This document shows positions 1 to 64,000 of a stretch of 64,000 nucleotides of DNA, piece after piece. A program made the translations under genes and the position numbers. Below the pieces are notes generated by a model. It worked only from the letters and a program-made list of their open reading frames with translations, was not told the DNA's origin and did not search any database. The DNA comes from Prolixibacteraceae bacterium (GTDB lineage: Bacteria; Bacteroidota; Bacteroidia; Bacteroidales; Prolixibacteraceae): contig JAIBEY010000072.1 in the NCBI GenBank assembly GCA_019459525.1, forward strand, positions 124,001-188,000, read 5' to 3'. The stretch's first letter is position 1. Each line of letters starts with the position of its first letter.

Positions 1-1
1 T

Positions 2-1177
2 ATGCAGTATGTTTTGGAAGGGCTTGTTTTTGTAAACGATGGGCAAACATTAACGATTAAAGCTGGAACGGTTGTGCGATTTAAGTCGGGACAAGCCGAA
101 AACAGCAGCGCGTTGATTGTTGCCCGCGGAGGTAAAATTATTGCAGAAGGAACCCGCGAAGAGCCTATTATTTTTACCGTTGATGGCGATGATCTGAACG
201 GTTCCGTTCCGCTTGAAGCGCGTGGCTTATGGGGCGGACTGGTAATTTTGGGAAATGCGCCGTTAAATCTGGCCAGTGGCGAATCGTATATCGAAGGTAT
301 TCCGCTGTCGGAACCCCGGATTGTTTACGGCGGGACCGATGAGCAGGATAATTCGGGTTCGTTAAAGTATGTTTCTATCAGGCATGGAGGCACCAACATT
401 GGCGAAGGGAACGAGATTAACGGGCTTACGCTTGGAGGCGTTGGTAGTGGAACCAGTATTGATTATGTTGAAGTTATTTCGAATGAAGATGATGGCATTG
501 AAATATTTGGAGGTAAAGTCAGCCTGAAACACATTGTGGTGGCCTACTGCGGCGATGATGCTTTCGACTACGACCTGGGTTGGAGTGGTAACGGGCAATT
601 TTGGCTGGGATTGCAGTCGGCATATCAGGGCGACCGAATGATTGAAGCTGGCGGAGGGGTTGATCCGGTAATCGGGCAACCGTTTTCGATGCCTGATATT
701 TTTAATGTGACTTTATACGCCAAAGGCAGTGGGAGCAACGTTCCGCTTCTGAGTTTCGATAACAATGCCGGTGGAACTCTGGCCAACTCCATTTTGATGA
801 ACGGCGCCAAAGGAATTTCTATTCAGCAAACCGACAATCAGCATGATTCGTACCATCAGTGGGAACTGGGGAATCTGGAGGTAAAAAATAATATTTTCTA
901 CCAGGTGGCATCCAATAACGAAAAAGATATTTTTTCGGTTTCGGGAAGTGCTACCGAAGAACAAAAAGCCAGATGGTCGGCCTATTTTTCGCTGGCAGCG
1001 AATCGGATTGCCGATCCGGGTCTCAACAACTACACCGATAATTTTGTACCGAAAACACCACTGGCAGGCAGTTTGGCGAATTACCCCAACAATTGGTTTC
1101 AGCAAGTGACTTTTTTTGGCGCTTTTGGCGAGGATAACTGGTTGACAGGCTGGTCGGCCCTGGATGCTTCCGAGTAA
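2..1177 (+). CDS. Secreted right-handed beta-helix-like protein, 5' partial
   Basis: This is the 3' part of a secreted or surface protein common in Bacteroidota, often mislabelled 'multidrug transporter'. The visible 391 residues are rich in Gly, Asn and Asp and have repeated strand-turn patterns (LIVARGGKIIAEG, GLWGGLVILGNAPLN, KYVSIRHGGTNIGEGNEING, DYVEVISNEDDGIEIFGG), as expected of a parallel beta-helix. Relatives have a signal peptide and more N-terminal sequence, and the frame is open at the window edge, so the ATG at base 2 is probably internal. No type IX C-terminal sorting domain is visible: the protein ends WLTGWSALDASE. Relatives are often encoded next to a TonB-dependent receptor, which would lie outside the window. 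Function is unknown, possibly surface binding. Confidence 0.75.
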   Translation: MQYVLEGLVFVNDGQTLTIKAGTVVRFKSGQAENSSALIVARGGKIIAEGTREEPIIFTVDGDDLNGSVPLEARGLWGGLVILGNAPLNLASGESYIEGIPLSEPRIVYGGTDEQDNSGSLKYVSIRHGGTNIGEGNEINGLTLGGVGSGTSIDYVEVISNEDDGIEIFGGKVSLKHIVVAYCGDDAFDYDLGWSGNGQFWLGLQSAYQGDRMIEAGGGVDPVIGQPFSMPDIFNVTLYAKGSGSNVPLLSFDNNAGGTLANSILMNGAKGISIQQTDNQHDSYHQWELGNLEVKNNIFYQVASNNEKDIFSVSGSATEEQKARWSAYFSLAANRIADPGLNNYTDNFVPKTPLAGSLANYPNNWFQQVTFFGAFGEDNWLTGWSALDASE

Positions 1178-1249
1178 TTGAGCGGGAAGTTCAGCAAAAA
1201 TAAATCGAAGAAAAAAAGTAAAACGATGATTTTTTTATTCGATTTATTT

Positions 1250-1269
1250 TAACTTTGACCGACCGTTCA
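1250..1269 (+). promoter_or_regulatory. Promoter -7 box with overlapping TetR-type operator
   Basis: TAACTTTG at 1250-1257 fits the Bacteroidota -7 consensus TAnnTTTG. An imperfect palindrome TGACCGACCGTTCA (1256-1269; 10 of 14 positions match its reverse complement) overlaps its end. The TetR-family gene starts 20 bases further on, so self-repression through this site is the simplest reading. A matching -33 TTTG is not evident. The operator role is inference. Confidence 0.5.
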
Positions 1270-1288
1270 TTCATAAAATATCTAAACG

Positions 1289-1903
1289 ATGTGTCCTCGA
1301 ACATCACAGCAATTTGAAACCATCCGTCAGGAAAAGACCAAACTAATCCTCGATACCGCACTCGAACTGTTTGCAGAAAAGGGTTATCATATCACTTCAA
1401 TCAGCGACATTACTAAAAAAGCGGGTATCTCAAAAGGGTTGATTTATAATTATTTTGATAGCAAGGAAGCGGTGTTGCGCAGCATTATTCAAGTCGGTTA
1501 CGATACGGCCTACAATAATCTCGATATTAACCGCGACCATACGTTGGCAAGAGAAGAGTTTATTCATTTTCTCCGGATTACTTTTCGTTCTGTCAGGGAA
1601 AACCCGCGGTTTTGGAAGTTGTATAGCGCACTGGTTTTGCAACCCGGAATTCAGGATATGTTTGTGGCTGAGTATGGTGGAAAAGGGCAGGAGATACAGA
1701 AATTGTTGCTCGACTTCATAAAAATATCGGGAAGCACTGCTCCCGAGAATGATTTGATTGCCATTTCGTCGCTAATAAAAGGCGCTCATCTCATCCTGAT
1801 CACCGCACCCGATTTTTTCCCGGCCGGACAGTTCGAAGAAACCATTATCGATGCATGTTTCCGGCTGATACAAAAGACTGAAGTGGATAGTCTCAGTGCT
1901 TGA
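1289..1903 (+). CDS. TetR/AcrR-family transcriptional regulator
   Basis: A 204-residue one-component repressor. The N-terminal TetR DNA-binding domain is clear: helix 1 around residues 14-31 (TKLILDTALELFAEKGY) and a helix-turn-helix at about 36-57 ending in the family signature GISKGLIYNYFDSKEAVL. The C-terminal half is a typical variable ligand-binding helical domain, so the inducer cannot be predicted. The ATG at 1289 leaves only 12 residues before helix 1, which is normal. A palindrome overlapping a -7 box lies just upstream and suggests autoregulation. It heads a same-strand run of six genes for an envelope transport system, which it probably controls. No second copy of the operator was found before 2044, so control of those genes would need read-through or a site I missed. 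Confidence 0.93.
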   Translation: MCPRTSQQFETIRQEKTKLILDTALELFAEKGYHITSISDITKKAGISKGLIYNYFDSKEAVLRSIIQVGYDTAYNNLDINRDHTLAREEFIHFLRITFRSVRENPRFWKLYSALVLQPGIQDMFVAEYGGKGQEIQKLLLDFIKISGSTAPENDLIAISSLIKGAHLILITAPDFFPAGQFEETIIDACFRLIQKTEVDSLSA

Positions 1904-2043
1904 AAGTATTTCCTTCGATACGCTAAGTTGTTCAGGGATTGGAGCTTTCAGTGAGAATGTTAATTGTAAACAGAACGAATAACTAAATACATCACCGCTC
2001 CCTGAACGCGAAACAGCAGAAGGGAGCACTCAAAATAACAACA

Positions 2044-2784
2044 ATGAAAACATCTTTCCTCTTTGTGGTATTTCTGCTTGCACTTTCGGTTTCTGCCCAG
2101 GATATCAAAGAAATTGTCCGTAAGTCAGACGAGAAATTCCGCGGTTCATCCAGTACAGGAAGCTTTTCGATGACCATTGAACGACCAACCTGGTCGCGCA
2201 CCATTTCGATGAAAAGCTGGGCTCTCGGGAACGACTATTCACTGATTTATGTGACAGCACCTGCTAAAGAAAAGGGCCAGGTTTTCCTGAAGCGCAAAAA
2301 CGAAATGTGGAACTGGGTGCCTTCGATTGATCGGATGGTGAAGATTCCGCCATCGATGATGATGCAGTCGTGGATGGGATCTGATTTTACGAACGACGAT
2401 CTGGTGCGCGAATCGTCAATCGTGAAAGATTATACGCATAAACTGTTGGGCGAAGAAACGGTTGCCGGGTACCTCTGCTATAAGGTTGAGCTCGTTCCAC
2501 TCGAGAATGCGCCGGTGGTGTGGGGCAAAGTGCTGATGTGGGTCAGCAAGAAAGACTACTTATGGTTGAAAGCCGAATTTTACGATGAGGATGGCGTGCT
2601 GGTGAATACTGAAATTCTGAGTGATGTAAAAAAGATGGATGACCGCGTAATTCCGTGCCGTATGGAAATGATCCCGGCAGATAAAAAAGGACACAAAACC
2701 ATTATGGTTTTTGAAAATACCGACTTCGACGTGCCGCTGAAGGAAGACTTTTTCTCAATTCAGAATATGAAAAAGTTGAAATAA
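2044..2784 (+). CDS. LolA-like outer membrane lipoprotein-sorting protein
   Basis: A 246-residue periplasmic protein with a signal peptide (residues 1-18, cleaved near VSA-QD). It matches the family annotated 'outer membrane lipoprotein-sorting protein', whose fold is an incomplete beta-barrel with a hydrophobic cavity like LolA and LolB. Recognisable stretches are SFSMTIERPTWSRTISMKSW, MWNWVPSIDRMVKIPPSMMM (residues 89-107) and SWMGSDFTNDDLVRES. Proteins of this family normally sit beside ABC or RND exporters and are thought to carry a lipid or acyl chain across the periplasm. Here it precedes two permeases and an ATPase on the same strand. The gap before it (1904-2043) holds only a weak 9-base inverted repeat (1930-1938 with 1999-2007). 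Cargo is unknown. It is not the housekeeping LolA, which is usually encoded alone. Confidence 0.85.
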   Translation: MKTSFLFVVFLLALSVSAQDIKEIVRKSDEKFRGSSSTGSFSMTIERPTWSRTISMKSWALGNDYSLIYVTAPAKEKGQVFLKRKNEMWNWVPSIDRMVKIPPSMMMQSWMGSDFTNDDLVRESSIVKDYTHKLLGEETVAGYLCYKVELVPLENAPVVWGKVLMWVSKKDYLWLKAEFYDEDGVLVNTEILSDVKKMDDRVIPCRMEMIPADKKGHKTIMVFENTDFDVPLKEDFFSIQNMKKLK

Positions 2785-2848
2785 AAAGCCTTCCGTCAGC
2801 AAAAGCAGACGGCAAAGGATATGTCGCCATATAACTCGTAAGAGTCAA

Positions 2849-2876
2849 AATCTGGAATTTGAAACTTGGAACTTTT
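2849..2876 (+). repeat. 7-base periodic spacer abutting a start codon
   Basis: Four consecutive 7-base units (first AATCTGG, last AACTTTT) run directly into the ATG at 2877. The unit pattern is AAnnTnn. There is no Shine-Dalgarno sequence. The same unit family recurs before the next two genes and between zwf and pgl. Confidence 0.6.
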
Positions 2877-4100
2877 ATGCATACAAACATCAAACTGGCG
2901 TGGCGAAACATCTGGCGGAACAAACGCCGGACACTGATTACTGTGGCTTCCATCTTTTTTGGCGTGTTGCTGTCGGCTTATATGACATCGATGCAGGAAG
3001 GTTCGTACAGTAAAATGGTAGAAATTGTGGTGAAATTCTATTCCGGGTACATGCAGGTTCATCAGGCTGATTACTGGGAAAATAAAAGTGTTAACAATTC
3101 GTTCGACTACGATCAAGCCTTCATCGATCAGTTGAAGTCGAATCCTGAAATCGATTTGGTCATTCCGCGGCTCGAATCATTTGGGCTGGCATCGGCGGGA
3201 GAGCTAACACGCGGATCGGCTATTTTTGGTATTGTTCCTGAAATAGAGACTCAACTTACCGGCATTGCCGACAAAATTGTTTCAGGCAAATACCTGCAAG
3301 CCACTGACGATGGCGTGGTAATTGGCGATGGGCTGGCCCGATTCCTGAAACTGAGCCTGAACGATACACTGATCATTATCACTCAGGGGTATCACGGCGT
3401 AAGTTCTGCCGGTAAGTTTCCGGTACGTGGTATCATCAAACATGTGTCGCCCGAACTTAATAAATCCATTATTTACATGGAACTCAAAACCTGTCAAAAT
3501 TTTCTGGGCGCCGAAAACAAGCTGACTTCGCTGGTTGTGAATGTGGCAGATAACGATGTGATGAGGAAGGTGCTGAAAAAGCTCAAGTCAGAAATTCAGG
3601 CACCATTTTCGGTGATGAGCTGGGAGGAAATGCAACCCGAGGTGGTCCAGCAAATAGAAAGCGACCGCGCAGGAGGAGTGATCATGAAAGCCATTTTGTA
3701 CATCGTCATCGCTTTCGGAATTTTTGGAACCATTATGATGATGATTGCCGAGCGTCGCCGCGAATTCGGGGTGATGATTTCCATAGGAATGCAGAAAAAG
3801 AAGCTGGCAGTCATCCTGTTTGTCGAAACTTTATTTATCGGGGTGCTCGGAATTTTATCTGGACTTGCCGTCAGTTTGCCACTGTTACTTTTACAGGCGC
3901 AAAACCCAATTCCTCTGACAGGGGAAACTGCCAAACTAATGGAGGATTTTGGGTTCGAACCGTTTATGTTCTTTTCTACGGCTCCTGAAATTTTTTTGCA
4001 ACAAGCCATCAGCGTTTTTGCAATGACCGTGTTAATCGGTATTTATCCGATGGTGGCAACGTTGCGGATAAAGGAAATTAAGGCATTGCACGGAACATAG
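2877..4100 (+). CDS. ABC transporter permease, LolC/LolE-MacB type (first subunit)
   Basis: A 407-residue inner-membrane permease of the FtsX/MacB superfamily. It starts MHTNIKLAWRNIWRNKRRT, the usual cytoplasmic amphipathic entry, followed by one N-terminal membrane helix (about 20-40), a large periplasmic MacB-like domain (about 45-265) and three C-terminal helices (about 275-400) containing the typical cytoplasmic loop IAERRREFGVMISIGMQKKK. In-frame codons upstream (TTG at 2859) would add six residues taken from the heptad repeat, so the ATG at 2877 is preferred. It pairs with a second permease at 4190 and the ATPase at 5453 to form a LolCDE-like heterodimeric transporter. Such transporters use mechanotransmission to extract lipoproteins or lipids from the outer leaflet of the inner membrane. 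Substrate is not known; the LolA-like gene upstream suggests a lipidic cargo. Confidence 0.88.
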   Translation: MHTNIKLAWRNIWRNKRRTLITVASIFFGVLLSAYMTSMQEGSYSKMVEIVVKFYSGYMQVHQADYWENKSVNNSFDYDQAFIDQLKSNPEIDLVIPRLESFGLASAGELTRGSAIFGIVPEIETQLTGIADKIVSGKYLQATDDGVVIGDGLARFLKLSLNDTLIIITQGYHGVSSAGKFPVRGIIKHVSPELNKSIIYMELKTCQNFLGAENKLTSLVVNVADNDVMRKVLKKLKSEIQAPFSVMSWEEMQPEVVQQIESDRAGGVIMKAILYIVIAFGIFGTIMMMIAERRREFGVMISIGMQKKKLAVILFVETLFIGVLGILSGLAVSLPLLLLQAQNPIPLTGETAKLMEDFGFEPFMFFSTAPEIFLQQAISVFAMTVLIGIYPMVATLRIKEIKALHGT

Positions 4101-4189
4101 GGCATGGAGCAGAGGGCGAACGGCATGGAGAGAAACCTGCAACTCGTATCCTGCAACTTGCAACAATTTGAAACCTGAAATTTTGAACT
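4101..4189 (+). repeat. 7-base periodic intergenic array before second permease
   Basis: Nearly the whole gap keeps a 7-base period. GGCATGG occurs at 4101 and 4122, 21 bases apart. Units such as AACCTGC (4134), AACTCGT (4141), ATCCTGC (4148) and AACTTGC (4155) follow, then after a 3-base slip AATTTGA (4165) and AACCTGA (4172), reaching the ATG at 4190. No coding sequence or Shine-Dalgarno motif is present. Confidence 0.6.
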
Positions 4190-5410
4190 ATGATCTCATC
4201 AATTGCATGGAAAAATATCTGGCGGAACCGGGTTCGCTCGGGAGTAATAATTGCGGCCATTACCATCGGAATGTTTGCCGGAGTGTTTACTTCAACCTTC
4301 TATAAAGGGTGGATCAATCAGCGTCTTGACGCCGGAGTTGAAACGGAAGTGTCACACGTCCAGATTCATCATCCGGAATTCAGTGAGAATTTTGATCTGA
4401 AAAGCGTTATCCCGGATGGAGCAAAAATGGCTGGGGAAATAGCAGAAATGGAGTTTGTTGATGGAGTTAGTCCGAGGATGGTTGCCCAGGCCATGATTGC
4501 TTCATCAGAAACCGGAACCGGCGTAAAAATATTAGGCGTCGATCCGGAAAAAGAAAAAACAGTACTTAATCTATACACCAAAATTCCTGAAGGAAAGTAC
4601 CTGGATGGAGTGAAACGCAACCCAATACTGATTGGGAAAAAACTGGCAGAAAAACTGAAGGTTAAACTTCATTCCAAGTTGGTCATTACGCTTCAGGATT
4701 CGGAGGGCCATCTGGTGAGTGAGGCTTTTCGGGTTAGTGGAATTTACCATGTGGGCAACGGGATGTTCGAAGAAATGAATGTGTTTGTATTGAAATCAGA
4801 TCTGGCCCGATTTGTACAACTTGATGAAAATACCTCGCACGAGATTGTTGTTCACCTGAAGGATCACGACCAACTTTCGCAAAAAACTGAACTGCTGGCC
4901 GGAAAATATGACCAATCGCTGGTTCAGAATTGGAAACAAATGGCTCCGGAATTGGGTTTGCTTAACGAGTACGGAAATATTTACATCTACTTCTTTATCG
5001 CCATCATTTTGTTGTCGTTGGGTTTTGGCATTGTCAATACCATGCTGATGGCGGTAATGGAGCGGGTAAAGGAAATCGGGATGCTGATGGCTATTGGGAT
5101 GAGCAAATTCCGGGTCTTCTGGATGCTGATGCTCGAAACGGTTTTGCTGACACTTACCGGTGGTTTTATGGGTATTTTGCTCGGGATAGGGGTAACATTT
5201 GCGACCATGGGATCGGGTATCGACCTGTCGTTTTATGCCGAGGGGCTTGAAGATATGGGCTACAGTTCGCTGGTTTTTCCGGTAGTCGAATTCAAAATGG
5301 TATTGGTCATCGTAACTCTTGTACTGATAACGGGGATTATCGCATCCATTTATCCGGCCCGAAAGGCGCTGAAGTACAAACCCGCCGAAGCCATTCGGAT
5401 AGATATGTAA
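4190..5410 (+). CDS. ABC transporter permease, LolC/LolE-MacB type (second subunit)
   Basis: A 406-residue permease homologous to the preceding one but clearly diverged. It opens MISSIAWKNIWRNRVRSGV, has an N-terminal membrane helix (about 17-38), a periplasmic domain (about 40-255) and a C-terminal bundle of three helices starting near YGNIYIYFFIAIILLSLGFGI, with the conserved loop MERVKEIGMLMAIGMSKFRV. It ends IYPARKALKYKPAEAIRIDM, the classic FtsX-family terminus. Two different permeases side by side argue for a LolC/LolE-like heterodimer and not a MacB homodimer. Neither permease carries a fused ATPase; that is the next gene. Start is the ATG that follows the heptad spacer. Confidence 0.88.
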   Translation: MISSIAWKNIWRNRVRSGVIIAAITIGMFAGVFTSTFYKGWINQRLDAGVETEVSHVQIHHPEFSENFDLKSVIPDGAKMAGEIAEMEFVDGVSPRMVAQAMIASSETGTGVKILGVDPEKEKTVLNLYTKIPEGKYLDGVKRNPILIGKKLAEKLKVKLHSKLVITLQDSEGHLVSEAFRVSGIYHVGNGMFEEMNVFVLKSDLARFVQLDENTSHEIVVHLKDHDQLSQKTELLAGKYDQSLVQNWKQMAPELGLLNEYGNIYIYFFIAIILLSLGFGIVNTMLMAVMERVKEIGMLMAIGMSKFRVFWMLMLETVLLTLTGGFMGILLGIGVTFATMGSGIDLSFYAEGLEDMGYSSLVFPVVEFKMVLVIVTLVLITGIIASIYPARKALKYKPAEAIRIDM

Positions 5411-5452
5411 CCTGCAACCCGCAACAATTTGGAACTTGAAACTATTATACAT
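5411..5452 (+). repeat. 42-base spacer made of six 7-base units
   Basis: The entire gap between the permease stop codon and the ATPase ATG is exactly 6 x 7 bases. Units include CCTGCAA (5411), CCCGCAA (5418), CAATTTG (5425), GAACTTG (5432) and AAACTAT (5439). The exact fit between stop and start is the cleanest example of this repeat in the window. Confidence 0.65.
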
Positions 5453-6151
5453 ATGAACGTCATTGAAGTCAAACAGCTTGAGAAAATCTACAACGATTCG
5501 GAAGTAAAGGTGTACGCGCTGAACGGTGTTGATTTGCGCATCGAAGAAGGTGAATTTACGGCTATCGTTGGGCCATCGGGTTCAGGAAAAACGACCTTCC
5601 TGAATATGTTGGGCGGTCTGGATCAACCCACATCAGGGTTTATCTCCATTGGCGGAACAGAAATCAGCAAACTGAGTTCGTCGGAGTTAATCCATTTCAG
5701 GTTGCACAATATTGGGTTTGTTTTTCAGGCTTATAACCTGATTCCGGTACTTACAGCCAAAGAAAATGTGGAATTTATTATGCAATTGCAGAACAAACCG
5801 AAGTCGGAACGCGAAAGTCGCACTATGGCATTGTTGAAAGAAGTTGGACTGGAAGGTCGTGAAAACAGCCGTCCGAATAAACTTTCAGGAGGACAGCAGC
5901 AGCGGGTTGCTGTGGCACGTGCTTTGGCTTCGAAACCCAAATTTGTGCTGGCCGACGAACCAACCGCCAATCTGGATAGTAAATCGACTGAAAACCTGCT
6001 CGAAATCATGGAAGAACTCAATAGAAAGGAAAATGTAACGTTTATCTTTAGCACTCACGATCAGCGCGTGGTGAACAAAGCCCGGCGGGTGATTACACTG
6101 GAAGACGGAAAGATTATCAGTGATGTGAGAAAAGCTATTTTGCCACAATAG
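5453..6151 (+). CDS. ABC transporter ATP-binding protein, LolD/MacB type
   Basis: A 232-residue nucleotide-binding subunit. Walker A is GPSGSGKT (residues 40-47), the Q-loop is FVFQAYNLIPVLTAKENV, the signature is LSGGQQQRVAVARAL (from residue 144) and Walker B is VLADEPTANLD (from 165), followed by the H-loop FSTHD. The NLIPVLTAKENV segment is typical of the LolD/MacB subfamily. An in-frame TTG at 5429 would add eight residues encoded by the heptad repeat; the ATG at 5453 gives the normal family N-terminus MNVIEVKQLEKIY. It powers the two permeases encoded just upstream. The gene order permease-permease-ATPase without a MacA-like adaptor favours a lipid or lipoprotein transporter over a MacAB drug exporter. 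Confidence 0.92.
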   Translation: MNVIEVKQLEKIYNDSEVKVYALNGVDLRIEEGEFTAIVGPSGSGKTTFLNMLGGLDQPTSGFISIGGTEISKLSSSELIHFRLHNIGFVFQAYNLIPVLTAKENVEFIMQLQNKPKSERESRTMALLKEVGLEGRENSRPNKLSGGQQQRVAVARALASKPKFVLADEPTANLDSKSTENLLEIMEELNRKENVTFIFSTHDQRVVNKARRVITLEDGKIISDVRKAILPQ

Positions 6152-6258
6152 TAAGATTGAACACATTGTTTTGTTTTCCAGGCGAACTATGATCCTGTTG
6201 TGGTTCAGTAATTTACAAGTATCTCACAGTCCTGTTGAAATAAAAACGAATAAGCTCC

Positions 6259-6933
6259 ATGCAAAATATATTTATCCTCTTGCTGTCAAGCCTTTTCTGG
6301 GTTAGTCCTCCTGAAAAACAATTGGGAGAAAAGACCTGGCCATCTGAATTAAACACGGCCCGGGATGCTAATTATCTCGATAAGCTCGAACGAGAAGTTA
6401 TCCACGAACTGAATAAAGTTCGCACCGACCCCAAACGTTTTGCCGAAGAATATATGGAAGACCTTCGGGCTGCTTTTGACGGTAAAACGTTTACCTATCC
6501 GGGACAAACACCTGTTCTTTCGGCAGAGGGCATATTCCCGTTGAATGAATGTATTGAAGTATTAAAGAAAACCAGTCCGATGCCCTTACTTTATCCGGCC
6601 GAAGGATTGGCAAAAGCCGCATTCTATCTGGCCGACGATCAGAAAAAGCATGGTGGAATAGGGCATATTTCCAGAAACGGGATGACTCCTCAAAATCGGA
6701 TTGAAAAATATGGAGAGTGGGATATTTGTTCGGCTGAAGATATTACTTATGGAAGTTTCGAAGCGCAGCAAATTGTTATAGCCTTACTTATTGACGATGG
6801 CGTTCCTGACCGGGGACACCGCAAAAACGTGCTGAACCCAGGTTTCCGGTTCGCTGGTGTTTCCTTTGGTGGTCATCCAACCTATCAGGCGATGTGCGTA
6901 ATTGATTATGCCGGAGAATACAAAACAAAATAA
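6259..6933 (+). CDS. CAP-domain (SCP/PR-1-like) secreted protein
   Basis: A 224-residue exported protein with a short hydrophobic N-terminus (MQNIFILLLSSLFWV). The CAP/SCP fold is visible as VIHELNKVRTDPKRFAEEYM (around 48-67), GIGHISRNGMTPQNRIEKYG, AEDITYG and the CAP2-like motif GHRKNVLNPGFRFAGVSF. The conserved His and Glu of the CAP cavity appear to be kept (GHIS, SAED). CAP proteins bind lipids or sterols in eukaryotes and mycobacteria; bacterial roles are poorly known. It lies 107 bases after the ATPase and 12 bases before the barrel gene, on the same strand, so it is probably part of the same transcription unit. That context makes a lipid-handling role plausible, but this is inference. 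Confidence 0.82.
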   Translation: MQNIFILLLSSLFWVSPPEKQLGEKTWPSELNTARDANYLDKLEREVIHELNKVRTDPKRFAEEYMEDLRAAFDGKTFTYPGQTPVLSAEGIFPLNECIEVLKKTSPMPLLYPAEGLAKAAFYLADDQKKHGGIGHISRNGMTPQNRIEKYGEWDICSAEDITYGSFEAQQIVIALLIDDGVPDRGHRKNVLNPGFRFAGVSFGGHPTYQAMCVIDYAGEYKTK

Positions 6934-6945
6934 CCAAATTTGAAG

Positions 6946-8163
6946 ATGAGCCACTTTGAAAATTCATCAATTCAATCCTCAAAAAATAAAATTTGGAAAT
7001 ATTTAGGTATCTCATCCGTGGTATTTCTTTTTGCGGTTCTTCCGCTTCAGGCATTTGTCCAGGAAAGTAAAGTGAGTTTGAATGGCTATGTGAAAGAACT
7101 GTACATGTTTTATGCTCCTGAAAACGCGATTCCGGGAACGGATCTCGATTATATGGCCACAAATATCATACACAACCGGCTCAATTTTAAATGGTACGCC
7201 AACGAAAAAATTACTACTGTAGTTGAAATGCGTAACCGGCTGATGTTTGGAAATCTGGTAAAGGATTTTCCTGACTATCAGGCAACTGTTGATGTGGATA
7301 ACGGATTGGTCGATCTGTCGTGGATTTCGGCACAAAGCAGCAGTTGGTTTGTGCATTCCATGATCGATCGTGCGTATGTGGATTATTCCACGGGTAAATG
7401 GCAAATCAGGGCCGGACGGCAGCGTGTGAACTGGGGAGTGAACCTGGTTTGGAATCCAAACGATATTTTTAATAGCTTTTCGTACTTCGATTTCGACTAC
7501 GAGGAACGACCGGGAACCGATGCCCTTCGCGTTCAGTATTACACCGGAACCACCTCATCAGCCGAATTGGTATATAAGCCGGGACGCAATAATGCGCATA
7601 CTGCTTTTGCCGGAATGTACCGCTTTTCGGAATGGGATTACGACTTTCAGTTTATTGGCGGGCAAGCCGGAAACGACTGGGTGATAGGCGGAGGTTGGTC
7701 GGGCGATATTCGTGGCGCAGGTTTTCGCGGAGAACTTACTCATTTCGAGGCTCAAAACAATACCTCCGAAAGTGCAACAATCGCTTCGGTTTCCCTTGAC
7801 TATGCATTTAAAAATAGCCTTTACCTGCATAGTAGTTTTCTGGTTAACAGCGCGGGAAAAACCGGGAATGCAGGCGGTATGGACGTGCTTTTTAATCCCG
7901 AAATGTCGGCCAAACAATTGTCGGTTGCCCGCTATTCGCTTTTTGGTCAGGCCTCATTCCCAATTACCCCTATATTCTCCGGAAGTTTCTCCGGAATTGT
8001 AAATCCATCCGACGGTTCGTTCTATGTAGGGCCAGCTTTCACGTATTCACTCCTGAGCAATCTGGAACTAATGCTCACCGGTCAGCTCTTTTTCGGAGAT
8101 TCCGGAACCGAATTTGGCGATATCGGTCAAATTGCATTTGGACGGTTGAAATGGAGTTTTTAA
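6946..8163 (+). CDS. Outer-membrane beta-barrel protein of the ABC/LolA-like cluster
   Basis: A 405-residue protein with an N-terminal signal segment (about 20-37, YLGISSVVFLFAVLPLQA) and alternating-strand sequence throughout, ending in aromatic FGRLKWSF, the usual barrel-assembly signal. NIIHNRLNFKWYANEKIT, WQIRAGRQRVNWGVNLVWNP and the terminal strands resemble porin-like or DUF1302-like barrels that accompany RND/LolA-like exporters in Proteobacteria; that resemblance is from memory. TTG at 6940 is an alternative start, but ATG at 6946 is preferred. It is the last gene of the cluster and could be the outer-membrane acceptor or channel. A plain porin is the alternative. Confidence 0.72.
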   Translation: MSHFENSSIQSSKNKIWKYLGISSVVFLFAVLPLQAFVQESKVSLNGYVKELYMFYAPENAIPGTDLDYMATNIIHNRLNFKWYANEKITTVVEMRNRLMFGNLVKDFPDYQATVDVDNGLVDLSWISAQSSSWFVHSMIDRAYVDYSTGKWQIRAGRQRVNWGVNLVWNPNDIFNSFSYFDFDYEERPGTDALRVQYYTGTTSSAELVYKPGRNNAHTAFAGMYRFSEWDYDFQFIGGQAGNDWVIGGGWSGDIRGAGFRGELTHFEAQNNTSESATIASVSLDYAFKNSLYLHSSFLVNSAGKTGNAGGMDVLFNPEMSAKQLSVARYSLFGQASFPITPIFSGSFSGIVNPSDGSFYVGPAFTYSLLSNLELMLTGQLFFGDSGTEFGDIGQIAFGRLKWSF

Positions 8164-8474
8164 ATATATAAAAGCAATCTGTAGTATTCGGTTAATGGCA
8201 AAAGGAAGGCGGATAATGTGCCCCCATGTTGTTGAGGCGGTCTTAGTGGTAGGACGTTTTGTATTTAATTGCCATAATCTGTTTTTAGAAACTAATGTTA
8301 GGACTAATGTAAGGTTTAGTTTTAATGCTTTGACATTGTGGCTGTTTTAATTACGATTACTTGATAGATGGGTTTTATGAATATATAAAACTTAATAAAC
8401 AGACAGAGTAGTGTGGAATGAAGCTTTCTGCATATTATATTCTAAATTTGCAGCTTCAACATTGAGATACGTTC
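8164..8474. other. 311-base non-coding gap
   Basis: No open frame of useful length, tRNA or strong hairpin is visible. The sequence is AT-rich, with ATATATAAAA near both ends (about 8165 and 8380). TAAATTTG at 8443-8450 fits the -7 consensus TAnnTTTG and probably belongs to the rlmF promoter, though a -33 TTTG at the right distance is not evident. Confidence 0.4.
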
Positions 8475-9455
8475 ATGCTTCAGAAAAAAAAAGAACAACC
8501 CAGAGAAAAGTCGAAATTGCATCCCCGGAACAAAAACAGGGAACGCTACGATTTTAAACAGCTTACAGCGAGTTTTCCGGAATTGACACCTTTTGTCAAG
8601 CCCAATATTTATGGCGACGAGTCGGTCGATTTTGCTGATCCGGATGCCGTAAAAACGCTGAACAAAGCGATTTTGAAACTTCATTATCAGATTAGCGACT
8701 GGGATATTCCTGAAGGTTATTTGTGCCCGCCCATACCCGGAAGGGCCGATTACATCCATCATATTGCCGATTTTTTGTGCCGGAATAACTTCGGAAAAAT
8801 ACCAACCGGTCCACAAATTAAGTGCTTCGACATTGGAGTTGGAGCCAGTTGTATTTATCCAATCATTGGAACCCAGGAATACGGATGGTCGTTTATTGGT
8901 TCCGATATTGATTCGGTTGCCGTTGAATCTGCCAACCGGATAATTGCCAAAAATCCAGTATTGACAGGCAATGTAGCGTGCAAATTGCAGTTGAATCCGA
9001 AAGACTTTTTCTACGGAATTATCCGAAAAGATGAACAAATCGATTTGTCAATCTGCAATCCGCCTTTCCATGCTTCGGAGAAAGATGCGCAGGCCGGTAC
9101 GCTTCGGAAAATCCACAACTTGCACCTGGATAAAAAGGCTGAACCTATCCTGAATTTTGGCGGACAGAATCACGAATTGTGGTGCGACGGTGGTGAATCA
9201 AAATTTGTACGGAACCTGATTCAGCAAAGTAAAAAATTCGCAGCAAACTGCTTCTGCTTTTCAACCCTGATATCGAAGGAATCGAACCTGAAAGGCGTTT
9301 ACAAAGCGCTTGAACAAGCCGGGGCGTTTGGCGTGGAAACCATTCCGATGGGTCAGGGGAACAAAATCAGCCGGATTGTGGTTTGGACATTTCTCACTAC
9401 CGAAGAACAAAATAAATGGAAAAATACCCGGTGGAAAGCAACATCCGCATCGTAA
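8475..9455 (+). CDS. rlmF: 23S rRNA (adenine(1618)-N(6))-methyltransferase RlmF
   Basis: A 326-residue cytoplasmic SAM-dependent methyltransferase that methylates N6 of A1618 in 23S rRNA. The N-terminus is Lys/Arg-rich (LHPRNKNRERYDF), followed by the family stretch LHYQISDWDIPEGYLCPPIP (residues 69-88), a SAM-binding motif FDIGVGASCIYP (118-129) and the catalytic NPPF motif (195-198). Length matches the family (about 300-330). The last 40 bases overlap the start of the DUF2293 gene. The start ATG at 8475 lies 24 bases after a likely -7 box. Confidence 0.93.
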   Translation: MLQKKKEQPREKSKLHPRNKNRERYDFKQLTASFPELTPFVKPNIYGDESVDFADPDAVKTLNKAILKLHYQISDWDIPEGYLCPPIPGRADYIHHIADFLCRNNFGKIPTGPQIKCFDIGVGASCIYPIIGTQEYGWSFIGSDIDSVAVESANRIIAKNPVLTGNVACKLQLNPKDFFYGIIRKDEQIDLSICNPPFHASEKDAQAGTLRKIHNLHLDKKAEPILNFGGQNHELWCDGGESKFVRNLIQQSKKFAANCFCFSTLISKESNLKGVYKALEQAGAFGVETIPMGQGNKISRIVVWTFLTTEEQNKWKNTRWKATSAS

Positions 9456-10108
9456 AACCCGGAGTGAACGGGAAGTTAACCGGAGCTAACGGAGAAACAC
9501 TTGTCCCGCCCACGGACTGGCGCTTTTTACCTGCGGGCGATGCAGGGATAACCCGGAAAGTTACTTCGAAAGGACTATACTGGAAGGTTGAGGCTAAAAA
9601 AGGACGACGTACAATTTCCCTTGGTATCTGGGCTCCGGAAACAACCATCTTGCAGGCGCAGCAAGATGTTCAGCAAATTCGTTCAACTGAAAGCTACCAG
9701 AAAAAGCAAACGTATGCTGCTGATCGTCGCGAGAAAAAACAAAGCCAATACGAAGTTGAATTTTGTCAGGCGGTAGAATCCTTTCTCGATTTCCATTGGA
9801 ATTACAAGGAATTGGAGAAAAAACTTGCTGGTATAGTTACGGCTCATGCCATTCCGGTTGGGAGCGGCACCGTGGCCCGCACACAATTGATCCCGATTGA
9901 AGAGCGCGCCGCCCATGCCGTCATTGCCTGGATGAGGCATCAAACCACGGCCTACGATAACCTGAAAATTGCACGTGTGAAGGGCGAACGCCGTGCTGTG
10001 CGACGATCTCTGGCTCAGCAGTCGGTCGCATTGTTGGCCAATTACCGCGAAGGGTCGAACATTCCGGCGAATTGTCCCTTACAAAAAGCATTGGGAAAAC
10101 TTCAATAA
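9416..10108 (+). CDS. DUF2293-domain protein
   Basis: A 230-residue protein of unknown function. The C-terminal part (about 130-205, with ERAAHAVIAWMRHQTTAYDN) fits DUF2293. The N-terminal half is basic, with a Lys/Arg/Gln-rich helix (about 85-115) that could bind nucleic acid. The ATG at 9416 lies inside the end of rlmF in another frame, a 40-base overlap that suggests translational coupling; a later start would remove conserved-looking sequence (TDWRFLPAGDAGITR). The neighbours rlmF and the YchJ-like gene lie on the same strand with almost no spacing, so a shared operon with RNA-related roles is possible. Confidence 0.75.
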   Translation: MEKYPVESNIRIVKPGVNGKLTGANGETLVPPTDWRFLPAGDAGITRKVTSKGLYWKVEAKKGRRTISLGIWAPETTILQAQQDVQQIRSTESYQKKQTYAADRREKKQSQYEVEFCQAVESFLDFHWNYKELEKKLAGIVTAHAIPVGSGTVARTQLIPIEERAAHAVIAWMRHQTTAYDNLKIARVKGERRAVRRSLAQQSVALLANYREGSNIPANCPLQKALGKLQ

Positions 10109-10115
10109 TACGATC

Positions 10116-10511
10116 ATGCAAAACCGTTGTCCCTGCGGAACAGGCAACCCATATTCAGCTTGCTGCGAACCCATTATGTCCGGAAAAAAAGACGCGGTTA
10201 CTGCGCAGGAATTGATGCGCTCGCGTTACACTGCATTTACCCAGGCTAATGTCGATTACCTGATGAGCAGCCATTCGGTAAAAACACGACCAATTAAAGA
10301 GCGCAAAAGCATTGAACAATGGGCCAAATCGGTTAGCTGGATGGGGTTGACCATTCTCAACACCCAAGCCGGAGAGGCAAGCGATGAAGTTGGCTATGTG
10401 GAATTCAAAGCGCTTTATTTCGAAAACGGAAAGCCGCAGCAAATTCACGAGAAATCACTTTTCCAGCGCGAAAAAGGGAAATGGGTGTATGTGTCGGGAG
10501 CACATTTCTGA
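10116..10511 (+). CDS. YchJ-family (UPF0225) protein with SEC-C zinc motif
   Basis: A 131-residue protein opening MQNRCPCGTGNPYSACCEP, a SEC-C-type metal-binding motif (CPCGTG...CC), followed by the YchJ-like domain (AQELMRSRYTAFTQANVDYL, LYFENGKPQQIHEKSLFQR, WVYVSG). In-frame upstream codons read into the preceding gene, so the ATG at 10116 next to the Cys motif is chosen; this gives the usual family length. SEC-C motifs bind zinc and in SecA contact SecB or ribosomes. The function of YchJ proteins is not established. It follows the DUF2293 gene by 7 bases. Confidence 0.88.
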   Translation: MQNRCPCGTGNPYSACCEPIMSGKKDAVTAQELMRSRYTAFTQANVDYLMSSHSVKTRPIKERKSIEQWAKSVSWMGLTILNTQAGEASDEVGYVEFKALYFENGKPQQIHEKSLFQREKGKWVYVSGAHF

Positions 10512-10547
10512 AACTGATACCCAAAGAAATTAAATTTATAAGGAGTT

Positions 10548-10901
10548 CTATTGACTAGATTCTTCGGAATCAATCACCTTCTGAATTTGAAGTGACAACT
10601 CAGGAATTTTATTTTTTACCACATCCCAAACGATGGAATAGTTTACCCCCATATAATCGTGTATAAGACGATCTCTCATCCCAGCCATGTTTTTCCAATT
10701 AATCGAATTCCATTTCAGTTTAAAATCAATTGGAATTTTCTTAGTCGCTTCACCAATAATTTCAAGACTTCTGACAACTGCCCTCTTTAGTGTCTCATCG
10801 GAAATCAGCTCTTCCTTAACTGTTTCAGCGCCAATTACGGATAAAACAAAAAGGCATTCATCCTGAATATGCCGAAGGTATTCCAATGGTTCTTTAGACA
10901 T
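10548..10901 (-). CDS. hepT: HepT-like ribonuclease toxin (DUF86)
   Basis: A 117-residue all-helical protein of the HepT/DUF86 family, the toxin of type VII HepT-MntA modules. The active-site motif R-x4-H-x-Y is present as RDRLIHDY (R76, H81, Y83). Family members cleave RNA, and the tyrosine of this motif is AMPylated by the partner. Its start overlaps the end of the antitoxin gene by 8 bases. It converges with the YchJ-like gene, 36 bases away. Confidence 0.88.
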   Translation of the reverse strand: MSKEPLEYLRHIQDECLFVLSVIGAETVKEELISDETLKRAVVRSLEIIGEATKKIPIDFKLKWNSINWKNMAGMRDRLIHDYMGVNYSIVWDVVKNKIPELSLQIQKVIDSEESSQ

Positions 10902-11190
10902 ATTGAACCTCCCTCAAAATAGCAGGTCCGATGTGAGGGCTCAAACCGTTTTTGGTAACCACTTCAACCTTTTCGTTTCGAAAAAGCAAATCCAAAAAAT
11001 CGCATAAAGCCATATAATTATCAAAATTTTCTTTTTCGGGGTCAAAATCGATCAACAGATCAATATCGCTTTTTTCCGTTTGCTCGTTGCGAACATACGA
11101 ACCAAAAAGACCAACTGACTGAACGCCAAATCTGGAAAGATCGGATCGATGTTTTCTAATTGCAGTCAATATATAATCTTTTGTGATCAT
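10894..11190 (-). CDS. mntA: MntA-like nucleotidyltransferase antitoxin
   Basis: A 98-residue minimal nucleotidyltransferase. The signature GS-x10-D-x-D is intact: G30 S31, then D42 and D44 (GLFGSYVRNEQTEKSDIDLL). In characterised HepT-MntA pairs this enzyme inactivates HepT by adding AMP to its active-site tyrosine. Antitoxin-first order with an 8-base overlap is typical. The pair sits alone between core genes, consistent with acquisition by transfer, although no flanking repeats or integrase were seen. Confidence 0.88.
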   Translation of the reverse strand: MITKDYILTAIRKHRSDLSRFGVQSVGLFGSYVRNEQTEKSDIDLLIDFDPEKENFDNYMALCDFLDLLFRNEKVEVVTKNGLSPHIGPAILREVQYV

Positions 11191-11245
11191 GTGTGTCAGA
11201 ATTCAATATGAATGGCTTAGTGACAGGCAAATATATGAAAATCCT

Positions 11246-13792
11246 TTAATTCCGTTCCCAATTCGTAACCACCTTATACATCTCGAACCAAATGATGCTT
11301 GTAAATCCAAGCACAACACAAACAAGTGATTCTGTTAAACTAATCTTTTCGAACTGAAAAAGTTCAAGAAGAAAAGGCACATTCAGCACCAGGACCAGAA
11401 AAAAGGCAGCCCCGCCAACGACATATTTGACGGTTTTGTTTGAGGTTCGAAGTATCCGAAAGATGTTGCGTGTCCACGAACGGTTCGAAAGAATGACGGC
11501 AATGTTGGCTGCGATTAGTGTGGTAAATGCCAGGGCACGGTCTTCCTGCTCGGAGTAACCCATCTTTAGGCCAAAGAAATAAACCGCAAATACGATAACC
11601 AGAATCCCGATTCCCTGCGAGCAGCTTAACCAAATTTTTCCTGCTCCAAAAAACGGTTCATTAATGTCTTTGGGTGGTCGGCTCATTACATTTTTTTCTT
11701 CTTTTTCTGCCTCAAAAATAATGGAGCAGGCCGGGTCAATAATCAGTTCGAGAAACACAATATGAACCGGCCATAGCAGCAGTGGAAGGTCGGCTACAAA
11801 TACCGGAATAAGTGACAGTCCGGCAATGGGAACATGGATGGCAAAAATGTATCCCAGCGCTTTTTGCAGATTATCGAAAATTCGGCGCCCCATTTTTACG
11901 GCACCAACAATCGATGCAAAATTATCGTCCATCAGTACCAGCGACGAAGCTTCGCGGGCTACATCGGTTCCCTTTTCGCCCATTGCAATGCCAATATGGG
12001 CAGCTTTCAGGGCAGGGGCATCGTTCACGCCATCGCCGGTCATTGCCACAATTTCGTGGTTTCGTTTCAGCGCATTTACCAGTTTCAGTTTCTGCTCCGG
12101 AACCACCCGGGCAAATACATTCACGTCTTTTATGCGTTCAGCCAGTTCTTCTTCCGTCATTTCCTGAAGTTCGGGCCCGCTGATTGAAACCTGATGATTT
12201 TTTAATCCGATTTCGCGGGCAATGTTCATGGCTGTTACCGGATAGTCGCCGGTAATCATGATCACGCGAATGCCAGCCTCGTAACATTCGCGGACCGCAT
12301 CGGGCACTGTTTCCCGAATGGGGTCTGACAAAGCGATCAACCCTATAAATTCGAAATCAAAATCATGCTGGATTTCCGGAAGATGTTCCGTTCCGATCAG
12401 CGATTTGGCCACACCCAAAACACGCAATCCTGCTGATGCCATTTCGGCCACCGCTGCTGAAAATTTTTCTATATCGGCTGCTGGCAGGTGGCACAATTCG
12501 AAAATAGCTTCAGGAGCGCCTTTGGTTGCGATGGTTTGTTGTTTGCTTTCCGGGTTGGTGAAAACGCGTGACATTGCCAGCAAATCTTTCGATAGCGGGT
12601 ACTCCTTCACCATTTGCCAGTCGGTATGAATGTGTTCGGTGTTTTGCAGGTAAGCTTCGCCCATGTTGGTAATGGCGCGTTCCATGGGGTCAAACGGATT
12701 GGTTTGGCTCGACAAAATCCCGTATTCGATAATCTCGTGAAATTCATCGGGGAAACCGGTTGTTTTGCTGATGGCATGGAAATTTTTCCCGTTATACAGT
12801 CGCGAAACTGTCATTTTGTTTTGTGTCAGTGTTCCGGTTTTATCGGTGCACAAAACTGTTGCCGATCCCAATGTTTCCACGGCCGAAGGTTTGCGGGTCA
12901 GTACATTTTTTTTCGACATCCGCCAGGCGCCAAGTGCCATAAAAACAGTCAATACTACCGGAAATTCTTCGGGCAACATGGCCATAGCCAGGGTGATTCC
13001 GGCCAAAAAGCCTTTCAGTAAATCACCTCGGGTGAGCGTAAAAACTACAATAACCAAAACGCACAGCGAAACACCGATAATGGCCAGCCGTTTGACCAGT
13101 GTTGCCATTTCGGTTTTCAGTTTGGTTGGTTCTTCCTGCACCGAATCGAGCGCTTTACCGATTTTCCCGATTTCGGTATTCGACCCAATGGCAGTTACTT
13201 TAATTATGCCGTTCCCCTGCACAATCATCGATCCGGAATACACAAAAGGCAGGTCGTCGCCGCCCGGATGGATATTTTTATCGGCACCATTCCATTCCGA
13301 TTTTCGCACCGGAACCGATTCGCCGGTGAGCAGCGATTCGTCGGCCATCAGGTTCACGGAGTATAAAACCGTGGCATCAGCCGGAACGCGGTCGCCTTCC
13401 TGCAAAACAACTAAATCGTCGGTAACTACGTCGCGGCCAGCGATGCGCTTTTCCACTCCATTGCGAATGACCAGGGCACGTGGGCTTGCCAGATCTTTTA
13501 AAGCATCGAGCGCTTTCTCCGTTTTTTTCTCCTGGTAAAATTCAATACCCATGATAACGAAAACGAACCCGAGCAACATCAGCCCTTCCTGAACATCGCC
13601 CAGGATCAGGTACAGCGTTCCGCAGGCAACCAAAAGCAGAAACATGGGTTCTTTCACTACTCCCCAGGCGAGAGTTAGTATATTCTTAGGTTTCGACGAG
13701 GGCAGTTCATTGTAGCCCTCACTGGCAATTTTGGCCTTTACGGTTTCTTCGCTTAGTCCGCTGAATTTTTCTGATTTTAAGTCAAATGCCAT
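11246..13792 (-). CDS. Cation-translocating P-type ATPase (P2, Ca2+/Mg2+-pump-like)
   Basis: An 848-residue membrane pump. Order: N-terminal cation-ATPase domain (1-40), TM1-2 (about 48-85), actuator domain with TGES (156-159), TM3-4 (about 235-285) with PEEFP (274-278), phosphorylation motif DKTGTLT (D317-T323), nucleotide-binding domain, hinge motif TGDGVNDAP, and six C-terminal helices. Architecture is that of P2A/P3-like pumps. True Ca2+ pumps usually have PEGLP in TM4 and MgtA has PEMLP, so PEEFP leaves the ion open. A MarR-family gene lies just upstream on the same strand, and a perfect palindrome (13825-13838) lies in the 62-base gap, so the pump is probably controlled by that regulator. 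Confidence 0.92.
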   Translation of the reverse strand: MAFDLKSEKFSGLSEETVKAKIASEGYNELPSSKPKNILTLAWGVVKEPMFLLLVACGTLYLILGDVQEGLMLLGFVFVIMGIEFYQEKKTEKALDALKDLASPRALVIRNGVEKRIAGRDVVTDDLVVLQEGDRVPADATVLYSVNLMADESLLTGESVPVRKSEWNGADKNIHPGGDDLPFVYSGSMIVQGNGIIKVTAIGSNTEIGKIGKALDSVQEEPTKLKTEMATLVKRLAIIGVSLCVLVIVVFTLTRGDLLKGFLAGITLAMAMLPEEFPVVLTVFMALGAWRMSKKNVLTRKPSAVETLGSATVLCTDKTGTLTQNKMTVSRLYNGKNFHAISKTTGFPDEFHEIIEYGILSSQTNPFDPMERAITNMGEAYLQNTEHIHTDWQMVKEYPLSKDLLAMSRVFTNPESKQQTIATKGAPEAIFELCHLPAADIEKFSAAVAEMASAGLRVLGVAKSLIGTEHLPEIQHDFDFEFIGLIALSDPIRETVPDAVRECYEAGIRVIMITGDYPVTAMNIAREIGLKNHQVSISGPELQEMTEEELAERIKDVNVFARVVPEQKLKLVNALKRNHEIVAMTGDGVNDAPALKAAHIGIAMGEKGTDVAREASSLVLMDDNFASIVGAVKMGRRIFDNLQKALGYIFAIHVPIAGLSLIPVFVADLPLLLWPVHIVFLELIIDPACSIIFEAEKEEKNVMSRPPKDINEPFFGAGKIWLSCSQGIGILVIVFAVYFFGLKMGYSEQEDRALAFTTLIAANIAVILSNRSWTRNIFRILRTSNKTVKYVVGGAAFFLVLVLNVPFLLELFQFEKISLTESLVCVVLGFTSIIWFEMYKVVTNWERN

Positions 13793-13824
13793 GTCGTATT
13801 CTCCTATTGTTTGGGGATTATTGA

Positions 13825-13838
13825 TTAGAATATTCTAA
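13825..13838. promoter_or_regulatory. Palindromic operator upstream of the P-type ATPase
   Basis: TTAGAATATTCTAA is a perfect 14-base palindrome, 32 bases upstream of the ATPase ATG. It shares the TTAGA/TCTAA arms with the palindrome upstream of the MarR-family gene. It is a likely binding site for that regulator. Confidence 0.65.
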
Positions 13839-13854
13839 CTAAATGATTAAATTT

Positions 13855-14271
13855 TTAGTGTTTCTGAAAAACTTTTTCGAGCAGCATAACCAGTTCTTCC
13901 TGATCGGCAACGTCCAGATTCGATGCAATTATTTTAGCCATTTGATGGTGGGCTTCGTCGTGCATCTGGTTAATTACTTTTCCTTTTTCGGTTAAGTGCA
14001 GGTGTGCGCTGCGGCGGTCTTCGTCTGACTGAACCCGGTAGATGTAGTCTTTTTCGATCAACTTATCGATGGCAACTTTAACGGTTGGTTTGGTCAGGTT
14101 TAGTTCCGAAGCCAGTTCCGTCAGGTTCGGATTCTGAAGTTGGTAAATGGTTTCCAGGTAGTTCATCTGAGTCAGGGTCAGATCACTGAAACTAAACTGT
14201 TCTTTGGCTGCTTCTTCCAGTTGTCCAATCCGGTGCGAGAATTTAGCGATGATTTCTACCAGTTTTTCCAT
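13855..14271 (-). CDS. MarR-family transcriptional regulator of the P-type ATPase
   Basis: A 138-residue winged-helix regulator. The recognition region reads LTELASELNLTKPTVKVAIDKLIEKDYI (about 49-76), followed by the wing with the family DxRR signature (SDEDRRSAHLHLTEKG). The N-terminal helix (1-30) and C-terminal helices form the usual dimer interface. It is encoded upstream of the P-type ATPase on the same strand; two similar perfect palindromes flank it (13825-13838 and 14284-14299), so it probably represses itself and the pump. A metal or envelope signal would be the natural effector, but no Cys-rich metal site is visible. His residues cluster near the C-terminus (MHDEAHHQM), a weak hint of metal binding. 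Confidence 0.9.
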   Translation of the reverse strand: MEKLVEIIAKFSHRIGQLEEAAKEQFSFSDLTLTQMNYLETIYQLQNPNLTELASELNLTKPTVKVAIDKLIEKDYIYRVQSDEDRRSAHLHLTEKGKVINQMHDEAHHQMAKIIASNLDVADQEELVMLLEKVFQKH

Positions 14272-14283
14272 GCTGCGAATATA

Positions 14284-14299
14284 GTTAGATTAATCTAAC
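14284..14299. promoter_or_regulatory. Palindromic operator upstream of the MarR-family gene
   Basis: GTTAGATTAATCTAAC is a perfect 16-base palindrome ending 13 bases from the regulator's ATG at 14271. Its core TTAGA-N4-TCTAA matches the ATPase-proximal site, supporting one regulator acting at two sites. Confidence 0.68.
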
Positions 14300-14499
14300 C
14301 TTTTATAAGTCTTCAGTTTTTTTTCTACTGTAACCGCCAATTTAGCCAAAGGTTCATCTTTTCCGGAAAGCCGCACGAACAGTCTGTTCCTCATCCAATT
14401 CCGGACGGTTTTCTGTTTCGAAAGAAAATTAGCCGGCAAATGAAATTTTCCAGTTAAAAAAGTAGGGTAGAAGCTTTCGGTTTCGGGCATCTCAACCAA
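14290..14499 (-). CDS. Unrecognised small frame or gene remnant
   Basis: A frame of 69 residues with coding-like codon choice, containing basic stretches (QKTVRNWMRNRLFVRLSGKDE and KKLKTYKR). It can be read further upstream, to about 14560, without a stop (for example WLDYFVTLVE), but that extension has no ATG in frame; usable starts are a TTG at 14499 or an ATG at 14490. Its stop codon lies inside the MarR-family operator. I do not recognise the family. It may be a small gene, the remnant of a larger one, or chance. The remaining sequence between the MarR-family gene and the cupin shows nothing else clear. Confidence 0.3.
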   Translation of the reverse strand: MVEMPETESFYPTFLTGKFHLPANFLSKQKTVRNWMRNRLFVRLSGKDEPLAKLAVTVEKKLKTYKRLD

Positions 14500-14678
14500 A
14501 GTGACGAAGTAATCCAGCCATGTTAAATTTATTGTGTTTGCGCGGTCAATATGTATTCCTGAAAATTAAATTTTGGGATATATGTTTACTTTTATAGCCG
14601 TATTCGCAGGAGTAGGATGGGTTTAAAGGGGGAGAAGTGTTAGATAAACCGGGTAGAAATTGTTTAAAAGACTTTCTC

Positions 14679-15035
14679 ATGTATAACTCGCATTATGAAT
14701 TGGTTTACAATCAAATTGTTGACGGAATAAAGATTAAAGTTCTAAATCAGGACGAATCGGTTGTTATGACCGAATTTGAACTTCAGAAAGGAACTTTACT
14801 TCCGGAGCATAATCATACCAGCGATCATACCGCCTACTTGCTTAAAGGCAAAATACGCATGGTGGCCAACGGTATTGTCAGTGACTTTTATCAGGGAGAC
14901 AGTTGGTGCATTAAAAAACAGTTGAGCCATACCACAGAAGCGCTTGAGGATTCGATTGTGCTTGAAGTTTTTAACATGGAACAGGAAAACAACCTATTTG
15001 GAATTTTGAACAAGCTGCAGGAAGCTACTGTTTGA
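14679..15035 (+). CDS. Cupin-domain protein
   Basis: A 118-residue single-domain cupin. Motif 1 is seen as LLPEHNHTSDHTAYLLKGKI and motif 2 as FYQGDSWCIKKQLSHTTEAL; His residues H57/H59-type (EHNHTSDH) and the SH in motif 2 could bind a metal. Small cupins act as metal-dependent isomerases, dioxygenases or sugar-binding sensors; nothing here decides. The start is uncertain: ATG at 14679 gives a typical N-terminus, but a GTG at 14637 is preceded by a good purine-rich AGGGGGAG sequence and would add 14 residues. The neighbour downstream is a ThuA-like protein on the same strand. Confidence 0.82.
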   Translation: MYNSHYELVYNQIVDGIKIKVLNQDESVVMTEFELQKGTLLPEHNHTSDHTAYLLKGKIRMVANGIVSDFYQGDSWCIKKQLSHTTEALEDSIVLEVFNMEQENNLFGILNKLQEATV

Positions 15036-15092
15036 TCCGGTTGGCCGTACTCCAGTTTATTTTCAAAATGTCCATTTTTTAACCTTCGGATT

Positions 15093-15920
15093 ATGCCGGG
15101 ACCAATCCAATTCATAGTTGCCCTGTTTTTTAGTTTCGCCACTCTTTGCGCGGCAGCAGGTGGAAAACCCCGGTTTAACGCAATTGCTTTTTATACGGGC
15201 AAAAACGATCCGGCCCATGTTAGTTTCGTGCACGAAGCCAATCAATGGTTCTCCGGAATAAGTAAAAAATATCGTTTCAATTACGAGTCAACCAGCGACT
15301 GGACAAAGTTGAACCCTGAAAATTTATCCCGTTACCAGCTTGTCATTTTTTTTGATACCCGTCCGGACTCGGCAGCACAGCGAAATGCATTTCAGGAATA
15401 CATGGAAAAGGGCGGGGCATTTATGGGCTTTCATTTCTCGGCCTTTGCGCTTACACCATCTTCCTATCCGCAAAACTGGGATTGGTACCACAATCAATTT
15501 TTAGGCTCGGGCGAATACAAAGGCAATACCTGGCGCCCTACTTCAGCAGTGCTGAACGTGGAGGACCGGAAACACCCTGCAAGCCGAAAACTTCCTGCAA
15601 CTTTTGAGTCGCAGCCCAACGAATGGTATAGCTGGACAAATGATCTTCGGAAGAATCCGGATATTCGGGTATTGGCCTCCATCGATACTACCAGTTACCC
15701 GCTCGGGACTGGCCCCAAACCTCATGAGATCTGGCATAGTGGCGATTATCCGGTGGTTTGGACGAACATAAATTACCGGATGATTTACATCAATATGGGG
15801 CACAACGATATCGATTACGAGCATGGAACAAATCAGGAACTTTCGCTTACGTTTGTAAATAAAATTCAGAATAAACTGGTGGTTGATGCGCTTTTGTGGC
15901 TGGGAAAAGGAAAACAGTAA
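15093..15920 (+). CDS. Secreted ThuA-domain protein
   Basis: A 275-residue protein with a signal peptide (about 1-21, FIVALFFSFATLCAAAGG) and a ThuA-like class I glutamine amidotransferase fold: RYQLVIFFDTRPDSAAQRNAF, GGAFMGFHFSAFA, HPASRKLPATFES, EWYSWTNDL, PVVWTNINYRMIYINMGHND. ThuA domains are linked to trehalose or other sugar conversion in rhizobia and are common in secreted sugar-degrading proteins of Bacteroidota. The place of the catalytic Cys holds Phe/His (GFHFS), as is usual for ThuA. It lies just upstream of the polysaccharide locus but is separated by 146 bases containing a promoter, so it is probably independent. Confidence 0.88.
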   Translation: MPGPIQFIVALFFSFATLCAAAGGKPRFNAIAFYTGKNDPAHVSFVHEANQWFSGISKKYRFNYESTSDWTKLNPENLSRYQLVIFFDTRPDSAAQRNAFQEYMEKGGAFMGFHFSAFALTPSSYPQNWDWYHNQFLGSGEYKGNTWRPTSAVLNVEDRKHPASRKLPATFESQPNEWYSWTNDLRKNPDIRVLASIDTTSYPLGTGPKPHEIWHSGDYPVVWTNINYRMIYINMGHNDIDYEHGTNQELSLTFVNKIQNKLVVDALLWLGKGKQ

Positions 15921-15994
15921 TCCGTACTTTAACCGAAAACCATTGGTTTGTTTTGCCGTGCCTCTTAGATGTTCAGCCCGGATTTTGCACTTTA

Positions 15995-16026
15995 TTGCTG
16001 TTTGAAAAAAATAGTTGCTATTTTTG
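15995..16026 (+). promoter_or_regulatory. Bacteroidota-type promoter of the ECF sigma gene
   Basis: A TTG at 15995-15997 and TATTTTTG at 16019-16026 (consensus TAnnTTTG) are separated by 21 bases, and the sigma gene starts 40 bases further on. Spacing and sequence fit the housekeeping Bacteroidota promoter. Confidence 0.5.
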
Positions 16027-16066
16027 ATGCCTGAATTACATCTGTAGCAAAATCCCCTCAAGTTAA

Positions 16067-16690
16067 ATGATGGATTTAACGAATAACGTCGCCAATCACC
16101 CCCTTGACCACTGGAGAAATTTCAGGGAAGGTGATTTTTCGTCGTTAGGCGTTCTTTTCGAAAAGCATTACCTTGAACTTTTCTATTACGGGATAAAAAT
16201 TGTCGCCATTCCAGAGTTGGTAAAAGATACGATTCAGGATTTGTTTGCCGATGTGTGGGAACGCCGCAAGAATATGGCTTCGGTCGATAATATTAAAGCT
16301 TACCTGATTATTTCCCTGAGGCGCGAATTGATCCGCCGGATATCAAAGATGAGGAAAGAGAAACCGGTAGATCAGCCGGTATTGTTGCAATTCTCGTTTT
16401 CGGCTGAGGATTTCCTGATCTCGACCGAGCAAAATGCTGAACATTCCAGGTTACTTACCCAAAGTATGGCCGGACTCACTGACCGGCAACGGGAGGTTAT
16501 TCTGCTCCGCTTTTTTCATGGGCTCGAATTTCCCGAAATTGGCCAGGCTCTCGATATGAATATTCAGAGTGTCAGAAATCTATTGTTCCGCGCCCTTGAA
16601 AAAATAAGGAAAGACCTGTCGGAACATGGAGTGAGCGGAATTGAGAACGTTGAAATGTTTCTCTGGACCATCTTCGGACAAAAAAAATAA
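16067..16690 (+). CDS. ECF RNA polymerase sigma-70 factor of the rhamnan-type locus
   Basis: A 207-residue extracytoplasmic-function sigma factor. Region 2 covers about 25-95 (LFEKHYLELFYYGIKIV, IQDLFADVWERR) and region 4 about 130-185 (LTDRQREVILLRFFHGLEFPEIGQALDM with the helix-turn-helix NIQSVRNLLFRALEKIRK). A FecR-type anti-sigma gene follows after 63 bases and a SusC gene comes next, the standard order for trans-envelope signalling in Bacteroidota polysaccharide loci. A glycan bound by the SusC receptor would release this factor to raise expression of the downstream genes. ATG codons at 16067 and 16070 are equally possible. Confidence 0.95.
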   Translation: MMDLTNNVANHPLDHWRNFREGDFSSLGVLFEKHYLELFYYGIKIVAIPELVKDTIQDLFADVWERRKNMASVDNIKAYLIISLRRELIRRISKMRKEKPVDQPVLLQFSFSAEDFLISTEQNAEHSRLLTQSMAGLTDRQREVILLRFFHGLEFPEIGQALDMNIQSVRNLLFRALEKIRKDLSEHGVSGIENVEMFLWTIFGQKK

Positions 16691-16753
16691 AAAAATACTT
16701 TTCGATTGAGTATAAAAGTGTCTTATTTACTCTTTAGATAAAAACAAAGAGTA

Positions 16754-17845
16754 ATGAGGGAGTGGGATCAGCACATATTTGAAGAATTAATATCCGATAC
16801 ACAATTTATTGCCTGGGCAAAAGGCGAAGACTTAACCAAGGCGGCATATTGGAATTCGTGGTCGAAAAATCATCCGTTATATCAAAATGAGTTTCGTGAG
16901 GCTGTTGAAGTGGTGAAGAATCTTCGCTTTCGTGCTTCCGAAGTAAATTCAGCCGACATCCACTATTTGTGGTTAAAAACCGCTGAGCGGATCAATAAGG
17001 GGAAACCATCAGGAAAATTTCGTCAGTTTTTTTTATCTGCCACCAAAGTTGCTGCCGTGTTGTTGCTACCGGTCATGGTAATTTCAAGCTGGCTCATATA
17101 CAACCAGTATCATCTCGCCGAAAAATATTCGAACCTGCTTGCTGACAAGCACGAGCAGAAAGTTACCGTAGTTGCCCCGATTGGCGCCCGGATCATGGTT
17201 GATTTACCCGATGGGTCTATGGTCTGGCTCAACTCCGGTTCAGAAATTACATATCCGATTGTTTTTAATACCAGCGAGCGACTGGTCAACCTGAAAGGAG
17301 AGGCTTATTTTGAAGTTCAGAAAGCTGAAACTCCATTCCTGGTTTCGAATTTAGGCCCGCAGATTAAGGTTTATGGTACCGAGTTTAATGTAAATTCTTA
17401 TGCCGATGAAGATGTAGTTACTGTTGCCCTAGCCGAAGGGAAGGTGGCCCTTGATCTGAATGGAAAGGAAGAATTTCTGGAACCAGGGCAGGTTTCGTAT
17501 TTCGACCGGAAAAAGAATAAAGTTACCATTGAGCGTTCGGACATCCAGGTTTTTAGCTGTTGGCGCGAAGGGAAATACATTTTCAGGGATACCCCGCTTT
17601 CAGCTATTCTGCGCATACTTCAGCGCCAGCACAATGTAAATATCCAACTGTTGGATAAGGAGTTGGGTGATTACAGGTATAAAGCCACCATTAACAACGA
17701 AAGCCTGGAACAGGTACTCCAGTTTTTGTCGGTATCGGCACCTATGAAATACAAGTATAAGCGTAAGGTCTTAAATCCCGACGGTACTTACGAACCTGAA
17801 AACGTTGAAATTAGTGAGGATAAAACCAGAATAATCAGAAACTAA
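16754..17845 (+). CDS. FecR-family anti-sigma factor
   Basis: A 363-residue inner-membrane regulator. Residues 1-90 are the cytoplasmic sigma-binding part, a membrane helix lies at about 95-117 (VAAVLLLPVMVISSWLIY), the periplasmic FecR domain is about 135-245 (GARIMVDLPDGSMVWLNSGS, NLKGEAYFEVQ, VYGTEFNVNSYADED), and the C-terminal DUF4974 domain is about 275-345 (FRDTPLSAILRILQRQHNV). It would contact the STN domain of the SusC encoded next and relay substrate binding to the ECF sigma factor. Length is normal. Confidence 0.95.
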   Translation: MREWDQHIFEELISDTQFIAWAKGEDLTKAAYWNSWSKNHPLYQNEFREAVEVVKNLRFRASEVNSADIHYLWLKTAERINKGKPSGKFRQFFLSATKVAAVLLLPVMVISSWLIYNQYHLAEKYSNLLADKHEQKVTVVAPIGARIMVDLPDGSMVWLNSGSEITYPIVFNTSERLVNLKGEAYFEVQKAETPFLVSNLGPQIKVYGTEFNVNSYADEDVVTVALAEGKVALDLNGKEEFLEPGQVSYFDRKKNKVTIERSDIQVFSCWREGKYIFRDTPLSAILRILQRQHNVNIQLLDKELGDYRYKATINNESLEQVLQFLSVSAPMKYKYKRKVLNPDGTYEPENVEISEDKTRIIRN

Positions 17846-17873
17846 AAATATGTATGGCCTATGAATGAAAAAA

Positions 17874-17902
17874 ATGCGAGTAATCTGGACCATTACCCGC
17901 AT
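17874..17902 (+). promoter_or_regulatory. Inverted repeat in the susC leader
   Basis: Two 11-base arms (17874-17884 and 17892-17902) pair with one mismatch around a 7-base loop. It sits 48 bases before the SusC ATG and is not followed by a T tract. It could be an operator or an mRNA hairpin in the leader; a terminator is unlikely. Confidence 0.45.
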
Positions 17903-17949
17903 CTGCAATTGAAATTTTAATTAATCGTCAAATTAATCATTACAAAACT

Positions 17950-20900
17950 ATGAAAAAAATTGCACCTAAGGGTTTGTCGCTGAGCACAGACCTGAAAAAA
18001 CTTTTATTAATTATGAAACTTGCTATCTTCCTGATGGTGTTTACTGTTCTCCAGTCGCTGGCCGGAACAGTTTTCTCCCAGTCGTCTGGTTTGACGCTGA
18101 ATGTAAAGCAAACCAAAGTCGAAGAAATATTGCTTCAGATCGAAAATCAAAGCAGTTATGTGTTTCTCTACAACAAGGATTTAATTAATCTGGAAAAAAC
18201 AGCCACGATTAATGTGAAAAGTGCTTCGGTTGACGAAGTACTCGAAATCCTGTTCGAAGGGTCAAACATTAATTATCAACTGATGGGTCGGCAAATCGTT
18301 CTTTCACCGGCTTTTGCCCAACAGCAAAAGAAAGTTACCGGAAAAGTTACCGATGCCAATGGGGAACCTATTCCCGGAGCCGCTATCAGCATAAAAGGCA
18401 CAACCACCGGCACCATTACCAATGTGGAAGGAACTTACGAATTACAAAAAGTGGACGAAAATTCTACCTTGCTGTTTTCCTTTGTTGGTTTAAAATCCCA
18501 GGAAATACCGGTACAAGGTAAATCGGTCATTGATGTGGTTTTGGAAGAAGATAAAACCGATTTGGACGAAGTAATTGTAATTGGTTACGGTACAGCCAAA
18601 CGTCAGGATTATTCCGGATCAGTCAGTTCAGTAAAAATGGAAGGATCAGCCGTTTCGCTGCTTCCCAATCTGAATGCTTTGGAATCGTTGAAAGGTAATG
18701 TGGCTGGTTTGAGTATCGGAGCTACCAACAGCGCCGGTGGGGAACCATCGATGGATATTCGCGGACAGAATTCAATTAACGGTTCGAATGACCCTTTGAT
18801 TATACTCGATGGGGTTATTTACCTGGGAAGTTTAAGTGACATTAATCCGAACGATATTGCAACTTACGATATTTTGAAAGATGCTGTTTCAGCAGCAGCT
18901 TATGGCTCGCGGTCCTCAAACGGCGTAATTGCTATTACAACTAAAAAAGGGAAATCGGGCAAGCCCATCATCACCTTTAACACTTCGGCCGGTGTTCAGA
19001 GCTGGCAAAACCGGCCTGTAATGATGAAAGGCGCGGAATGGATTAGCGTGGTTAATGCCCGGAACAAATATACCGAAGGTTCAACCGATTGGATGAAAGC
19101 TGGCGAATTGGCCAATCTGGCTGCCGGAACTGAAACCAACTGGCTCGATCAGGTTACCCAGACTGGGGTTATTCAGGATTATCAATTATCTGTTTCTGGT
19201 GCTGCACAGAATGTAAATTACTATGTTTCGGCTGCCTATAACGACAATAAAGGAATCATTGTTGGCGATGATTTTAACCGTATCTCTTTATTGGGAAAAG
19301 TAAATACGACCATTACAAACTGGCTTAAAGTTGGTGTGGATGCCAGTTATTCCAGCCGCGATTATTCGGGTTTTGCAGCTAATATTTCAGCAGCCCAAAC
19401 CATGTCTCCATACGGAGTTATGTATCGCGACGATCAGGGAAATCTGGAAAAATACCCCTACACACAATCGTCGGTTAACCCGCTTTGGGGTGTTAACGAT
19501 GGAACTACTGATAACAAAGATGTCCGGACTAACTTTCGCCTGAATTCATACGCAGTCATTGATGTTCCATGGGTTAAAGGATTAAATTACCGGATTAACC
19601 TGCTTTCGAACCTCGACCGGATTGAATCAGGAAGTTTTTATAACGAAAATTACTTTATTAAAGAAGGTGCTGGTTTGGATCGGTACTCTCCGGCTACTGT
19701 AGTTGGATTATTGTCGAGTGCAAATGGTAATCTGTTGAACTCAAAAGCAGCAAGTTATGTATTCGATAATATCCTGAATTATAAAAATACATTCGGAAAA
19801 CACAGCATTGAAGCAACTGCGGTTGCAACCCGTGATCATACTAAATATCAGATTATTAATGTTACCGGATCCGATTTTTCGGCTAACGGCAACACAACTT
19901 TGGGAATGTGGGGTTTACACAAGGCTACCACGCAAAAAGTAGATTTGTATGTGAATAGCGGCACCAATGGTAATCAGATCGGAGGTTTTGAAAAGGCCAA
20001 TATTGGCTATCTGGGACGTGTAAGTTATTCGTTTGACGACAAATATTTCTTTACGGGTTCATATCGCCGTGATGGTGCTTCAGTATTTGGAGCCAACCGG
20101 AAATGGGGCGATTTTGCTGCTGCCGGGGTTGCCTGGAAAATAACAAATGAAGATTTCCTGAAAGAATTTAAACCACTCAACAGTTTGAAATTGAAATTGT
20201 CATGGGGTCAGAATGGTAATCAGGGAACCGGGCCTTACGGAACATTATCGACCATTGCCAATGGTACAACAGGCGGTGTTCGTTACGAATTCTCTAACGC
20301 AGGTGGGATAATTAATTATGGTTTGTTTCAGGACGCTTTAGGAAACTCCGACCTGGGATGGGAAACTACTGAAACCTGGAATACCGGTTTTGAATCGGCC
20401 TGGTTAAATAACCGGTTATTTGCCGATGTGGATGTGTATTTCTCAAAAACGACGGATCAGATTTTTACCCGTAATATTCCTGTTATGACCGGTTTTAAAA
20501 CGATTAGAACATCAATGGGACAGGTTAATAACCGTGGTGTTGAATTGACATTGAGATCGGTGAACGTTAAATCTAAAGATTTGACCTGGACGACATCGGT
20601 TACCTATTGGTTGAACCGCAACAAGCTGGTAAAACTTTATGGCGACGACAAAGATGGGAACGGTATTGAAGATGATGATATTTCAAACTCGCTGTTTATA
20701 GGTAAATCTTTAGGGGCCATTTATGGATACGAACAGGACGGAATTGTTCAGGCCGAAGACACTGAATATAAAGCGTTGACTGGTGCTGCCGATGGATCTC
20801 CCAAATACAAAGATCTGGATGATGTTCCAGGAATAACCGCTGCTGACCGCAAAATTCTGGGATACAACAAGGAAAATTTCAGGTTAAACATGAGCAACAG

Positions 20901-21342
20901 CGTTGTGTACAAAAACTTTGAATTGTATGCCATGATTGCCGGTACTTTTGGCGGAAACGGGTATTACCTGAAAAGCAACACCGCCGCTTACATGACATCA
21001 GGAACCGGCCGTTTTAACGACAACATGACTTCAAAACCTTATTGGACTCCTGAAAACAAAAGTAACGTGTATCCATCAGCCTATTTCTCCGGCGATGGTC
21101 GTTATCAGGCACTTCAATCTCGTGGTTTTGTTCGTATTCAGGATGTTTCCCTGTCATATACATTTGATCAGTCTTGGGTTAAAGCAGCTAAGATCAACTC
21201 GCTTAAAGTGTTCTTCAGCGCTAAAAACCTGGCCACATTTACCGATTGGTTCGGAGGCGACCCTGAAGTTGGAACTCCTGTTCGGGAAAATACCTTCCCT
21301 GTTCCTTCAACCTATTCCATTGGTGCAAATATTAGTTTCTAA
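17950..21342 (+). CDS. SusC/RagA-family TonB-linked outer-membrane transporter with STN domain
   Basis: A 1130-residue outer-membrane importer. After a long basic N-terminus and signal segment (about 22-44), it has a secretin/TonB STN domain (about 48-115, LTLNVKQTKVEEILLQIENQ), a carboxypeptidase-D-like domain (about 127-200, VTGKVTDANGEPIPGAAISI), the TonB-box/SusC signature (DLDEVIVIGYGTAKR, about 205-220), a plug and a 22-strand-type barrel that ends in aromatic IGANISF. The STN domain marks it as a signalling receptor that works with the FecR-type protein upstream. It forms a bucket-lid pair with the SusD-like lipoprotein that follows after 21 bases. The enzymes downstream suggest it imports rhamnose-containing oligosaccharides. 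Confidence 0.96.
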   Translation: MKKIAPKGLSLSTDLKKLLLIMKLAIFLMVFTVLQSLAGTVFSQSSGLTLNVKQTKVEEILLQIENQSSYVFLYNKDLINLEKTATINVKSASVDEVLEILFEGSNINYQLMGRQIVLSPAFAQQQKKVTGKVTDANGEPIPGAAISIKGTTTGTITNVEGTYELQKVDENSTLLFSFVGLKSQEIPVQGKSVIDVVLEEDKTDLDEVIVIGYGTAKRQDYSGSVSSVKMEGSAVSLLPNLNALESLKGNVAGLSIGATNSAGGEPSMDIRGQNSINGSNDPLIILDGVIYLGSLSDINPNDIATYDILKDAVSAAAYGSRSSNGVIAITTKKGKSGKPIITFNTSAGVQSWQNRPVMMKGAEWISVVNARNKYTEGSTDWMKAGELANLAAGTETNWLDQVTQTGVIQDYQLSVSGAAQNVNYYVSAAYNDNKGIIVGDDFNRISLLGKVNTTITNWLKVGVDASYSSRDYSGFAANISAAQTMSPYGVMYRDDQGNLEKYPYTQSSVNPLWGVNDGTTDNKDVRTNFRLNSYAVIDVPWVKGLNYRINLLSNLDRIESGSFYNENYFIKEGAGLDRYSPATVVGLLSSANGNLLNSKAASYVFDNILNYKNTFGKHSIEATAVATRDHTKYQIINVTGSDFSANGNTTLGMWGLHKATTQKVDLYVNSGTNGNQIGGFEKANIGYLGRVSYSFDDKYFFTGSYRRDGASVFGANRKWGDFAAAGVAWKITNEDFLKEFKPLNSLKLKLSWGQNGNQGTGPYGTLSTIANGTTGGVRYEFSNAGGIINYGLFQDALGNSDLGWETTETWNTGFESAWLNNRLFADVDVYFSKTTDQIFTRNIPVMTGFKTIRTSMGQVNNRGVELTLRSVNVKSKDLTWTTSVTYWLNRNKLVKLYGDDKDGNGIEDDDISNSLFIGKSLGAIYGYEQDGIVQAEDTEYKALTGAADGSPKYKDLDDVPGITAADRKILGYNKENFRLNMSNSVVYKNFELYAMIAGTFGGNGYYLKSNTAAYMTSGTGRFNDNMTSKPYWTPENKSNVYPSAYFSGDGRYQALQSRGFVRIQDVSLSYTFDQSWVKAAKINSLKVFFSAKNLATFTDWFGGDPEVGTPVRENTFPVPSTYSIGANISF

Positions 21343-21363
21343 CCTACTTAAAACGAATTTGAT

Positions 21364-23154
21364 ATGAAAATGATAAAATATATAGCTGGTATCTGGTTCC
21401 TGTTACTCCTGGTAAGTATGGTGAGCTGCGAATCGGATAGTGAATTCCTGACTGAAGAACCGGAAACTTTTTATACGGTTGACAATGCATTTACAACCTC
21501 GGCGCAGGTTGATCAGGTATTGGTTTCAATATACTCTCATTTGCGCGATTTGTGGGCAAATCCGAACGAATCCGGCTGGATCTTTGTGTTCCGCGGAAAT
21601 GGTACCGATATGTTTGATGTGGCCAGCATCCGTAAGAGCAGTACTTTTAATAATTACGGAGTAATCAACCCGGATAATGGTAATTTTTATGAAAATTACA
21701 CGACCTGGTATTATGTGATTGCGCGTGCCAATCTGGCTTTGTATGCTGCCGAATTACCGCAAATCTCATGGTCGTCAGAAGCTGAAAAAGCTTATGCAGT
21801 GGCTCAGGCAAGATTTTTCCGCGCTTTTGCCTATCGCAACCTTGCCGAATTGTTTGGTGGTGTGCCACTCGTTACCACCATTTTTACTACTCCGAAATAC
21901 GATTTTGCCCGTGCTACCCGTGTTGAAACCTACCAGTTTGCCATTACAGAACTGGAAGCCATAGAGGCTGACCTTCCGGAAACAACAACCAAGGGAGGGC
22001 GTCTGGTGAAAGGCGCCGCACAGCATAACCTTTGCGAACTTTATCTGGCCATGGGTACTCAACTGGCCGCCGATGGCAAAGCCAGTGAAGCGTCAGCCGC
22101 ATTTGCCAAATCAATTGCTTTTGGAAATAAGGTAATTGATGGTGGAACCTATTCGTTGATGAGTTCCCGTTTTGGAACACGCAAGAGCGTAAATTCAATT
22201 TCAGTTAATGTTTATCAGGGAGGCGTTGCCGCAACTCCGGTTGATACGGTTAATCAAACGGCTAATCATTACTGGGATTTGTTTCAGGAAGGAAATGTGA
22301 GCTATCAGGATGGAAATAAAGAATGTATCTGGGCGATGCAGGTTGATTATGCTGCCTATAAAGCAGAAGATAAAAAATCAAAATTACCTTATTCCAGAAC
22401 TTATGGCGGAGTATTCCGCGATGGTGCTAAAGCTCACACCACCGGTACGTTGGAAGATGTTGGCGGTCGTGGTATTTCACAAATAATCCCAACCATGTAC
22501 ACCCGCGATGATGTATATGCCGATAAATGGGGCGCTGATATGCGCAACTCGGATATTGTACTTCGCAGGAGGTTTAAGGGAAATGTTGCTGCATCGCCAT
22601 ATTTCAAAAAAGTTATTCCGTGGACTGTTTTTTATGAAGGAGGAGCAGATGCAACTACCAACAAAAACAACAGCAGTTTATGCTACCCCATCTCCTGTAA
22701 AATTGCTACCGATAAATATACCGGACTGGCAGATGGCGAAAACATGAGTAACCTGTTCCGCGACGATTATTTTATTCGTTTGTCGGAAACCATTTTGCTG
22801 CGTGCAGAAGCCAAACAGCGTAGCGGTGACAAAGCCGGTGCTGCCGCCGATATCAATTTGCTGAGAGACCGTGCCAACTGTACCTACAAAGTTACCGCAG
22901 CCGATATGGACGACAATTTCAACATGATTCTGGACGAACGTGCCCGTGAGCTGGTTTACGAAGAATGTCGCTGGAACACCTTGCTTCGTATGGGTGGAAC
23001 AGTGGCTACCGATCGCATTAAAAAGTATGCATACTGGCCCGAAGCTGCTGCTACGTTGACTTTCAACTACAATTTGTGGCCAATTCCACAAACAGTTATT
23101 GATACCAATAAAGATGTGAAACTGGAACAAAATCCGGGTTGGGCATCTAAATAA
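21364..23154 (+). CDS. SusD/RagB-family nutrient-binding lipoprotein
   Basis: A 596-residue surface lipoprotein that caps the SusC transporter. The signal peptide ends in a lipobox (LVSMVSC, Cys at about residue 22). The SusD fold shows as DNAFTTSAQVDQVLVSIYSHLRD, the TPR-like region AYAVAQARFFRAFAYRNLAELFGGVPLVT and the C-terminal LRAEAKQRSGDKAGAAADINLLRDRA and ILDERARELVYEECRWNTLLR. These are classic SusD landmarks. Glycan specificity cannot be read from sequence. A strong terminator follows at 23174, separating susCD from the enzymes. Confidence 0.96.
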   Translation: MKMIKYIAGIWFLLLLVSMVSCESDSEFLTEEPETFYTVDNAFTTSAQVDQVLVSIYSHLRDLWANPNESGWIFVFRGNGTDMFDVASIRKSSTFNNYGVINPDNGNFYENYTTWYYVIARANLALYAAELPQISWSSEAEKAYAVAQARFFRAFAYRNLAELFGGVPLVTTIFTTPKYDFARATRVETYQFAITELEAIEADLPETTTKGGRLVKGAAQHNLCELYLAMGTQLAADGKASEASAAFAKSIAFGNKVIDGGTYSLMSSRFGTRKSVNSISVNVYQGGVAATPVDTVNQTANHYWDLFQEGNVSYQDGNKECIWAMQVDYAAYKAEDKKSKLPYSRTYGGVFRDGAKAHTTGTLEDVGGRGISQIIPTMYTRDDVYADKWGADMRNSDIVLRRRFKGNVAASPYFKKVIPWTVFYEGGADATTNKNNSSLCYPISCKIATDKYTGLADGENMSNLFRDDYFIRLSETILLRAEAKQRSGDKAGAAADINLLRDRANCTYKVTAADMDDNFNMILDERARELVYEECRWNTLLRMGGTVATDRIKKYAYWPEAAATLTFNYNLWPIPQTVIDTNKDVKLEQNPGWASK

Positions 23155-23173
23155 GTCAAAATATTTCTTCTAC

Positions 23174-23214
23174 AAACAGGGGCATCTTTTTCGCAAAGCT
23201 GTCCCTGTTTTTTT
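23174..23214 (+). terminator. Rho-independent terminator after susD
   Basis: An 8-base stem AAACAGGG (23174-23181) pairs with CCCTGTTT (23203-23210), followed by a T run. It lies 20 bases after the SusD stop codon. Confidence 0.8.
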
Positions 23215-23247
23215 CAGAAGAATGACAGTTTCTCCAAATTTTCAGAA

Positions 23248-23282
23248 TTTTGTCAGTTCAAAAATTGTAATTTTAACTTTTG
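23248..23282 (+). promoter_or_regulatory. Likely promoter of the GH78 gene
   Basis: TTTTG (23248-23252) and TAACTTTTG (23274-23282, one base longer than TAnnTTTG) are 21 bases apart, placed after the susD terminator and 49 bases before the GH78 ATG. This would give the enzyme genes their own transcription start. Confidence 0.4.
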
Positions 23283-23330
23283 CAGTTTAACACTGAAAGA
23301 GAACCTAAACCGAATTAAACCAACAAGTAA

Positions 23331-25640
23331 ATGAACCACCTACAAAATTTTTTTCAGCGAATCAATCTTTTGTTTTTCCTGATTTTTGTTCTCACCGGTA
23401 TATCTTTTCCGCTGCAAAGCGCCATTTCTAAAAAGAACCAGCCTTCTGGTTTGACAGTCGATTTTCTGGCTCATGCCGGACAGGTTTTCCGTAACGGCTA
23501 TCCTGTGAACACGCCACTTTATCAGGCTGTCGGGCGAAAAGAAAATTTTCAGTTTGCCGAAATTGCCCGCAAACAACCGTTCTTTGGTTGGGTTGTTAAT
23601 TCAAATCAAAACAATACTATTCAGACAGCGTACCAGATTTTGGTCGCATCCAGCCTCGAAAATATTCAGAAAAATACCGGTGACTGCTGGGATTCAGGAA
23701 AGTTAGACGGTGATCAGTCCATCAACGTGGTTTATGCCGGGAAAGAACTTCTGCCCAATACAGTCTATTTCTGGAAAGTAAAAACATGGGACAATCATGG
23801 GATTGAATCTGCATTCTCAGTCCTTTCACAGTTTAAAACCGCTGCTGTTTTGTCGGATTATGCCACTTCGCGCTACCCACAGCAAAAACAGGATGTTTAT
23901 CCTGTAGCTATCAAATCGTTTTCAAACTCAGCTTGGTTTGTCGATTTTGGCAAAGCCGCATTCGGTACCATTCGCCTGACTTTACTGGGCAAAACCGAAT
24001 CAGACACCGTACTGGTTCATTTGGGTGAGGCGCAGAAGGACGGACGTATTAACCGCACTCCGGGCGGGACGATCCGGTATTCGGTCAGGAAGCTGGCTTT
24101 ACGTCAGGGATGGAATACCTATACGATTGTTATGTCTCCGGATAAACGAAATACAGGGCCGCAGGCGGTATTAATGCCTCAATACCTTGGCGAAGTTACG
24201 CCATTCCGCTATTGCGAACTGGAAGGTTACAGCGAACCTTTAACGAAAAATCAGATCGTTCAGGAAATTGTGTTTTATCCGTTCGCCGAAACTGAATCGC
24301 ATTTTACAAGTTCCGACACGGTTCTGAATCAGGTTTGGGATTTGTGCAAATATTCAATCAAAGCAACTTCGTTCCTGGGCGTTTATGTCGATGGCGACCG
24401 GGAGCGCATTCCATATGAAGCCGATGCCTACATCAATCAATTGGGTCATTACGGCGTAGCCCGCGAATACAGCATGGGGCGCTACTCGCACGAATACCTG
24501 ATCAATCGCCCAACGTGGCCAACTGAATGGATTTTACAGTCGGTACTGATGGCCTGGAACGATTACCTGTACACCGGGAATAAAGAATCACTTCAGCATT
24601 TTTATACCGATCTGAAAGCAAAAGCCTTGTTGCCGCTGGCTGACGAATCGGGCTTAATCAGCACCAAAACCGGGAAAGTAACTCCCGAAGTATTGGAGTC
24701 TATTCATTTTAAAGGAACGCTTAAAGATATTGTTGACTGGCCACAAACTGGCATTCTTGGGTTGGGCAAAAATGAACCCGGAGAGACTGATGGTTTTGTT
24801 TTCCAGAATGTGAATACGGTGGTAAATGCCTATCATTTTCGGGCTGTGAGCCAACTGACGCACATTGCCAAAGTGCTGAACCAACCTGCCGACGAACAGA
24901 AATTTGCGGCCTTGGCAGTGAAACTGAAAAGTGCATTCAACGAAAAATTGCTCGATAAAAAGCGCGTCGTTTACTTCGATGGAATTGGCACCGATCATGC
25001 TTCTTTGCACGCCAATATGTTTCCACTCACATTTGGGTTGGTACCCGAAAAATATATCTCACGAGTGAATAGTTTCGTTCAATCGCGCGGAATGGCTTGC
25101 AGCGTATATGGTTCTCAATTTTTAATGGATGCTATTTACGACGGAAACAATGCCGATTACGGATTGGAACTTCTCTCCTCAACTTCGGAACGTAGCTGGT
25201 ACAACATGATTCGCGTGGGATCGACCATTTCGCTCGAAGCCTGGGACAACAAATACAAACCCAATCAGGACTGGAACCATGCCTGGGGCGCTGCTCCGGC
25301 CAACATTATTCCCCGCAAACTGATGGGAATTGAACCACTCGAACCCGGCTTCCGGAAAATCCGCGTCAAACCCCAGCCAGCTTCGCTCGAACATGCAGAA
25401 ATAAAATGCCCAACCATTTGCGGCGATGTGTTGATGTCGTTCCAAAACAAGCCACAGCAATCGTTTTCCATGAATCTGATCCTTCCGGCAAACACCACTG
25501 CCGATGTTTATTTGCCATTCTGGTCGAAATCGCAAAAAGTGAAAATGAATGGAAATGCAGTTAAATATCGTCTGGAAGGGAACTTTGCCGTAATCGAAAA
25601 TGTTGGCTCCGGAAGTGCTGTATTTGAAGTCTTGAAATAA
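23331..25640 (+). CDS. GH78-type alpha-L-rhamnosidase
   Basis: A 769-residue secreted glycosidase with a signal peptide (about 10-30). The N-terminal part has the fibronectin-like beta domain typical of bacterial rhamnosidases (AYQILVASS, GKELLPNTVYFWKVKTWDNHG). The (alpha/alpha)6 catalytic domain begins near 340; its active-site region reads GVYVDGDRERIPYEADAYIN, corresponding to the DERLGW-type acid motif of the family, and the end shows SWYNMIRVGSTISLEAWD and QDWNHAWGAAPANIIPRKLMG, which carries the conserved HAW and the catalytic-base region. It removes terminal alpha-L-rhamnose. It is followed by a GH106 enzyme, so the substrate carries rhamnose in more than one linkage. The product is probably periplasmic or surface-exposed. 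Confidence 0.9.
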   Translation: MNHLQNFFQRINLLFFLIFVLTGISFPLQSAISKKNQPSGLTVDFLAHAGQVFRNGYPVNTPLYQAVGRKENFQFAEIARKQPFFGWVVNSNQNNTIQTAYQILVASSLENIQKNTGDCWDSGKLDGDQSINVVYAGKELLPNTVYFWKVKTWDNHGIESAFSVLSQFKTAAVLSDYATSRYPQQKQDVYPVAIKSFSNSAWFVDFGKAAFGTIRLTLLGKTESDTVLVHLGEAQKDGRINRTPGGTIRYSVRKLALRQGWNTYTIVMSPDKRNTGPQAVLMPQYLGEVTPFRYCELEGYSEPLTKNQIVQEIVFYPFAETESHFTSSDTVLNQVWDLCKYSIKATSFLGVYVDGDRERIPYEADAYINQLGHYGVAREYSMGRYSHEYLINRPTWPTEWILQSVLMAWNDYLYTGNKESLQHFYTDLKAKALLPLADESGLISTKTGKVTPEVLESIHFKGTLKDIVDWPQTGILGLGKNEPGETDGFVFQNVNTVVNAYHFRAVSQLTHIAKVLNQPADEQKFAALAVKLKSAFNEKLLDKKRVVYFDGIGTDHASLHANMFPLTFGLVPEKYISRVNSFVQSRGMACSVYGSQFLMDAIYDGNNADYGLELLSSTSERSWYNMIRVGSTISLEAWDNKYKPNQDWNHAWGAAPANIIPRKLMGIEPLEPGFRKIRVKPQPASLEHAEIKCPTICGDVLMSFQNKPQQSFSMNLILPANTTADVYLPFWSKSQKVKMNGNAVKYRLEGNFAVIENVGSGSAVFEVLK

Positions 25641-25646
25641 TTTTTA

Positions 25647-25707
25647 GCTCCGAAGGAGCGAAATCTGAATAACCCGGGGTAAAGCGACGAAGGAGCGGAA
25701 CCCCGGG
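25647..25707 (+). repeat. REP-like element with two GC-rich hairpins
   Basis: GCTCC (25647-25651) pairs with GGAGC (25655-25659), and CCCGGGGT (25673-25680) pairs with ACCCCGGG (25700-25707). The word GAAGGAGCG occurs twice. This GC-rich stretch contrasts with the AT-rich intergenic background and resembles dispersed REP-type elements. There is no T run after it, so a terminator is less likely. Confidence 0.6.
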
Positions 25708-25753
25708 AAAAACAAAACCCTCAAAATCCGTCCACGGGAAGCCGATAATTAAA

Positions 25754-25791
25754 ATGTTCTCATACATATGGACGGAATGAATATGTTCTCA
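25754..25791 (+). repeat. Direct repeat before the GH106 gene
   Basis: ATGTTCTCA occurs at 25754-25762 and 25783-25791, 29 bases apart, upstream of the ATG at 25816. It may be a regulator-binding pair or coincidence. Confidence 0.3.
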
Positions 25792-25815
25792 AATAATGAC
25801 TTAAACTAAACCAAC

Positions 25816-28800
25816 ATGTTAAAAACTAAACTAATCACATCCTTTTTGCTGGCGAGTTTTTTTGCTTCAGCCCAGCAAAAAAATATATTTACAAGCACCA
25901 ATGTGCCTTATCAGGAGCTAAAAGCCGGTTTTGCCAACACGCCTGCTGAAGCACGGTTGCGTTGCTATTGGTGGTGGTTGAACAGCATGGCTACCAAAGA
26001 ATCAATCACCCGCGATCTGGAAGAAATGAAAGATAAAGGCTACGGCGGCGCTTCGTTGGTCGATGCCGGAAGTTCGAACTACCAGGTAGCGGCCAAGACT
26101 GCTGCCGGTCCGGTTTTTATGAGTCCCGAATGGATGGAATTGTACAAACATGCCGTTAAAGAAGCTGAGCGAATTGGCATCGAACTGAGCGTGAATGTGC
26201 AAAGCGGATGGAATCCGGGTGCACCATCCATCACTCCCGAAATGGCGATGAAAAAGATTGTTTTTTCTGAAGTAGATGTGACTGGAGGGAAAGCCATCAG
26301 TATAGAATTGCCTCAGCCTGAACAGAAACTAATGTATGCCGATGTTTTGGTTCAGGCCATTCCGAAGAAAATGGGTGCTCCGGTTCAGAATGAAGCCATT
26401 GAAAACTGGAAGAAAAAATCGTTCAGGGAAAAGATTGGCTGGAAAGGCGTTTATCCGCTGCATCAATTGCGTGACGATTTTGATGGTGACGGCAAAATGA
26501 TGGCCATCAGGAAAGATGAAATAATCGACGTGACTGCGAATTACAAAAATGGCAAACTTGAATGGAACGCTCCGGTAGGAGAGTGGACAATCATTCGTTA
26601 TGGCTATACCTGTACCGGCGCCAAAACCTCCACCAACAGCGATGGATGGGAAGGTTTGTCTGTCGATCATCTGAGTGTTGAGGCTTTTGAGCTATTCAGC
26701 AAAACCGTAATTACTCCGCTCATCCAAACTGCACAGTCGGTTGGCAACAGCGTGAAATATTTGCAAACCGACAGTTGGGAAATGGATTTGGTAAGCTGGA
26801 CCAAAAATTTTCCGGCTGAATTTAAAAAACATCGGGGTTACGACATCCAAAAATACATGCCCGTTTTGGCAGGCCGGATCGTGGAGAACCGCAACGAATC
26901 GAATCGCTTTTTGCACGATTTCCGAAAAACAGTGGGCGATTGCGTTGCAGAAAACCATTATCGCTTATTTTATGAATTGGCACATAAATATGGGATGGGT
27001 ATTCATCCCGAATCGGGCGGCCCGCATTCGGCACCGGTTGATGCATTGATGGTAATGGGCATCAGCGATTTTCCACAGGGCGAATTCTGGGCGATGGCCA
27101 ACACGCATCGAATCAAAGACGATGAGCGCTTGTCGGTTCGTCAGAGTGCCTGTGTAGCGCACACCAACGGCAAACGTTTTGTCGCCGCCGAAGGCCCTAC
27201 CAGCATTGGTCCGCAGTGGGAGCGTTCGCCCATGGACCTGAAAGGCAACATCGACCGCGTGTTTTGTTCCGGAGTAAATCGTATTGTCTGGCATACGTTT
27301 ACCTCGTCGCCCAAAAAGTTTGGCCTGCCCGGAAACGAATATTTTGCCGGAACACACCTTAATCCGAACGTAACCTGGTGGGAACAATCCAAAGATTTTA
27401 TCGGCTATCTCGACAGAAACATGTACATGCTTCAGCAGGGATTATTTGTAGCCGATGTGTTGTATTATTACGGCGACGATGTACCGAATTTTGTATTCCT
27501 GAAGGAAGATCTTCCGGAGCTTAATTTTGGTTACGATTGGGATAAATGCTCGAAAGAAATTATTCAAAACCGCGTTTCGGTAAAAGATGGAAAGATTGTT
27601 TTGCCCGATGGAATGAGCTACCGGGTAATGATGCTGGCTCCTGAAAAAGGAATAGACCTGAATGTGCTGCGAAAACTGGAACAATTGGTCAAAGACGGAA
27701 TGACGTTGATTGGTCCGCGGCCAACCGAAACAACCGGATTGACCGGCTACCCGAAAGGTGATCAGGAATTAAAAGTTATTACCGATAAGCTTTGGGGCAA
27801 AACCGATGGCGGTACAATTACCGAAAATCAATATGGAAAAGGCCGCGTCATCTGGGGAAAAGATGTCAATCAGGTGCTGGCTGATATGAATGTTCAGCCC
27901 GATTTACAATTTAAAGGAACGCACGGGAAAACGGCAATGGATTACATTCACCGAACGACCAGCGATCAGGAAATTTATTTGGTGAGCAACCGGTTTTCGC
28001 AAATGAAATACAATGATTTTGAATACCGTTATCTCACTACTTTGCCCGACCGCTGGGAACAGGTGGAATGTAGTTTCAGGGTAACCGGTAAAGTTCCTGA
28101 ATTGTGGGACCCGATTACCGGCCAGATAAAAGAAATTGTGGCTTATCGCGAAGAAAACGGACGAACCATTATTCCGCTGCTTTTCGAGCCTGAAGGATCG
28201 AAATACATCGTTTTCAGGAACGGAAACCAAAAACCACATATCACCGAAATCCTAAAAGACAATCAATCGATTTTCCCGGGCTTCAGTTTAAAAACAAGTG
28301 ATTATCCGCAGATTGATTTCAGCAGAAACGGTGAAAATGTTGTTGCTGAAATCAATGAGCCGGGGACTTACTCTTTGGTTTGGTCGGATGGCAAGAAAGA
28401 AGAACTAAAATCGTCAAAACAGTCCGAAACAATTCAGCTTTCCGGAGAATGGGAAATTCAATTTGACCCGGCTTGGGGAGTGCCGGCAAGTATAAAAACA
28501 GATCAGCTAAAGTCGTGGTCAGAATTTACAGATCAGGGCATCAAATATTATTCAGGAAAAGCTAAGTATCACAAGACTTTCGATTTATCAAAGAAAGATT
28601 TGACAGGTAACCGTTTAATAATTGATTTGGGGAATGTAAAAGAGATGGCTTCGGTTAAAATCAACGGAAAACAGTTGCAGGTGATCTGGAGCGCACCTTT
28701 CCGTTTCGATTTAACTTCGTACCTGAAACCCGGAACTAATGAACTGGAAGTGGAGGTCGTGAACATGTGGGTCAATCGGCTAATTGGCGACGGAAAACTT

Positions 28801-28932
28801 CCGAAAGACGAACGGCTAACCAAAACAAACATCAATAAATTTGATGCGCCCGATGCCGAAAAATATTTGCGTGTTTCTGGTTTGATGGGGCCCATAAAAC
28901 TGATGATGATTAAGGAAGTAGATTTGAAATAA
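25816..28932 (+). CDS. GH106-type alpha-L-rhamnosidase
   Basis: A 1038-residue secreted enzyme with a signal peptide (about 1-19, SFLLASFFASAQQ). The family N-terminus is clear: LRCYWWWLNSMATKESITRDLEEMKDKGYGG, a TIM-barrel start, with GIELSVNVQSGWNPG and later YLQTDSWEMD, HPESGGPHSAPVDALMVMG and NRIVWHTFTSSP as catalytic-barrel landmarks. The C-terminal third has a galactose-binding-like beta-sandwich (YYSGKAKYHKTFDLSKKDL, VKINGKQLQVIWSAPFRFDL). GH106 enzymes remove L-rhamnose from complex pectins such as rhamnogalacturonan II and from other plant or algal glycans. It follows the GH78 gene after 175 bases containing the REP-like element. Confidence 0.88.
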   Translation: MLKTKLITSFLLASFFASAQQKNIFTSTNVPYQELKAGFANTPAEARLRCYWWWLNSMATKESITRDLEEMKDKGYGGASLVDAGSSNYQVAAKTAAGPVFMSPEWMELYKHAVKEAERIGIELSVNVQSGWNPGAPSITPEMAMKKIVFSEVDVTGGKAISIELPQPEQKLMYADVLVQAIPKKMGAPVQNEAIENWKKKSFREKIGWKGVYPLHQLRDDFDGDGKMMAIRKDEIIDVTANYKNGKLEWNAPVGEWTIIRYGYTCTGAKTSTNSDGWEGLSVDHLSVEAFELFSKTVITPLIQTAQSVGNSVKYLQTDSWEMDLVSWTKNFPAEFKKHRGYDIQKYMPVLAGRIVENRNESNRFLHDFRKTVGDCVAENHYRLFYELAHKYGMGIHPESGGPHSAPVDALMVMGISDFPQGEFWAMANTHRIKDDERLSVRQSACVAHTNGKRFVAAEGPTSIGPQWERSPMDLKGNIDRVFCSGVNRIVWHTFTSSPKKFGLPGNEYFAGTHLNPNVTWWEQSKDFIGYLDRNMYMLQQGLFVADVLYYYGDDVPNFVFLKEDLPELNFGYDWDKCSKEIIQNRVSVKDGKIVLPDGMSYRVMMLAPEKGIDLNVLRKLEQLVKDGMTLIGPRPTETTGLTGYPKGDQELKVITDKLWGKTDGGTITENQYGKGRVIWGKDVNQVLADMNVQPDLQFKGTHGKTAMDYIHRTTSDQEIYLVSNRFSQMKYNDFEYRYLTTLPDRWEQVECSFRVTGKVPELWDPITGQIKEIVAYREENGRTIIPLLFEPEGSKYIVFRNGNQKPHITEILKDNQSIFPGFSLKTSDYPQIDFSRNGENVVAEINEPGTYSLVWSDGKKEELKSSKQSETIQLSGEWEIQFDPAWGVPASIKTDQLKSWSEFTDQGIKYYSGKAKYHKTFDLSKKDLTGNRLIIDLGNVKEMASVKINGKQLQVIWSAPFRFDLTSYLKPGTNELEVEVVNMWVNRLIGDGKLPKDERLTKTNINKFDAPDAEKYLRVSGLMGPIKLMMIKEVDLK

Positions 28933-28980
28933 GTTAAAGATTGACTTTCTTTGGTTAGTGAACAAGTTAAAAGATATCCA

Positions 28981-29916
28981 ATGACCAAATATTTTGCCTT
29001 ACTTTTTTGCCTCTTTTCTTTGGCTTCAGCGGCGCAGAAAGAGGTTTACCTTTTTTCGTATTTTGTCGATAACGGGCAGGATGGACTGCATCTGGCATCC
29101 AGTGCCGATGGTTTAACTTGGACCGCATTGAACGATGGAAAATCGTATTTGGCTCCAACTGTTGGCAAAGACAAACTGATGCGCGATCCATTTATTCTTC
29201 AGGGAAAAGACGGACTGTTTCACATGGTGTGGACCAGCGGCTGGTGGGACAAACGAATCGGTTATGCTTCGTCGCCCGATTTAATCAACTGGTCGGAACA
29301 AAAATCTATTCCGGTTATGGAACACGAAGCGACAGCTAAAAATAGCTGGGCTCCGGAAATGGCTTACGATCCTGAAAGCAAGAATTACATTATCTTTTGG
29401 GCAACAACCATCCCCGGACGTCATGCCGATATTGCGGATTCAGAACGCGAAAAAGGGCTGAACCACCGGATGTACTGCACCAAAACAAAAGATTTTAAGA
29501 CATTTAGTCCTACGGAAATGTTCTTTAATCCGGATTTCAGTGTGATTGATGCGACAATTTTTCCGAAGAAAAACAAGTTTTACATGTTCCTGAAAAATGA
29601 AAATCCGAATCCGCCGCAGAAGAATATCCGGATAACCGTGGCTGAAAATGCTTCAGGCCCTTATCCGCTGAATGTTTCAGAGCCAATTACCGGCAACTAT
29701 TGGGCTGAAGGACCAACTGCGCTTCAGGTTGGAAAATATGTGTATGTGTATTTCGACAAATATACCGAGCATAAATATGGCGCAGTGCGCTCAAAGAATA
29801 TGAAAGACTGGGAAGATGTTTCTGATCGGGTTTCGTTCCCGAAAGGGGTGCGGCATGGAACGGCATTTAAGGTCAGCAGTTTGGTATTTGAAAAGTTGAG
29901 CGAAATGGGTAAGTAA
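28981..29916 (+). CDS. GH43-like five-bladed beta-propeller glycosidase
   Basis: A 311-residue secreted protein; the signal peptide is MTKYFALLFCLFSLASAAQ, which fixes the ATG at 28981 over an upstream TTG at 28951. Propeller blades show as GLHLASSADGLTWT, MRDPFILQGKDGLFHMVWTS, RIGYASSPDLINWSEQ, NSWAPEMAYDPESKNYIIFW, VIDATIFPKKNKFYMFLKN and WAEGPTALQVGKYVYVYFDKY. Candidate catalytic acids are the Asp in RDPF, the Asp in VIDATIF and the Glu in WAEGP, in the order seen in GH43. Members act on arabinose-, galactose- or xylose-containing chains. It lies 48 bases after GH106 on the same strand and probably trims the same glycan. The exact subfamily is not assigned. Confidence 0.78.
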   Translation: MTKYFALLFCLFSLASAAQKEVYLFSYFVDNGQDGLHLASSADGLTWTALNDGKSYLAPTVGKDKLMRDPFILQGKDGLFHMVWTSGWWDKRIGYASSPDLINWSEQKSIPVMEHEATAKNSWAPEMAYDPESKNYIIFWATTIPGRHADIADSEREKGLNHRMYCTKTKDFKTFSPTEMFFNPDFSVIDATIFPKKNKFYMFLKNENPNPPQKNIRITVAENASGPYPLNVSEPITGNYWAEGPTALQVGKYVYVYFDKYTEHKYGAVRSKNMKDWEDVSDRVSFPKGVRHGTAFKVSSLVFEKLSEMGK

Positions 29917-30021
29917 TTTTTGGGTTATATTTTTGAATTTGGAGTGTTGCGCTTCGCGATTTGTGTAATTTTTTTTAAACCTTGTAACCCACCAAAAAAC
30001 CAATTAAATCAACACAAATAC

Positions 30022-31389
30022 ATGAAGCAAAAGAAACAACTTCAGACCGGGAAACCTTTCTCCCGTCGAAATTTTATGAAAATCGGGCTGGCCGGATTAG
30101 CTGGTGCCGTGATTCTTGAAAGGGGCTACGATTATTTTACTGAAAGCAAGGCCAAAGGCAAAATTGTGATTGTGGGCGGAGGTGCTGCGGGCATAACGAT
30201 GGCTGCTTACCTGTCGGACATGCTTCGATACGACGATATTACCATTATTGAGCCGAACGAAATTCATGCTTATCAGCCGGGATATACCTTAATTGCGGCT
30301 GATGTTTTTACTCCGGAAGAGGTGCTCAAACCAACTGCTGATCTGATTCCCGGTCAGGTAAAATGGATAAAAGGTTCGGTTGCCGAATTATATCCGGATA
30401 ACAATTATGTGCTGACTACTAAAAATGAGAAAATCATCTACGACTTTTTAGTGCTCGTTCCGGGCTGCCAGATGGATTTTGACCTGGTGCAGGGCATTAC
30501 GCGTGAAACCTTGGGCGAAGGAAATGTACATTGCATCTATGATTACAATGGAGCAAAGATTTGCCGCGATGCCATTAAGAAGCTTCCCGATTCAAAAGGC
30601 GCAAAACTTATTTTTACAGATACTTACACGAAGCTGAAATGTGGCGGAGCGCCCAAAAAGATTTGCCTGATTACGGAAGATTACCTGCGTGATCGTGATT
30701 TAAGGGGCAAGTTTGATATGCAGTATTTTGCCAATCATAATGAGCTGATGACGCCTAAAGTTTATGGTGACCGCTTAACCGATATTTTCAGGGAAAGGGA
30801 GATTGGTGTAACGTACAGCCACCGTCTGGCATCAGTTGATACATCTGCAAAAAAGGCTGTATTCGATGTTTTGCCTAAGCCTTCATCAAAGCCGGTTCCT
30901 GCTGATGCCAATTACGAAAAAGTGACTGTTGATTACGACTTTTTGCACTATGTTCCGCCAATGAGCGCTCCCGATTTTGTAAAAAAGTCATCGCTGACTG
31001 ATGAATCGAAACCTGGCGGATGGGTAAAGGTAGATAGGGAAACGATGGTACATGCCCAATATAAAAACATCATTTCGTTTGGCGATGTGGCCGGATTGCC
31101 TACCAGCAAAACAGGTGCGGCCATTCGTTTGCAGGCACCCATTGCAGCTGCCAACCTGGTTGAACTGATGGAAGGGAAAGAACCTTCCGGCAAATACAAC
31201 GGTTATTCGGCCTGCCCCATTGTTACCGAATACGGAAAAGTGCTGATGTGTGAGTTTGGTTACGACGAAAAACTGATGCCCACCATTCCGTGGATCGATC
31301 CCGGAATTGAGCGCGGCATCTGGTGGACTTTAAAAGTTCACGGGCTGAAACCCATGTACTATCATGGAATGCTGAAAGGATTGATGTAA
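30022..31389 (+). CDS. Tat-signal FAD-dependent oxidoreductase, sulfide:quinone oxidoreductase-like
   Basis: A 455-residue flavoprotein. The N-terminus carries a twin-arginine motif (SRRNFMK) and a hydrophobic stretch (IGLAGLAGAV), so it is exported folded or anchored on the periplasmic side. The FAD-binding Rossmann motif is IVIVGGGAAGITMAAYLSD. Cysteines in VPGCQMD and KCGGAPKKI correspond to the region of the redox-active Cys pair of sulfide:quinone oxidoreductases; a third pair candidate is CPIV/LMCEF near the C-terminus. The second nucleotide motif is ISFGDVAGLPTSKTG. The ATG at 30022 is used; codons upstream are AT-rich non-coding sequence. It follows the GH43-like gene after 105 bases but has no obvious role in glycan breakdown. 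Flavocytochrome c-type sulfide dehydrogenase is the alternative. Confidence 0.82.
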   Translation: MKQKKQLQTGKPFSRRNFMKIGLAGLAGAVILERGYDYFTESKAKGKIVIVGGGAAGITMAAYLSDMLRYDDITIIEPNEIHAYQPGYTLIAADVFTPEEVLKPTADLIPGQVKWIKGSVAELYPDNNYVLTTKNEKIIYDFLVLVPGCQMDFDLVQGITRETLGEGNVHCIYDYNGAKICRDAIKKLPDSKGAKLIFTDTYTKLKCGGAPKKICLITEDYLRDRDLRGKFDMQYFANHNELMTPKVYGDRLTDIFREREIGVTYSHRLASVDTSAKKAVFDVLPKPSSKPVPADANYEKVTVDYDFLHYVPPMSAPDFVKKSSLTDESKPGGWVKVDRETMVHAQYKNIISFGDVAGLPTSKTGAAIRLQAPIAAANLVELMEGKEPSGKYNGYSACPIVTEYGKVLMCEFGYDEKLMPTIPWIDPGIERGIWWTLKVHGLKPMYYHGMLKGLM

Positions 31390-31398
31390 AAGGATAAG

Positions 31399-31442
31399 GC
31401 AGCTATTCGGAAGTAAGCTTAGGTTAATTTCTGAATAGCTGC
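31399..31442. other. Long hairpin between convergent genes
   Basis: A 14-base stem (31399-31412 with 31429-31442, one G-T mismatch) closes a 16-base loop. The right arm and part of the loop cover the last codons of pgl, including its stop. No T run is present on either side. It may stop transcription or protect mRNA ends from both directions. Confidence 0.5.
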
Positions 31443-32144
31443 TTCATCAACATACCATTCGGGAACTTCTCTTCTGCATTTTATCTGACTGGCTGGTAGA
31501 TATTCGGCTTCGGGTTGTCTGTCGAATATTTCAGTTAATCGTTGAGCCTTGCTACTACCGGTTACCAGGAAACAGATTTTTTCAGCATTATTAATCGCAT
31601 TGCCCGTAAGCGTTACCCTTTTTTGTCCTGAAACCGGATGGGTAGCCACTTCGCAAATCTTTTCGGAAACAAGCAATTCCATTTGATTCGGAAATATAGA
31701 AGCGGTGTGACCATCATCGCCCATACCCAATAAGATCAGATCGAAAACCGGCCACCCGTTTTGAACGGGAAGTTTCTCCTGAATTTGCGCGGAGTAGGAG
31801 AGTGCTTCCTTCATCGGATCATTCTCTCCTTTTATTCGGTGAATATTTTCTTCAGGAATAGAAATTTTGGAAAAAAGCAGATTGTTTGCAATCCTAAAAT
31901 TGCTTTCCGGATGTGTTGCCGGAACCATTCGCTCATCAACCCACCAAAAATGAACTTTTTGCCAAAGCGTTGAATTGTTGTATTTTTCAGCGAACACTGA
32001 AAATAGCAAATCCGGGGTTTTTCCTCCAGAAATGGCCAAGTGGAATTCATCTCCGGAATGGTTTTCAATCCAGTCCATCAGCTTATCGACAAATTTGTTT
32101 GCCAATTCTTCGGGAGATTTAAAAATATGCAGGTAGTTTTTCAT
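31419..32144 (-). CDS. pgl: 6-phosphogluconolactonase
   Basis: A 241-residue DevB-type lactonase that hydrolyses 6-phosphogluconolactone, the second step of the oxidative pentose phosphate pathway. Family landmarks are FHLAISGGKTPDLLFSVFAE (sugar-phosphate loop), VHFWWVDERMVPATHPESNFRIANN, DLILLGMGDDGHTASIFPNQ and RVTLTGNAINNAEKICFLVTG. Length is normal. It follows zwf on the same strand after a 36-base heptad-repeat spacer, so the two are co-transcribed. A gnd gene is not adjacent. Confidence 0.96.
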   Translation of the reverse strand: MKNYLHIFKSPEELANKFVDKLMDWIENHSGDEFHLAISGGKTPDLLFSVFAEKYNNSTLWQKVHFWWVDERMVPATHPESNFRIANNLLFSKISIPEENIHRIKGENDPMKEALSYSAQIQEKLPVQNGWPVFDLILLGMGDDGHTASIFPNQMELLVSEKICEVATHPVSGQKRVTLTGNAINNAEKICFLVTGSSKAQRLTEIFDRQPEAEYLPASQIKCRREVPEWYVDEAAIQKLT

Positions 32145-32180
32145 TGACTTGAAACTTGGAATTTGAAACCTGGAACTGTT
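32145..32180 (-). repeat. 7-base periodic spacer between zwf and pgl
   Basis: The 36-base gap consists of five 7-base units plus one base. On the plus strand the units read TGACTTG, AAACTTG, GAATTTG, AAACCTG and GAACTGT. Relative to the genes the orientation is opposite to the arrays in the ABC cluster. It directly abuts the pgl ATG. Confidence 0.62.
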
Positions 32181-33692
32181 TTAGAGTTCACAATATTCGC
32201 CATCGTGGTCCAGATTTTTACAAGGGTAGCGCCACATCCCGTCTTCCATCAGGTCGTCAACAATTTCCGGACCCCATGTGCCTGCCGGATAACCATAAAT
32301 CGGAATGTCAGGATCTTTTTTCCAGGCATCCAGAATGGGTTGGACAAACTCCCATGCTTTTTCTACCGCATCGCCGCGCGAATATAAAGTCGCATCGCCT
32401 TGCATACAATCGAGTAACAAACGTCCATAAGCAGAGGGAAGATAAACGTCTGACAATTCGTTGTAATGGAAATTCATGTTTACGGTTTGTACCCGGAATC
32501 CGGCGCCAGGCACTTTCATGCCAATTTTCAGAAGTATTCCTTCGTCGGGCTGGATGCGTAGCACGAGCTGGTTGCTAACGGGTTCAGTTCCGGCCTGGTT
32601 CCCGAAGAGGTGATGAGGCGTATTTTTGAAATGGATAACCACTTCAGTAACCCGGGCTGGCAGTTTTTTGCCTGTGCGGATGTAAAACGGAACTCCGGCC
32701 CATCTGAAATTATCGATGAAAAATTTCAGGGCTACAAAAGTTTCTGTTCGCGAATTCGTATCAACGCCGGATTCTTCGCGATAACCTTTAATCAACTCTC
32801 TGCCAATGTGCGATTTAATGTATTGTCCGCGAATGACGTGTGCTGCAACATCGTTTTCATGAATTGGCCGCATTGATTGGAAAACCTTTAAAATTTCGTT
32901 TCGGATGGCATCTGCTTCAATCACCACCGGAGGTTCCATGGCGACGAGTCCCATAACCTGCATCAAGTGATTTTGAACCATGTCGCGCATCGCGCCCGAA
33001 TGGTCGTAATAGCCACCGCGGTCTTCCACCCCAAGTGTTTCGGCTGAAGTAATTTCGATATGGTGGACGAAATTGTGGTTCCAGATGGGTTCAAATATGC
33101 CATTCGAAAACCGGGTTACCAACATGTTTTGTACGGTTTCCTTCCCGAGATAATGGTCGATGCGATACAGTTGATCTTCGTTAAAATAGTTAAGAAGATT
33201 TTTATTAAGCTCCTGTGCGCTTTTTAAATCGGTACCAAATGGTTTTTCTATAATCAATCGTTTAAATCCTCTGGAAGAGTCGTTTAAACCCACTTCAGCC
33301 AGGCTTTGCGGGATGACCTGATACAGATTCGGAGGTGTTGACAGGTAATAAATATAGTTTTCCGGAATCGATAATTCTTTCCCAAGTGATTCGAGCCTTG
33401 CTTTCAGAATAGAATATTCGGATGAATCGGCAGTTGAAAGTGGTTGGTAATAAAGATGTTCCAGAAAAGCTTCAATGTCTTTCTCGTTGTGTGGCTGTAT
33501 AGATAAAAACTCTTTCATTTTCTCACGGAAATCAGAATCCGAAAGTTCGGTACGCGAAACTCCGAGGACTGCCAACTTCTCCGGAAGCAGTTGTTGGGTA
33601 TGCAATTCGTACAAAGCAGGAATTAATTTTCGCTTGGTGAGGTCGCCCGAGGCGCCAAAAATGACCAAAATATGTGATTCAGATTGTTTCAT
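32181..33692 (-). CDS. zwf: Glucose-6-phosphate 1-dehydrogenase
   Basis: A 503-residue NADP-dependent dehydrogenase that commits glucose 6-phosphate to the oxidative pentose phosphate pathway. The N-terminal nucleotide-binding motif is VIFGASGDLTKRKLIPALYEL, the substrate-binding signature is RIDHYLGKETVQNMLVTRFSN, and IEITSAETLGVEDRGGYYDHSGAMRD is also conserved. Length matches the family. It is first of a two-gene operon with pgl. No strong TAnnTTTG box was found in the 144-base region upstream. Confidence 0.97.
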   Translation of the reverse strand: MKQSESHILVIFGASGDLTKRKLIPALYELHTQQLLPEKLAVLGVSRTELSDSDFREKMKEFLSIQPHNEKDIEAFLEHLYYQPLSTADSSEYSILKARLESLGKELSIPENYIYYLSTPPNLYQVIPQSLAEVGLNDSSRGFKRLIIEKPFGTDLKSAQELNKNLLNYFNEDQLYRIDHYLGKETVQNMLVTRFSNGIFEPIWNHNFVHHIEITSAETLGVEDRGGYYDHSGAMRDMVQNHLMQVMGLVAMEPPVVIEADAIRNEILKVFQSMRPIHENDVAAHVIRGQYIKSHIGRELIKGYREESGVDTNSRTETFVALKFFIDNFRWAGVPFYIRTGKKLPARVTEVVIHFKNTPHHLFGNQAGTEPVSNQLVLRIQPDEGILLKIGMKVPGAGFRVQTVNMNFHYNELSDVYLPSAYGRLLLDCMQGDATLYSRGDAVEKAWEFVQPILDAWKKDPDIPIYGYPAGTWGPEIVDDLMEDGMWRYPCKNLDHDGEYCEL

Positions 33693-33836
33693 ATCAAATT
33701 TTTCACTTTTCCAGATTGAAAGTAACTAAACTAAACGTATAAAACCCGAATTTGATCGATCGAAATTAGGAAACTTGCTATAGATTCGTTCTATCAGGTG
33801 GTTCGATTTAAGGGGATGGTGATTTCCGTGAAGGAC

Positions 33837-34463
33837 TCAGCGCATCACCCAAACCATTCCATGATCAGAAAAATGAATGAATTGTAGCTGATATTCAGTT
33901 TGTTGTTTGTCCGAAATGAATTTCGCTTTAAAATGATTTTCTGTTTCAGGATTAAATGGTAAAACGAGGATTTGTTCCCTGAATTCTATTCCTTGTTCGG
34001 GAACTAGTTTGAATATGGCTTCTTTTGCACACCAATACAGGCATTGAAGTACAGGGTTCTGATCAACTTGAACCAATTCTGCATCAGAAAGATATCTTTT
34101 CTCTATCGATTGGTAATTTCTTGTCAGGCTTTCGATGTCAATCCCGATTTCGCGACTTTCGTGTACGAAAATTACAGCAAAGTTTCTGGAATGACTGATG
34201 GATAGCTGTTTGTATTTGGCATGGCGAAGTAAGGGTTTGCCAGTTTTAGAATAGGAAATTTTAAAATCGGGACCAATTAATTGTTTAAGCATCAGCCGGC
34301 TGGCCAGCCATTCTACTTTTCGTTTCTCGTAAGTGTATTTCCGGAAATCAGGATCGGCAATTTCTTCGGGCGAAAAAACGGTCATCAAAGCTGTTGACGT
34401 TTCAGTCAGTTCCCAAATGCCAATCAATCCATCAGTTACTGGTATGGTTTTAAATAGAGGCAT
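33837..34463 (-). CDS. 4'-phosphopantetheinyl transferase superfamily protein
   Basis: A 208-residue Sfp/AcpS-like enzyme that moves the phosphopantetheine arm of CoA onto carrier proteins. The metal-binding motif is REIGIDIESL and the second signature is YWCAKEAIFKLVPEQGI (the WxxKEA motif). The ISHSRNFAVIFV segment matches the typical SHS motif. It is the last gene of the mutY-ssb-gldE-gldD run; its ATG follows directly on the gldD stop codon (TAGATG), implying coupled translation. Whether its target is the fatty-acid ACP or a secondary-metabolite carrier cannot be told; no polyketide or peptide synthetase is in the window. Confidence 0.92.
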   Translation of the reverse strand: MPLFKTIPVTDGLIGIWELTETSTALMTVFSPEEIADPDFRKYTYEKRKVEWLASRLMLKQLIGPDFKISYSKTGKPLLRHAKYKQLSISHSRNFAVIFVHESREIGIDIESLTRNYQSIEKRYLSDAELVQVDQNPVLQCLYWCAKEAIFKLVPEQGIEFREQILVLPFNPETENHFKAKFISDKQQTEYQLQFIHFSDHGMVWVMR

Positions 34464-35042
34464 CTAGCGTTTCCACTCTGTGGTTTCAATTAAACGGATT
34501 ATATCCGGAGTCAGGAATTCGATTACGGGGCGGATAGAATCAATATTCGGAACCTCGCGGATGTACAGGGCACCCCTTAAAAAATGGCTGGTGCTGTCGG
34601 TCAGGTAAAATTGAATGGGCGACGCAGCATTTCCGTCAATCAGATAAATGGTTCCAAATACTTTCTTTTCAGCATTTCCGAAAATACGTTCATTAATTGC
34701 ATCGGCTTTAATGGAATGTTTGTAGGCCAGGGTTCGCGAATCTTCGGTGAGCTGCAGGAGGTTACCTGTTACCTTTTTGTAGCTGATATGCAATTCAGCC
34801 TTGTGTTTTGGAATCGACAGGTTAACCCAGAAAGGCTCCACAATGCGGTCCCGATCAGGAACTATTTTGCTGTAATCGGGAATGTCGAACCTGTAAGGCA
34901 GTGCTGTAGAATCAATTTTATGGTAGGTTTTTTCCTGAAAGTCGATCCGAAAAAAGGCTCGCGGTTTTGGGGTATAATCTTTTTTGCAGGCAAATTGGCT
35001 AACAAGGAGCAGGCTCAGTAAAACGTATAAATATCTTTGCAT
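34464..35042 (-). CDS. gldD: Gliding motility lipoprotein GldD
   Basis: A 192-residue lipoprotein with signal peptide and lipobox (LLVSQFAC, Cys near residue 19). The body matches GldD: PKPRAFFRIDFQEKTYHKID, LPYRFDIPDYSKI, PFWVNLSIPKHKAELHISYK, GTIYLIDGNAASPIQFYLTDS and FLRGALYIREVPNIDSI. GldD is required for gliding in Flavobacterium, but it is conserved in non-gliding Bacteroidota too. A GTG one codon upstream is an alternative start. It lies 5 bases after gldE, the conserved partner. Confidence 0.93.
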   Translation of the reverse strand: MQRYLYVLLSLLLVSQFACKKDYTPKPRAFFRIDFQEKTYHKIDSTALPYRFDIPDYSKIVPDRDRIVEPFWVNLSIPKHKAELHISYKKVTGNLLQLTEDSRTLAYKHSIKADAINERIFGNAEKKVFGTIYLIDGNAASPIQFYLTDSTSHFLRGALYIREVPNIDSIRPVIEFLTPDIIRLIETTEWKR

Positions 35043-35047
35043 CACGT

Positions 35048-36358
35048 TTATTCCTCGGTATTGGTTATTTCCACTTTAATCTGTTTTATGCGCCGGTTGT
35101 CAACCGCTTCAATCGAGAAAACGTAATTTTTACAGATTATAGTATCATTTTTTACTGGTATTTCGCCTTTTAATTCCAGAATAAGCCCTGCCAGGGTATC
35201 GGCTTCTCCTTTTACATCTTCAAACATGCTGTCGTCAGTACCGGTAACCTTGTAAAAATCGTTCAATAGCGTTTTCCCGTCAAAAAGGTATTTATTTTCA
35301 GCTAATTTGGTGTAGAATTTTTCTTCTTCATCAAACTCGTCAGTTATTTCGCCAACAATTTCCTCCAGAACGTCTTCAAGGGTAACAATTCCAGATGTTC
35401 CACCATACTCGTCAACTACAATGGCCATGTGTACTTTGTTTTTCTGAAAATCTTCGAGTAAATCATCAATTTTTTTTGTTTCAGGTACATAGAATGGAGG
35501 CCGGATAATGCTTTGCCAGCGAAAGTTTACTCCTTTGTGGGCGTGCGGCAGCAAATCTTTGATGTACAATATGCCTTTAATGTTGTCGAAAGATTCTGAA
35601 TAAACCGGGATTCTTGAAAACCCGGTTTCTGTAATTATGCTCATGATTTTACTGAAACTAAAATCAAGGTCGGCCGAGACTACATCAACACGCGATCGCA
35701 TGATTTCCACGACACTCTTGTTCCCAAACTTGACGATTCCTTTCAGGATTTCTTTATCTTCCCGAAGCTCTGTTTGCGAGGTAAGTTCCAGCGCCTGTGA
35801 TAATTCGTCAACAGAAATGTGTTGATTGTATTCTTTAATCCGTGTATTTACAAATGTTGTTGAAAATATAAATACGGCATTAATGGGTTTTAATAGTTTG
35901 GTTAAATAATAAAGGGGTATTGAAATAAACCGGGCAAATTTTATGGCGTGATGAGTACTGTATATTTTAGGTATTATTTCGCTAATGAGCAATATCATAA
36001 ATGAAATAATCAGAACCTGAACTACAAATCCAACAATGGGTTCGTTCGGGAAATCGAGTAACGACTCTACAGTAAAGCTGGAAAGAACTACGATACCTAC
36101 CTTAATAAAATTGTTGGCTACCAGGATTGTAGCCAACAATTGTTCGGGTGATTCAAGATTTTTGAGCAGATAAGCATTCCGTTTTAATGGTTTGCCTGCT
36201 ATTTTATTCTTTTCAGATGGGCTCAACGAAAAATAAGCCACCTCTGAGCCAGATATTAATGCTGAACAAACTAATAAAATGACAACGACAATAATGCTGA
36301 TTACGGTTTCTGTGGAAAAGGGGTGAATTTGAATGTTCCAGAAAATGGCATTCAGCAT
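35048..36358 (-). CDS. gldE: Gliding motility-associated protein GldE (CNNM/CBS/CorC-type membrane protein)
   Basis: A 436-residue membrane protein. The N-terminal CNNM domain has about four helices (about 20-185, IISIIVVVILLVCSALISGSEVAYFSLSPSE), followed by a CBS pair (about 205-330, MRSRVDVVSADLDFSFSKI, GILYIKDLLPHAHKG, KVHMAIVVDEYGGTSGIVTLEDVLEEIVGEITDEFDEE) and a CorC/HlyC transporter-associated domain at the C-terminus. CNNM relatives handle Mg2+; GldE supports gliding in flavobacteria. A TTG at 36379 would add seven residues; the ATG at 36358 is used. It sits between ssb and gldD in an order conserved in Bacteroidota. Confidence 0.93.
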   Translation of the reverse strand: MLNAIFWNIQIHPFSTETVISIIVVVILLVCSALISGSEVAYFSLSPSEKNKIAGKPLKRNAYLLKNLESPEQLLATILVANNFIKVGIVVLSSFTVESLLDFPNEPIVGFVVQVLIISFMILLISEIIPKIYSTHHAIKFARFISIPLYYLTKLLKPINAVFIFSTTFVNTRIKEYNQHISVDELSQALELTSQTELREDKEILKGIVKFGNKSVVEIMRSRVDVVSADLDFSFSKIMSIITETGFSRIPVYSESFDNIKGILYIKDLLPHAHKGVNFRWQSIIRPPFYVPETKKIDDLLEDFQKNKVHMAIVVDEYGGTSGIVTLEDVLEEIVGEITDEFDEEEKFYTKLAENKYLFDGKTLLNDFYKVTGTDDSMFEDVKGEADTLAGLILELKGEIPVKNDTIICKNYVFSIEAVDNRRIKQIKVEITNTEE

Positions 36359-36398
36359 AGGTAAAGGGTCTGTTTCCAATTAACTGATATTTAAATTT

Positions 36399-36830
36399 TT
36401 AAAATGGTAAATCGTCCTCTTCCGGTTGTGTGAAATCAGGTTCGCTAACTGCCTGAGGAGCTTCAGTTGCCATCGATTGTCCGGGGATTTCTGCCTGTCC
36501 TTCGCGTTTTCCCAAGAGCTGCATGGTGTCGGCATAAATTTCTGTAGTATATCGTTTTACGCCATCTTTGTCATCCCATGCGCGCGTTCTGATTCGGCCT
36601 TCAATATACAACTGGCTTCCTTTTTTTACATATTTCTCTGCTACTTCGGCAAGTCCTCTCCACGCAACAATATTGTGCCATTCGGTGGTACTTACTTTTT
36701 CTCCTGTTTTGGCGGTGTAGGTTTCGGTTGTTGCGAGCGAAAAATTAGCAACAGCAACGCCTTTGTCTAAATGTCTTGTTTCAGGATCACGTCCAACATT
36801 TCCTACCAAGATTACTTTGTTTACTGACAT
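36399..36830 (-). CDS. ssb: Single-stranded DNA-binding protein
   Basis: A 143-residue SSB. The OB fold covers residues 1-105 ([48 protein letters not shown]), followed by a short linker and the acidic C-terminal tip EEDDLPF that recruits repair and replication proteins. The ATG at 36830 gives the canonical N-terminus; upstream frame extension is discarded. The neighbour mutY and the gld genes lie on the same strand. Confidence 0.97.
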
Positions 36831-36961
36831 AGGTATAAGTTTTAAAGTGTTTGACAGAAATAAATTTAGAATAATTTCTGCCAACTTTTTGTAATTCAGC
36901 CTAAAAAAAATCCGAACTTACTAAAATTCAGTATGAACGCTGAATATTTCGATATGAAACA

Positions 36962-38017
36962 TTAATTCTCAAAATATTCTGCAATGCAATTTTCAAGTAA
37001 TTTCGGTACAGCAAAGTTAAAAATATCCTGCTTATTTATCCTTATTAACTCTTGAGCAGTTTCAATTTCTTCTGATAAACTAATCCGGATAAACCTGTAG
37101 TGGATACGTTGATGACTCAATAGGTGGATTTTCCAATCGCCAACATAAGTTATTGTAGCGTTGTTCTGACTGATAAGTTTCTGTAACTCTTCATGTACTA
37201 AAATCACATCAATAGCAGTTGCTTCACTCATTTCTATAAGCGGGAATTCGAAAAGGCCTTTCCATATATCACTCGTCGTACGTTTGCGTAGCCAGGTGTA
37301 ATTTTGGTATTCGATTATCAGATAATTAAAGTACCGGTTACGCTGTTTGGTGCGGTTTTGCTTTATTGGCAGTTTACTTACTGTCTGGTGTAAATGGGCA
37401 AAACAGCTCTCTTTTAGTGGACATTGCCGGCAGTCCGGATTTTTGGGAGTGCATTGCAGTGCGCCAAATTCCATTAATGCCTGATTATGCATTCCCGGGT
37501 CGGTGCCTGTAATCAATTCTTTGGCAAGCTTCTGAAATACTTTCTTCCCGGAATTTGTATCTATCGGCTCATGTATTCCAAAGTAACGGGAAAGTACCCT
37601 GTAGATATTTCCATCAATGGCCGGATATTCCATGTTAAAGCAGATCGAAGAAATGGCCGCCGCAGTGTAATCGCCAATTCCTTTAAGCGATTTGATCGAA
37701 TTATAATCGCTGGGGAACGTAGAATTGTAATTTTTCTGGATGACCTTTGCGGTAAAATGAAGGTTGCGGGCACGTGAATAGTAGCCCAATCCTTGCCAAA
37801 GTTTCAGAATTTGATCTTCAGATGCATCTGCAAGGTCATTTATGGTCGGAAACGCTTCGGTAAATCGCAGATAGTAAGCTAGTCCCTGATCGACACGCGT
37901 TTGTTGCAGAATGATTTCTGAAAGCCAGACGAAGTATGGATTAGGTGAGTTTCTCCAGGGTAAATCGCGCTTGTAAAATGAATACCAGGTGTGTATTCTT
38001 GAGTTGAAAAAATCCAT
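36962..38017 (-). CDS. mutY: A/G-specific adenine glycosylase MutY
   Basis: A 351-residue base-excision repair enzyme that removes adenine opposite 8-oxoguanine. Visible: catalytic region SEIILQQTRVDQG, helix-hairpin-helix LKGIGDYTAAAISSICFN with the following catalytic Asp (PAIDGNIYRVLSR), and the 4Fe-4S cluster cysteines C-x6-C-x2-C-x5-C in CTPKNPDCRQCPLKESC. The C-terminal NUDIX-like domain (about 225-345) recognises 8-oxoG. Its start faces the HU gene across a 139-base divergent promoter region. Confidence 0.97.
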   Translation of the reverse strand: MDFFNSRIHTWYSFYKRDLPWRNSPNPYFVWLSEIILQQTRVDQGLAYYLRFTEAFPTINDLADASEDQILKLWQGLGYYSRARNLHFTAKVIQKNYNSTFPSDYNSIKSLKGIGDYTAAAISSICFNMEYPAIDGNIYRVLSRYFGIHEPIDTNSGKKVFQKLAKELITGTDPGMHNQALMEFGALQCTPKNPDCRQCPLKESCFAHLHQTVSKLPIKQNRTKQRNRYFNYLIIEYQNYTWLRKRTTSDIWKGLFEFPLIEMSEATAIDVILVHEELQKLISQNNATITYVGDWKIHLLSHQRIHYRFIRISLSEEIETAQELIRINKQDIFNFAVPKLLENCIAEYFEN

Positions 38018-38096
38018 ATTTTATCTAACTACTTTAAAATCTTTATAAATTGTAAAAATAATCGTTTTTAAATGTTTCTAATTTTTAAATAATTTT

Positions 38097-38104
38097 TATT
38101 TTTG
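38097..38104 (+). promoter_or_regulatory. -7 box of the HU gene promoter
   Basis: TATTTTTG fits TAnnTTTG and lies 53 bases before the HU start, in the divergent gap with mutY. No clear -33 TTTG is present. Confidence 0.42.
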
Positions 38105-38156
38105 CACACCAATTGTTTCAGAAATATAAATTGTTGATAATTAAATATTTTAAGAG

Positions 38157-38441
38157 ATGACAAAAGCAGATATTGTAAATGAAGTTAGTAAGAACACTGG
38201 TATTGAGAAAGTGACAGTACAAAAAGCAGTTGAAGCTTTCATGGAAACAGTGAAAGATTCCTTGACCGAAGGAAGAAATGTATATCTTCGTGGTTTCGGT
38301 AGTTTTATTGTAAAAAGAAGAGCAGAAAAAACTGCACGTAATATTTCCAGAAATACTACAATTATTATTCCTGAACATTTTATCCCTTCTTTCAAACCAG
38401 CGAAAACTTTTGTAGCACAAGTTAAAGACCAAGTAAAATAA
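38157..38441 (+). CDS. HU-family DNA-binding protein
   Basis: A 94-residue histone-like protein that bends and compacts DNA. It has the standard HU/IHF layout: helices (TKADIVNEVSKNTGIEKVTVQ, EAFMETVKDSLTEGRNVYLR), then GFGSFIVKRRAEKTARN, the signature at the base of the beta arm, and the arm RNISRNTTIIIPEHFIPSFKPAKTFV. Pro in IIPEHF is placed as in IHF-like arm tips. It heads the HU - small basic protein - RNase G/E order that recurs in Bacteroidota. Confidence 0.96.
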   Translation: MTKADIVNEVSKNTGIEKVTVQKAVEAFMETVKDSLTEGRNVYLRGFGSFIVKRRAEKTARNISRNTTIIIPEHFIPSFKPAKTFVAQVKDQVK

Positions 38442-38447
38442 ATTATT

Positions 38448-38540
38448 ATGCCAAGCGGAAAAAAAAGAAAAAGACATAAGATGGCTACGCACAAGCGTAA
38501 AAAGAGACTAAGAAAAAACAGACATAAAAAGAAAAAATAG
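38448..38540 (+). CDS. Small basic bS22/mS38 (AURKAIP1/COX24)-like ribosomal protein
   Basis: A 30-residue protein starting MPSGKKRKRHKMATHKRKK, about 70 percent Lys/Arg/His. The RKRHKMATHKRKKR pattern matches the AURKAIP1/COX24 C-terminal domain, whose members are the mitochondrial ribosomal protein mS38 and the small bacterial bS22-type subunits located near the decoding centre of the small ribosomal subunit. It begins 6 bases after the HU stop codon. The identity as a ribosomal protein is from family resemblance; it is easily missed by gene finders because of its size. Confidence 0.8.
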   Translation: MPSGKKRKRHKMATHKRKKRLRKNRHKKKK

Positions 38541-38580
38541 TCTATCTTTAGTAAGCATTAGCTTTTAAAGTACTTATTAC

Positions 38581-38622
38581 GATTAAACCTAAAGCACATT
38601 GCGCTTTAGGTTTAATCTGTTT
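38581..38622 (+). terminator. Strong terminator after the small basic gene
   Basis: A perfect 15-base stem (38581-38595 with 38603-38617) with a 7-base loop is followed by TGTTTTT. It separates the HU unit from the RNase G/E gene. Confidence 0.85.
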
Positions 38623-38662
38623 TTAAGTCTGGTAGTTTAAATTTTGTAAAAAAAGAAACGTA

Positions 38663-40213
38663 GTGAGTAGCGATTTAATTGTAGACGTCTCTCCTTCGGA
38701 AGTGGTAATTGCTTTATTGGAAGATAAACGGTTAGTCGAACTTAACAGGGAAATGACTGGGGCTAAGTTTGCTGTTGGAGATATTTATCTCGGGCGAGTG
38801 AAAAAGATAATGCCTAGTCTAAACGCTGCTTTCATTGACGTTGGATACGAAAAAGATGCTTTTCTGCATTACCTCGACATGGGGCCACAATTTTCAACAC
38901 TGAATAAGTTTCTGAAAATTGCCTCGTCGAAAAACAACAGAATCACCTCCATCTCTAAAATTCAGTCAGAACCTGACATTGATAAGGAGGGAAAAATCTC
39001 AGATATTCTTAAAGTAGGGCAAAATATTTTGGTTCAGGTGGCTAAAGAGCCGATCTCAACCAAAGGTCCCCGCTTGACATCGGAATTGTCGATTGCCGGC
39101 CGTAATATGGTGTTGATGCCTTTCAGCGAAAAAGTCAGTATTTCTCAGAAGATTGAATCTGCCGAGGAAAAGAACAGGCTTAAGAAGTTGATCCAGAGTA
39201 TCAGGCCTAAAAAGTATGGTGTTATCGTACGAACCGCTGCTGAAGAAAAACGTGTTGCCGAACTTGATCAGGAATTGAAACGATTGGTTAGCAAGTTCGA
39301 AACAACATTTCAGAAATTAAGAAGAGTAAATGCACCTGCCCTTATTGTTGGAGAACTTGGCAGAACAACCGCTTTACTTAGGGATATTTATCATCCCGAC
39401 TTCAATAGCATCATTGTAAACGATGCTGTTGTTTGTGAAGAAATTACTGAATATCTGGGATCTATCGCCCCTGAAAAAAAGAAAATCGTAAAGCTCTACA
39501 ATGGGAATCAAACGATTTTTGAATATTATGGGATTGATAAACAACTAAAAGCATCATTTGGTAAAACCGTATCCTTCAAGAATGGAGCATACCTGATAAT
39601 CGAACACACTGAAGCATTCCATGTTATTGATGTAAACAGTGGGAACCGTTCGAAAGCCGGAATTGACCAGGAGACTAACGCTCTTGAAGTTAATCTGGCA
39701 GCAGCCGAAGAAATTGCCCGTCAACTGAGGTTGAGAGATATGGGTGGCATTATTGTAGTCGATTTTATCGACATGCATCAAGCCGAAAACCGCCATAAAG
39801 TATTTGAGCGGATGAAAGAAGCAATGGCCGTTGACCGCACCAAGCACAACATTTTGCCATTGAGCAAATTCTGCCTTTTGCAGATAACCCGTCAGCGTGT
39901 TCGTCCTGAAGAGCATGTTGAAACAGCTGAAGTATGCCCGGTATGTAAAGGTACGGGTAAAGTTACCCCGACCATATTGGTGGTTGATGAGTTGGAAAGT
40001 AAAGTCAATTATATCTTTAAAGAGCTAAATAAGAGCAAAATGGTAATAAAAGCCCATCCTTATTTGGCAGCCTATTTAAACAAAGGGCTTTGGTCTTTAA
40101 GGTGGAAATGGATTTTTAAGTTCCTGAAAAGCATTAAAATTGTAGAAATGAGTTCGTATTCATTGACCGAGTATCATTTCTTTGATGAAAATCAAGAAGA
40201 GATTGTTTTTTAA
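38663..40213 (+). CDS. rng: Ribonuclease G/E family endoribonuclease
   Basis: A 516-residue single-strand endoribonuclease for rRNA maturation and mRNA decay. The N-terminus carries the S1-like RNA-binding region (GDIYLGRVKKIMPSLNAAFIDVGYEKDAFLH), followed by GPRLTSELSIAGRNMVLMPF (5' sensor region), the catalytic DNase I-like part with IDVNSGNRS and IVVDFIDMH supplying the metal-binding Asp residues, and the zinc-link CPVCKGTGKV. The start is the GTG at 38663 (MSSDLIVDVSPSEVV), as no ATG is near. There is no long disordered degradosome tail, so RNase G is the better name. Confidence 0.95.
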   Translation: MSSDLIVDVSPSEVVIALLEDKRLVELNREMTGAKFAVGDIYLGRVKKIMPSLNAAFIDVGYEKDAFLHYLDMGPQFSTLNKFLKIASSKNNRITSISKIQSEPDIDKEGKISDILKVGQNILVQVAKEPISTKGPRLTSELSIAGRNMVLMPFSEKVSISQKIESAEEKNRLKKLIQSIRPKKYGVIVRTAAEEKRVAELDQELKRLVSKFETTFQKLRRVNAPALIVGELGRTTALLRDIYHPDFNSIIVNDAVVCEEITEYLGSIAPEKKKIVKLYNGNQTIFEYYGIDKQLKASFGKTVSFKNGAYLIIEHTEAFHVIDVNSGNRSKAGIDQETNALEVNLAAAEEIARQLRLRDMGGIIVVDFIDMHQAENRHKVFERMKEAMAVDRTKHNILPLSKFCLLQITRQRVRPEEHVETAEVCPVCKGTGKVTPTILVVDELESKVNYIFKELNKSKMVIKAHPYLAAYLNKGLWSLRWKWIFKFLKSIKIVEMSSYSLTEYHFFDENQEEIVF

Positions 40214-40224
40214 TCTCTTGAAGG

Positions 40225-40255
40225 ATCCCGGCAATCAGATGCCGGGATTTTTTAT
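40225..40255 (+). terminator. Terminator after rng
   Basis: ATCCCGGCA (40225-40233) pairs with TGCCGGGAT (40240-40248) around a 6-base loop, followed by a T-rich run, just after the rng stop. Confidence 0.88.
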
Positions 40256-40337
40256 TTTATAACGACTAATTTGTATTCTCGATTGGCTGTTCGAGTTTTT
40301 CAATGACACATTTCATAAATTGATAAAATCGATTGTG

Positions 40338-40345
40338 TATTTTTG
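40338..40345 (+). promoter_or_regulatory. -7 box of the dsbD promoter
   Basis: TATTTTTG fits the TAnnTTTG consensus and lies 28 bases before the ATG. A TTG at 40320-40322 is closer than the usual -33 spacing, so only the -7 box is confident. Confidence 0.42.
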
Positions 40346-40372
40346 TTTCCTTTAATTTCTAAAATCTGATCG

Positions 40373-42373
40373 ATGAAACGGATGTCTATTTTATTAAGCC
40401 TTTTGGTTTTTGTTAGTTCTCAATTGTTTGCTCAAATTGTAGAACCTGTTAAATGGACTTTCGAATCGAAGCAGGACGGAACCGGAGCCACACTGATTTT
40501 TAAAGCTACGATTGAAGAAGGTTGGCACTTGTATGATACCCAATTGCCTGAAGGTGGCCCAATTAAAACAACGATACACTTCTCTGATTCAACTTTATTT
40601 GATTTTGACGGTGGATTGACCAAAGATCCGCAGCCTACCGAGGTTTTTGATAAGACCTTTAATATGAAGCTTGGATATTTTAGTAAACAGGCTGTATTGA
40701 CACAAAAGATCAAATTAAAAAGCTCCGGTAAAACTGAAATTAAAGGTTTTGTTGAGTTTATGTCGTGTAACGACGAAAGTTGCACTCCTCCAACCGAGGC
40801 TGAATTTGCTTTCAATCTGAATTCTTCTGATTCTAAAACTGAAGTTTCATCAACTGTAGCCCAGGCAGAGAGTGTTGACGCAACGAAAGGTTCCGGTAAT
40901 TTACTCCTTTTCCTGTTTTTTTCCTTTTTGGCAGGCCTTGCTGCTATTTTAACACCCTGCGTATTTCCGATGATTCCGATGACTGTGTCATTTTTTATGA
41001 ATAGTGGTGAGTCGAAAATAAAGTCACGGCTGTATGCTGCATTTTATGGTTTTTCCATCATTGCTATTTACACTATTGTTGGAACTTTAGTTGCGGTAAT
41101 ATTCGGTCCTGGAGCTGCCAATTGGTTGAGTACTCATTGGATTCCTAATCTGATTTTCTTTGCCGTATTTATGCTTTTTGCCTTTTCTTTCTTCGGAATG
41201 TTCGAGATTGTTTTGCCCAGTTGGTTAGTTAATAAATCTGACAAACAGGTCGATAAAGGAGGATTTATGGGCTCATTCTTTATGGCATTGACCTTAGTGC
41301 TGGTTTCTTTTTCCTGTACTGGTCCCATTGTTGGGGCGATCTTGGTGGAGTCTGCCGGTGGTCAGGTTTTGAAACCCATTGTGGGGATGTTCGGTTTTTC
41401 CCTTGCATTTGCGCTTCCGTTTACGCTGTTTGCGTTGTTCCCGGCATGGTTAAATAATCTGCCTAAATCCGGAGGTTGGTTAAATTCAGTAAAAGTTGTC
41501 CTTGGATTTTTAGAATTAGCTTTAGGATTAAAGTTTTTGAGTGTAGCCGATCAAACTTATCATTGGGGAATTTTGGACCGGGAAGTTTATCTGGCTTTAT
41601 GGATCGTGATTTTTGTTTTGCTAGGATTTTATCTGCTTGGGAAACTTAAATTCGCTCACGATAGCGACGTGAAACATGTATCGGTACCTCGCTTGCTTTT
41701 GGCAATAATCTCATTCTCATTCGTGGTCTATTTGGCTCCCGGGATGTTTGGCGCTCCGCTAAAAGCTATTTCCGGTTACCTTCCTCCACAAGCTACCCAT
41801 GATTTTGATTTGCACCAGATCATAAGAGATGAAATAAAATTGGCGCAACCACAAAGCGGGATGGTAAATTCGGTCGGGGGGTCTTCTGATGAGTTGTGTG
41901 AAAAACCAAAGTTTGGGGAATTTTTGCATTTGCCGCATGGACTGGAGGGCTATTTTGATTATGAGCAGGGAATGGCCTGTGCCAGGAAGCAGAATAAGCC
42001 AGTTTTTATTGACTTTACCGGTCATGGTTGCGTGAATTGCCGGGAGATGGAAGCCAATGTTTGGTCTGATCCGAGGGTGCTCGAACGGCTTAAAAATAAT
42101 TTTGTTGTTATAGCGCTCTACGTTGACGACAAATCGACTTTGCCTGAGAGTGAATGGATAACTTCCTCTTATGATGGAAAAGTGAAGAAAACATTAGGTA
42201 AAAAATACACTGACTTCCAGATTTCCAGATATGGTGTAAACGCTCAACCGTACTATGTTTTACTGGATGGGAAGGAACAAAAACTGGTTGAGCCGCGCGC
42301 TTACGATTTGAATGCCGATCGTTTTGTTGAATTTTTAGATTCAGCTTTAGCAGAATTTGAACGAAGAAAGTAG
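40373..42373 (+). CDS. dsbD: Protein-disulfide reductase DsbD
   Basis: A 666-residue membrane protein that brings electrons from cytoplasmic thioredoxin to periplasmic thiol proteins and cytochrome c maturation. After the signal peptide (about 1-21) comes the DsbD-alpha domain (about 25-150, with paired Cys in SCNDESC), then a membrane domain of eight helices holding the redox Cys pair in TPCVFPMIP and SFSCTGPIVG, and a C-terminal thioredoxin-like gamma domain (about 535-660) with CVNC (GHGCVNCREMEANVW). All six catalytic cysteines appear present. Size fits Bacteroidota DsbD. Confidence 0.94.
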   Translation: MKRMSILLSLLVFVSSQLFAQIVEPVKWTFESKQDGTGATLIFKATIEEGWHLYDTQLPEGGPIKTTIHFSDSTLFDFDGGLTKDPQPTEVFDKTFNMKLGYFSKQAVLTQKIKLKSSGKTEIKGFVEFMSCNDESCTPPTEAEFAFNLNSSDSKTEVSSTVAQAESVDATKGSGNLLLFLFFSFLAGLAAILTPCVFPMIPMTVSFFMNSGESKIKSRLYAAFYGFSIIAIYTIVGTLVAVIFGPGAANWLSTHWIPNLIFFAVFMLFAFSFFGMFEIVLPSWLVNKSDKQVDKGGFMGSFFMALTLVLVSFSCTGPIVGAILVESAGGQVLKPIVGMFGFSLAFALPFTLFALFPAWLNNLPKSGGWLNSVKVVLGFLELALGLKFLSVADQTYHWGILDREVYLALWIVIFVLLGFYLLGKLKFAHDSDVKHVSVPRLLLAIISFSFVVYLAPGMFGAPLKAISGYLPPQATHDFDLHQIIRDEIKLAQPQSGMVNSVGGSSDELCEKPKFGEFLHLPHGLEGYFDYEQGMACARKQNKPVFIDFTGHGCVNCREMEANVWSDPRVLERLKNNFVVIALYVDDKSTLPESEWITSSYDGKVKKTLGKKYTDFQISRYGVNAQPYYVLLDGKEQKLVEPRAYDLNADRFVEFLDSALAEFERRK

Positions 42374-42382
42374 GAAGTTTTC

Positions 42383-42390
42383 TATATTTG
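42383..42390 (+). promoter_or_regulatory. -7 box of the tRNA-Ser promoter
   Basis: TATATTTG fits TAnnTTTG and lies 20 bases before the tRNA. A TTTG at 42356-42359, inside the end of dsbD, is 23 bases upstream and may act as the -33 element. Confidence 0.5.
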
Positions 42391-42409
42391 TGCTCGAAAA
42401 TTTGATGAA

Positions 42410-42496
42410 GGAGAGTTGCCGGAGTGGTCGATCGGGGCAGACTCGAAATCTGTTGTACCCTTCGGGGTACCGGGGGTTCGAATCCCTCACTCTCCG
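42410..42496 (+). tRNA. tRNA-Ser (anticodon CGA)
   Basis: An 87-base class II tRNA. The acceptor stem GGAGAGT (42410-42416) pairs with ACTCTCC (42489-42495), the anticodon loop is CTCGAAA with anticodon CGA, a long variable arm (GTACC-CTTCG-GGGTAC) follows, and the T arm contains GGTTCGAATCC. The CCA end is not encoded (GCAAA follows). Long variable arm and anticodon identify serine. Confidence 0.95.
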
Positions 42497-42502
42497 CAAA
42501 AA

Positions 42503-42529
42503 AAGGGAGGTCTTTTCAGAACCTCCCTT
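42503..42529 (-). terminator. Terminator for the proline dehydrogenase gene (also ends the tRNA)
   Basis: AAGGGAGGT (42503-42511) pairs with ACCTCCCTT (42521-42529). On the minus strand the stem runs into seven T residues, so it terminates the proline dehydrogenase mRNA; on the plus strand it can block read-through from the tRNA. Confidence 0.78.
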
Positions 42530-42545
42530 GTAATAACCCCTAAAA

Positions 42546-43457
42546 TTAACCCCTAAAAAAAAGTGCTTTTATAATGTGTGAAGCGATCTTCGGATTTTCC
42601 TTCAATCGTCGGGTGGAGTAGCCGAACCAATCTTTTCCGAAGGGCACATAAACACGCATTTTATATCCTTGCTTTACAATGCTGGTTCTTAATTCAGGAG
42701 TAACTCCGTAAAGCATCTGGAATTCATATTTTGTTTTATCAATGTTTTTTTCTTTGATGATATTCAGGGCACTGTCAACCAGGAATTTATCGTGGGTTGC
42801 AATTCCTATGTACATGTGGTTGTCGAGCATAAAATTCAGATCGTCTAAATAGTGCTCACAAACCTCTTCATAAGTCTTAAATGCAATATGTTTGGGTTCA
42901 ACATAAATACCTTTACATAGCCTGAAATTTAAAGGAGTCCCATTCACATGTATTTCACTGAGGTTAATCAGGTCGTTTTTTGTGCGACGCAAATAGGCTT
43001 GAATAACCAACCCGACATGTGCCGGATATTTTTGCTGAAACTTACGGTAGATATCCAATTCGCTGTCAACACATTGCGAATCTTCCATGTCAATTCGGAT
43101 AAAACTGTTCTTTTCTACCGCTTTTTTGATTACTTCTTCAATGTTGGCAAAGCAAATGTTCGTATCAATGAGCAACCCAAACATGGTTGGTTTAAGCGAA
43201 AAGTTGCCAATAATTCCTTCAGAAGTAAATCGTTCTATAATTTCGATGTACTTGTTTTTATTTTCCTCCGCTTGTTCAATAGTAGAAATAAATTCCCCAA
43301 GCAGGTCAACTGTAACTTCAATGCCTTGTTGATTTAATTCTCTGCAGGCTTTTAATCCATCTTCAATAGTTTCGCCCGCAATATATCGTTTGGAAAAAAT
43401 CCAGATCAACTTTTTGGGCATATATGGAAGCGTATTTGCAATAAGTTTGTTAAGCAT
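42546..43457 (-). CDS. Proline dehydrogenase (single-domain)
   Basis: A 303-residue FAD enzyme that oxidises proline to pyrroline-5-carboxylate. TIM-barrel landmarks: IEVTVDLLGEFISTIEQAE, FIRIDMEDSQCVDSELDIYR, GLVIQAYLRRTKNDL, FRLCKGIYVEPKHIAF, IGIATHDKFLV and the C-terminal FQMLYGVTPELR and VYVPFGKDWFGYSTRRLKENP, the last being the proline-binding RR-type helix. The partner P5C dehydrogenase is not fused but is encoded at 61734 on the other strand. Start is ATG at 43457. Confidence 0.94.
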   Translation of the reverse strand: MLNKLIANTLPYMPKKLIWIFSKRYIAGETIEDGLKACRELNQQGIEVTVDLLGEFISTIEQAEENKNKYIEIIERFTSEGIIGNFSLKPTMFGLLIDTNICFANIEEVIKKAVEKNSFIRIDMEDSQCVDSELDIYRKFQQKYPAHVGLVIQAYLRRTKNDLINLSEIHVNGTPLNFRLCKGIYVEPKHIAFKTYEEVCEHYLDDLNFMLDNHMYIGIATHDKFLVDSALNIIKEKNIDKTKYEFQMLYGVTPELRTSIVKQGYKMRVYVPFGKDWFGYSTRRLKENPKIASHIIKALFFRG

Positions 43458-43678
43458 TTTTTATGTATTTCAGTTCGAATTTTGCAAAGTAAAAATACAG
43501 AAGTAGAGAGATGGATTTGATGATGTTTATCAAGGTGAACTTATGATTTTACGCAGCTTTTATGCCATTTTTTATTTATTAAATCGATTCTTTTGCTGTT
43601 CCGAAAAATAATCAACGGAATAGGTGGATAGTGACAATAAATTTTTATTTTTGGCAAAATTTAATTGGAAAGAGGCAT

Positions 43679-44278
43679 ATGAAAAATACATCATTAATAG
43701 TTAGTGCTGTTTTGTTTGTTGCAGTTGCAGTTCTTTATGTACTGCATTTTAGTGGAAATAAAATGAATGGTTCCGGGGTTGGTGGTGATTCTGAAAACGG
43801 TGCTTCTTCTGAATTAAAGATTGCTTTTATTAAAGTTGATTCGCTGGTTGTTAACTACGATTTTGCTCAGGAAATGCATGACGGATTTACCAAACAGCAA
43901 GAGTCTTTCACGAAGGAATATGGCGAAAAACGTAGTCGTTTTGAGTCACAGGCTGCTAATTTTCAGGAAAAGGTACAGCGAGGCGGTTTCCTTACCCAGG
44001 AACGTGCCATGCAGGAGCGTGACCGTCTGGTTGTTGAAGAACAGCAAATAGCCAAGCTTGATCAGGAATTGTCGGCAAAACTGTCGCAGATGCAGGCCGA
44101 TAATAATAAGCAGCTATTGGATAGTGTAATGAATTACCTGAAGATTTATAATAAAGATAAAAAATACAGTTATATACTGAATGCTGCTGAGGTTCTGATT
44201 GGTGACGAAACACAGAATGTTACCAAAGAAGTTTTGACCGGGTTGAATGCCAGGTACGCGAAAGCAAAATTGAAATAG
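43679..44278 (+). CDS. OmpH/Skp-like periplasmic chaperone
   Basis: A 199-residue protein with an N-terminal hydrophobic anchor or signal (SLIVSAVLFVAVAVLYVLHF), a beta strand starting LKIAFIKVDSLVVNY, then a long coiled-coil region (about 70-145, rich in Gln/Glu/Lys with KQQESFTKEYGEKRSRFESQ) and a closing strand YSYILNAAEVL. This is the Skp layout of an outer-membrane protein chaperone. The ATG at 43679 is used; in-frame sequence upstream contains the probable -7 box TATTTTTG (43646-43653). Most Bacteroidota have several such genes, so this may be a paralogue of the BamA-linked copy. Confidence 0.85.
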   Translation: MKNTSLIVSAVLFVAVAVLYVLHFSGNKMNGSGVGGDSENGASSELKIAFIKVDSLVVNYDFAQEMHDGFTKQQESFTKEYGEKRSRFESQAANFQEKVQRGGFLTQERAMQERDRLVVEEQQIAKLDQELSAKLSQMQADNNKQLLDSVMNYLKIYNKDKKYSYILNAAEVLIGDETQNVTKEVLTGLNARYAKAKLK

Positions 44279-44300
44279 TTAAACCTGATTATAATACTGA

Positions 44301-44327
44301 AAATCCGAAGTAATTCGGATTTTTTTA
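44301..44327 (+). terminator. Terminator after the Skp-like gene
   Basis: AAATCCGAA (44301-44309) pairs with TTCGGATTT (44314-44322) with a 4-base loop and a T run. Confidence 0.88.
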
Positions 44328-44358
44328 TTTGTACCAATTTATTCTGAAAATTCCACGC

Positions 44359-45552
44359 ATGTTTGCAGAAAGGTATATTCAAAAAAATGTGGTTTACCCT
44401 GCCTTCATTTCGGCAGAAGTTTCCCCATCGCTTTCGATGATTGTGATGATTCCGTGCCTTAACGAACCCGAAATAATCCGAACACTGGAATCTCTATGGA
44501 ATTGCGATCCTGTTAAATCATTTTGCGAGGTAATTGTTATCGTTAATAATTCCGAATCCAGTCCGGAGGAAGTAAAAGAGTTTAACCGGAAAACCCTGCA
44601 AAATCTTCAGCTTTGGAAAGAGAAAAATGATCGCCCGCATTTGGTTTTAAATCCCATTTATGCTTCGGCCGTAACAGACAAATTTGCAGGGGCCGGAATG
44701 GCTCGCAAAATAGGCATGGATGAGGCTGTACGGCGGTTTAATGCGATAAATAAGCCTGATGGGGTCATCATTTCAACAGATTCCGATTGCCTTTTCTCGC
44801 ACAATTATCTGCAGCGAATCGAATATACTTTTACTCAAAACAAATCCTGTTTTGCTGCTACCCTGAATTTCGAACACAGGGTGGCTGAAATGGATAATCC
44901 AAGGCAAAAGTTGGGCATTCGGCTTTACGAAGATTATTTGCGCTATTATAAAAAGGCTTTGGATTTTGCCGGATTTCCCCATTCAATTTACACAATCGGT
45001 TCTGCATTTGCGGTGCGGGCTGATGCTTACATTAAGCAGGGAGGGATGAATCGGCGTCAGGCTGGAGAAGATTTTTATTTCCTGAATAAACTTACCCATT
45101 TAGGACCGATTCCTGAAATTAATGATGCCTTTGTTTATCCGTCAGCCCGGGTTTCCAATCGGGTTCCGTTTGGAACCGGTGCTGCCATGACTAAATGGAT
45201 GAATGAAACGGAGGATTTGAGTGTAACCTACAATTTTGCGGCTTTCCTGGATATGAAAAAACTGTTCGGTCTGGTTGATTCTTTATTTAGGATCAGCGCC
45301 GAGGATTATTCCAGATTTATATTGTCCTTACCCGATTCTGTTAGAGAATACCTTCAAACGCTGGATTTTGAATCAAAACTTACAGAAGTTAATCAGAATA
45401 GTTCTTCGTTGGCTTCTTTCAGGAAACGATTTTTTCAGTTCTTCGATGCGTTTATCATCCTTCGTTTTCTGAATCTGGCTCATCAAAAATACTATCCGAA
45501 ACAAAATCTTGCGGAAGCCATTTGCCAACTTGAGGGGCTGTCAAAAAAATAA
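44359..45552 (+). CDS. Family 2 glycosyltransferase
   Basis: A 397-residue GT-A enzyme, probably cytoplasmic or membrane-associated. The nucleotide-sugar fold shows as SMIVMIPCLNEPEIIRTLESL and CEVIVIVNNSESS, with the metal-binding DxD as STDSDCLF. Further on IYTIGSAFAVRADAYIKQGG and RRQAGEDFYFLNKL resemble the acceptor-side ED motif. No membrane-spanning segment is clear. Acceptor and donor are unknown. The ATG at 44359 is used; a TTG 30 bases upstream lies directly after the terminator. No other cell-surface glycan genes are adjacent. Confidence 0.85.
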   Translation: MFAERYIQKNVVYPAFISAEVSPSLSMIVMIPCLNEPEIIRTLESLWNCDPVKSFCEVIVIVNNSESSPEEVKEFNRKTLQNLQLWKEKNDRPHLVLNPIYASAVTDKFAGAGMARKIGMDEAVRRFNAINKPDGVIISTDSDCLFSHNYLQRIEYTFTQNKSCFAATLNFEHRVAEMDNPRQKLGIRLYEDYLRYYKKALDFAGFPHSIYTIGSAFAVRADAYIKQGGMNRRQAGEDFYFLNKLTHLGPIPEINDAFVYPSARVSNRVPFGTGAAMTKWMNETEDLSVTYNFAAFLDMKKLFGLVDSLFRISAEDYSRFILSLPDSVREYLQTLDFESKLTEVNQNSSSLASFRKRFFQFFDAFIILRFLNLAHQKYYPKQNLAEAICQLEGLSKK

Positions 45553-45617
45553 GGAACATAGAACAAGAAACGAGAAATCAGGAAGACCCGTTTCTCGTTT
45601 CTTATTTTTTGTTCCTT
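45551..45617. terminator. Long bidirectional hairpin terminator with 7-base periodicity
   Basis: AAGGAAC (45551-45557) pairs with GTTCCTT (45611-45617) and a perfect 13-base inner stem joins 45565-45577 and 45591-45603. T-rich sequence occurs on both sides. It lies between the convergent glycosyltransferase and araA genes and overlaps the glycosyltransferase stop codon. Arms can be read as 7-base units (AGAACAA, GAAACGA, GAAATCA). Confidence 0.75.
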
Positions 45618-45638
45618 ATTCAATGTTATCTTGTCAGC

Positions 45639-47150
45639 TTATCTAACTCCGCTGGATAACAGGTAATACAAATCATTCCATTTCAATTCTTTTTTGAAAT
45701 CAGAAATACATGTGTTTTTGTTGATCTGGACCAATTCGATTCCTGCCATGTCGCAAAAATCTTCAATGTATTCGGCAGTAACCGCCTGACTAAATGCGTT
45801 GTGATGGGCACCTCCGGCATAAATCCATGCAGCAGCGCCTGTTTTAAGGTCTGGCATTGGAGTCCACAATGCGCTGGCAACCGGTAATTTTTCCAACTTA
45901 GCTTCTGGCGCAACACATTCCACATCGTGCACCACCATCCGGAAACGGGTACCCATGTCGATAAGGCTGGTGCAGGTGGCAGGGCCGGTTTGCGTGTTGA
46001 ACACTAAACGGGCTGGAGCATCTTTCCCTCCAATTCCGAGCGGGTGTACTTCAATTTTAGCTTTTCCATCGGCAATACTTGGGCAGATTTCGAGCATGTG
46101 CGAGCCCAACGCTTTGTACCCGGTAGCTGGGTTAAGGTGATAGGTGTAATCTTCCATGAACGAGCAACCGCCTTTCAGGCCAATTCCCATAACTTTTACC
46201 GCGCGTACCAGTGCCGCATGTTTCCAGTCACCTTCAGCTCCGAAACCATAACCGGCGGCCATTAACCGTTGCGAAGCCAGTCCCGGAAGTTGTTTCAATC
46301 CATGTAAGTCTTCGAATGTAGTGGTGAAAGCCTTAAAACCGCCAGCTTCCAAAAACGATTTGATGCCGGCTTCAATACGGGCCTGATAACGGACACTTTC
46401 GTGGTATTTTCCGCCAACCATAGCTTCTTTATTGAATTCGTAGGTGTCGTTATATTCTTCGATCAGTTTGTCGATTTGAGCCTCGCTTACACCATCGATA
46501 ATTTTTACAATGTCGCCAACCGGCCAGGTATTAACCGAAAGTCCAAGTTTAATCTGTGCTTCAACCTTGTCGCCTTCAGTAACGGCAACTTCGCGCATGT
46601 TGTCGCCAAAACGGGCAAGTTTGGCGCCTTGCATATCGTACCATGCGGCGGCAGCACGACTCCATACGCCAATACGTTCCTGAACATCGTCTTCTTTCCA
46701 ATAGCCAACCACTACCTTGCGGCTTTTACGAAGACGGGTTAAAATGAAGCCATGTTCGCGATCGCCGTGTGCAGCCTGATTGAGATTCATGAAATCCATA
46801 TCGATTTCAGCCCAGGGAAGGTCGCGATTGAATTGGGTGTGCAACTGGAGCATCGGTTTGTTTAATAACTTCAACCCGTTGATCCACATTTTCGATGGTG
46901 AAAAGGTGTGGCACCAGGTAATAATACCAATACACTGTTTGGCAGAGTTGGCATCAATACAAAGATTGGTTATTTCGTCGGGGCTTTTCATTACCGATTT
47001 GTGTACGACGGTTACCGGTATCTGGGCTGAACTATTGAAAAATGCTGCAATCTCTTTGGAGTTGGTATCTACTTTCTTCAGTACCTCTGGCCCATATAGA
47101 TTTTGGCTGCCAGTTACAAACCAAATTTCTAATTCCTTTAAGTTTATCAT
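45639..47150 (-). CDS. araA: L-arabinose isomerase
   Basis: A 503-residue isomerase that converts L-arabinose to L-ribulose with Mn2+. Family landmarks: [18 protein letters not shown] at the N-terminus, [54 protein letters not shown] and [27 protein letters not shown], which include the metal-binding Glu and His residues. Length is normal. No araB, araD or transporter is next to it, so the rest of the arabinose pathway must be elsewhere. Confidence 0.97.
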
Positions 47151-47282
47151 GATCCTAAAATTTTTAAATGATTCTGTTTCGTGGGATAAAAATAGGCAAT
47201 TAATAATAAATGTAAATATTACACTTATGAAATTATCTCAATTTTTGCTTGTTATTGAACATGTTTTTGATGTAAATGCTTG

Positions 47283-48728
<1,446 letters not shown>

Positions 48729-48736
48729 TTGAATAC

Positions 48737-49006
48737 TTATCTAATTGTGAAGTTTTTGAATTGTCTTGACGGAAAAATGTCGGAAACGGAAAATGTCTGG
48801 ACGACGGCTCTGGCCGGACCAATTTTAAGCCATTCAATAAAAGTTGCCAGATTATTTTGCTCTCCCTCGGCTTCAATTTCTACTTTTCCTTCAGGAGTAT
48901 TGAGAACCCAGCCCGTTATTTGCAGTTCTTCGGCTTTGTATTGTGCAAAGTATCGAAACCCAACGCCCTGCACACGTCCGCCGATCAGGATGTAAACGGA
49001 TTTCAC
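48737..49006 (-). CDS. Acylphosphatase
   Basis: An 89-residue acylphosphatase that hydrolyses acyl phosphates. The catalytic loop GGRVQGVGFRYFAQYKAEEL and the second motif GWVLNTPEGKVEIEAEGE are intact, with the catalytic Arg in VGFR and the Asn in LNTPEG. The start is a GTG at 49006 (VKSVYILIGG), 8 bases after the membrane protein gene stops; no ATG gives a plausible start, and longer frames overlap that gene. The aromatic decarboxylase follows after 8 bases. Confidence 0.92.
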   Translation of the reverse strand: MKSVYILIGGRVQGVGFRYFAQYKAEELQITGWVLNTPEGKVEIEAEGEQNNLATFIEWLKIGPARAVVQTFSVSDIFPSRQFKNFTIR

Positions 49007-49014
49007 CCGGAAAC

Positions 49015-49389
49015 TTAAAAACTGGATTCTCTGGATTCGCCAAAGGCTGCAACAGTTTCGGGCTGAATTAAAGCCCAGATAGAATAAATTCCGATGGCAG
49101 TTCCGAACGGGAAGCTGAAAATCTCGATGACAGAAAGAATCAGTGTTAAGATTCTTGCCCATTCTTTTCGTTTGTAAAGGCCCATTCCTGCCAGAATTCC
49201 GGGAACAGAAATAACAATGAATACGACTGCTAAAACATCAGCAATAATCGAAAGAACCGTTGTTGCATTGACATCGTCAACAAACCCACCAACCAGTTTT
49301 AGAACAGTAAAAATCAGAAATGCAATCAATAAATTAAAAATGCTTAATCCGATTTGAAAGGCAGCAACGATGTTAATGTGTTTTTCCAT
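49015..49389 (-). CDS. Small four-helix membrane protein of unknown function
   Basis: A 124-residue protein with about four membrane segments (FNLLIAFLIFTVLKLVGGFV, VLSIIADVLAVVFIVISVPGI, GMGLYKRKEWARILTLILSV, FGTAIGIYSIWAL). The GLYKRKEWAR loop recurs in small bacterial membrane proteins of unassigned role. I do not recognise a function. It is first in a same-strand run with the acylphosphatase and the decarboxylase. Confidence 0.8.
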   Translation of the reverse strand: MEKHINIVAAFQIGLSIFNLLIAFLIFTVLKLVGGFVDDVNATTVLSIIADVLAVVFIVISVPGILAGMGLYKRKEWARILTLILSVIEIFSFPFGTAIGIYSIWALIQPETVAAFGESRESSF

Positions 49390-49595
49390 GATGGCGAGTT
49401 TTTAATGAGTTTTTTGGTGTTCTAAAAGTATATATTATCTAACATTTAGTCAATTTTATTTTCGGGTGTTTCTGTTGATGCTAAATATGTTTTATGCTTG
49501 AACTAATTTGATTTAGAATTGTATAACTTAGCATACGTTTAATTTTTTTGCGAATAAAAATTACTTTTACCGTTCAAAAGGGGAGGAAAGTTATT

Positions 49596-49859
49596 ATGGA
49601 AGTTTTGAAGGTTGTAATATTGGCCATTGTAATTATGTGTTTTGTTTTTCTGGCTTTAGCCACCCAGATATTACTCAAGAAGGGAGGTAAGTTTCCAAAT
49701 ACGCACATTGGGAGTAACAAATACCTGAAATCGAACGGCATTACCTGTGCCCAGACTTACGATAAAATTGAACAGGCTCAGGCCAGGAAGGAACTTCGTT
49801 TCAAAAAAATAGCAATCGAAGATTCTGCTACTGAGACAGACTCGACTTACCTTTGTTGA
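49596..49859 (+). CDS. Small membrane-anchored protein of the Bacteroidota
   Basis: An 87-residue protein with one N-terminal membrane helix (VVILAIVIMCFVFLALATQILL) and a soluble part with the pattern GGKFPNTHIGSNKYLKSNGI followed by TCAQT. I recall similar small 'membrane or secreted' proteins with a FPNTHIG-type motif and a single Cys in many Bacteroidota, but no function is known to me. ATG at 49596 gives the helix right at the start; an upstream ATG at 49548 is less likely. Confidence 0.7.
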   Translation: MEVLKVVILAIVIMCFVFLALATQILLKKGGKFPNTHIGSNKYLKSNGITCAQTYDKIEQAQARKELRFKKIAIEDSATETDSTYLC

Positions 49860-49968
49860 GAAAACTGGCATTGAAAAGGGAGATATTCTAAAGAAGGTTT
49901 CCTGTTTTCGTTTCCGGAAATGCATGATTTTGGTTCGATCTATTTTTTAATTGTTAGCAAATCTCGTG

Positions 49969-51240
49969 ATGTTACGCTTTAAAAAATATCTGGACTATTT
50001 TAAAAAGTTGATTTACGGAGAATCAGCCTCTGCATTCGAAGATCAGTTGAGTTTATTGACATCGATATCAGTTACGATAATTTTAGCTTTTAGCACCATT
50101 TTTAATGTTGCTATGGGCCTGAAGAATTCACTTATTGTTTCGTCTTTTGTTGGAGCTATTATTTATTTCGGATTATACCTTCTTGGACGCTTAGTTAATC
50201 GTGGAAAGCTATTCCTTTTGCTCTTCAGTATAATTACCCTTTTTTATCTCGATATTATCTGGTACTTAAATTTCGCGTCAAATGGCCCGGTTTTACCTCT
50301 GTTTGTCGTCTTTTATGCTTTTCTGATTTTAGTTTTCAACAGAAAGTATTATGCCCTAATTTTCCTGATTATTTTTCTGAATCTATTGGGGATGTATTTG
50401 GTCGAATCGGTTTATTACAACGAGATAGGAACCTACTTAAATATAGAGACTAAACTTTTAGATATCTATATGGGTATGGTGTTCAGTCTTTTAGTTATAT
50501 ACTCCTTTGTGGTAGCTATCAAAAAGAACTATATCCATGAGCAAGAACGGGCGAGGATGTCAGATCGGCTCAAGTCAGCATTTTTGGCCAATATGTCGCA
50601 CGAAATACGGACACCGCTAAACGCTATAGTTGGGTTCTCGTCCTTGATTTCTGAGGCTGATTTGACGGAGGATGACAAAATAATGTTTCGGGAACAAGTA
50701 CAGAGTAACAGTGACTATTTAATAAGCCTGATAGAAGATATTATCGATGTTTCAAAGATTGAATCGAATCAATTGACGATTAAATTGCAGGAGATTAATG
50801 TTGTTCCCCTGATTACGAAAATTGTTCAGACGTTTCAGCTAGCTATTGCATCCAATAAAAATGTTCGGGTTGTGACCAATCTTGGTGCTACAGCTATTCT
50901 GGTAACAGCCGATCAGGTCAGGCTGGAACAAATATTACGAAATCTACTCGCGAATGCCATAAAGTTTACCGATGATGGTGTTATTGAGGTTGACTGTGAA
51001 AAGAGAAACGATTTTTACATCTTCTCGGTGAAAGATACCGGGATTGGAATTCATTTGGAGCATCAGCTTGCCATTTTTGAGCGCTTCCGAAAGATTGATA
51101 ACAGCAAGCAATATTTACATCGTGGAACCGGAATCGGCTTGTTTCTTTCAAAACAGTTGGTCGAACTTTTGGGCGGAAAAATATGGGTAGAATCCGAAGT
51201 TGGAGTTGGCTCCACTTTTTATTTCACAATCCCCGCATAA
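49969..51240 (+). CDS. Membrane sensor histidine kinase
   Basis: A 423-residue kinase. The N-terminal half has about six membrane helices (residues 30-185) and no periplasmic sensor domain of note, then a dimerisation/HisKA region with the phosphorylated His211 (LANMSHEIRTPLNAIVGFSS) and an HATPase domain with N box (LRNLLANAIKFTDDGVI), G1 (VKDTGIGI) and G2 (RGTGIGLFLSKQLVELLGGKI). No receiver domain is fused and no response regulator is adjacent. The ATG at 49969 is preferred over TTG 49951 and GTG 49966. It ends inside the convergent alpha/beta hydrolase gene (22-base overlap). Confidence 0.93.
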   Translation: MLRFKKYLDYFKKLIYGESASAFEDQLSLLTSISVTIILAFSTIFNVAMGLKNSLIVSSFVGAIIYFGLYLLGRLVNRGKLFLLLFSIITLFYLDIIWYLNFASNGPVLPLFVVFYAFLILVFNRKYYALIFLIIFLNLLGMYLVESVYYNEIGTYLNIETKLLDIYMGMVFSLLVIYSFVVAIKKNYIHEQERARMSDRLKSAFLANMSHEIRTPLNAIVGFSSLISEADLTEDDKIMFREQVQSNSDYLISLIEDIIDVSKIESNQLTIKLQEINVVPLITKIVQTFQLAIASNKNVRVVTNLGATAILVTADQVRLEQILRNLLANAIKFTDDGVIEVDCEKRNDFYIFSVKDTGIGIHLEHQLAIFERFRKIDNSKQYLHRGTGIGLFLSKQLVELLGGKIWVESEVGVGSTFYFTIPA

Positions 51241-52049
51241 TTTAGGTCCGAGGTTGCGTCAAATTGATTCCCCGAATTTCGTTTAATAAAATGGATAGAT
51301 ATCTCGTTAAAGATCCCTGCCTGATCGAGGTTGCAGCAATGACCACTGTTTTTAATGATTTCAAGTCTGGCGTTAACCTGTTTTTTTACCAGATCGGCCA
51401 CCATGGGTAAAAACATGTGGTCGCCGTCTCCCATCAGATACAAAACCGGAGCTGATGGTTCGCGCTTTAAAAACTCATTCAGATTCGACTTAATTTCGCG
51501 GGTCATCTTCATCCATTTGGCAAACTCTTTTTCGCCCAGTTTAATTGCTTCCTGAATAAAAATATTGCGCGATTCCCTGTGTTTACGCAGTGGCATAAGA
51601 ATTAATGCGTTCAATTTGTAAAGCCACATGTATGGTAAAACTGAATTCAGGATCTTGGCCATCCCAATGAGTACTTTGAGCGTTTTGTTGAATTGTATAA
51701 TTGCACCTCCCAGAATGATCGACTCTGCCCGGTCCGGAGCTAACTTATCAATTGCCCGAATAACAATACATCCCAAGGAGATTCCTACTAAATGTGCTTT
51801 TTTTATCAGGAGGTGATCCATAATATGGATAACATCTAAGGCAATTTCGTCAAACGAATAATCAAGATCTGGTGTGGTTGTGACTTGTTTCGATTTTCCA
51901 TGACCCCGCAAATCGACCAACAAAACATTGAAATGTTTCTTGAACTCTTTAAGCTGGCGAAACCACACTCCATTACTTCCTCCTGCGCCATGCACGAAAA
52001 CAACCCAGGTTTTCGATTTCTGATGAATAAATTTACGATGGTAAATCAT
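51219..52049 (-). CDS. Alpha/beta hydrolase
   Basis: A 276-residue hydrolase of the alpha/beta fold. The oxyanion region is VVFVHGAGGSNGVWFRQL, the strand-loop VLLVDLRGHGKS is typical, the nucleophile elbow is GISLGC (Ser), the acid lies in LYLMGDGDHMF and the catalytic His in NSGHCCNLDQ. It has no signal peptide. Substrate is unknown; MhpC- or proline-aminopeptidase-like esterases are closest in pattern. ATG at 52049 is chosen over TTG at 52058. Its 3' end overlaps the histidine kinase by 22 bases. Confidence 0.85.
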   Translation of the reverse strand: MIYHRKFIHQKSKTWVVFVHGAGGSNGVWFRQLKEFKKHFNVLLVDLRGHGKSKQVTTTPDLDYSFDEIALDVIHIMDHLLIKKAHLVGISLGCIVIRAIDKLAPDRAESIILGGAIIQFNKTLKVLIGMAKILNSVLPYMWLYKLNALILMPLRKHRESRNIFIQEAIKLGEKEFAKWMKMTREIKSNLNEFLKREPSAPVLYLMGDGDHMFLPMVADLVKKQVNARLEIIKNSGHCCNLDQAGIFNEISIHFIKRNSGNQFDATSDLNYAGIVK

Positions 52050-52094
52050 GATGGTCAATTAACAACGATGAAAAGGATCGTCAGTAGTACTATC

Positions 52095-52130
52095 AAAAAA
52101 GACGCCAAGCAGTTGCAAAGCGTCTTTTTT
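52095..52130 (-). terminator. Terminator of the nqr operon
   Basis: AAAAAAGACGC (52095-52105) pairs with GCGTCTTTTTT (52120-52130). It lies 21 bases after the nqrF stop and before the alpha/beta hydrolase gene. Confidence 0.85.
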
Positions 52131-52150
52131 GTAATGAAATATTTTATTCG

Positions 52151-53413
52151 TTAACCTCCAAAATCATCAAACAGAACGTTTTCGTTTGGTACACCGAGGT
52201 CATACAGCATTTTGTTTATCGCGCTGTTCATCATTGGCGGACCACAGAGGTAGTAATCAATTTCTTCCGGCTCATCGTGTTTGCTTAGGTAATTATCGTA
52301 AATCACCTGATGGATGAATCCCTTGTACCCAGTCCAGTTATCCTCTGGTTGCGGATCAGATAAGGCCAGGTTGAAGGTGAAATTGGGATAATTTTTCTGG
52401 ATGTCCATAAACTGGTCATAATAGAAAACTTCTCTCCAGGAACGGGCACCGTACCAGAAAGTTACTTTCTTTTTGGTTTCTTTTACGGTGTGAAACAAGT
52501 GGAAAAGATGTGACCGCATGGGAGCCATACCTGCTCCGCCACCAATAAACATCATCTCGTTGTCGTTCTTTTTCAGGAAGAATTCGCCATAAGGACCAGA
52601 AACCATCACTTTATCTCCCGGTTTGCGCGAGAAAATAAACGAAGAACAGATACCAGGATTTATTTTCTGGAATCCGCCGTTAACACGATCAAAAGGAGGA
52701 GTGGCGATACGAATATTCAGCATCACAATATTTCCTTCTGCAGGGTGGTTAGCCATGGAGTATGCGCGGAAAGTTGGCTCCGGATTTTTCATCTGAAGGT
52801 TAAACATCCCGTAGCGTTCCCATTCTGGCCGGTATTCGTCGCCAATAATCATGTCTTTAAAATCAACATCAATTTTTGGAACATCAATCTGAATATAACC
52901 TCCCGATTTGAAATCGAGAGTTTCTCCTTCAGGAAGACGAACTACAAATTCCTTGATATAGGTGGCTACGTTGTTATTCGAAACAACTTCGCATTCCCAT
53001 TTTTTAACGCCCAGAATTTCCTGGTGAATATGTAGGTTAATATCTTCTTTCACTTTAACCTGGCATGCCAGCCGCCAATGTTCCTGTTGTTCTTTGCGGG
53101 AGAAGAAACCGGTTTCGGTAGGGAGTATTGATCCTGCGCCTGATTCAATCTGGCAACGGCACATCCCGCACGTTCCACCACCACCACATGCAGAGGGTAA
53201 GAGAACTTTATTGTTCCCCAAAGTGGTCAAAAGGGTATTTCCGGGTTCGGTCTCAATAACCTTAAATCCATCATTGATACTAACTTTAACTTTCCCTTTT
53301 GGGGTTAGTTTTGCCTTGACGTACAAAAGCATTCCGACCATAAGGATTATTGCCAAAAGGAATATGACTACACTGGCCAGTACAACTGTCGTTTGAGAAG
53401 CTAAAAATATCAT
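52151..53413 (-). CDS. nqrF: Na+-translocating NADH:quinone reductase subunit F
   Basis: A 420-residue entry subunit that takes electrons from NADH. One N-terminal membrane helix (about 9-31), a 2Fe-2S ferredoxin domain with Cys76, Cys82, Cys85 and Cys117 (SACGGGGTCGMC and LACQ), an FAD domain with RAYSMANHP, and an NADH domain with MFIGGGAGMAPMRSH. Complete. It is the last gene of a six-gene nqr operon. Confidence 0.98.
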   Translation of the reverse strand: MIFLASQTTVVLASVVIFLLAIILMVGMLLYVKAKLTPKGKVKVSINDGFKVIETEPGNTLLTTLGNNKVLLPSACGGGGTCGMCRCQIESGAGSILPTETGFFSRKEQQEHWRLACQVKVKEDINLHIHQEILGVKKWECEVVSNNNVATYIKEFVVRLPEGETLDFKSGGYIQIDVPKIDVDFKDMIIGDEYRPEWERYGMFNLQMKNPEPTFRAYSMANHPAEGNIVMLNIRIATPPFDRVNGGFQKINPGICSSFIFSRKPGDKVMVSGPYGEFFLKKNDNEMMFIGGGAGMAPMRSHLFHLFHTVKETKKKVTFWYGARSWREVFYYDQFMDIQKNYPNFTFNLALSDPQPEDNWTGYKGFIHQVIYDNYLSKHDEPEEIDYYLCGPPMMNSAINKMLYDLGVPNENVLFDDFGG

Positions 53414-53438
53414 CGTTGTGAATGTTTTTTAATTCGAA

Positions 53439-54056
53439 TTAAAGTTTGATCCCCATAAAACCCATGAAAGCAAGGCCCATCAAACCGGTAATAATGAATG
53501 TGATTCCCAAACCCCTTAATGGTGCAGGTATCTGCGAATATTGTATTTTTTCGCGGATGGCGGCAATACTTATTATGGCAAGGAACCATCCAAATCCAGA
53601 ACCAAAACCATAAACAGTGGCTTCACCCAATGTGTGGAAAGCTTTCTGCTGCATGAACAATGACCCCCCCAGGATGGCACAGTTCACCGCAATTAATGGG
53701 AGGAATATTCCAAGTTGATTATAAAGAACCGGTGCAAACTTTTCTACAACCATCTCAACCAACTGAACCATAGATGCAATTACTGCAATAAACATGATAA
53801 AGCTTAAGAAACTGAGATCGACTGTCTCGTATCCGGCGCCCAACCATTTTAAAGCCCCTTCCTTCAGTAAATAATTTTCAAGCAGATAATTCACCGGAAG
53901 TGTAATAACCTGAACAAAAATTACCGCCAACCCTAATCCGGTTGCTGTTTTTACAGATTTCGAAACAGCCAGAAAAGAACACATACCCAAAAAATAGGCG
54001 AAAACCATGTTCTCAATGAATACTGACTTAACGAACAGATTTAATAAATTCTCCAT
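53439..54056 (-). CDS. nqrE: Na+-translocating NADH:quinone reductase subunit E
   Basis: A 205-residue membrane subunit with six helices. The first reads [26 protein letters not shown], the family signature, and [26 protein letters not shown] is the mirror motif shared with NqrD. With NqrD it forms the half-channel that carries the intramembrane iron centre, supported by conserved Cys residues (GMC and NCA). It lies 24 bases after nqrD. Confidence 0.97.
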
Positions 54057-54079
54057 ATCGTTTTTTATATTTTATTCGG

Positions 54080-54724
54080 TTATTTTTCCTGCAATTTGCT
54101 ATTTCTGCTGCGCTGAACCCAAATAATTACGCCTACAGTAATCAATGCCATTGGGGGAAGGATCATCATCCCATTGTTAGAATAAAATCCACCATTGGCG
54201 ATGTACCAGCTTTCAGGAATAATACGAAATCCCCAGAGCGTTCCTGATCCTAATAATTCGCGAAAGAACGCGATGATAATCAGGATTAAACCGTACCCGG
54301 CACCATTACCAATACCGTCAAGGAACGAAGGCCATGGTTTGTTACCTAAAGCAAATGCTTCCAAACGCCCCATCAGGATACAGTTGGTAATAATCAATCC
54401 AACGAATACCGAAAGTTGTTTGCTAACGTCATAGACAAAGGCTTTCAGGAACTGGTCAACGATAATTACCAGTGCGGCAATTACAACCAGTTGAACAATG
54501 ATTCGGATTCGGTTTGGAATCGTGTTCCGGAGTAACGAAATGATGACGTTACCGAAGGCAACCACTACGGTTACTGAAAGAGCCATTACAAATGCGGGTT
54601 TCAGTTGGGCGGTGACAGCAAGAGCCGAACAGATGCCAAGCACCTGCACTGTAATGGGGTTATTGCTGCCAATTGGGCCGGCAAGCAGTCCTATATTTTT
54701 CTTTGAAAATAATCCTTCGCTCAT
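54080..54724 (-). CDS. nqrD: Na+-translocating NADH:quinone reductase subunit D
   Basis: A 214-residue membrane subunit with six helices. The N-terminus [25 protein letters not shown] and the [19 protein letters not shown] motif are characteristic, both holding the conserved Cys that helps ligate the iron centre between NqrD and NqrE. It pairs with NqrE as an inverted homologue. It starts 4 bases after the nqrC stop. Confidence 0.97.
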
Positions 54725-54727
54725 CTT

Positions 54728-55426
54728 CTATTGTTTTTTCTTGGTGAAAAATGCTTTGTACGAAGTAAAATCATTCAGCAACATGGCCTGAAGCCCTTTA
54801 CTGGTGATGGTACCTCCCGAAATTCCATCTACTTTGTGTTCTGCTGGTGCTGTTTCGCTCGATTTTGCAACGATTATGGAAACTAAATTTCCACTTCCAT
54901 CAAAAATCTTTTTCCCTTTAAATGGTTCCTGAAATGCTTTTGTGGCTATTTCGGCGCCCAATCCCGGAGTTTCGCCGGCATGGGCAAAGTTTGCCCCGTA
55001 TAAAGTATTCATGTCATCGTTTACTGAAACATAGCCCCAGATCGGACCCCACAATCCTGCTCCATACATCGGGAGGATGAATTTAACACCTTCGTCAGTT
55101 TTGCACTCATAAACCGGGAGTTTGCGGTCTGCTTCTGGTTTTGCCCGTTCCGATTTCAAATCAATGCTAAAAGCATTACCTTCAATCTGCTCGCCCGAGA
55201 AGTTTACAATGTACGAATTGACAATCCGTTCAGCATAAATTGCTTCGGCGTCAGCAAACGTGCTTGCAATTCCAACTGATGATAGAATGTTCTGTTTCTT
55301 TTCAATATCAATATTTTTTTGCTGAGCCGGTTTAAGCTTAAGCGCTGTTATTGATAAAATTGCAGCAACAAGGATAACCATTGCTGAGGCATATATAAAA
55401 GTATATTTATTACCGTTCGTATCCAT
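54728..55426 (-). CDS. nqrC: Na+-translocating NADH:quinone reductase subunit C
   Basis: A 232-residue subunit with one N-terminal membrane helix (about 10-31) and a periplasmic flavodomain. The covalent FMN site reads DGISGGTITSKG, with Thr206 as the likely attachment residue; the usual SGAT is SGGT here. The GLWGPIWGYV and GETPGLGAEI segments are conserved. FMN is attached by ApbE, which is not in the window. Confidence 0.97.
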   Translation of the reverse strand: MDTNGNKYTFIYASAMVILVAAILSITALKLKPAQQKNIDIEKKQNILSSVGIASTFADAEAIYAERIVNSYIVNFSGEQIEGNAFSIDLKSERAKPEADRKLPVYECKTDEGVKFILPMYGAGLWGPIWGYVSVNDDMNTLYGANFAHAGETPGLGAEIATKAFQEPFKGKKIFDGSGNLVSIIVAKSSETAPAEHKVDGISGGTITSKGLQAMLLNDFTSYKAFFTKKKQ

Positions 55427-55431
55427 ATCTT

Positions 55432-56589
55432 TTAGGCTTTTACTTTGACTCGTTTCATCCGTTTCTTGATGCTACCTTCCACAATATAATGGTCAATTAA
55501 AGGAGCAAATGTGTTCATCAGCAAAATGGCTAACATCATTCCTTCAGGATAAGCTGGGTTTACCACACGGATCATAATAGCCAGCACTCCAATCAGAAAT
55601 CCGTAAATCCATTTGCCTTTTTCGGTCTGTGTGCCTGATACCGGATCGGTTGCCATGAACACGGCCCCGAAAGCAAATCCTCCGATAATGAAGTGTTCCC
55701 AGAAAGGGAGAGCCATATATAAGTTATTTCCGGCAAATGTGTTAAGCAACAATCCCATGGCAGCACCACCGGCAAATGTGGAAACAATAATTTTCCAGCT
55801 CCCGATTCCTGTTATTACGAGAATCGCTGCACCAATTAAAATGGCCAGTGTCGAGGTTTCACCTATTGATCCGGGAATTAATCCGATAAATGAATTCCAG
55901 ATATCAATATTAGGATGTCCGGCTGCCGCTTCGGCCATTGGTGTTGCACCAGAAAAACCATCGATAGCTTTTTGTCCTCCCAAACTAACCCAAACAGAGT
56001 CGCCCGACATTTGACTTGGATAAGCAAAAAACAAGAATGCACGTGCTACCAAAGCCGGGTTCCAGATATTCATTCCGGTTCCGCCAAAAACTTCCTTCAC
56101 AAATACAACGGCGAAAGCTGTTGAAATGGCGACCATCCAAAGCGGAGTATTGATGGGCATAATTAGTGGAATCAGAATACCTGAAACCAAAAAGCCCTCT
56201 TGGATTTCGTGTCCACGCAATTGTGCAAATACGAACTCAATTCCAAGACCGACAATGTAAGACACCATTATAAATGGCAATACACGCAAAAAGCCATAAA
56301 AGAAAATTTGCCAGAAGCTGGCCGACGCCAATTCACCAACTGCGGCGAAGTGTTGGTAGCCGGTATTGTACATTCCCATTAAAAGAGCAGGGATAAGCGC
56401 CAATACAACTATTCCCATCGTACGTTTCAGGTCGATGAAATCGTGAATGTGAGATCCACTTTTAGACGTGTTCTTTTGTACAAAGAACAAGGTAAACATG
56501 CCGTCGTGCACGGAATGGAGCCAATGGTATTTTGCCCCTTTCTGTACATAAGGCTTCGTATCTTCAAAGAATTTTTGTATAAATTTCAT
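55432..56589 (-). CDS. nqrB: Na+-translocating NADH:quinone reductase subunit B
   Basis: A 385-residue integral subunit with about ten helices; it holds riboflavin and a covalent FMN. The FMN site is DGFSGATPM with Thr216. Conserved regions include GGTGMNIWNPALVARAFLFF and ATDPVSGTQTEKGKWIYGF. Sodium translocation occurs through this subunit in the solved Vibrio enzyme. Confidence 0.98.
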   Translation of the reverse strand: MKFIQKFFEDTKPYVQKGAKYHWLHSVHDGMFTLFFVQKNTSKSGSHIHDFIDLKRTMGIVVLALIPALLMGMYNTGYQHFAAVGELASASFWQIFFYGFLRVLPFIMVSYIVGLGIEFVFAQLRGHEIQEGFLVSGILIPLIMPINTPLWMVAISTAFAVVFVKEVFGGTGMNIWNPALVARAFLFFAYPSQMSGDSVWVSLGGQKAIDGFSGATPMAEAAAGHPNIDIWNSFIGLIPGSIGETSTLAILIGAAILVITGIGSWKIIVSTFAGGAAMGLLLNTFAGNNLYMALPFWEHFIIGGFAFGAVFMATDPVSGTQTEKGKWIYGFLIGVLAIMIRVVNPAYPEGMMLAILLMNTFAPLIDHYIVEGSIKKRMKRVKVKA

Positions 56590-56612
56590 ACTGAGTTATT
56601 TTCAAAATTCGG

Positions 56613-57965
56613 TTATCCCAATTCTTTCATCATGAGGTCTAGTCCCTGGCGAACAATTTCCTGAACCTTTATTTTCGAGGTACAAGCATATTCACACAAA
56701 GCAAGGTCTTCTTCTACAATCTCGTAAATACCAAGTTGCTCCATTTTATCGATGTCGTTGGCCAGTATGGCTTTTAGTAAGTACACCGGGAGGATATCCA
56801 TAGGTACATATTTCTCATATTGTCCTGAAAGAACAAATGCTCTTTCCCCTCCGTGAAGGTTCGCATCCAGAACGTATGATTTTTTGGGGAATAATTTCGA
56901 GAAGAAGGTTTTGCTTGCTGTAAATTTATTAAATCCGGGATTGGCCCAGCCCATAAATTCATATTTATCTCCTTCAGGAATAACTGTTATTTGAGAGTCA
57001 AAGAATCCCAGGAAGTTATCCTCAGCGACTTTTGTCCCGGTAAGTACATTTCCTGAAATTATACGTTCGTTGCCAGCTTTTTGCGTAGCTCCTTTAAGTA
57101 TCTTTTCAAGATTGGCTCCATGTAATGTTTTGATGTATTTGGGAGATGTTACTTCCGATCCGGTTAATGCGATATTTTTTGAAAAGTCTATTTTGCCTGT
57201 TTCAAAAAGTTTCCCGATAAAAACCAAACCTTGCGGAGTAATGGTCCAAACGATTTCGCCTTTATTAATCGGACTGATTTGATGAATTTGTACACCCACG
57301 TTTCCTGCCGGATGAGCTCCTGAAAATTGGTTTATTTCCACATTTTTTAAGCCTGAAAATATCCCAGTTGCTTGAGCCGGGTTTATTCCGAGATGAACTT
57401 TGCCGCTGGTTAATTTGGCAAGTGCATGAATACCGGATTGCAGAAATGAAGCTTGCCCGTTAAAAAGGAATTCATAATCGGGAGCCAGCGGGGCCGAATC
57501 GAAACAAGAAATAAAAATGTGTTTGGGAGCCTGTGACGGTTTGGCTAATGATCCATATGGACGTTGTTTAATGAATGGCCATAAACCACTTTTTAACAAA
57601 TGCTCTTTTATTTCTTCAGGCGAAAGACTTTTGGGGTCAGCTTTACTAAAGGAAATGGATTCATTTCTACCATCGGCTTTTATAATAACTTCAAGGATTT
57701 TTCGTCGCTCGCCTCTGTTTATTTCCACAACCTGACCACTTGTTGGCGCGGTAAAAATGATTTCCGGATTGTATTTGTCGAAAAAGATTGGTTCTCCGGC
57801 TTTTACTTCCTGTCCTGTTTTTACAAGCAATTTTGGAATTAATCCCGGAAAATCAGTCGGCTTAAGGGCGACCTTGTCTGCTTCAATCGAAGTTCCAAAA
57901 ACCTTTTCGGCATCCCCTTTCAAACGGATATTTAACCCACGTTTTAAATTGATAACCTTTGACAT
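56613..57965 (-). CDS. nqrA: Na+-translocating NADH:quinone reductase subunit A
   Basis: A 450-residue peripheral cytoplasmic subunit that contacts NqrB and helps the quinone site. Family stretches: INLKRGLNIRLKGDAEKVF at the N-terminus, DFPGLIPKLLVKTGQEVKAGEP (biotinyl-lipoyl-like hammerhead), SGQVVEINRGERRKILEV, and the C-terminal ALCEYACTSKIKVQEIVRQG. First gene of the operon, 41 bases from a good promoter. Confidence 0.97.
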   Translation of the reverse strand: MSKVINLKRGLNIRLKGDAEKVFGTSIEADKVALKPTDFPGLIPKLLVKTGQEVKAGEPIFFDKYNPEIIFTAPTSGQVVEINRGERRKILEVIIKADGRNESISFSKADPKSLSPEEIKEHLLKSGLWPFIKQRPYGSLAKPSQAPKHIFISCFDSAPLAPDYEFLFNGQASFLQSGIHALAKLTSGKVHLGINPAQATGIFSGLKNVEINQFSGAHPAGNVGVQIHQISPINKGEIVWTITPQGLVFIGKLFETGKIDFSKNIALTGSEVTSPKYIKTLHGANLEKILKGATQKAGNERIISGNVLTGTKVAEDNFLGFFDSQITVIPEGDKYEFMGWANPGFNKFTASKTFFSKLFPKKSYVLDANLHGGERAFVLSGQYEKYVPMDILPVYLLKAILANDIDKMEQLGIYEIVEEDLALCEYACTSKIKVQEIVRQGLDLMMKELG

Positions 57966-57998
57966 TGTATTCCCTCGTATGGTTAATAATTAGGTTGG

Positions 57999-58029
57999 CA
58001 AAAGTAAAGAATTTAAAATCTTTTCACAA
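57999..58029 (-). promoter_or_regulatory. Promoter of the nqr operon
   Basis: Read on the minus strand, TACTTTTG (58006-57999) fits TAnnTTTG and a TTG (58029-58027) lies 20 bases upstream of it. The distance to the nqrA ATG at 57965 is 33 bases. This is the best-formed promoter in the window. Confidence 0.62.
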
Positions 58030-58159
58030 TCTTTGTTTTACAAACTTACATGAATTGAAATATTTAAATACCTGTAACCGTTGTTTATGGCGATAGTTAT
58101 TTTCAACTTTTCAATATCAACCCATTTGTTTGTTTGTTTAGTTAAAAAATGGAGCAGAA

Positions 58160-59458
58160 ATGAACCGGAAAACAGCATACTTTGTAGTCATTTTAGATAT
58201 TATTTTAACGTTAAATTCATGGGCATCAAAAAAAACCGACGATTTTTATTATCAGAATTCTGTTTACAAGGAGGAGATTAAATCGGTTCAGCTTTTTCGT
58301 GATGGGAACGAACTTTCAAACCCTATAATTGAGCTTGGAAGCGATGTTCAGCTTGTCCTGAAATTTGATGACCTCGCCGAGGATGTTAAAAATTACTCTT
58401 ATACACTCATTCATTGTGATGCCAGCTGGAGTGAATCTTATATCAGGCAGAGCGAATACCTGACGGGTTTCCCGGATAACCCGGTGGCTGATTACGCCAT
58501 GAGTTTTAACACAACGGTAAAATTTGTGAATTATCAGCTTCGGATCCCAAACGAGGATTGCACACCTAAATTTTCGGGGAATTATGCTCTGGTGGTGTTT
58601 GAAGACAATAACCGCGAAAACCTAATCCTTATCCAGAGATTTTATGTGGTTGAGCCTTTGGTTCGGATTGAAGGTTTAGTGAAAAAGGCGACGTTTGATT
58701 CGTTTAATGGAGAAAATCAGGAAGTTGATTTTAAAATTTACCACGAAAAACTTCGGCTTTTAAATCCGCGGGATGATATAAAAGTGGTGTTGATGCAAAA
58801 CCGCCGGTGGGATAATGCTATTCGCGATTTAAAACCCAGTTTCATTCGTGAAAATGTACTGGAATATGATTACGAAAAGGCAAATGTATTTCCGGGTGGA
58901 AATGAATTCAGGTATTTCGATATCCGGACCAAACGTTACAATGGTGAAAATGTTGGAGAAATAAAATTCTTCCGGCCATACTATCATGTTACCTTGTTGC
59001 CCGATGCCCTCAGAAGTAATAAGAAATATTTTACTTACAAGGAAATGAATGGAAACTTTTCAATTGAAAGTCAGGATAGGGTTACTGATTTTGATACGGA
59101 ATGTGATTATGTATTTGTGCATTTTGCACTTCCATTGCCAAGTGAGTTGCCTGGAGGCTCGGTAAATGTTTTTGGCGCGCTTACGGGTTGGAATGCCAAT
59201 CAAACCAACCAGATGAAATGGAATTTTGAATCGGCGCAATACGAGGCAACACTGATGCTTAAGCAAGGTTATTACAATTATCAGTACGTGTATGTTGCTG
59301 ATGGGGCTAAAAAGGCCGACTCCGTAAATTTGGAGGGGACGCATTTTAATACCGAAAATGAATATCAGATATTTGCGTATTATCGTGATCAGGCAGGCCG
59401 GTACGATCGGTTGGTTGGATTTATAACTTTAAATTCGTCGGTAAAAACAAGCGAGTGA
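58160..59458 (+). CDS. Type IX secretion system plug protein (DUF5103 family)
   Basis: A 432-residue secreted protein. The signal segment is at 1-22 (TAYFVVILDIILTLNSWA). The body matches the T9SS plug family: SVQLFRDGNELSNPIIELGS, YSYTLIHCDASWSESYIRQSEYLTGF, YAMSFNTTVKFVNYQLRIPNED, GNYALVVFEDNNRENLILIQRFYVVE and a C-terminal immunoglobulin-like domain (VNVFGALTGWNANQTNQMKW). In flavobacteria the plug protein closes the SprA/Sov translocon when it is idle. ATG at 58160 is used; an in-frame ATG lies upstream in another frame. It supports a functional T9SS in this organism, as do gldD and gldE. Confidence 0.88.
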   Translation: MNRKTAYFVVILDIILTLNSWASKKTDDFYYQNSVYKEEIKSVQLFRDGNELSNPIIELGSDVQLVLKFDDLAEDVKNYSYTLIHCDASWSESYIRQSEYLTGFPDNPVADYAMSFNTTVKFVNYQLRIPNEDCTPKFSGNYALVVFEDNNRENLILIQRFYVVEPLVRIEGLVKKATFDSFNGENQEVDFKIYHEKLRLLNPRDDIKVVLMQNRRWDNAIRDLKPSFIRENVLEYDYEKANVFPGGNEFRYFDIRTKRYNGENVGEIKFFRPYYHVTLLPDALRSNKKYFTYKEMNGNFSIESQDRVTDFDTECDYVFVHFALPLPSELPGGSVNVFGALTGWNANQTNQMKWNFESAQYEATLMLKQGYYNYQYVYVADGAKKADSVNLEGTHFNTENEYQIFAYYRDQAGRYDRLVGFITLNSSVKTSE

Positions 59459-59468
59459 GTTTCTGCGG

Positions 59469-61553
59469 TTAACGAACAATCTTTAGCGGGCTTTCTTCTC
59501 TTGTAAAAGGAATCTTGAACGAGAATGTAGATCCCATTTTAGGTTTTGATTGGACATGTAAAGAACCTCCCAATAAACGAACATGATGTTGCGAAATCGA
59601 CAAACCCAGCCCAATTCCTTCATAGGCCCTGATGGTGCGGTTGTCCAATTGATGGAAACGCTCAAAAATCATTTCCTGATCACTCTGCGCAATCCCGATT
59701 CCGGTATCACGAACATAGAATTCCAGCTCGTCTGACTCAAGCATCCTGTATCCAAATTCTACTTCGCCTTCTTCAGTAAATTTAATTCCGTTGTCAATAA
59801 GCTTCTGCAAAATCGATTGTAATAAAACCGGATCGGTTACTACGGTAAATTTGGGGTTGGGGTTGCCGCAGTTTATTTTTAGCTTAATGTTTTTTCGTTC
59901 CTCGAGTTCGTACCCAAATTCTTTATATAGGCTTACCATGATGTCGTTTATGCGGCATGGTGATTTTTTTACGACCAGCGTATTGCTTTCAATCTTCGAC
60001 AGGCTTATCATGTCATTGATTAATGTAAGCAAAAGCTTTCCGTTGGTAACAATGATCTCCACAAATTTGCTTTTTTCCTGATCATCGAAATCAGAGGATC
60101 CGATCATTTTCGAGAAACCAATAATAGCATTCATCGGAGTCCTGATCTCGTGCGAGATGTTGGCAAGAAAAGCTGTTTTCAACCGGTCCGATTCTTCGGC
60201 TTTAATACGGGCTTCTTCCATTTTTATTTCAGCCAATTTGCGTTTGGAGATGTCTCTTGCCAATGAAATAACGGTACTGTCACTCAGCCTGACAATGCGC
60301 ATTTCGAACATGGCCGACGAGTTTTCAAGTTCCAAGGCGTACTCAATGGTTTCGATGCTGTCGAATTCAATGCAATTCTGGATGCACTGAAAGATTTTGT
60401 TCGACATTTTTTCCGAAAACCCAACTTCAAAAATAGAATTTCCAATGATGTCTTCAGGCTTTATTTTTAGTGCTTCGGTTGCTTTGAAAACGAAATCGAC
60501 ATAGATGCCATCTTTGTCGATAATAAAGAACAGATCCGGGATTGCTTCAAGTAATACCTGGTAACGAAGCTTGTTTTCTTCCAGATCGAGTATGATTTGT
60601 TGTTTATTCGTTACATCAGAAAAAAGACTGACCACTTGGGTGCTGGTAAGTTTAAACGTATTAACGTCGTAATATTTATCGGTTCGGTCGAGGTAGAACG
60701 AGAATTGGTTGCTTTTAGAATTCAGGTATTGTTTGTTCCAGTCAAAAGCCTCCCTGAAAATTTTAGGAAATACATCGTTTGCTTTCTGATCTTTAAGTTC
60801 GCGCGAGGTAATTTTAAATAGCCTTTCAAACGCCAGGTTGGTTTTTCGAATGACCAGGTACGATGGTGCTTCCGATTCGTCTTTAACAATTTCGAGAAGC
60901 AACATGCCTTGCGGCAGGTTGCGGACTGTTTGATTAATTAGTCTTTCCGTTTTTTCTTTTTCTTCAGTTAGCCGGTTAATGGTATCCTGAAAATTCCATG
61001 AAATCAATAGTGAAACCAGGTAGGAAATAGATAAGGTCAGGAATGGATTGGTAAAACCCGATTCGATGTTCCATTGAAACGTGAAAATCAGGTTGGTTAA
61101 ATCGGCTATAAAAACGTGCAATGCTATGGTTAGCGCTGCCAGAATAAAATAAACAAACAGATCTTTTCTATTCCCGAAAATCAGGAAAAAGAGTAAAAAG
61201 GGAATTAAAGTCCACAACGTATTCGGAACCGAGAGATGATTCGGTGAAATGGCGACTGTACTTGAGATAAAGAAAAAATAGGGGATGATGGGGATCAGGA
61301 AAAAGGTTTGGACAGCCATGCTGATTCGGATATTCCGGAGAACGTAGAAGGCTGTCCCAAAAATTAGCAGGATAGAAACATCTCCGGGTAAACATTCATC
61401 GGGCGAAACACCGATCATGTCACGCAAAAACATGATCAATCCAAACGAGAACCCAAGTATGATAAATACATGAAGCCCAACAATTTTTAGAATATCATTT
61501 TGGGCTTCGATATGGTAGCGGGATACAATTCCTTTGATAAATGTTTGTTGCAT
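59469..61553 (-). CDS. Membrane sensor histidine kinase with two PAS domains
   Basis: A 694-residue kinase. The N-terminus has about six membrane helices (about 25-190, MASE-like arrangement), then a short coiled coil (about 190-210), two PAS-like domains (about 205-315 and 325-440; the second opens LLEAIPDLFFIIDKDGIYVDF), HisKA with His468 (FLANISHEIRTPMNAIIGFSK) and HATPase (VRDTGIGIAQSDQE, EGIGLGLSISQHHVRLLGG). No receiver domain follows. It converges with the T9SS plug gene, 10 bases apart. Signal unknown; no response regulator is adjacent. Confidence 0.93.
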   Translation of the reverse strand: MQQTFIKGIVSRYHIEAQNDILKIVGLHVFIILGFSFGLIMFLRDMIGVSPDECLPGDVSILLIFGTAFYVLRNIRISMAVQTFFLIPIIPYFFFISSTVAISPNHLSVPNTLWTLIPFLLFFLIFGNRKDLFVYFILAALTIALHVFIADLTNLIFTFQWNIESGFTNPFLTLSISYLVSLLISWNFQDTINRLTEEKEKTERLINQTVRNLPQGMLLLEIVKDESEAPSYLVIRKTNLAFERLFKITSRELKDQKANDVFPKIFREAFDWNKQYLNSKSNQFSFYLDRTDKYYDVNTFKLTSTQVVSLFSDVTNKQQIILDLEENKLRYQVLLEAIPDLFFIIDKDGIYVDFVFKATEALKIKPEDIIGNSIFEVGFSEKMSNKIFQCIQNCIEFDSIETIEYALELENSSAMFEMRIVRLSDSTVISLARDISKRKLAEIKMEEARIKAEESDRLKTAFLANISHEIRTPMNAIIGFSKMIGSSDFDDQEKSKFVEIIVTNGKLLLTLINDMISLSKIESNTLVVKKSPCRINDIMVSLYKEFGYELEERKNIKLKINCGNPNPKFTVVTDPVLLQSILQKLIDNGIKFTEEGEVEFGYRMLESDELEFYVRDTGIGIAQSDQEMIFERFHQLDNRTIRAYEGIGLGLSISQHHVRLLGGSLHVQSKPKMGSTFSFKIPFTREESPLKIVR

Positions 61554-61683
61554 GAATTGGCTTGGACATTCCGATTTATGAGGGATTAAATATAGTAAAA
61601 TTTAAATTCGAAAACTGTTTTAGACAATTTAAGCGGAAAAATGAAAGGTGATTTTTATTAGGAATTAGATTACTTGGAACGTA

Positions 61684-61691
61684 TAGTTTTG
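61684..61691 (+). promoter_or_regulatory. -7 box of the P5C dehydrogenase promoter
   Basis: TAGTTTTG fits TAnnTTTG, 43 bases before the start codon. A -33 TTTG was not found. Confidence 0.4.
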
Positions 61692-61733
61692 TGAGCTGAA
61701 AGAATAATAATTATCAAAATAAAATATGAGGTT

Positions 61734-63371
61734 ATGACAAAAGGATTTTTTAATATTCCGGTTGCAAAAAATGAACCGATAAAAAGCTATGCGCCAGGTT
61801 CTCCGGAAAGAGAAGAACTGAAAAATATGCTGAATCAACTTCGGTCGGTTGAGCTCGAACTTCCGATGATTATTGGAGGGAAAGAAGTTACTACCGATCG
61901 TCGTGTGCGGATTTCCCCACCTCACGATATAAATCATACACTCGGACATTATTATCAGGGCGATACTTCTCATGTGCAGATGGCTATTGATGCAGCGATG
62001 ATGGCCCGCGAAAAATGGAATACGATGTCGTGGAATCACCGTGCTGCAATTTTCCTGAAGGCTGCTGATTTGTTTGCAGGGCCTTACCGCGCCAAAATTA
62101 ATGCGGCAACCATGCTAGGTCAATCTAAAAATGCCTATCAGGCCGAGATTGATGCTGCTTGTGAAATGGCAGATTTTTTCCGTTTTGGAGTTCGTTGTAT
62201 GACCGATATTTATAAAATGCAACCTGAATCGGCTCCGGGTATCTGGAATTATAACGAGTTCAGGGCATTGGAAGGCTTTATTTTCGCATTAACTCCGTTT
62301 AATTTTACCTCGATTGCTGGTAATCTTCCGGCAGCGCCTGCCATGATGGGAAATGTTGTGGTTTGGAAACCTTCAAAAACAGCCGTTTACTCCGCCGCTG
62401 TTATTATGGAAGTATTGCAGGAAGCTGGATTGCCAGATGGTGTTATTAACCTGGTTTATGTTGGGGGGCCTGCTGCCGCTGACGTAGTTCTTCAATCGCC
62501 TGATTTTGGTGGAATTCACTTTACCGGATCAACCGGAGTATTCCAGAGTATCTGGAAAACGATTGGTGAGAATATTTATAAATACAAATCGTATCCACGA
62601 ATTGTAGGCGAAACCGGAGGTAAAGACTTCATTTTTGCCGATCCAACAGCCGATCCGCAGGCCGTTGCCATTGCCATGCTGCGTGGCTCATTCGAATACC
62701 AGGGACAAAAATGTTCTGCCGCTTCAAGGGCTTATATTCCTGAAAGTATCTGGACTGAGGTTCGCGAACGTTTGGGAAGGGAGTTGGCTACGGTGAAAAT
62801 GGGGCCACCAGAAGATTTTACCAATTTTATCAATGCCGTTATCGACGAATCGTCGTTTGATAAGCTTGCCGGATTTATCGAACGGGCCAGAATTGATGAA
62901 GATGCAGAAGTGTTATTTGGCGGAAAATGCGATAAATCGGTCGGGTATTTTATTGAACCAACCGTTATCCTGGCCAAAAAACCAGACTATGTGACTATGG
63001 TTGAGGAGTTGTTTGGTCCGGTTCTGACTGTTTTTGTATATGCCGACGAAGATTTGGATAAAACACTGGAAATCCTTGATAATACTTCCCTTTATGCATT
63101 AACCGGGGCTATTTTCTCTCAGGACAGATACAGTATTGAGCATATGACCAAACGCCTCGAAAATGCTGCCGGAAACTTTTACATCAACGATAAACCAACC
63201 GGAGCTGTTGTGGGGCAACAACCGTTTGGCGGGGCTCGCGGTTCCGGAACCAACGATAAAGCAGGGTCGGTATTCAATTTTCTTCGTTGGACTTCTATCC
63301 GGACGATCAAAGAAAATTTCGTATCACCCAAAAGCTATACTTATCCAAACTTTTTGCCCGATCTGGATTAG
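61734..63371 (+). CDS. pruA: L-glutamate gamma-semialdehyde (P5C) dehydrogenase
   Basis: A 545-residue NAD-dependent aldehyde dehydrogenase of the ALDH4 type that oxidises glutamate semialdehyde to glutamate, the second step of proline breakdown. Visible: VVVWKPSKTAVYSAAVIMEVLQEAGLPDGVINL, IHFTGSTGVFQSI, the catalytic Glu in VGETGGKDF and the catalytic Cys in YQGQKCSAASRAYIP, plus GAVVGQQPFGGARGSGTNDKAG near the end, typical of ALDH4. The match is to the longer, eukaryote-like form (about 540 residues). Its proline dehydrogenase partner is encoded 18 kb away at 42546. Confidence 0.96.
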   Translation: MTKGFFNIPVAKNEPIKSYAPGSPEREELKNMLNQLRSVELELPMIIGGKEVTTDRRVRISPPHDINHTLGHYYQGDTSHVQMAIDAAMMAREKWNTMSWNHRAAIFLKAADLFAGPYRAKINAATMLGQSKNAYQAEIDAACEMADFFRFGVRCMTDIYKMQPESAPGIWNYNEFRALEGFIFALTPFNFTSIAGNLPAAPAMMGNVVVWKPSKTAVYSAAVIMEVLQEAGLPDGVINLVYVGGPAAADVVLQSPDFGGIHFTGSTGVFQSIWKTIGENIYKYKSYPRIVGETGGKDFIFADPTADPQAVAIAMLRGSFEYQGQKCSAASRAYIPESIWTEVRERLGRELATVKMGPPEDFTNFINAVIDESSFDKLAGFIERARIDEDAEVLFGGKCDKSVGYFIEPTVILAKKPDYVTMVEELFGPVLTVFVYADEDLDKTLEILDNTSLYALTGAIFSQDRYSIEHMTKRLENAAGNFYINDKPTGAVVGQQPFGGARGSGTNDKAGSVFNFLRWTSIRTIKENFVSPKSYTYPNFLPDLD

Positions 63372-63391
63372 TCGTTCTTTTTTTGATAAGG

Positions 63392-63424
63392 AAGGAGATG
63401 AAATTTTTCATCTCCTTTTTTTTT
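63392..63424 (+). terminator. Terminator after pruA
   Basis: A 12-base stem (63392-63403 with 63406-63417) with a 2-base loop is followed by a T run. Confidence 0.88.
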
Positions 63425-63461
63425 GTCCCGGAAAAGGCTATTTTTGCTAAAAATCATCAGG

Positions 63462-63770
63462 ATGAAAGCCAAAGAATTAGCATCTACAATACTGAATGTT
63501 TTCTACGTCAAATATTTGCTGGCACTAGCCTTATTTGCTGTTTGGATCTTGTTTTTTGATGAAAATAATCTGATGCAGCATCAGCAAAACCGCAAGGAAC
63601 TGGCTTTGCTTGAAGAGCAGGTTGATTTTTATAAACGGAAAATTGATGCCGACAAACGCAAATTATACGAATTGCAAACGAACGATGCCAATCTTGAAAA
63701 ATTCGCTCGCGAGCAGTTTTTGATGAAAAAGATCGATGAAGATGTTTTTGTTATTGTTGAAGAAAACTAG
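63462..63770 (+). CDS. FtsB/DivIC-family septum formation protein
   Basis: A 102-residue bitopic division protein. A short cytoplasmic head (MKAKELASTILNVFYVKY) is followed by one membrane helix (LLALALFAVWILFF), then a coiled coil (about 40-80, HQQNRKELALLEEQVDFYKRK) and a C-terminal segment with LEKFAREQFLMKKIDEDVFVI, which matches the conserved FAREKYLM-type motif. It would join FtsL and FtsQ in the divisome. ATG at 63462 is chosen; the frame upstream runs into the terminator. Confidence 0.9.
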   Translation: MKAKELASTILNVFYVKYLLALALFAVWILFFDENNLMQHQQNRKELALLEEQVDFYKRKIDADKRKLYELQTNDANLEKFAREQFLMKKIDEDVFVIVEEN

Positions 63771-63960
63771 AATATCAGACGTTTTACTCTTTTAATTTGG
63801 CTTTGTGTAATCTTTCTCCCTGGTTATTTCCGACCGGATTTTATTTTTTCCTTATTTTAACATTCATTCATTCAGATAATTGCTTATATTTATCTGGAAA
63901 TATACTTTCTCTTTGAAAAAAGAATCTTAATTGCTATATTTCTTCAATAAAGTTTGACGG

Positions 63961-64000
63961 ATGAAAATCAATACCAACATATTTCGGATAGAAACCAATC
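63961..64000 (+). CDS. Start of an unidentified gene, 3' cut by window edge
   Basis: An ATG at 63961 opens a frame of 13 codons (MKINTNIFRIETN) that reaches the window end without a stop. It is preceded by an AT-rich region with promoter-like sequence (TAAAGTTTG at about 63948). Too little is visible to name it. Confidence 0.4.
   Translation, partial: MKINTNIFRIETN

Follow-up and report, generated by a model that had tools for sequence, protein, structure and literature searches.

How lipids and other hydrophobic compounds get across the periplasm has long been asked and is little known in the Bacteroidota, and the question is raised by seven open reading frames that lie on one strand at positions 1289 to 8163 of the window (the whole stretch of 64,000 nucleotides that was analysed, from contig JAIBEY010000072.1 of a Prolixibacteraceae bacterium). 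The ORF list, profile searches and a structural model of the last product bear out the genes and labels of the original prediction, namely a TetR-family regulator, a LolA-like carrier, two permeases, an ATPase, a CAP-domain protein and an outer-membrane barrel, a motor, carrier, outer-membrane acceptor and switch being packed in this way into about 7 kb. In our reading, to which we assign a probability of roughly 55%, the operon encodes an inducible line that uses ATP to export a hydrophobic or lipid-like molecule, not a protein, across the envelope. Three of the frames (permease A, the ATPase and the barrel) are listed with TTG starts, and their translations, read by eye, make in-frame ATG codons at about 2877, 5453 and 6946 the more likely starts.

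Whether these genes belong together at all has to be settled first, since several of them stand about 90 to 140 bp apart, which might suggest unrelated neighbours lying together by accident. The co-occurrence check that had been proposed along with the gene labels was run on a locus survey covering the Bacteroidota and near phyla, in which the head clade comprises the distinct loci with a LolA profile score of at least 300, repeats (identical last 180 carrier residues) being removed, six of them before the gene-order counts. Downstream of LolA, the first gene recognised on the same strand encodes an FtsX protein at all 118 head-clade loci with at least 1.3 kb of downstream sequence, and the order FtsX, FtsX, ATPase, barrel, tolerating unlabelled ORFs or a CAP gene between the labelled genes, is kept at 91 of the 98 with at least 5.4 kb, both counts using neighbour profiles built partly from these same loci. 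A separate set (L121-L200), picked by LolA alone and outside the building of the neighbour profiles, gives 70/70 and 53/56, respectively. The order is kept across the phylum while the flanking genes vary between lineages, which argues that the block is a unit and leaves an accidental grouping scarcely credible; for LolA, the permeases, the ATPase and the barrel that explanation is already refuted, the CAP gene outside the window's family being excepted. Between LolA and the barrel, no additional ORF comparable in size to the labelled genes turns up repeatedly among the loci compared, which indicates that the block holds no LolB or cargo gene; nor does a biosynthetic gene recur within the block at these loci, a point against our reading. 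Inserted or following genes were considered as clues to the cargo, for a glycosyltransferase at L187, a peptidase M14 at L144, a hydrolase at L104 and an acyltransferase-like protein at L156; each was inspected at a single locus and gave none.

The secreted CAP-domain protein (6259 to 6933, + strand; PF00188, 39.7 bits, E 1e-9) had been put forward as a core, possibly lipid-binding member of the system, a role that fails on its distribution. A CAP gene is recognised at 23 of 124 head-clade loci, and at only 22 of the 98 with at least 5.4 kb downstream; among the loci compared it is confined to the window's family, and even within the window's genus one copy of the operon (L067) is without it. 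It is an accessory, family-specific add-on.

The motor consists of two FtsX/MacB_PCD permeases, A (2859 to 4100) and B (4190 to 5410), about 27% identical to one another and both labelled by their profile matches, and a LolD-type ATPase (5429 to 6151), all on the + strand. Among solved structures LolF, and then LolE, is nearest to both permeases, which upholds their description as LolC/E-type. Against the lolCE model TIGR02212 they reach 102 and 122.7 bits, under the cut-off of 362.45, and other loci of the genome score higher (199.8 and 186 bits); since even the best of these stops at 199.8, the model is of little use as a standard in this phylum. The ATPase, with Walker A, signature and Walker B all intact, scores best with the LolD model TIGR02211 out of 204 families (240.8 bits, below the cut-off of 307.75). 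By homology, and on the model of how LolCDE handles lipoproteins, such a pump would extract an amphiphile from the outer leaflet of the inner membrane. The carrier might then dock on permease A through a loop at the presumed position of the LolC hook. In one profile alignment permease A runs gap-free with LolC through the hook region, with gaps against LolE, and its stretch at this position is among the most conserved of the periplasmic domain (6 of 185 windows are as high); the corresponding region of permease B, shorter than LolC there, also shows fair conservation (20 of 183 windows are as high). With a single alignment, presumed hook coordinates, the gap against LolE and the conservation in permease B, the hook assignment is thin.

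The kinship of the permeases with LolF and LolE would fit a lipoprotein cargo just as well and in this respect counts against our non-protein reading. The operon could be a dedicated lipoprotein-sorting line, comprising a LolF-like pump, a LolA of its own and a barrel by which one class of outer-membrane lipoproteins is accepted or exposed at the surface; its closest solved permeases are lipoprotein-releasing, its ATPase scores best with LolD, and alternative routes of lipoprotein trafficking are suspected in Porphyromonas gingivalis (PMC13103446). We regard this as unlikely, if worth serious attention, for reasons that begin with the block itself, where no other gene of comparable size is found repeatedly. 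The window's proteins resemble the Lol system (LolCDE-LolA-LolB, or LolF) in their FtsX/MacB_PCD permeases, LolD-type ATPase and LolA-fold carrier, but they fall under the curated cut-offs of all Lol models, and their block is headed by a TetR gene and ends in a barrel instead of LolB. The genome also holds a second LolA, of family PF03548, besides the better LolCE matches, which argues that the operon is additional to the housekeeping Lol set.

The carrier (2044 to 2784, + strand) matches PF17131 over positions 1-184 of 184 (202.9 bits against a Pfam cut-off of 30, E 4.4e-60), and its only other Pfam matches at E<=1 are PF03888 and PF14371; unlike the other LolA locus of the genome it has no match to PF03548 at that threshold. 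Read by eye, it carries a signal peptide and no lipobox, and it may take the cargo across the periplasm in a hydrophobic groove. Its predicted model (m683ccc614d96, pLDDT 90.8) is closest in fold to LolA3 of P. gingivalis (PGN0947, PDB 9tp6; Z 25.8, rmsd 2.9 over 224 residues, 25% identity), which the carrier profile also retrieves, and resembles the DUF1329 protein 4z48 nearly as well (Z 25.7, rmsd 2.6, 225 aligned). The LolA3 structure nevertheless scores 221.5 bits with an RND-linked carrier (L111), which places it nearer to the RND-linked group, and the RND-linked carriers form a supported clade separate from those of the head clade. An Arg-Pro pair after the first strand marks the latter (123/132, or 127/136 before removal of repeats) and occurs in 0/12 RND-linked, 1/18 other ABC-linked and 0/9 stand-alone carriers. 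Its equation with R43 of LolA was dropped, the hhalign comparison with Escherichia coli LolA being unusable (E 0.1); by strand count, with the E. coli strand positions assumed here, the pair sits one hairpin before R43.

In print the carrier family already goes by the name LolA3, without an assigned function, and the same two reports describe gliding and type IX secretion as intact in a Flavobacterium johnsoniae lolA3 deletion and P. gingivalis LolB as hardly binding LolA3 (PMC11885536, PMC13103446). These results speak against lipoprotein sorting, with the proviso that the LolA3 proteins of both studies may belong to other clades than the window's carrier. The operon may in turn suggest a role for such orphan LolA3 proteins.

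In the place of LolB stands the DUF1302-like barrel (6940 to 8163, + strand, labelled by profile and fold comparison), which would receive the cargo for insertion into the outer membrane or for release. Its AlphaFold2 model (pLDDT 90.8, about 18 long strands) matches outer-membrane porins and AlgE, in agreement with the original label. The first Foldseek match, OmpM1 of Veillonella (E 7e-13, TM 0.49), is a porin-like resemblance only; there is no DUF1302 structure among the Foldseek matches listed, which excludes nothing. In sequence, the window's protein has no Pfam match at E<=0.1 and no PDB relative at E<=10, while 3 of 27 barrel relatives match PF06980 (best E 3.9e-5) and a motif GRQRxNWG...NPND(I/L)FN...DYEERPGxD is conserved. 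By hhalign it compares with the barrels of RND-LolA operons at 99% (E 7e-18, with row L118 included, which already matched the window-type profile) and, without the divergent RND-line rows L115 and L118, at a weaker but still clear 97% (E 4.9e-11), and on these profile alignments we consider the two barrels homologous.

The analogy first drawn with RND-based lines, in which an ABC pump replaces the RND pump, is thus a real one, and RND-type loci exist within the Bacteroidota themselves (L110-L116). They share with the window the homologous barrel, the carrier superfamily and often a TetR gene, and differ in the pump. Among 175 loci the pump is ABC at 149, RND at 12, both at 1 and absent at 13 (ABC 145/171 after removal of four repeats), proportions that reflect a choice of best matches and are not population frequencies; nine of the 13 lie outside the head clade, and the other four (L078, L121, L177, L221) have little or no downstream sequence. 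We know of no RND pump that moves lipoproteins, and the pairing of homologous carriers and barrels with such pumps is a further point against a lipoprotein cargo.

An RND version of the line has already been proposed for PP_0765/PP_0766/PP_2018/PP_2019 of Pseudomonas putida, of which the DUF1302/DUF1329 cousins PP_0765/PP_0766 are reported to be needed for growth on Tween 20 (PMC10866462); an MMPL-LolA fusion and a porin are reported to be raised on C28 alkane (PMC6304351). In Castellaniella, AmeABCD uses an RND pump, a DUF1302 barrel and a protein of the LolA superfamily to export toxic monoterpenes, and its deletion raises dye accumulation, which points to export (PMC6394551). The TetR-MMPL-LolA-hypothetical operon type of P. 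gingivalis is strongly upregulated when iron or hemin is limiting. By analogy with these cousins, which appear to act on small hydrophobic compounds (monoterpenes, C28 alkane, Tween 20), a cargo of that nature may be expected. Growth on Tween 20 or alkanes could, however, mean uptake, and the cousins are RND-driven, both of which count against the export reading. A retrograde line, with the barrel as the point of entry for a hydrophobic molecule or for excess lipid of the outer membrane and with the carrier and pump moving it inward, would also suit the model's likeness to substrate porins (Occ/OprD family, Z about 24). We think it distinctly unlikely, since pumps of the LolCDE/MacB type work outward and the AmeABCD deletion speaks for export.

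Export could also serve detoxification, the same outward machinery clearing exogenous hydrophobic drugs or solvents and no physiological lipid. The lack of a MacA-like adaptor had been held against drug export; there is indeed none among the seven genes, nor a TolC-like protein, and relative to MacAB-TolC, with which the window shares the MacB-type permease domain, the ATPase is unfused. The argument is a weak one, for AmeABCD exports toxic monoterpenes. Together with that precedent, the uneven occurrence of the carrier, for which 15 of 61 relatives have no match, and a local TetR gene with its own operator favour a detoxification pump, but the fixed pairing of carrier and barrel suggests delivery into the outer membrane, and we hold this possibility to be very improbable. 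The carrier's absence from many genomes is at the same time a point against our main reading.

The regulator itself (1289 to 1903, + strand; PF00440, 67.9 bits, E 6.5e-19) leads back to an inducible export line, local TetR control being frequent among ligand-induced exporters. A same-strand TetR gene is recognised by profile upstream at 79 of 120 loci, and a MerR or MarR-type gene takes its place in at least two of the 41 others, whose lack of a recognised TetR counts against our reading. The predicted operator, an imperfect 18-bp palindrome (TGACCGACCGTTCATTCA, 1256 to 1273; consensus TGACYGAMCGKTCRGTCA, read by eye from 18 loci), lies close to the start of TetR in 64 of 75 TetR-headed operons with enough upstream sequence to be counted (13/18 consensus-source loci, 51/57 others), against a background of 14 sites in 1.76 Mb. 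Operons lacking a same-strand TetR have it in 3/45, among which L164 and L178 carry a divergent TetR; outside these counts it is also present at L214, L223, L224 and L225, with TetR divergent in the last two, and L226 is a repeat of L150, which was counted as a miss. Upstream and overlapping the operator lies TAACTTTG (1250 to 1257, + strand), a putative promoter element matching TAnnTTTG, which we take to be the Bacteroidota -7 consensus; TAnnTTTG abuts or overlaps the operator in 46 of the 64 operator-bearing operons, with a chance expectation of about 0.004 per site. TetR thus probably autoregulates the operon: without ligand it would sit on the palindrome and shut down its own transcription, and accumulation of the substrate or a related molecule would release it. 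The window's site is the only one in the 5.54 Mb genome at up to one mismatch, and control through a single close site would be odd for lipoprotein sorting. As to the sensor domain of TetR, most of the listed PDB matches extend hardly past the DNA-binding end, and a few reach residue 134-152. The TetR proteins of the RND loci checked match the window's over the DNA-binding part only, and an operator shared with RND operons was rejected, a scan of 12 RND loci at up to three mismatches having found none.

More broadly, and at somewhat less than even odds, the carrier and the DUF1302-like barrel may together be a general module for delivery to the outer membrane, to which LolF-type ABC or RND motors have been coupled repeatedly, the window representing the ABC form, an undescribed lipid-export pathway of the Bacteroidota and neighbouring phyla with a ligand-sensing switch. 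The claim that the system is undescribed has to be narrowed, the carrier family and the RND version being in print, and may still apply to the ABC version, of which we found no description among the papers of the open PMC library. The operon is present in named strains of Draconibacterium, Mariniphaga, Maribellus, Sunxiuqinia and Echinicola, and the predicted operator, the predicted carrier-docking loop and the conserved barrel motif provide concrete handles on it. A second ABC arrangement, with components of the same types, occurs in the same genus; the operator was not found at three of its loci (L119, L120, L217), its carrier is 26-32% identical to the window's, and its genes run in the order ATPase-FtsX-FtsX-LolA, with a weak barrel match in front at several loci.

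Searches against Pfam and NCBIfam bear out the seven same-strand genes of the original prediction, which span positions 1289-8163 of the window by our reading of the open reading frames. In order, on the + strand, they encode a TetR regulator (1289-1903), a LolA-like carrier (LolA_like, PF17131; 2044-2784), two permeases of the FtsX/MacB_PCD type (A, 2859-4100; B, 4190-5410), a LolD-type ATPase with its Walker A, signature and Walker B motifs all kept (5429-6151), a CAP protein (6259-6933) and a barrel (6940-8163) that has no Pfam match. In a sample of 296 genomes from across the phylum, 164 contain PF17131 at E<=0.001 (118 exceed the Pfam cut-off), and the window's carrier itself is matched in 46 of 61 relatives and once in its own genome. 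Flanks were retrieved for loci picked by the LolA gene alone, which after the removal of six repeats left 135 loci, including 124 from the "head clade" (LolA profile score at least 300) to which the window belongs. An FtsX gene is the first recognised same-strand gene past LolA in all 118 head-clade loci with at least 1.3 kb downstream, and the families co-occur in other Bacteroidota genomes, as the prediction had asked to be checked: the order FtsX-FtsX-ATPase-barrel is complete in 91 of the 98 loci with at least 5.4 kb downstream. A same-strand TetR gene is recognised upstream in 79/120. Among 74 distinct loci set apart from profile building, the corresponding counts are 70/70, 53/56 and 56/70. 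The LolA-permeases-ATPase-barrel block is a unit. The CAP protein, which had been counted as a member of this envelope line, is accessory: it is present in 23/124 head-clade loci (22/98 with at least 5.4 kb downstream), all from the window's genus or family or from records titled Prolixibacteraceae, Sunxiuqinia, Draconibacterium, Mariniphaga or Maribellus, some of which we assume to belong to that family.

Among the seven incomplete loci, L065, L079 and L088 have an ATPase with no labelled barrel behind it (in L065 the retrieved sequence has a barrel relative at its far end, on the opposite strand), the ATPase goes unrecognised in L185, a single permease is recognised in L107, and the first permease alone in L154 and L195. 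Six loci (L144, L155, L165, L172, L182 and L194) have three permeases. Unlabelled reading frames between LolA and barrel are mostly of 100-140 codons. In five loci a short gene, absent from the window, separates LolA from permease A (L062:9104-9472, L063:8399-8767, L064:10474-10863, L075:10489-10854 and L087:9001-9369); that of L063 encodes a 23S-rRNA-intervening-sequence protein (PF05635), and the others are similar by eye. Records with the block are from Bacteroidales, Saprospiraceae, Cyclobacteriaceae and Balneolaceae, and from metagenome-assembled genomes titled Chlorobiota, Delongbacteria and Gemmatimonadetes, although such titles can be wrong. That of L127 (JAADGO010000156.1, "Chlorobiota bacterium") looks wrong, since the same carrier is found in L071, whose genome belongs to the family of the window.

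The carrier model (pLDDT 90.8) matches P. gingivalis LolA3 with Z 25.8 (rmsd 2.9, 224 residues aligned) and three other LolA-superfamily/DUF1329 structures with Z 23.0 to 25.7, as against 14.4 for P. gingivalis LolB and about 9 to 12 for classical LolA. In a midpoint-rooted tree of 69 carriers with several long branches, which included 30 randomly sampled head-clade rows besides the window, the window's clade (34 rows, 100/99) stands apart from a clade (20 rows, 100/99) of stand-alone carriers and those linked to RND/MMPL pumps; on this rooting the ABC label changes five times and the RND label twice. PF17131 carriers with no recognised pump nearby occur at nine loci (L239-L246 and L248), and the eight included in the tree form their own clade beside the RND-linked carriers. 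The system was put forward as a candidate undescribed one. Of the ABC line we found no description in the open PMC literature, but the carrier family LolA3 and, as a proposal, the RND line are already in print; the published passages on LolA3 of Bacteroidota assign it no function (PMC11885536, PMC13103446).

In the barrel model, which has a pLDDT of 90.8, all but one of the 19 strands are long. This model finds its best matches among Occ/OprD porins, aligned over 290-316 residues at Z about 24 with an rmsd of 2.6 to 3.2, and AlgE reaches Z 22.5; the predicted fold is porin-like, and such a match says nothing on substrate. Profile comparison shows homology to the barrels of RND-LolA operons (99%, E 7e-18; 97%, E 4.9e-11 with five close RND rows only), and 3 of 27 barrel relatives touch DUF1302. 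For both permeases the nearest solved structure is LolF, followed by LolE. With hook coordinates that we take to be correct, permease A aligns gap-free with LolC across the hook region, where its loop spans about residues 176-191, and with gaps to LolE, and its stretch QGYHGVSxAGKxPVRG there is among the most conserved of the periplasmic part (6/185 segments as high); permease B is gapped against LolC at this position (20/183 segments as high). Kinship to LolF and LolE would fit a lipoprotein cargo equally well, a reading that we consider unlikely. The operon is an additional system, because the genome holds two better LolCE matches and another LolA.

Of 75 TetR-headed operons, 64 have the palindrome TGACYGAMCGKTCRGTCA (at most 3 mismatches) close to the start of TetR, compared with a background of 14 sites in 1.76 Mb, or 0.0023 per stretch of equal length; when the 18 loci that supplied the consensus are left out, 51/57 carry this predicted operator. 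The window's copy (1256-1273) is the sole site in the 5.54 Mb genome at <=1 mismatch. A TAnnTTTG motif, presumably the Bacteroidota -7 promoter box, overlaps the operator's start in 46/64 cases (chance about 0.004). Taken together, these results make repression of the operon by its own TetR the most likely mode of control. Regulators can be swapped in front of a far more constant transport core: the gene that takes TetR's place upstream of LolA is of the MerR type in L064 and of the MarR type in L097. The window's operator was not found in the RND loci scanned, so the inducing signal need not match that of the RND lines.

Work on published cousins points to hydrophobic molecules as cargo: AmeABCD (PMC6394551), an MMPL-LolA fusion that is raised together with a porin on C28 alkane (PMC6304351), and DUF1302/DUF1329 proteins that are required on Tween 20 and have been proposed to form a transport system (PMC10866462). 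In our leading reading the window's operon would export a hydrophobic or lipid-like molecule (probability about 0.55), the carrier presumably docking on permease A. Gene set, gene order, operator site and homologies come from the sequences themselves, while repression, direction, docking and cargo are inferred. Uptake on Tween 20 or alkanes would suit the reverse direction, which we regard as improbable, and pure detoxification seems more improbable still. No recurring cargo gene was seen among the block loci. A TetR-MMPL-LolA-hypothetical group of P. gingivalis is reported to top the list of genes that excess hemin turns down (log2 change -7.4 to -8.1; PMC10470040), and PG1175-81 to rise 13- to 136-fold without iron (PMC10434189); these groups are RND lines.

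Other arrangements of related genes were also encountered. Within the window's genus, counted irrespective of kinship, 10/23 genomes have the window-type carrier, 10/23 have a second carrier of 26-32% identity, none has both and three have neither; the two carriers do occur together in several genomes from the family's other genera. The second type (L119, L120 and L254-L261) lies behind ATPase-FtsX-FtsX where the flank suffices, in some cases with a weak barrel match ahead. Very divergent carriers occur in the order ATPase-FtsX-LolA, mostly with a barrel behind (L235-L237, L247 and L249-L252). The order TetR-RND-LolA-barrel-ATPase-ATPase of L116 (G290:C2) is like that reported for iron-responsive operons of P. 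gingivalis and Prevotella (MMPL, LolA-like, hypothetical, ABC ATP-binding; PMC10434189).
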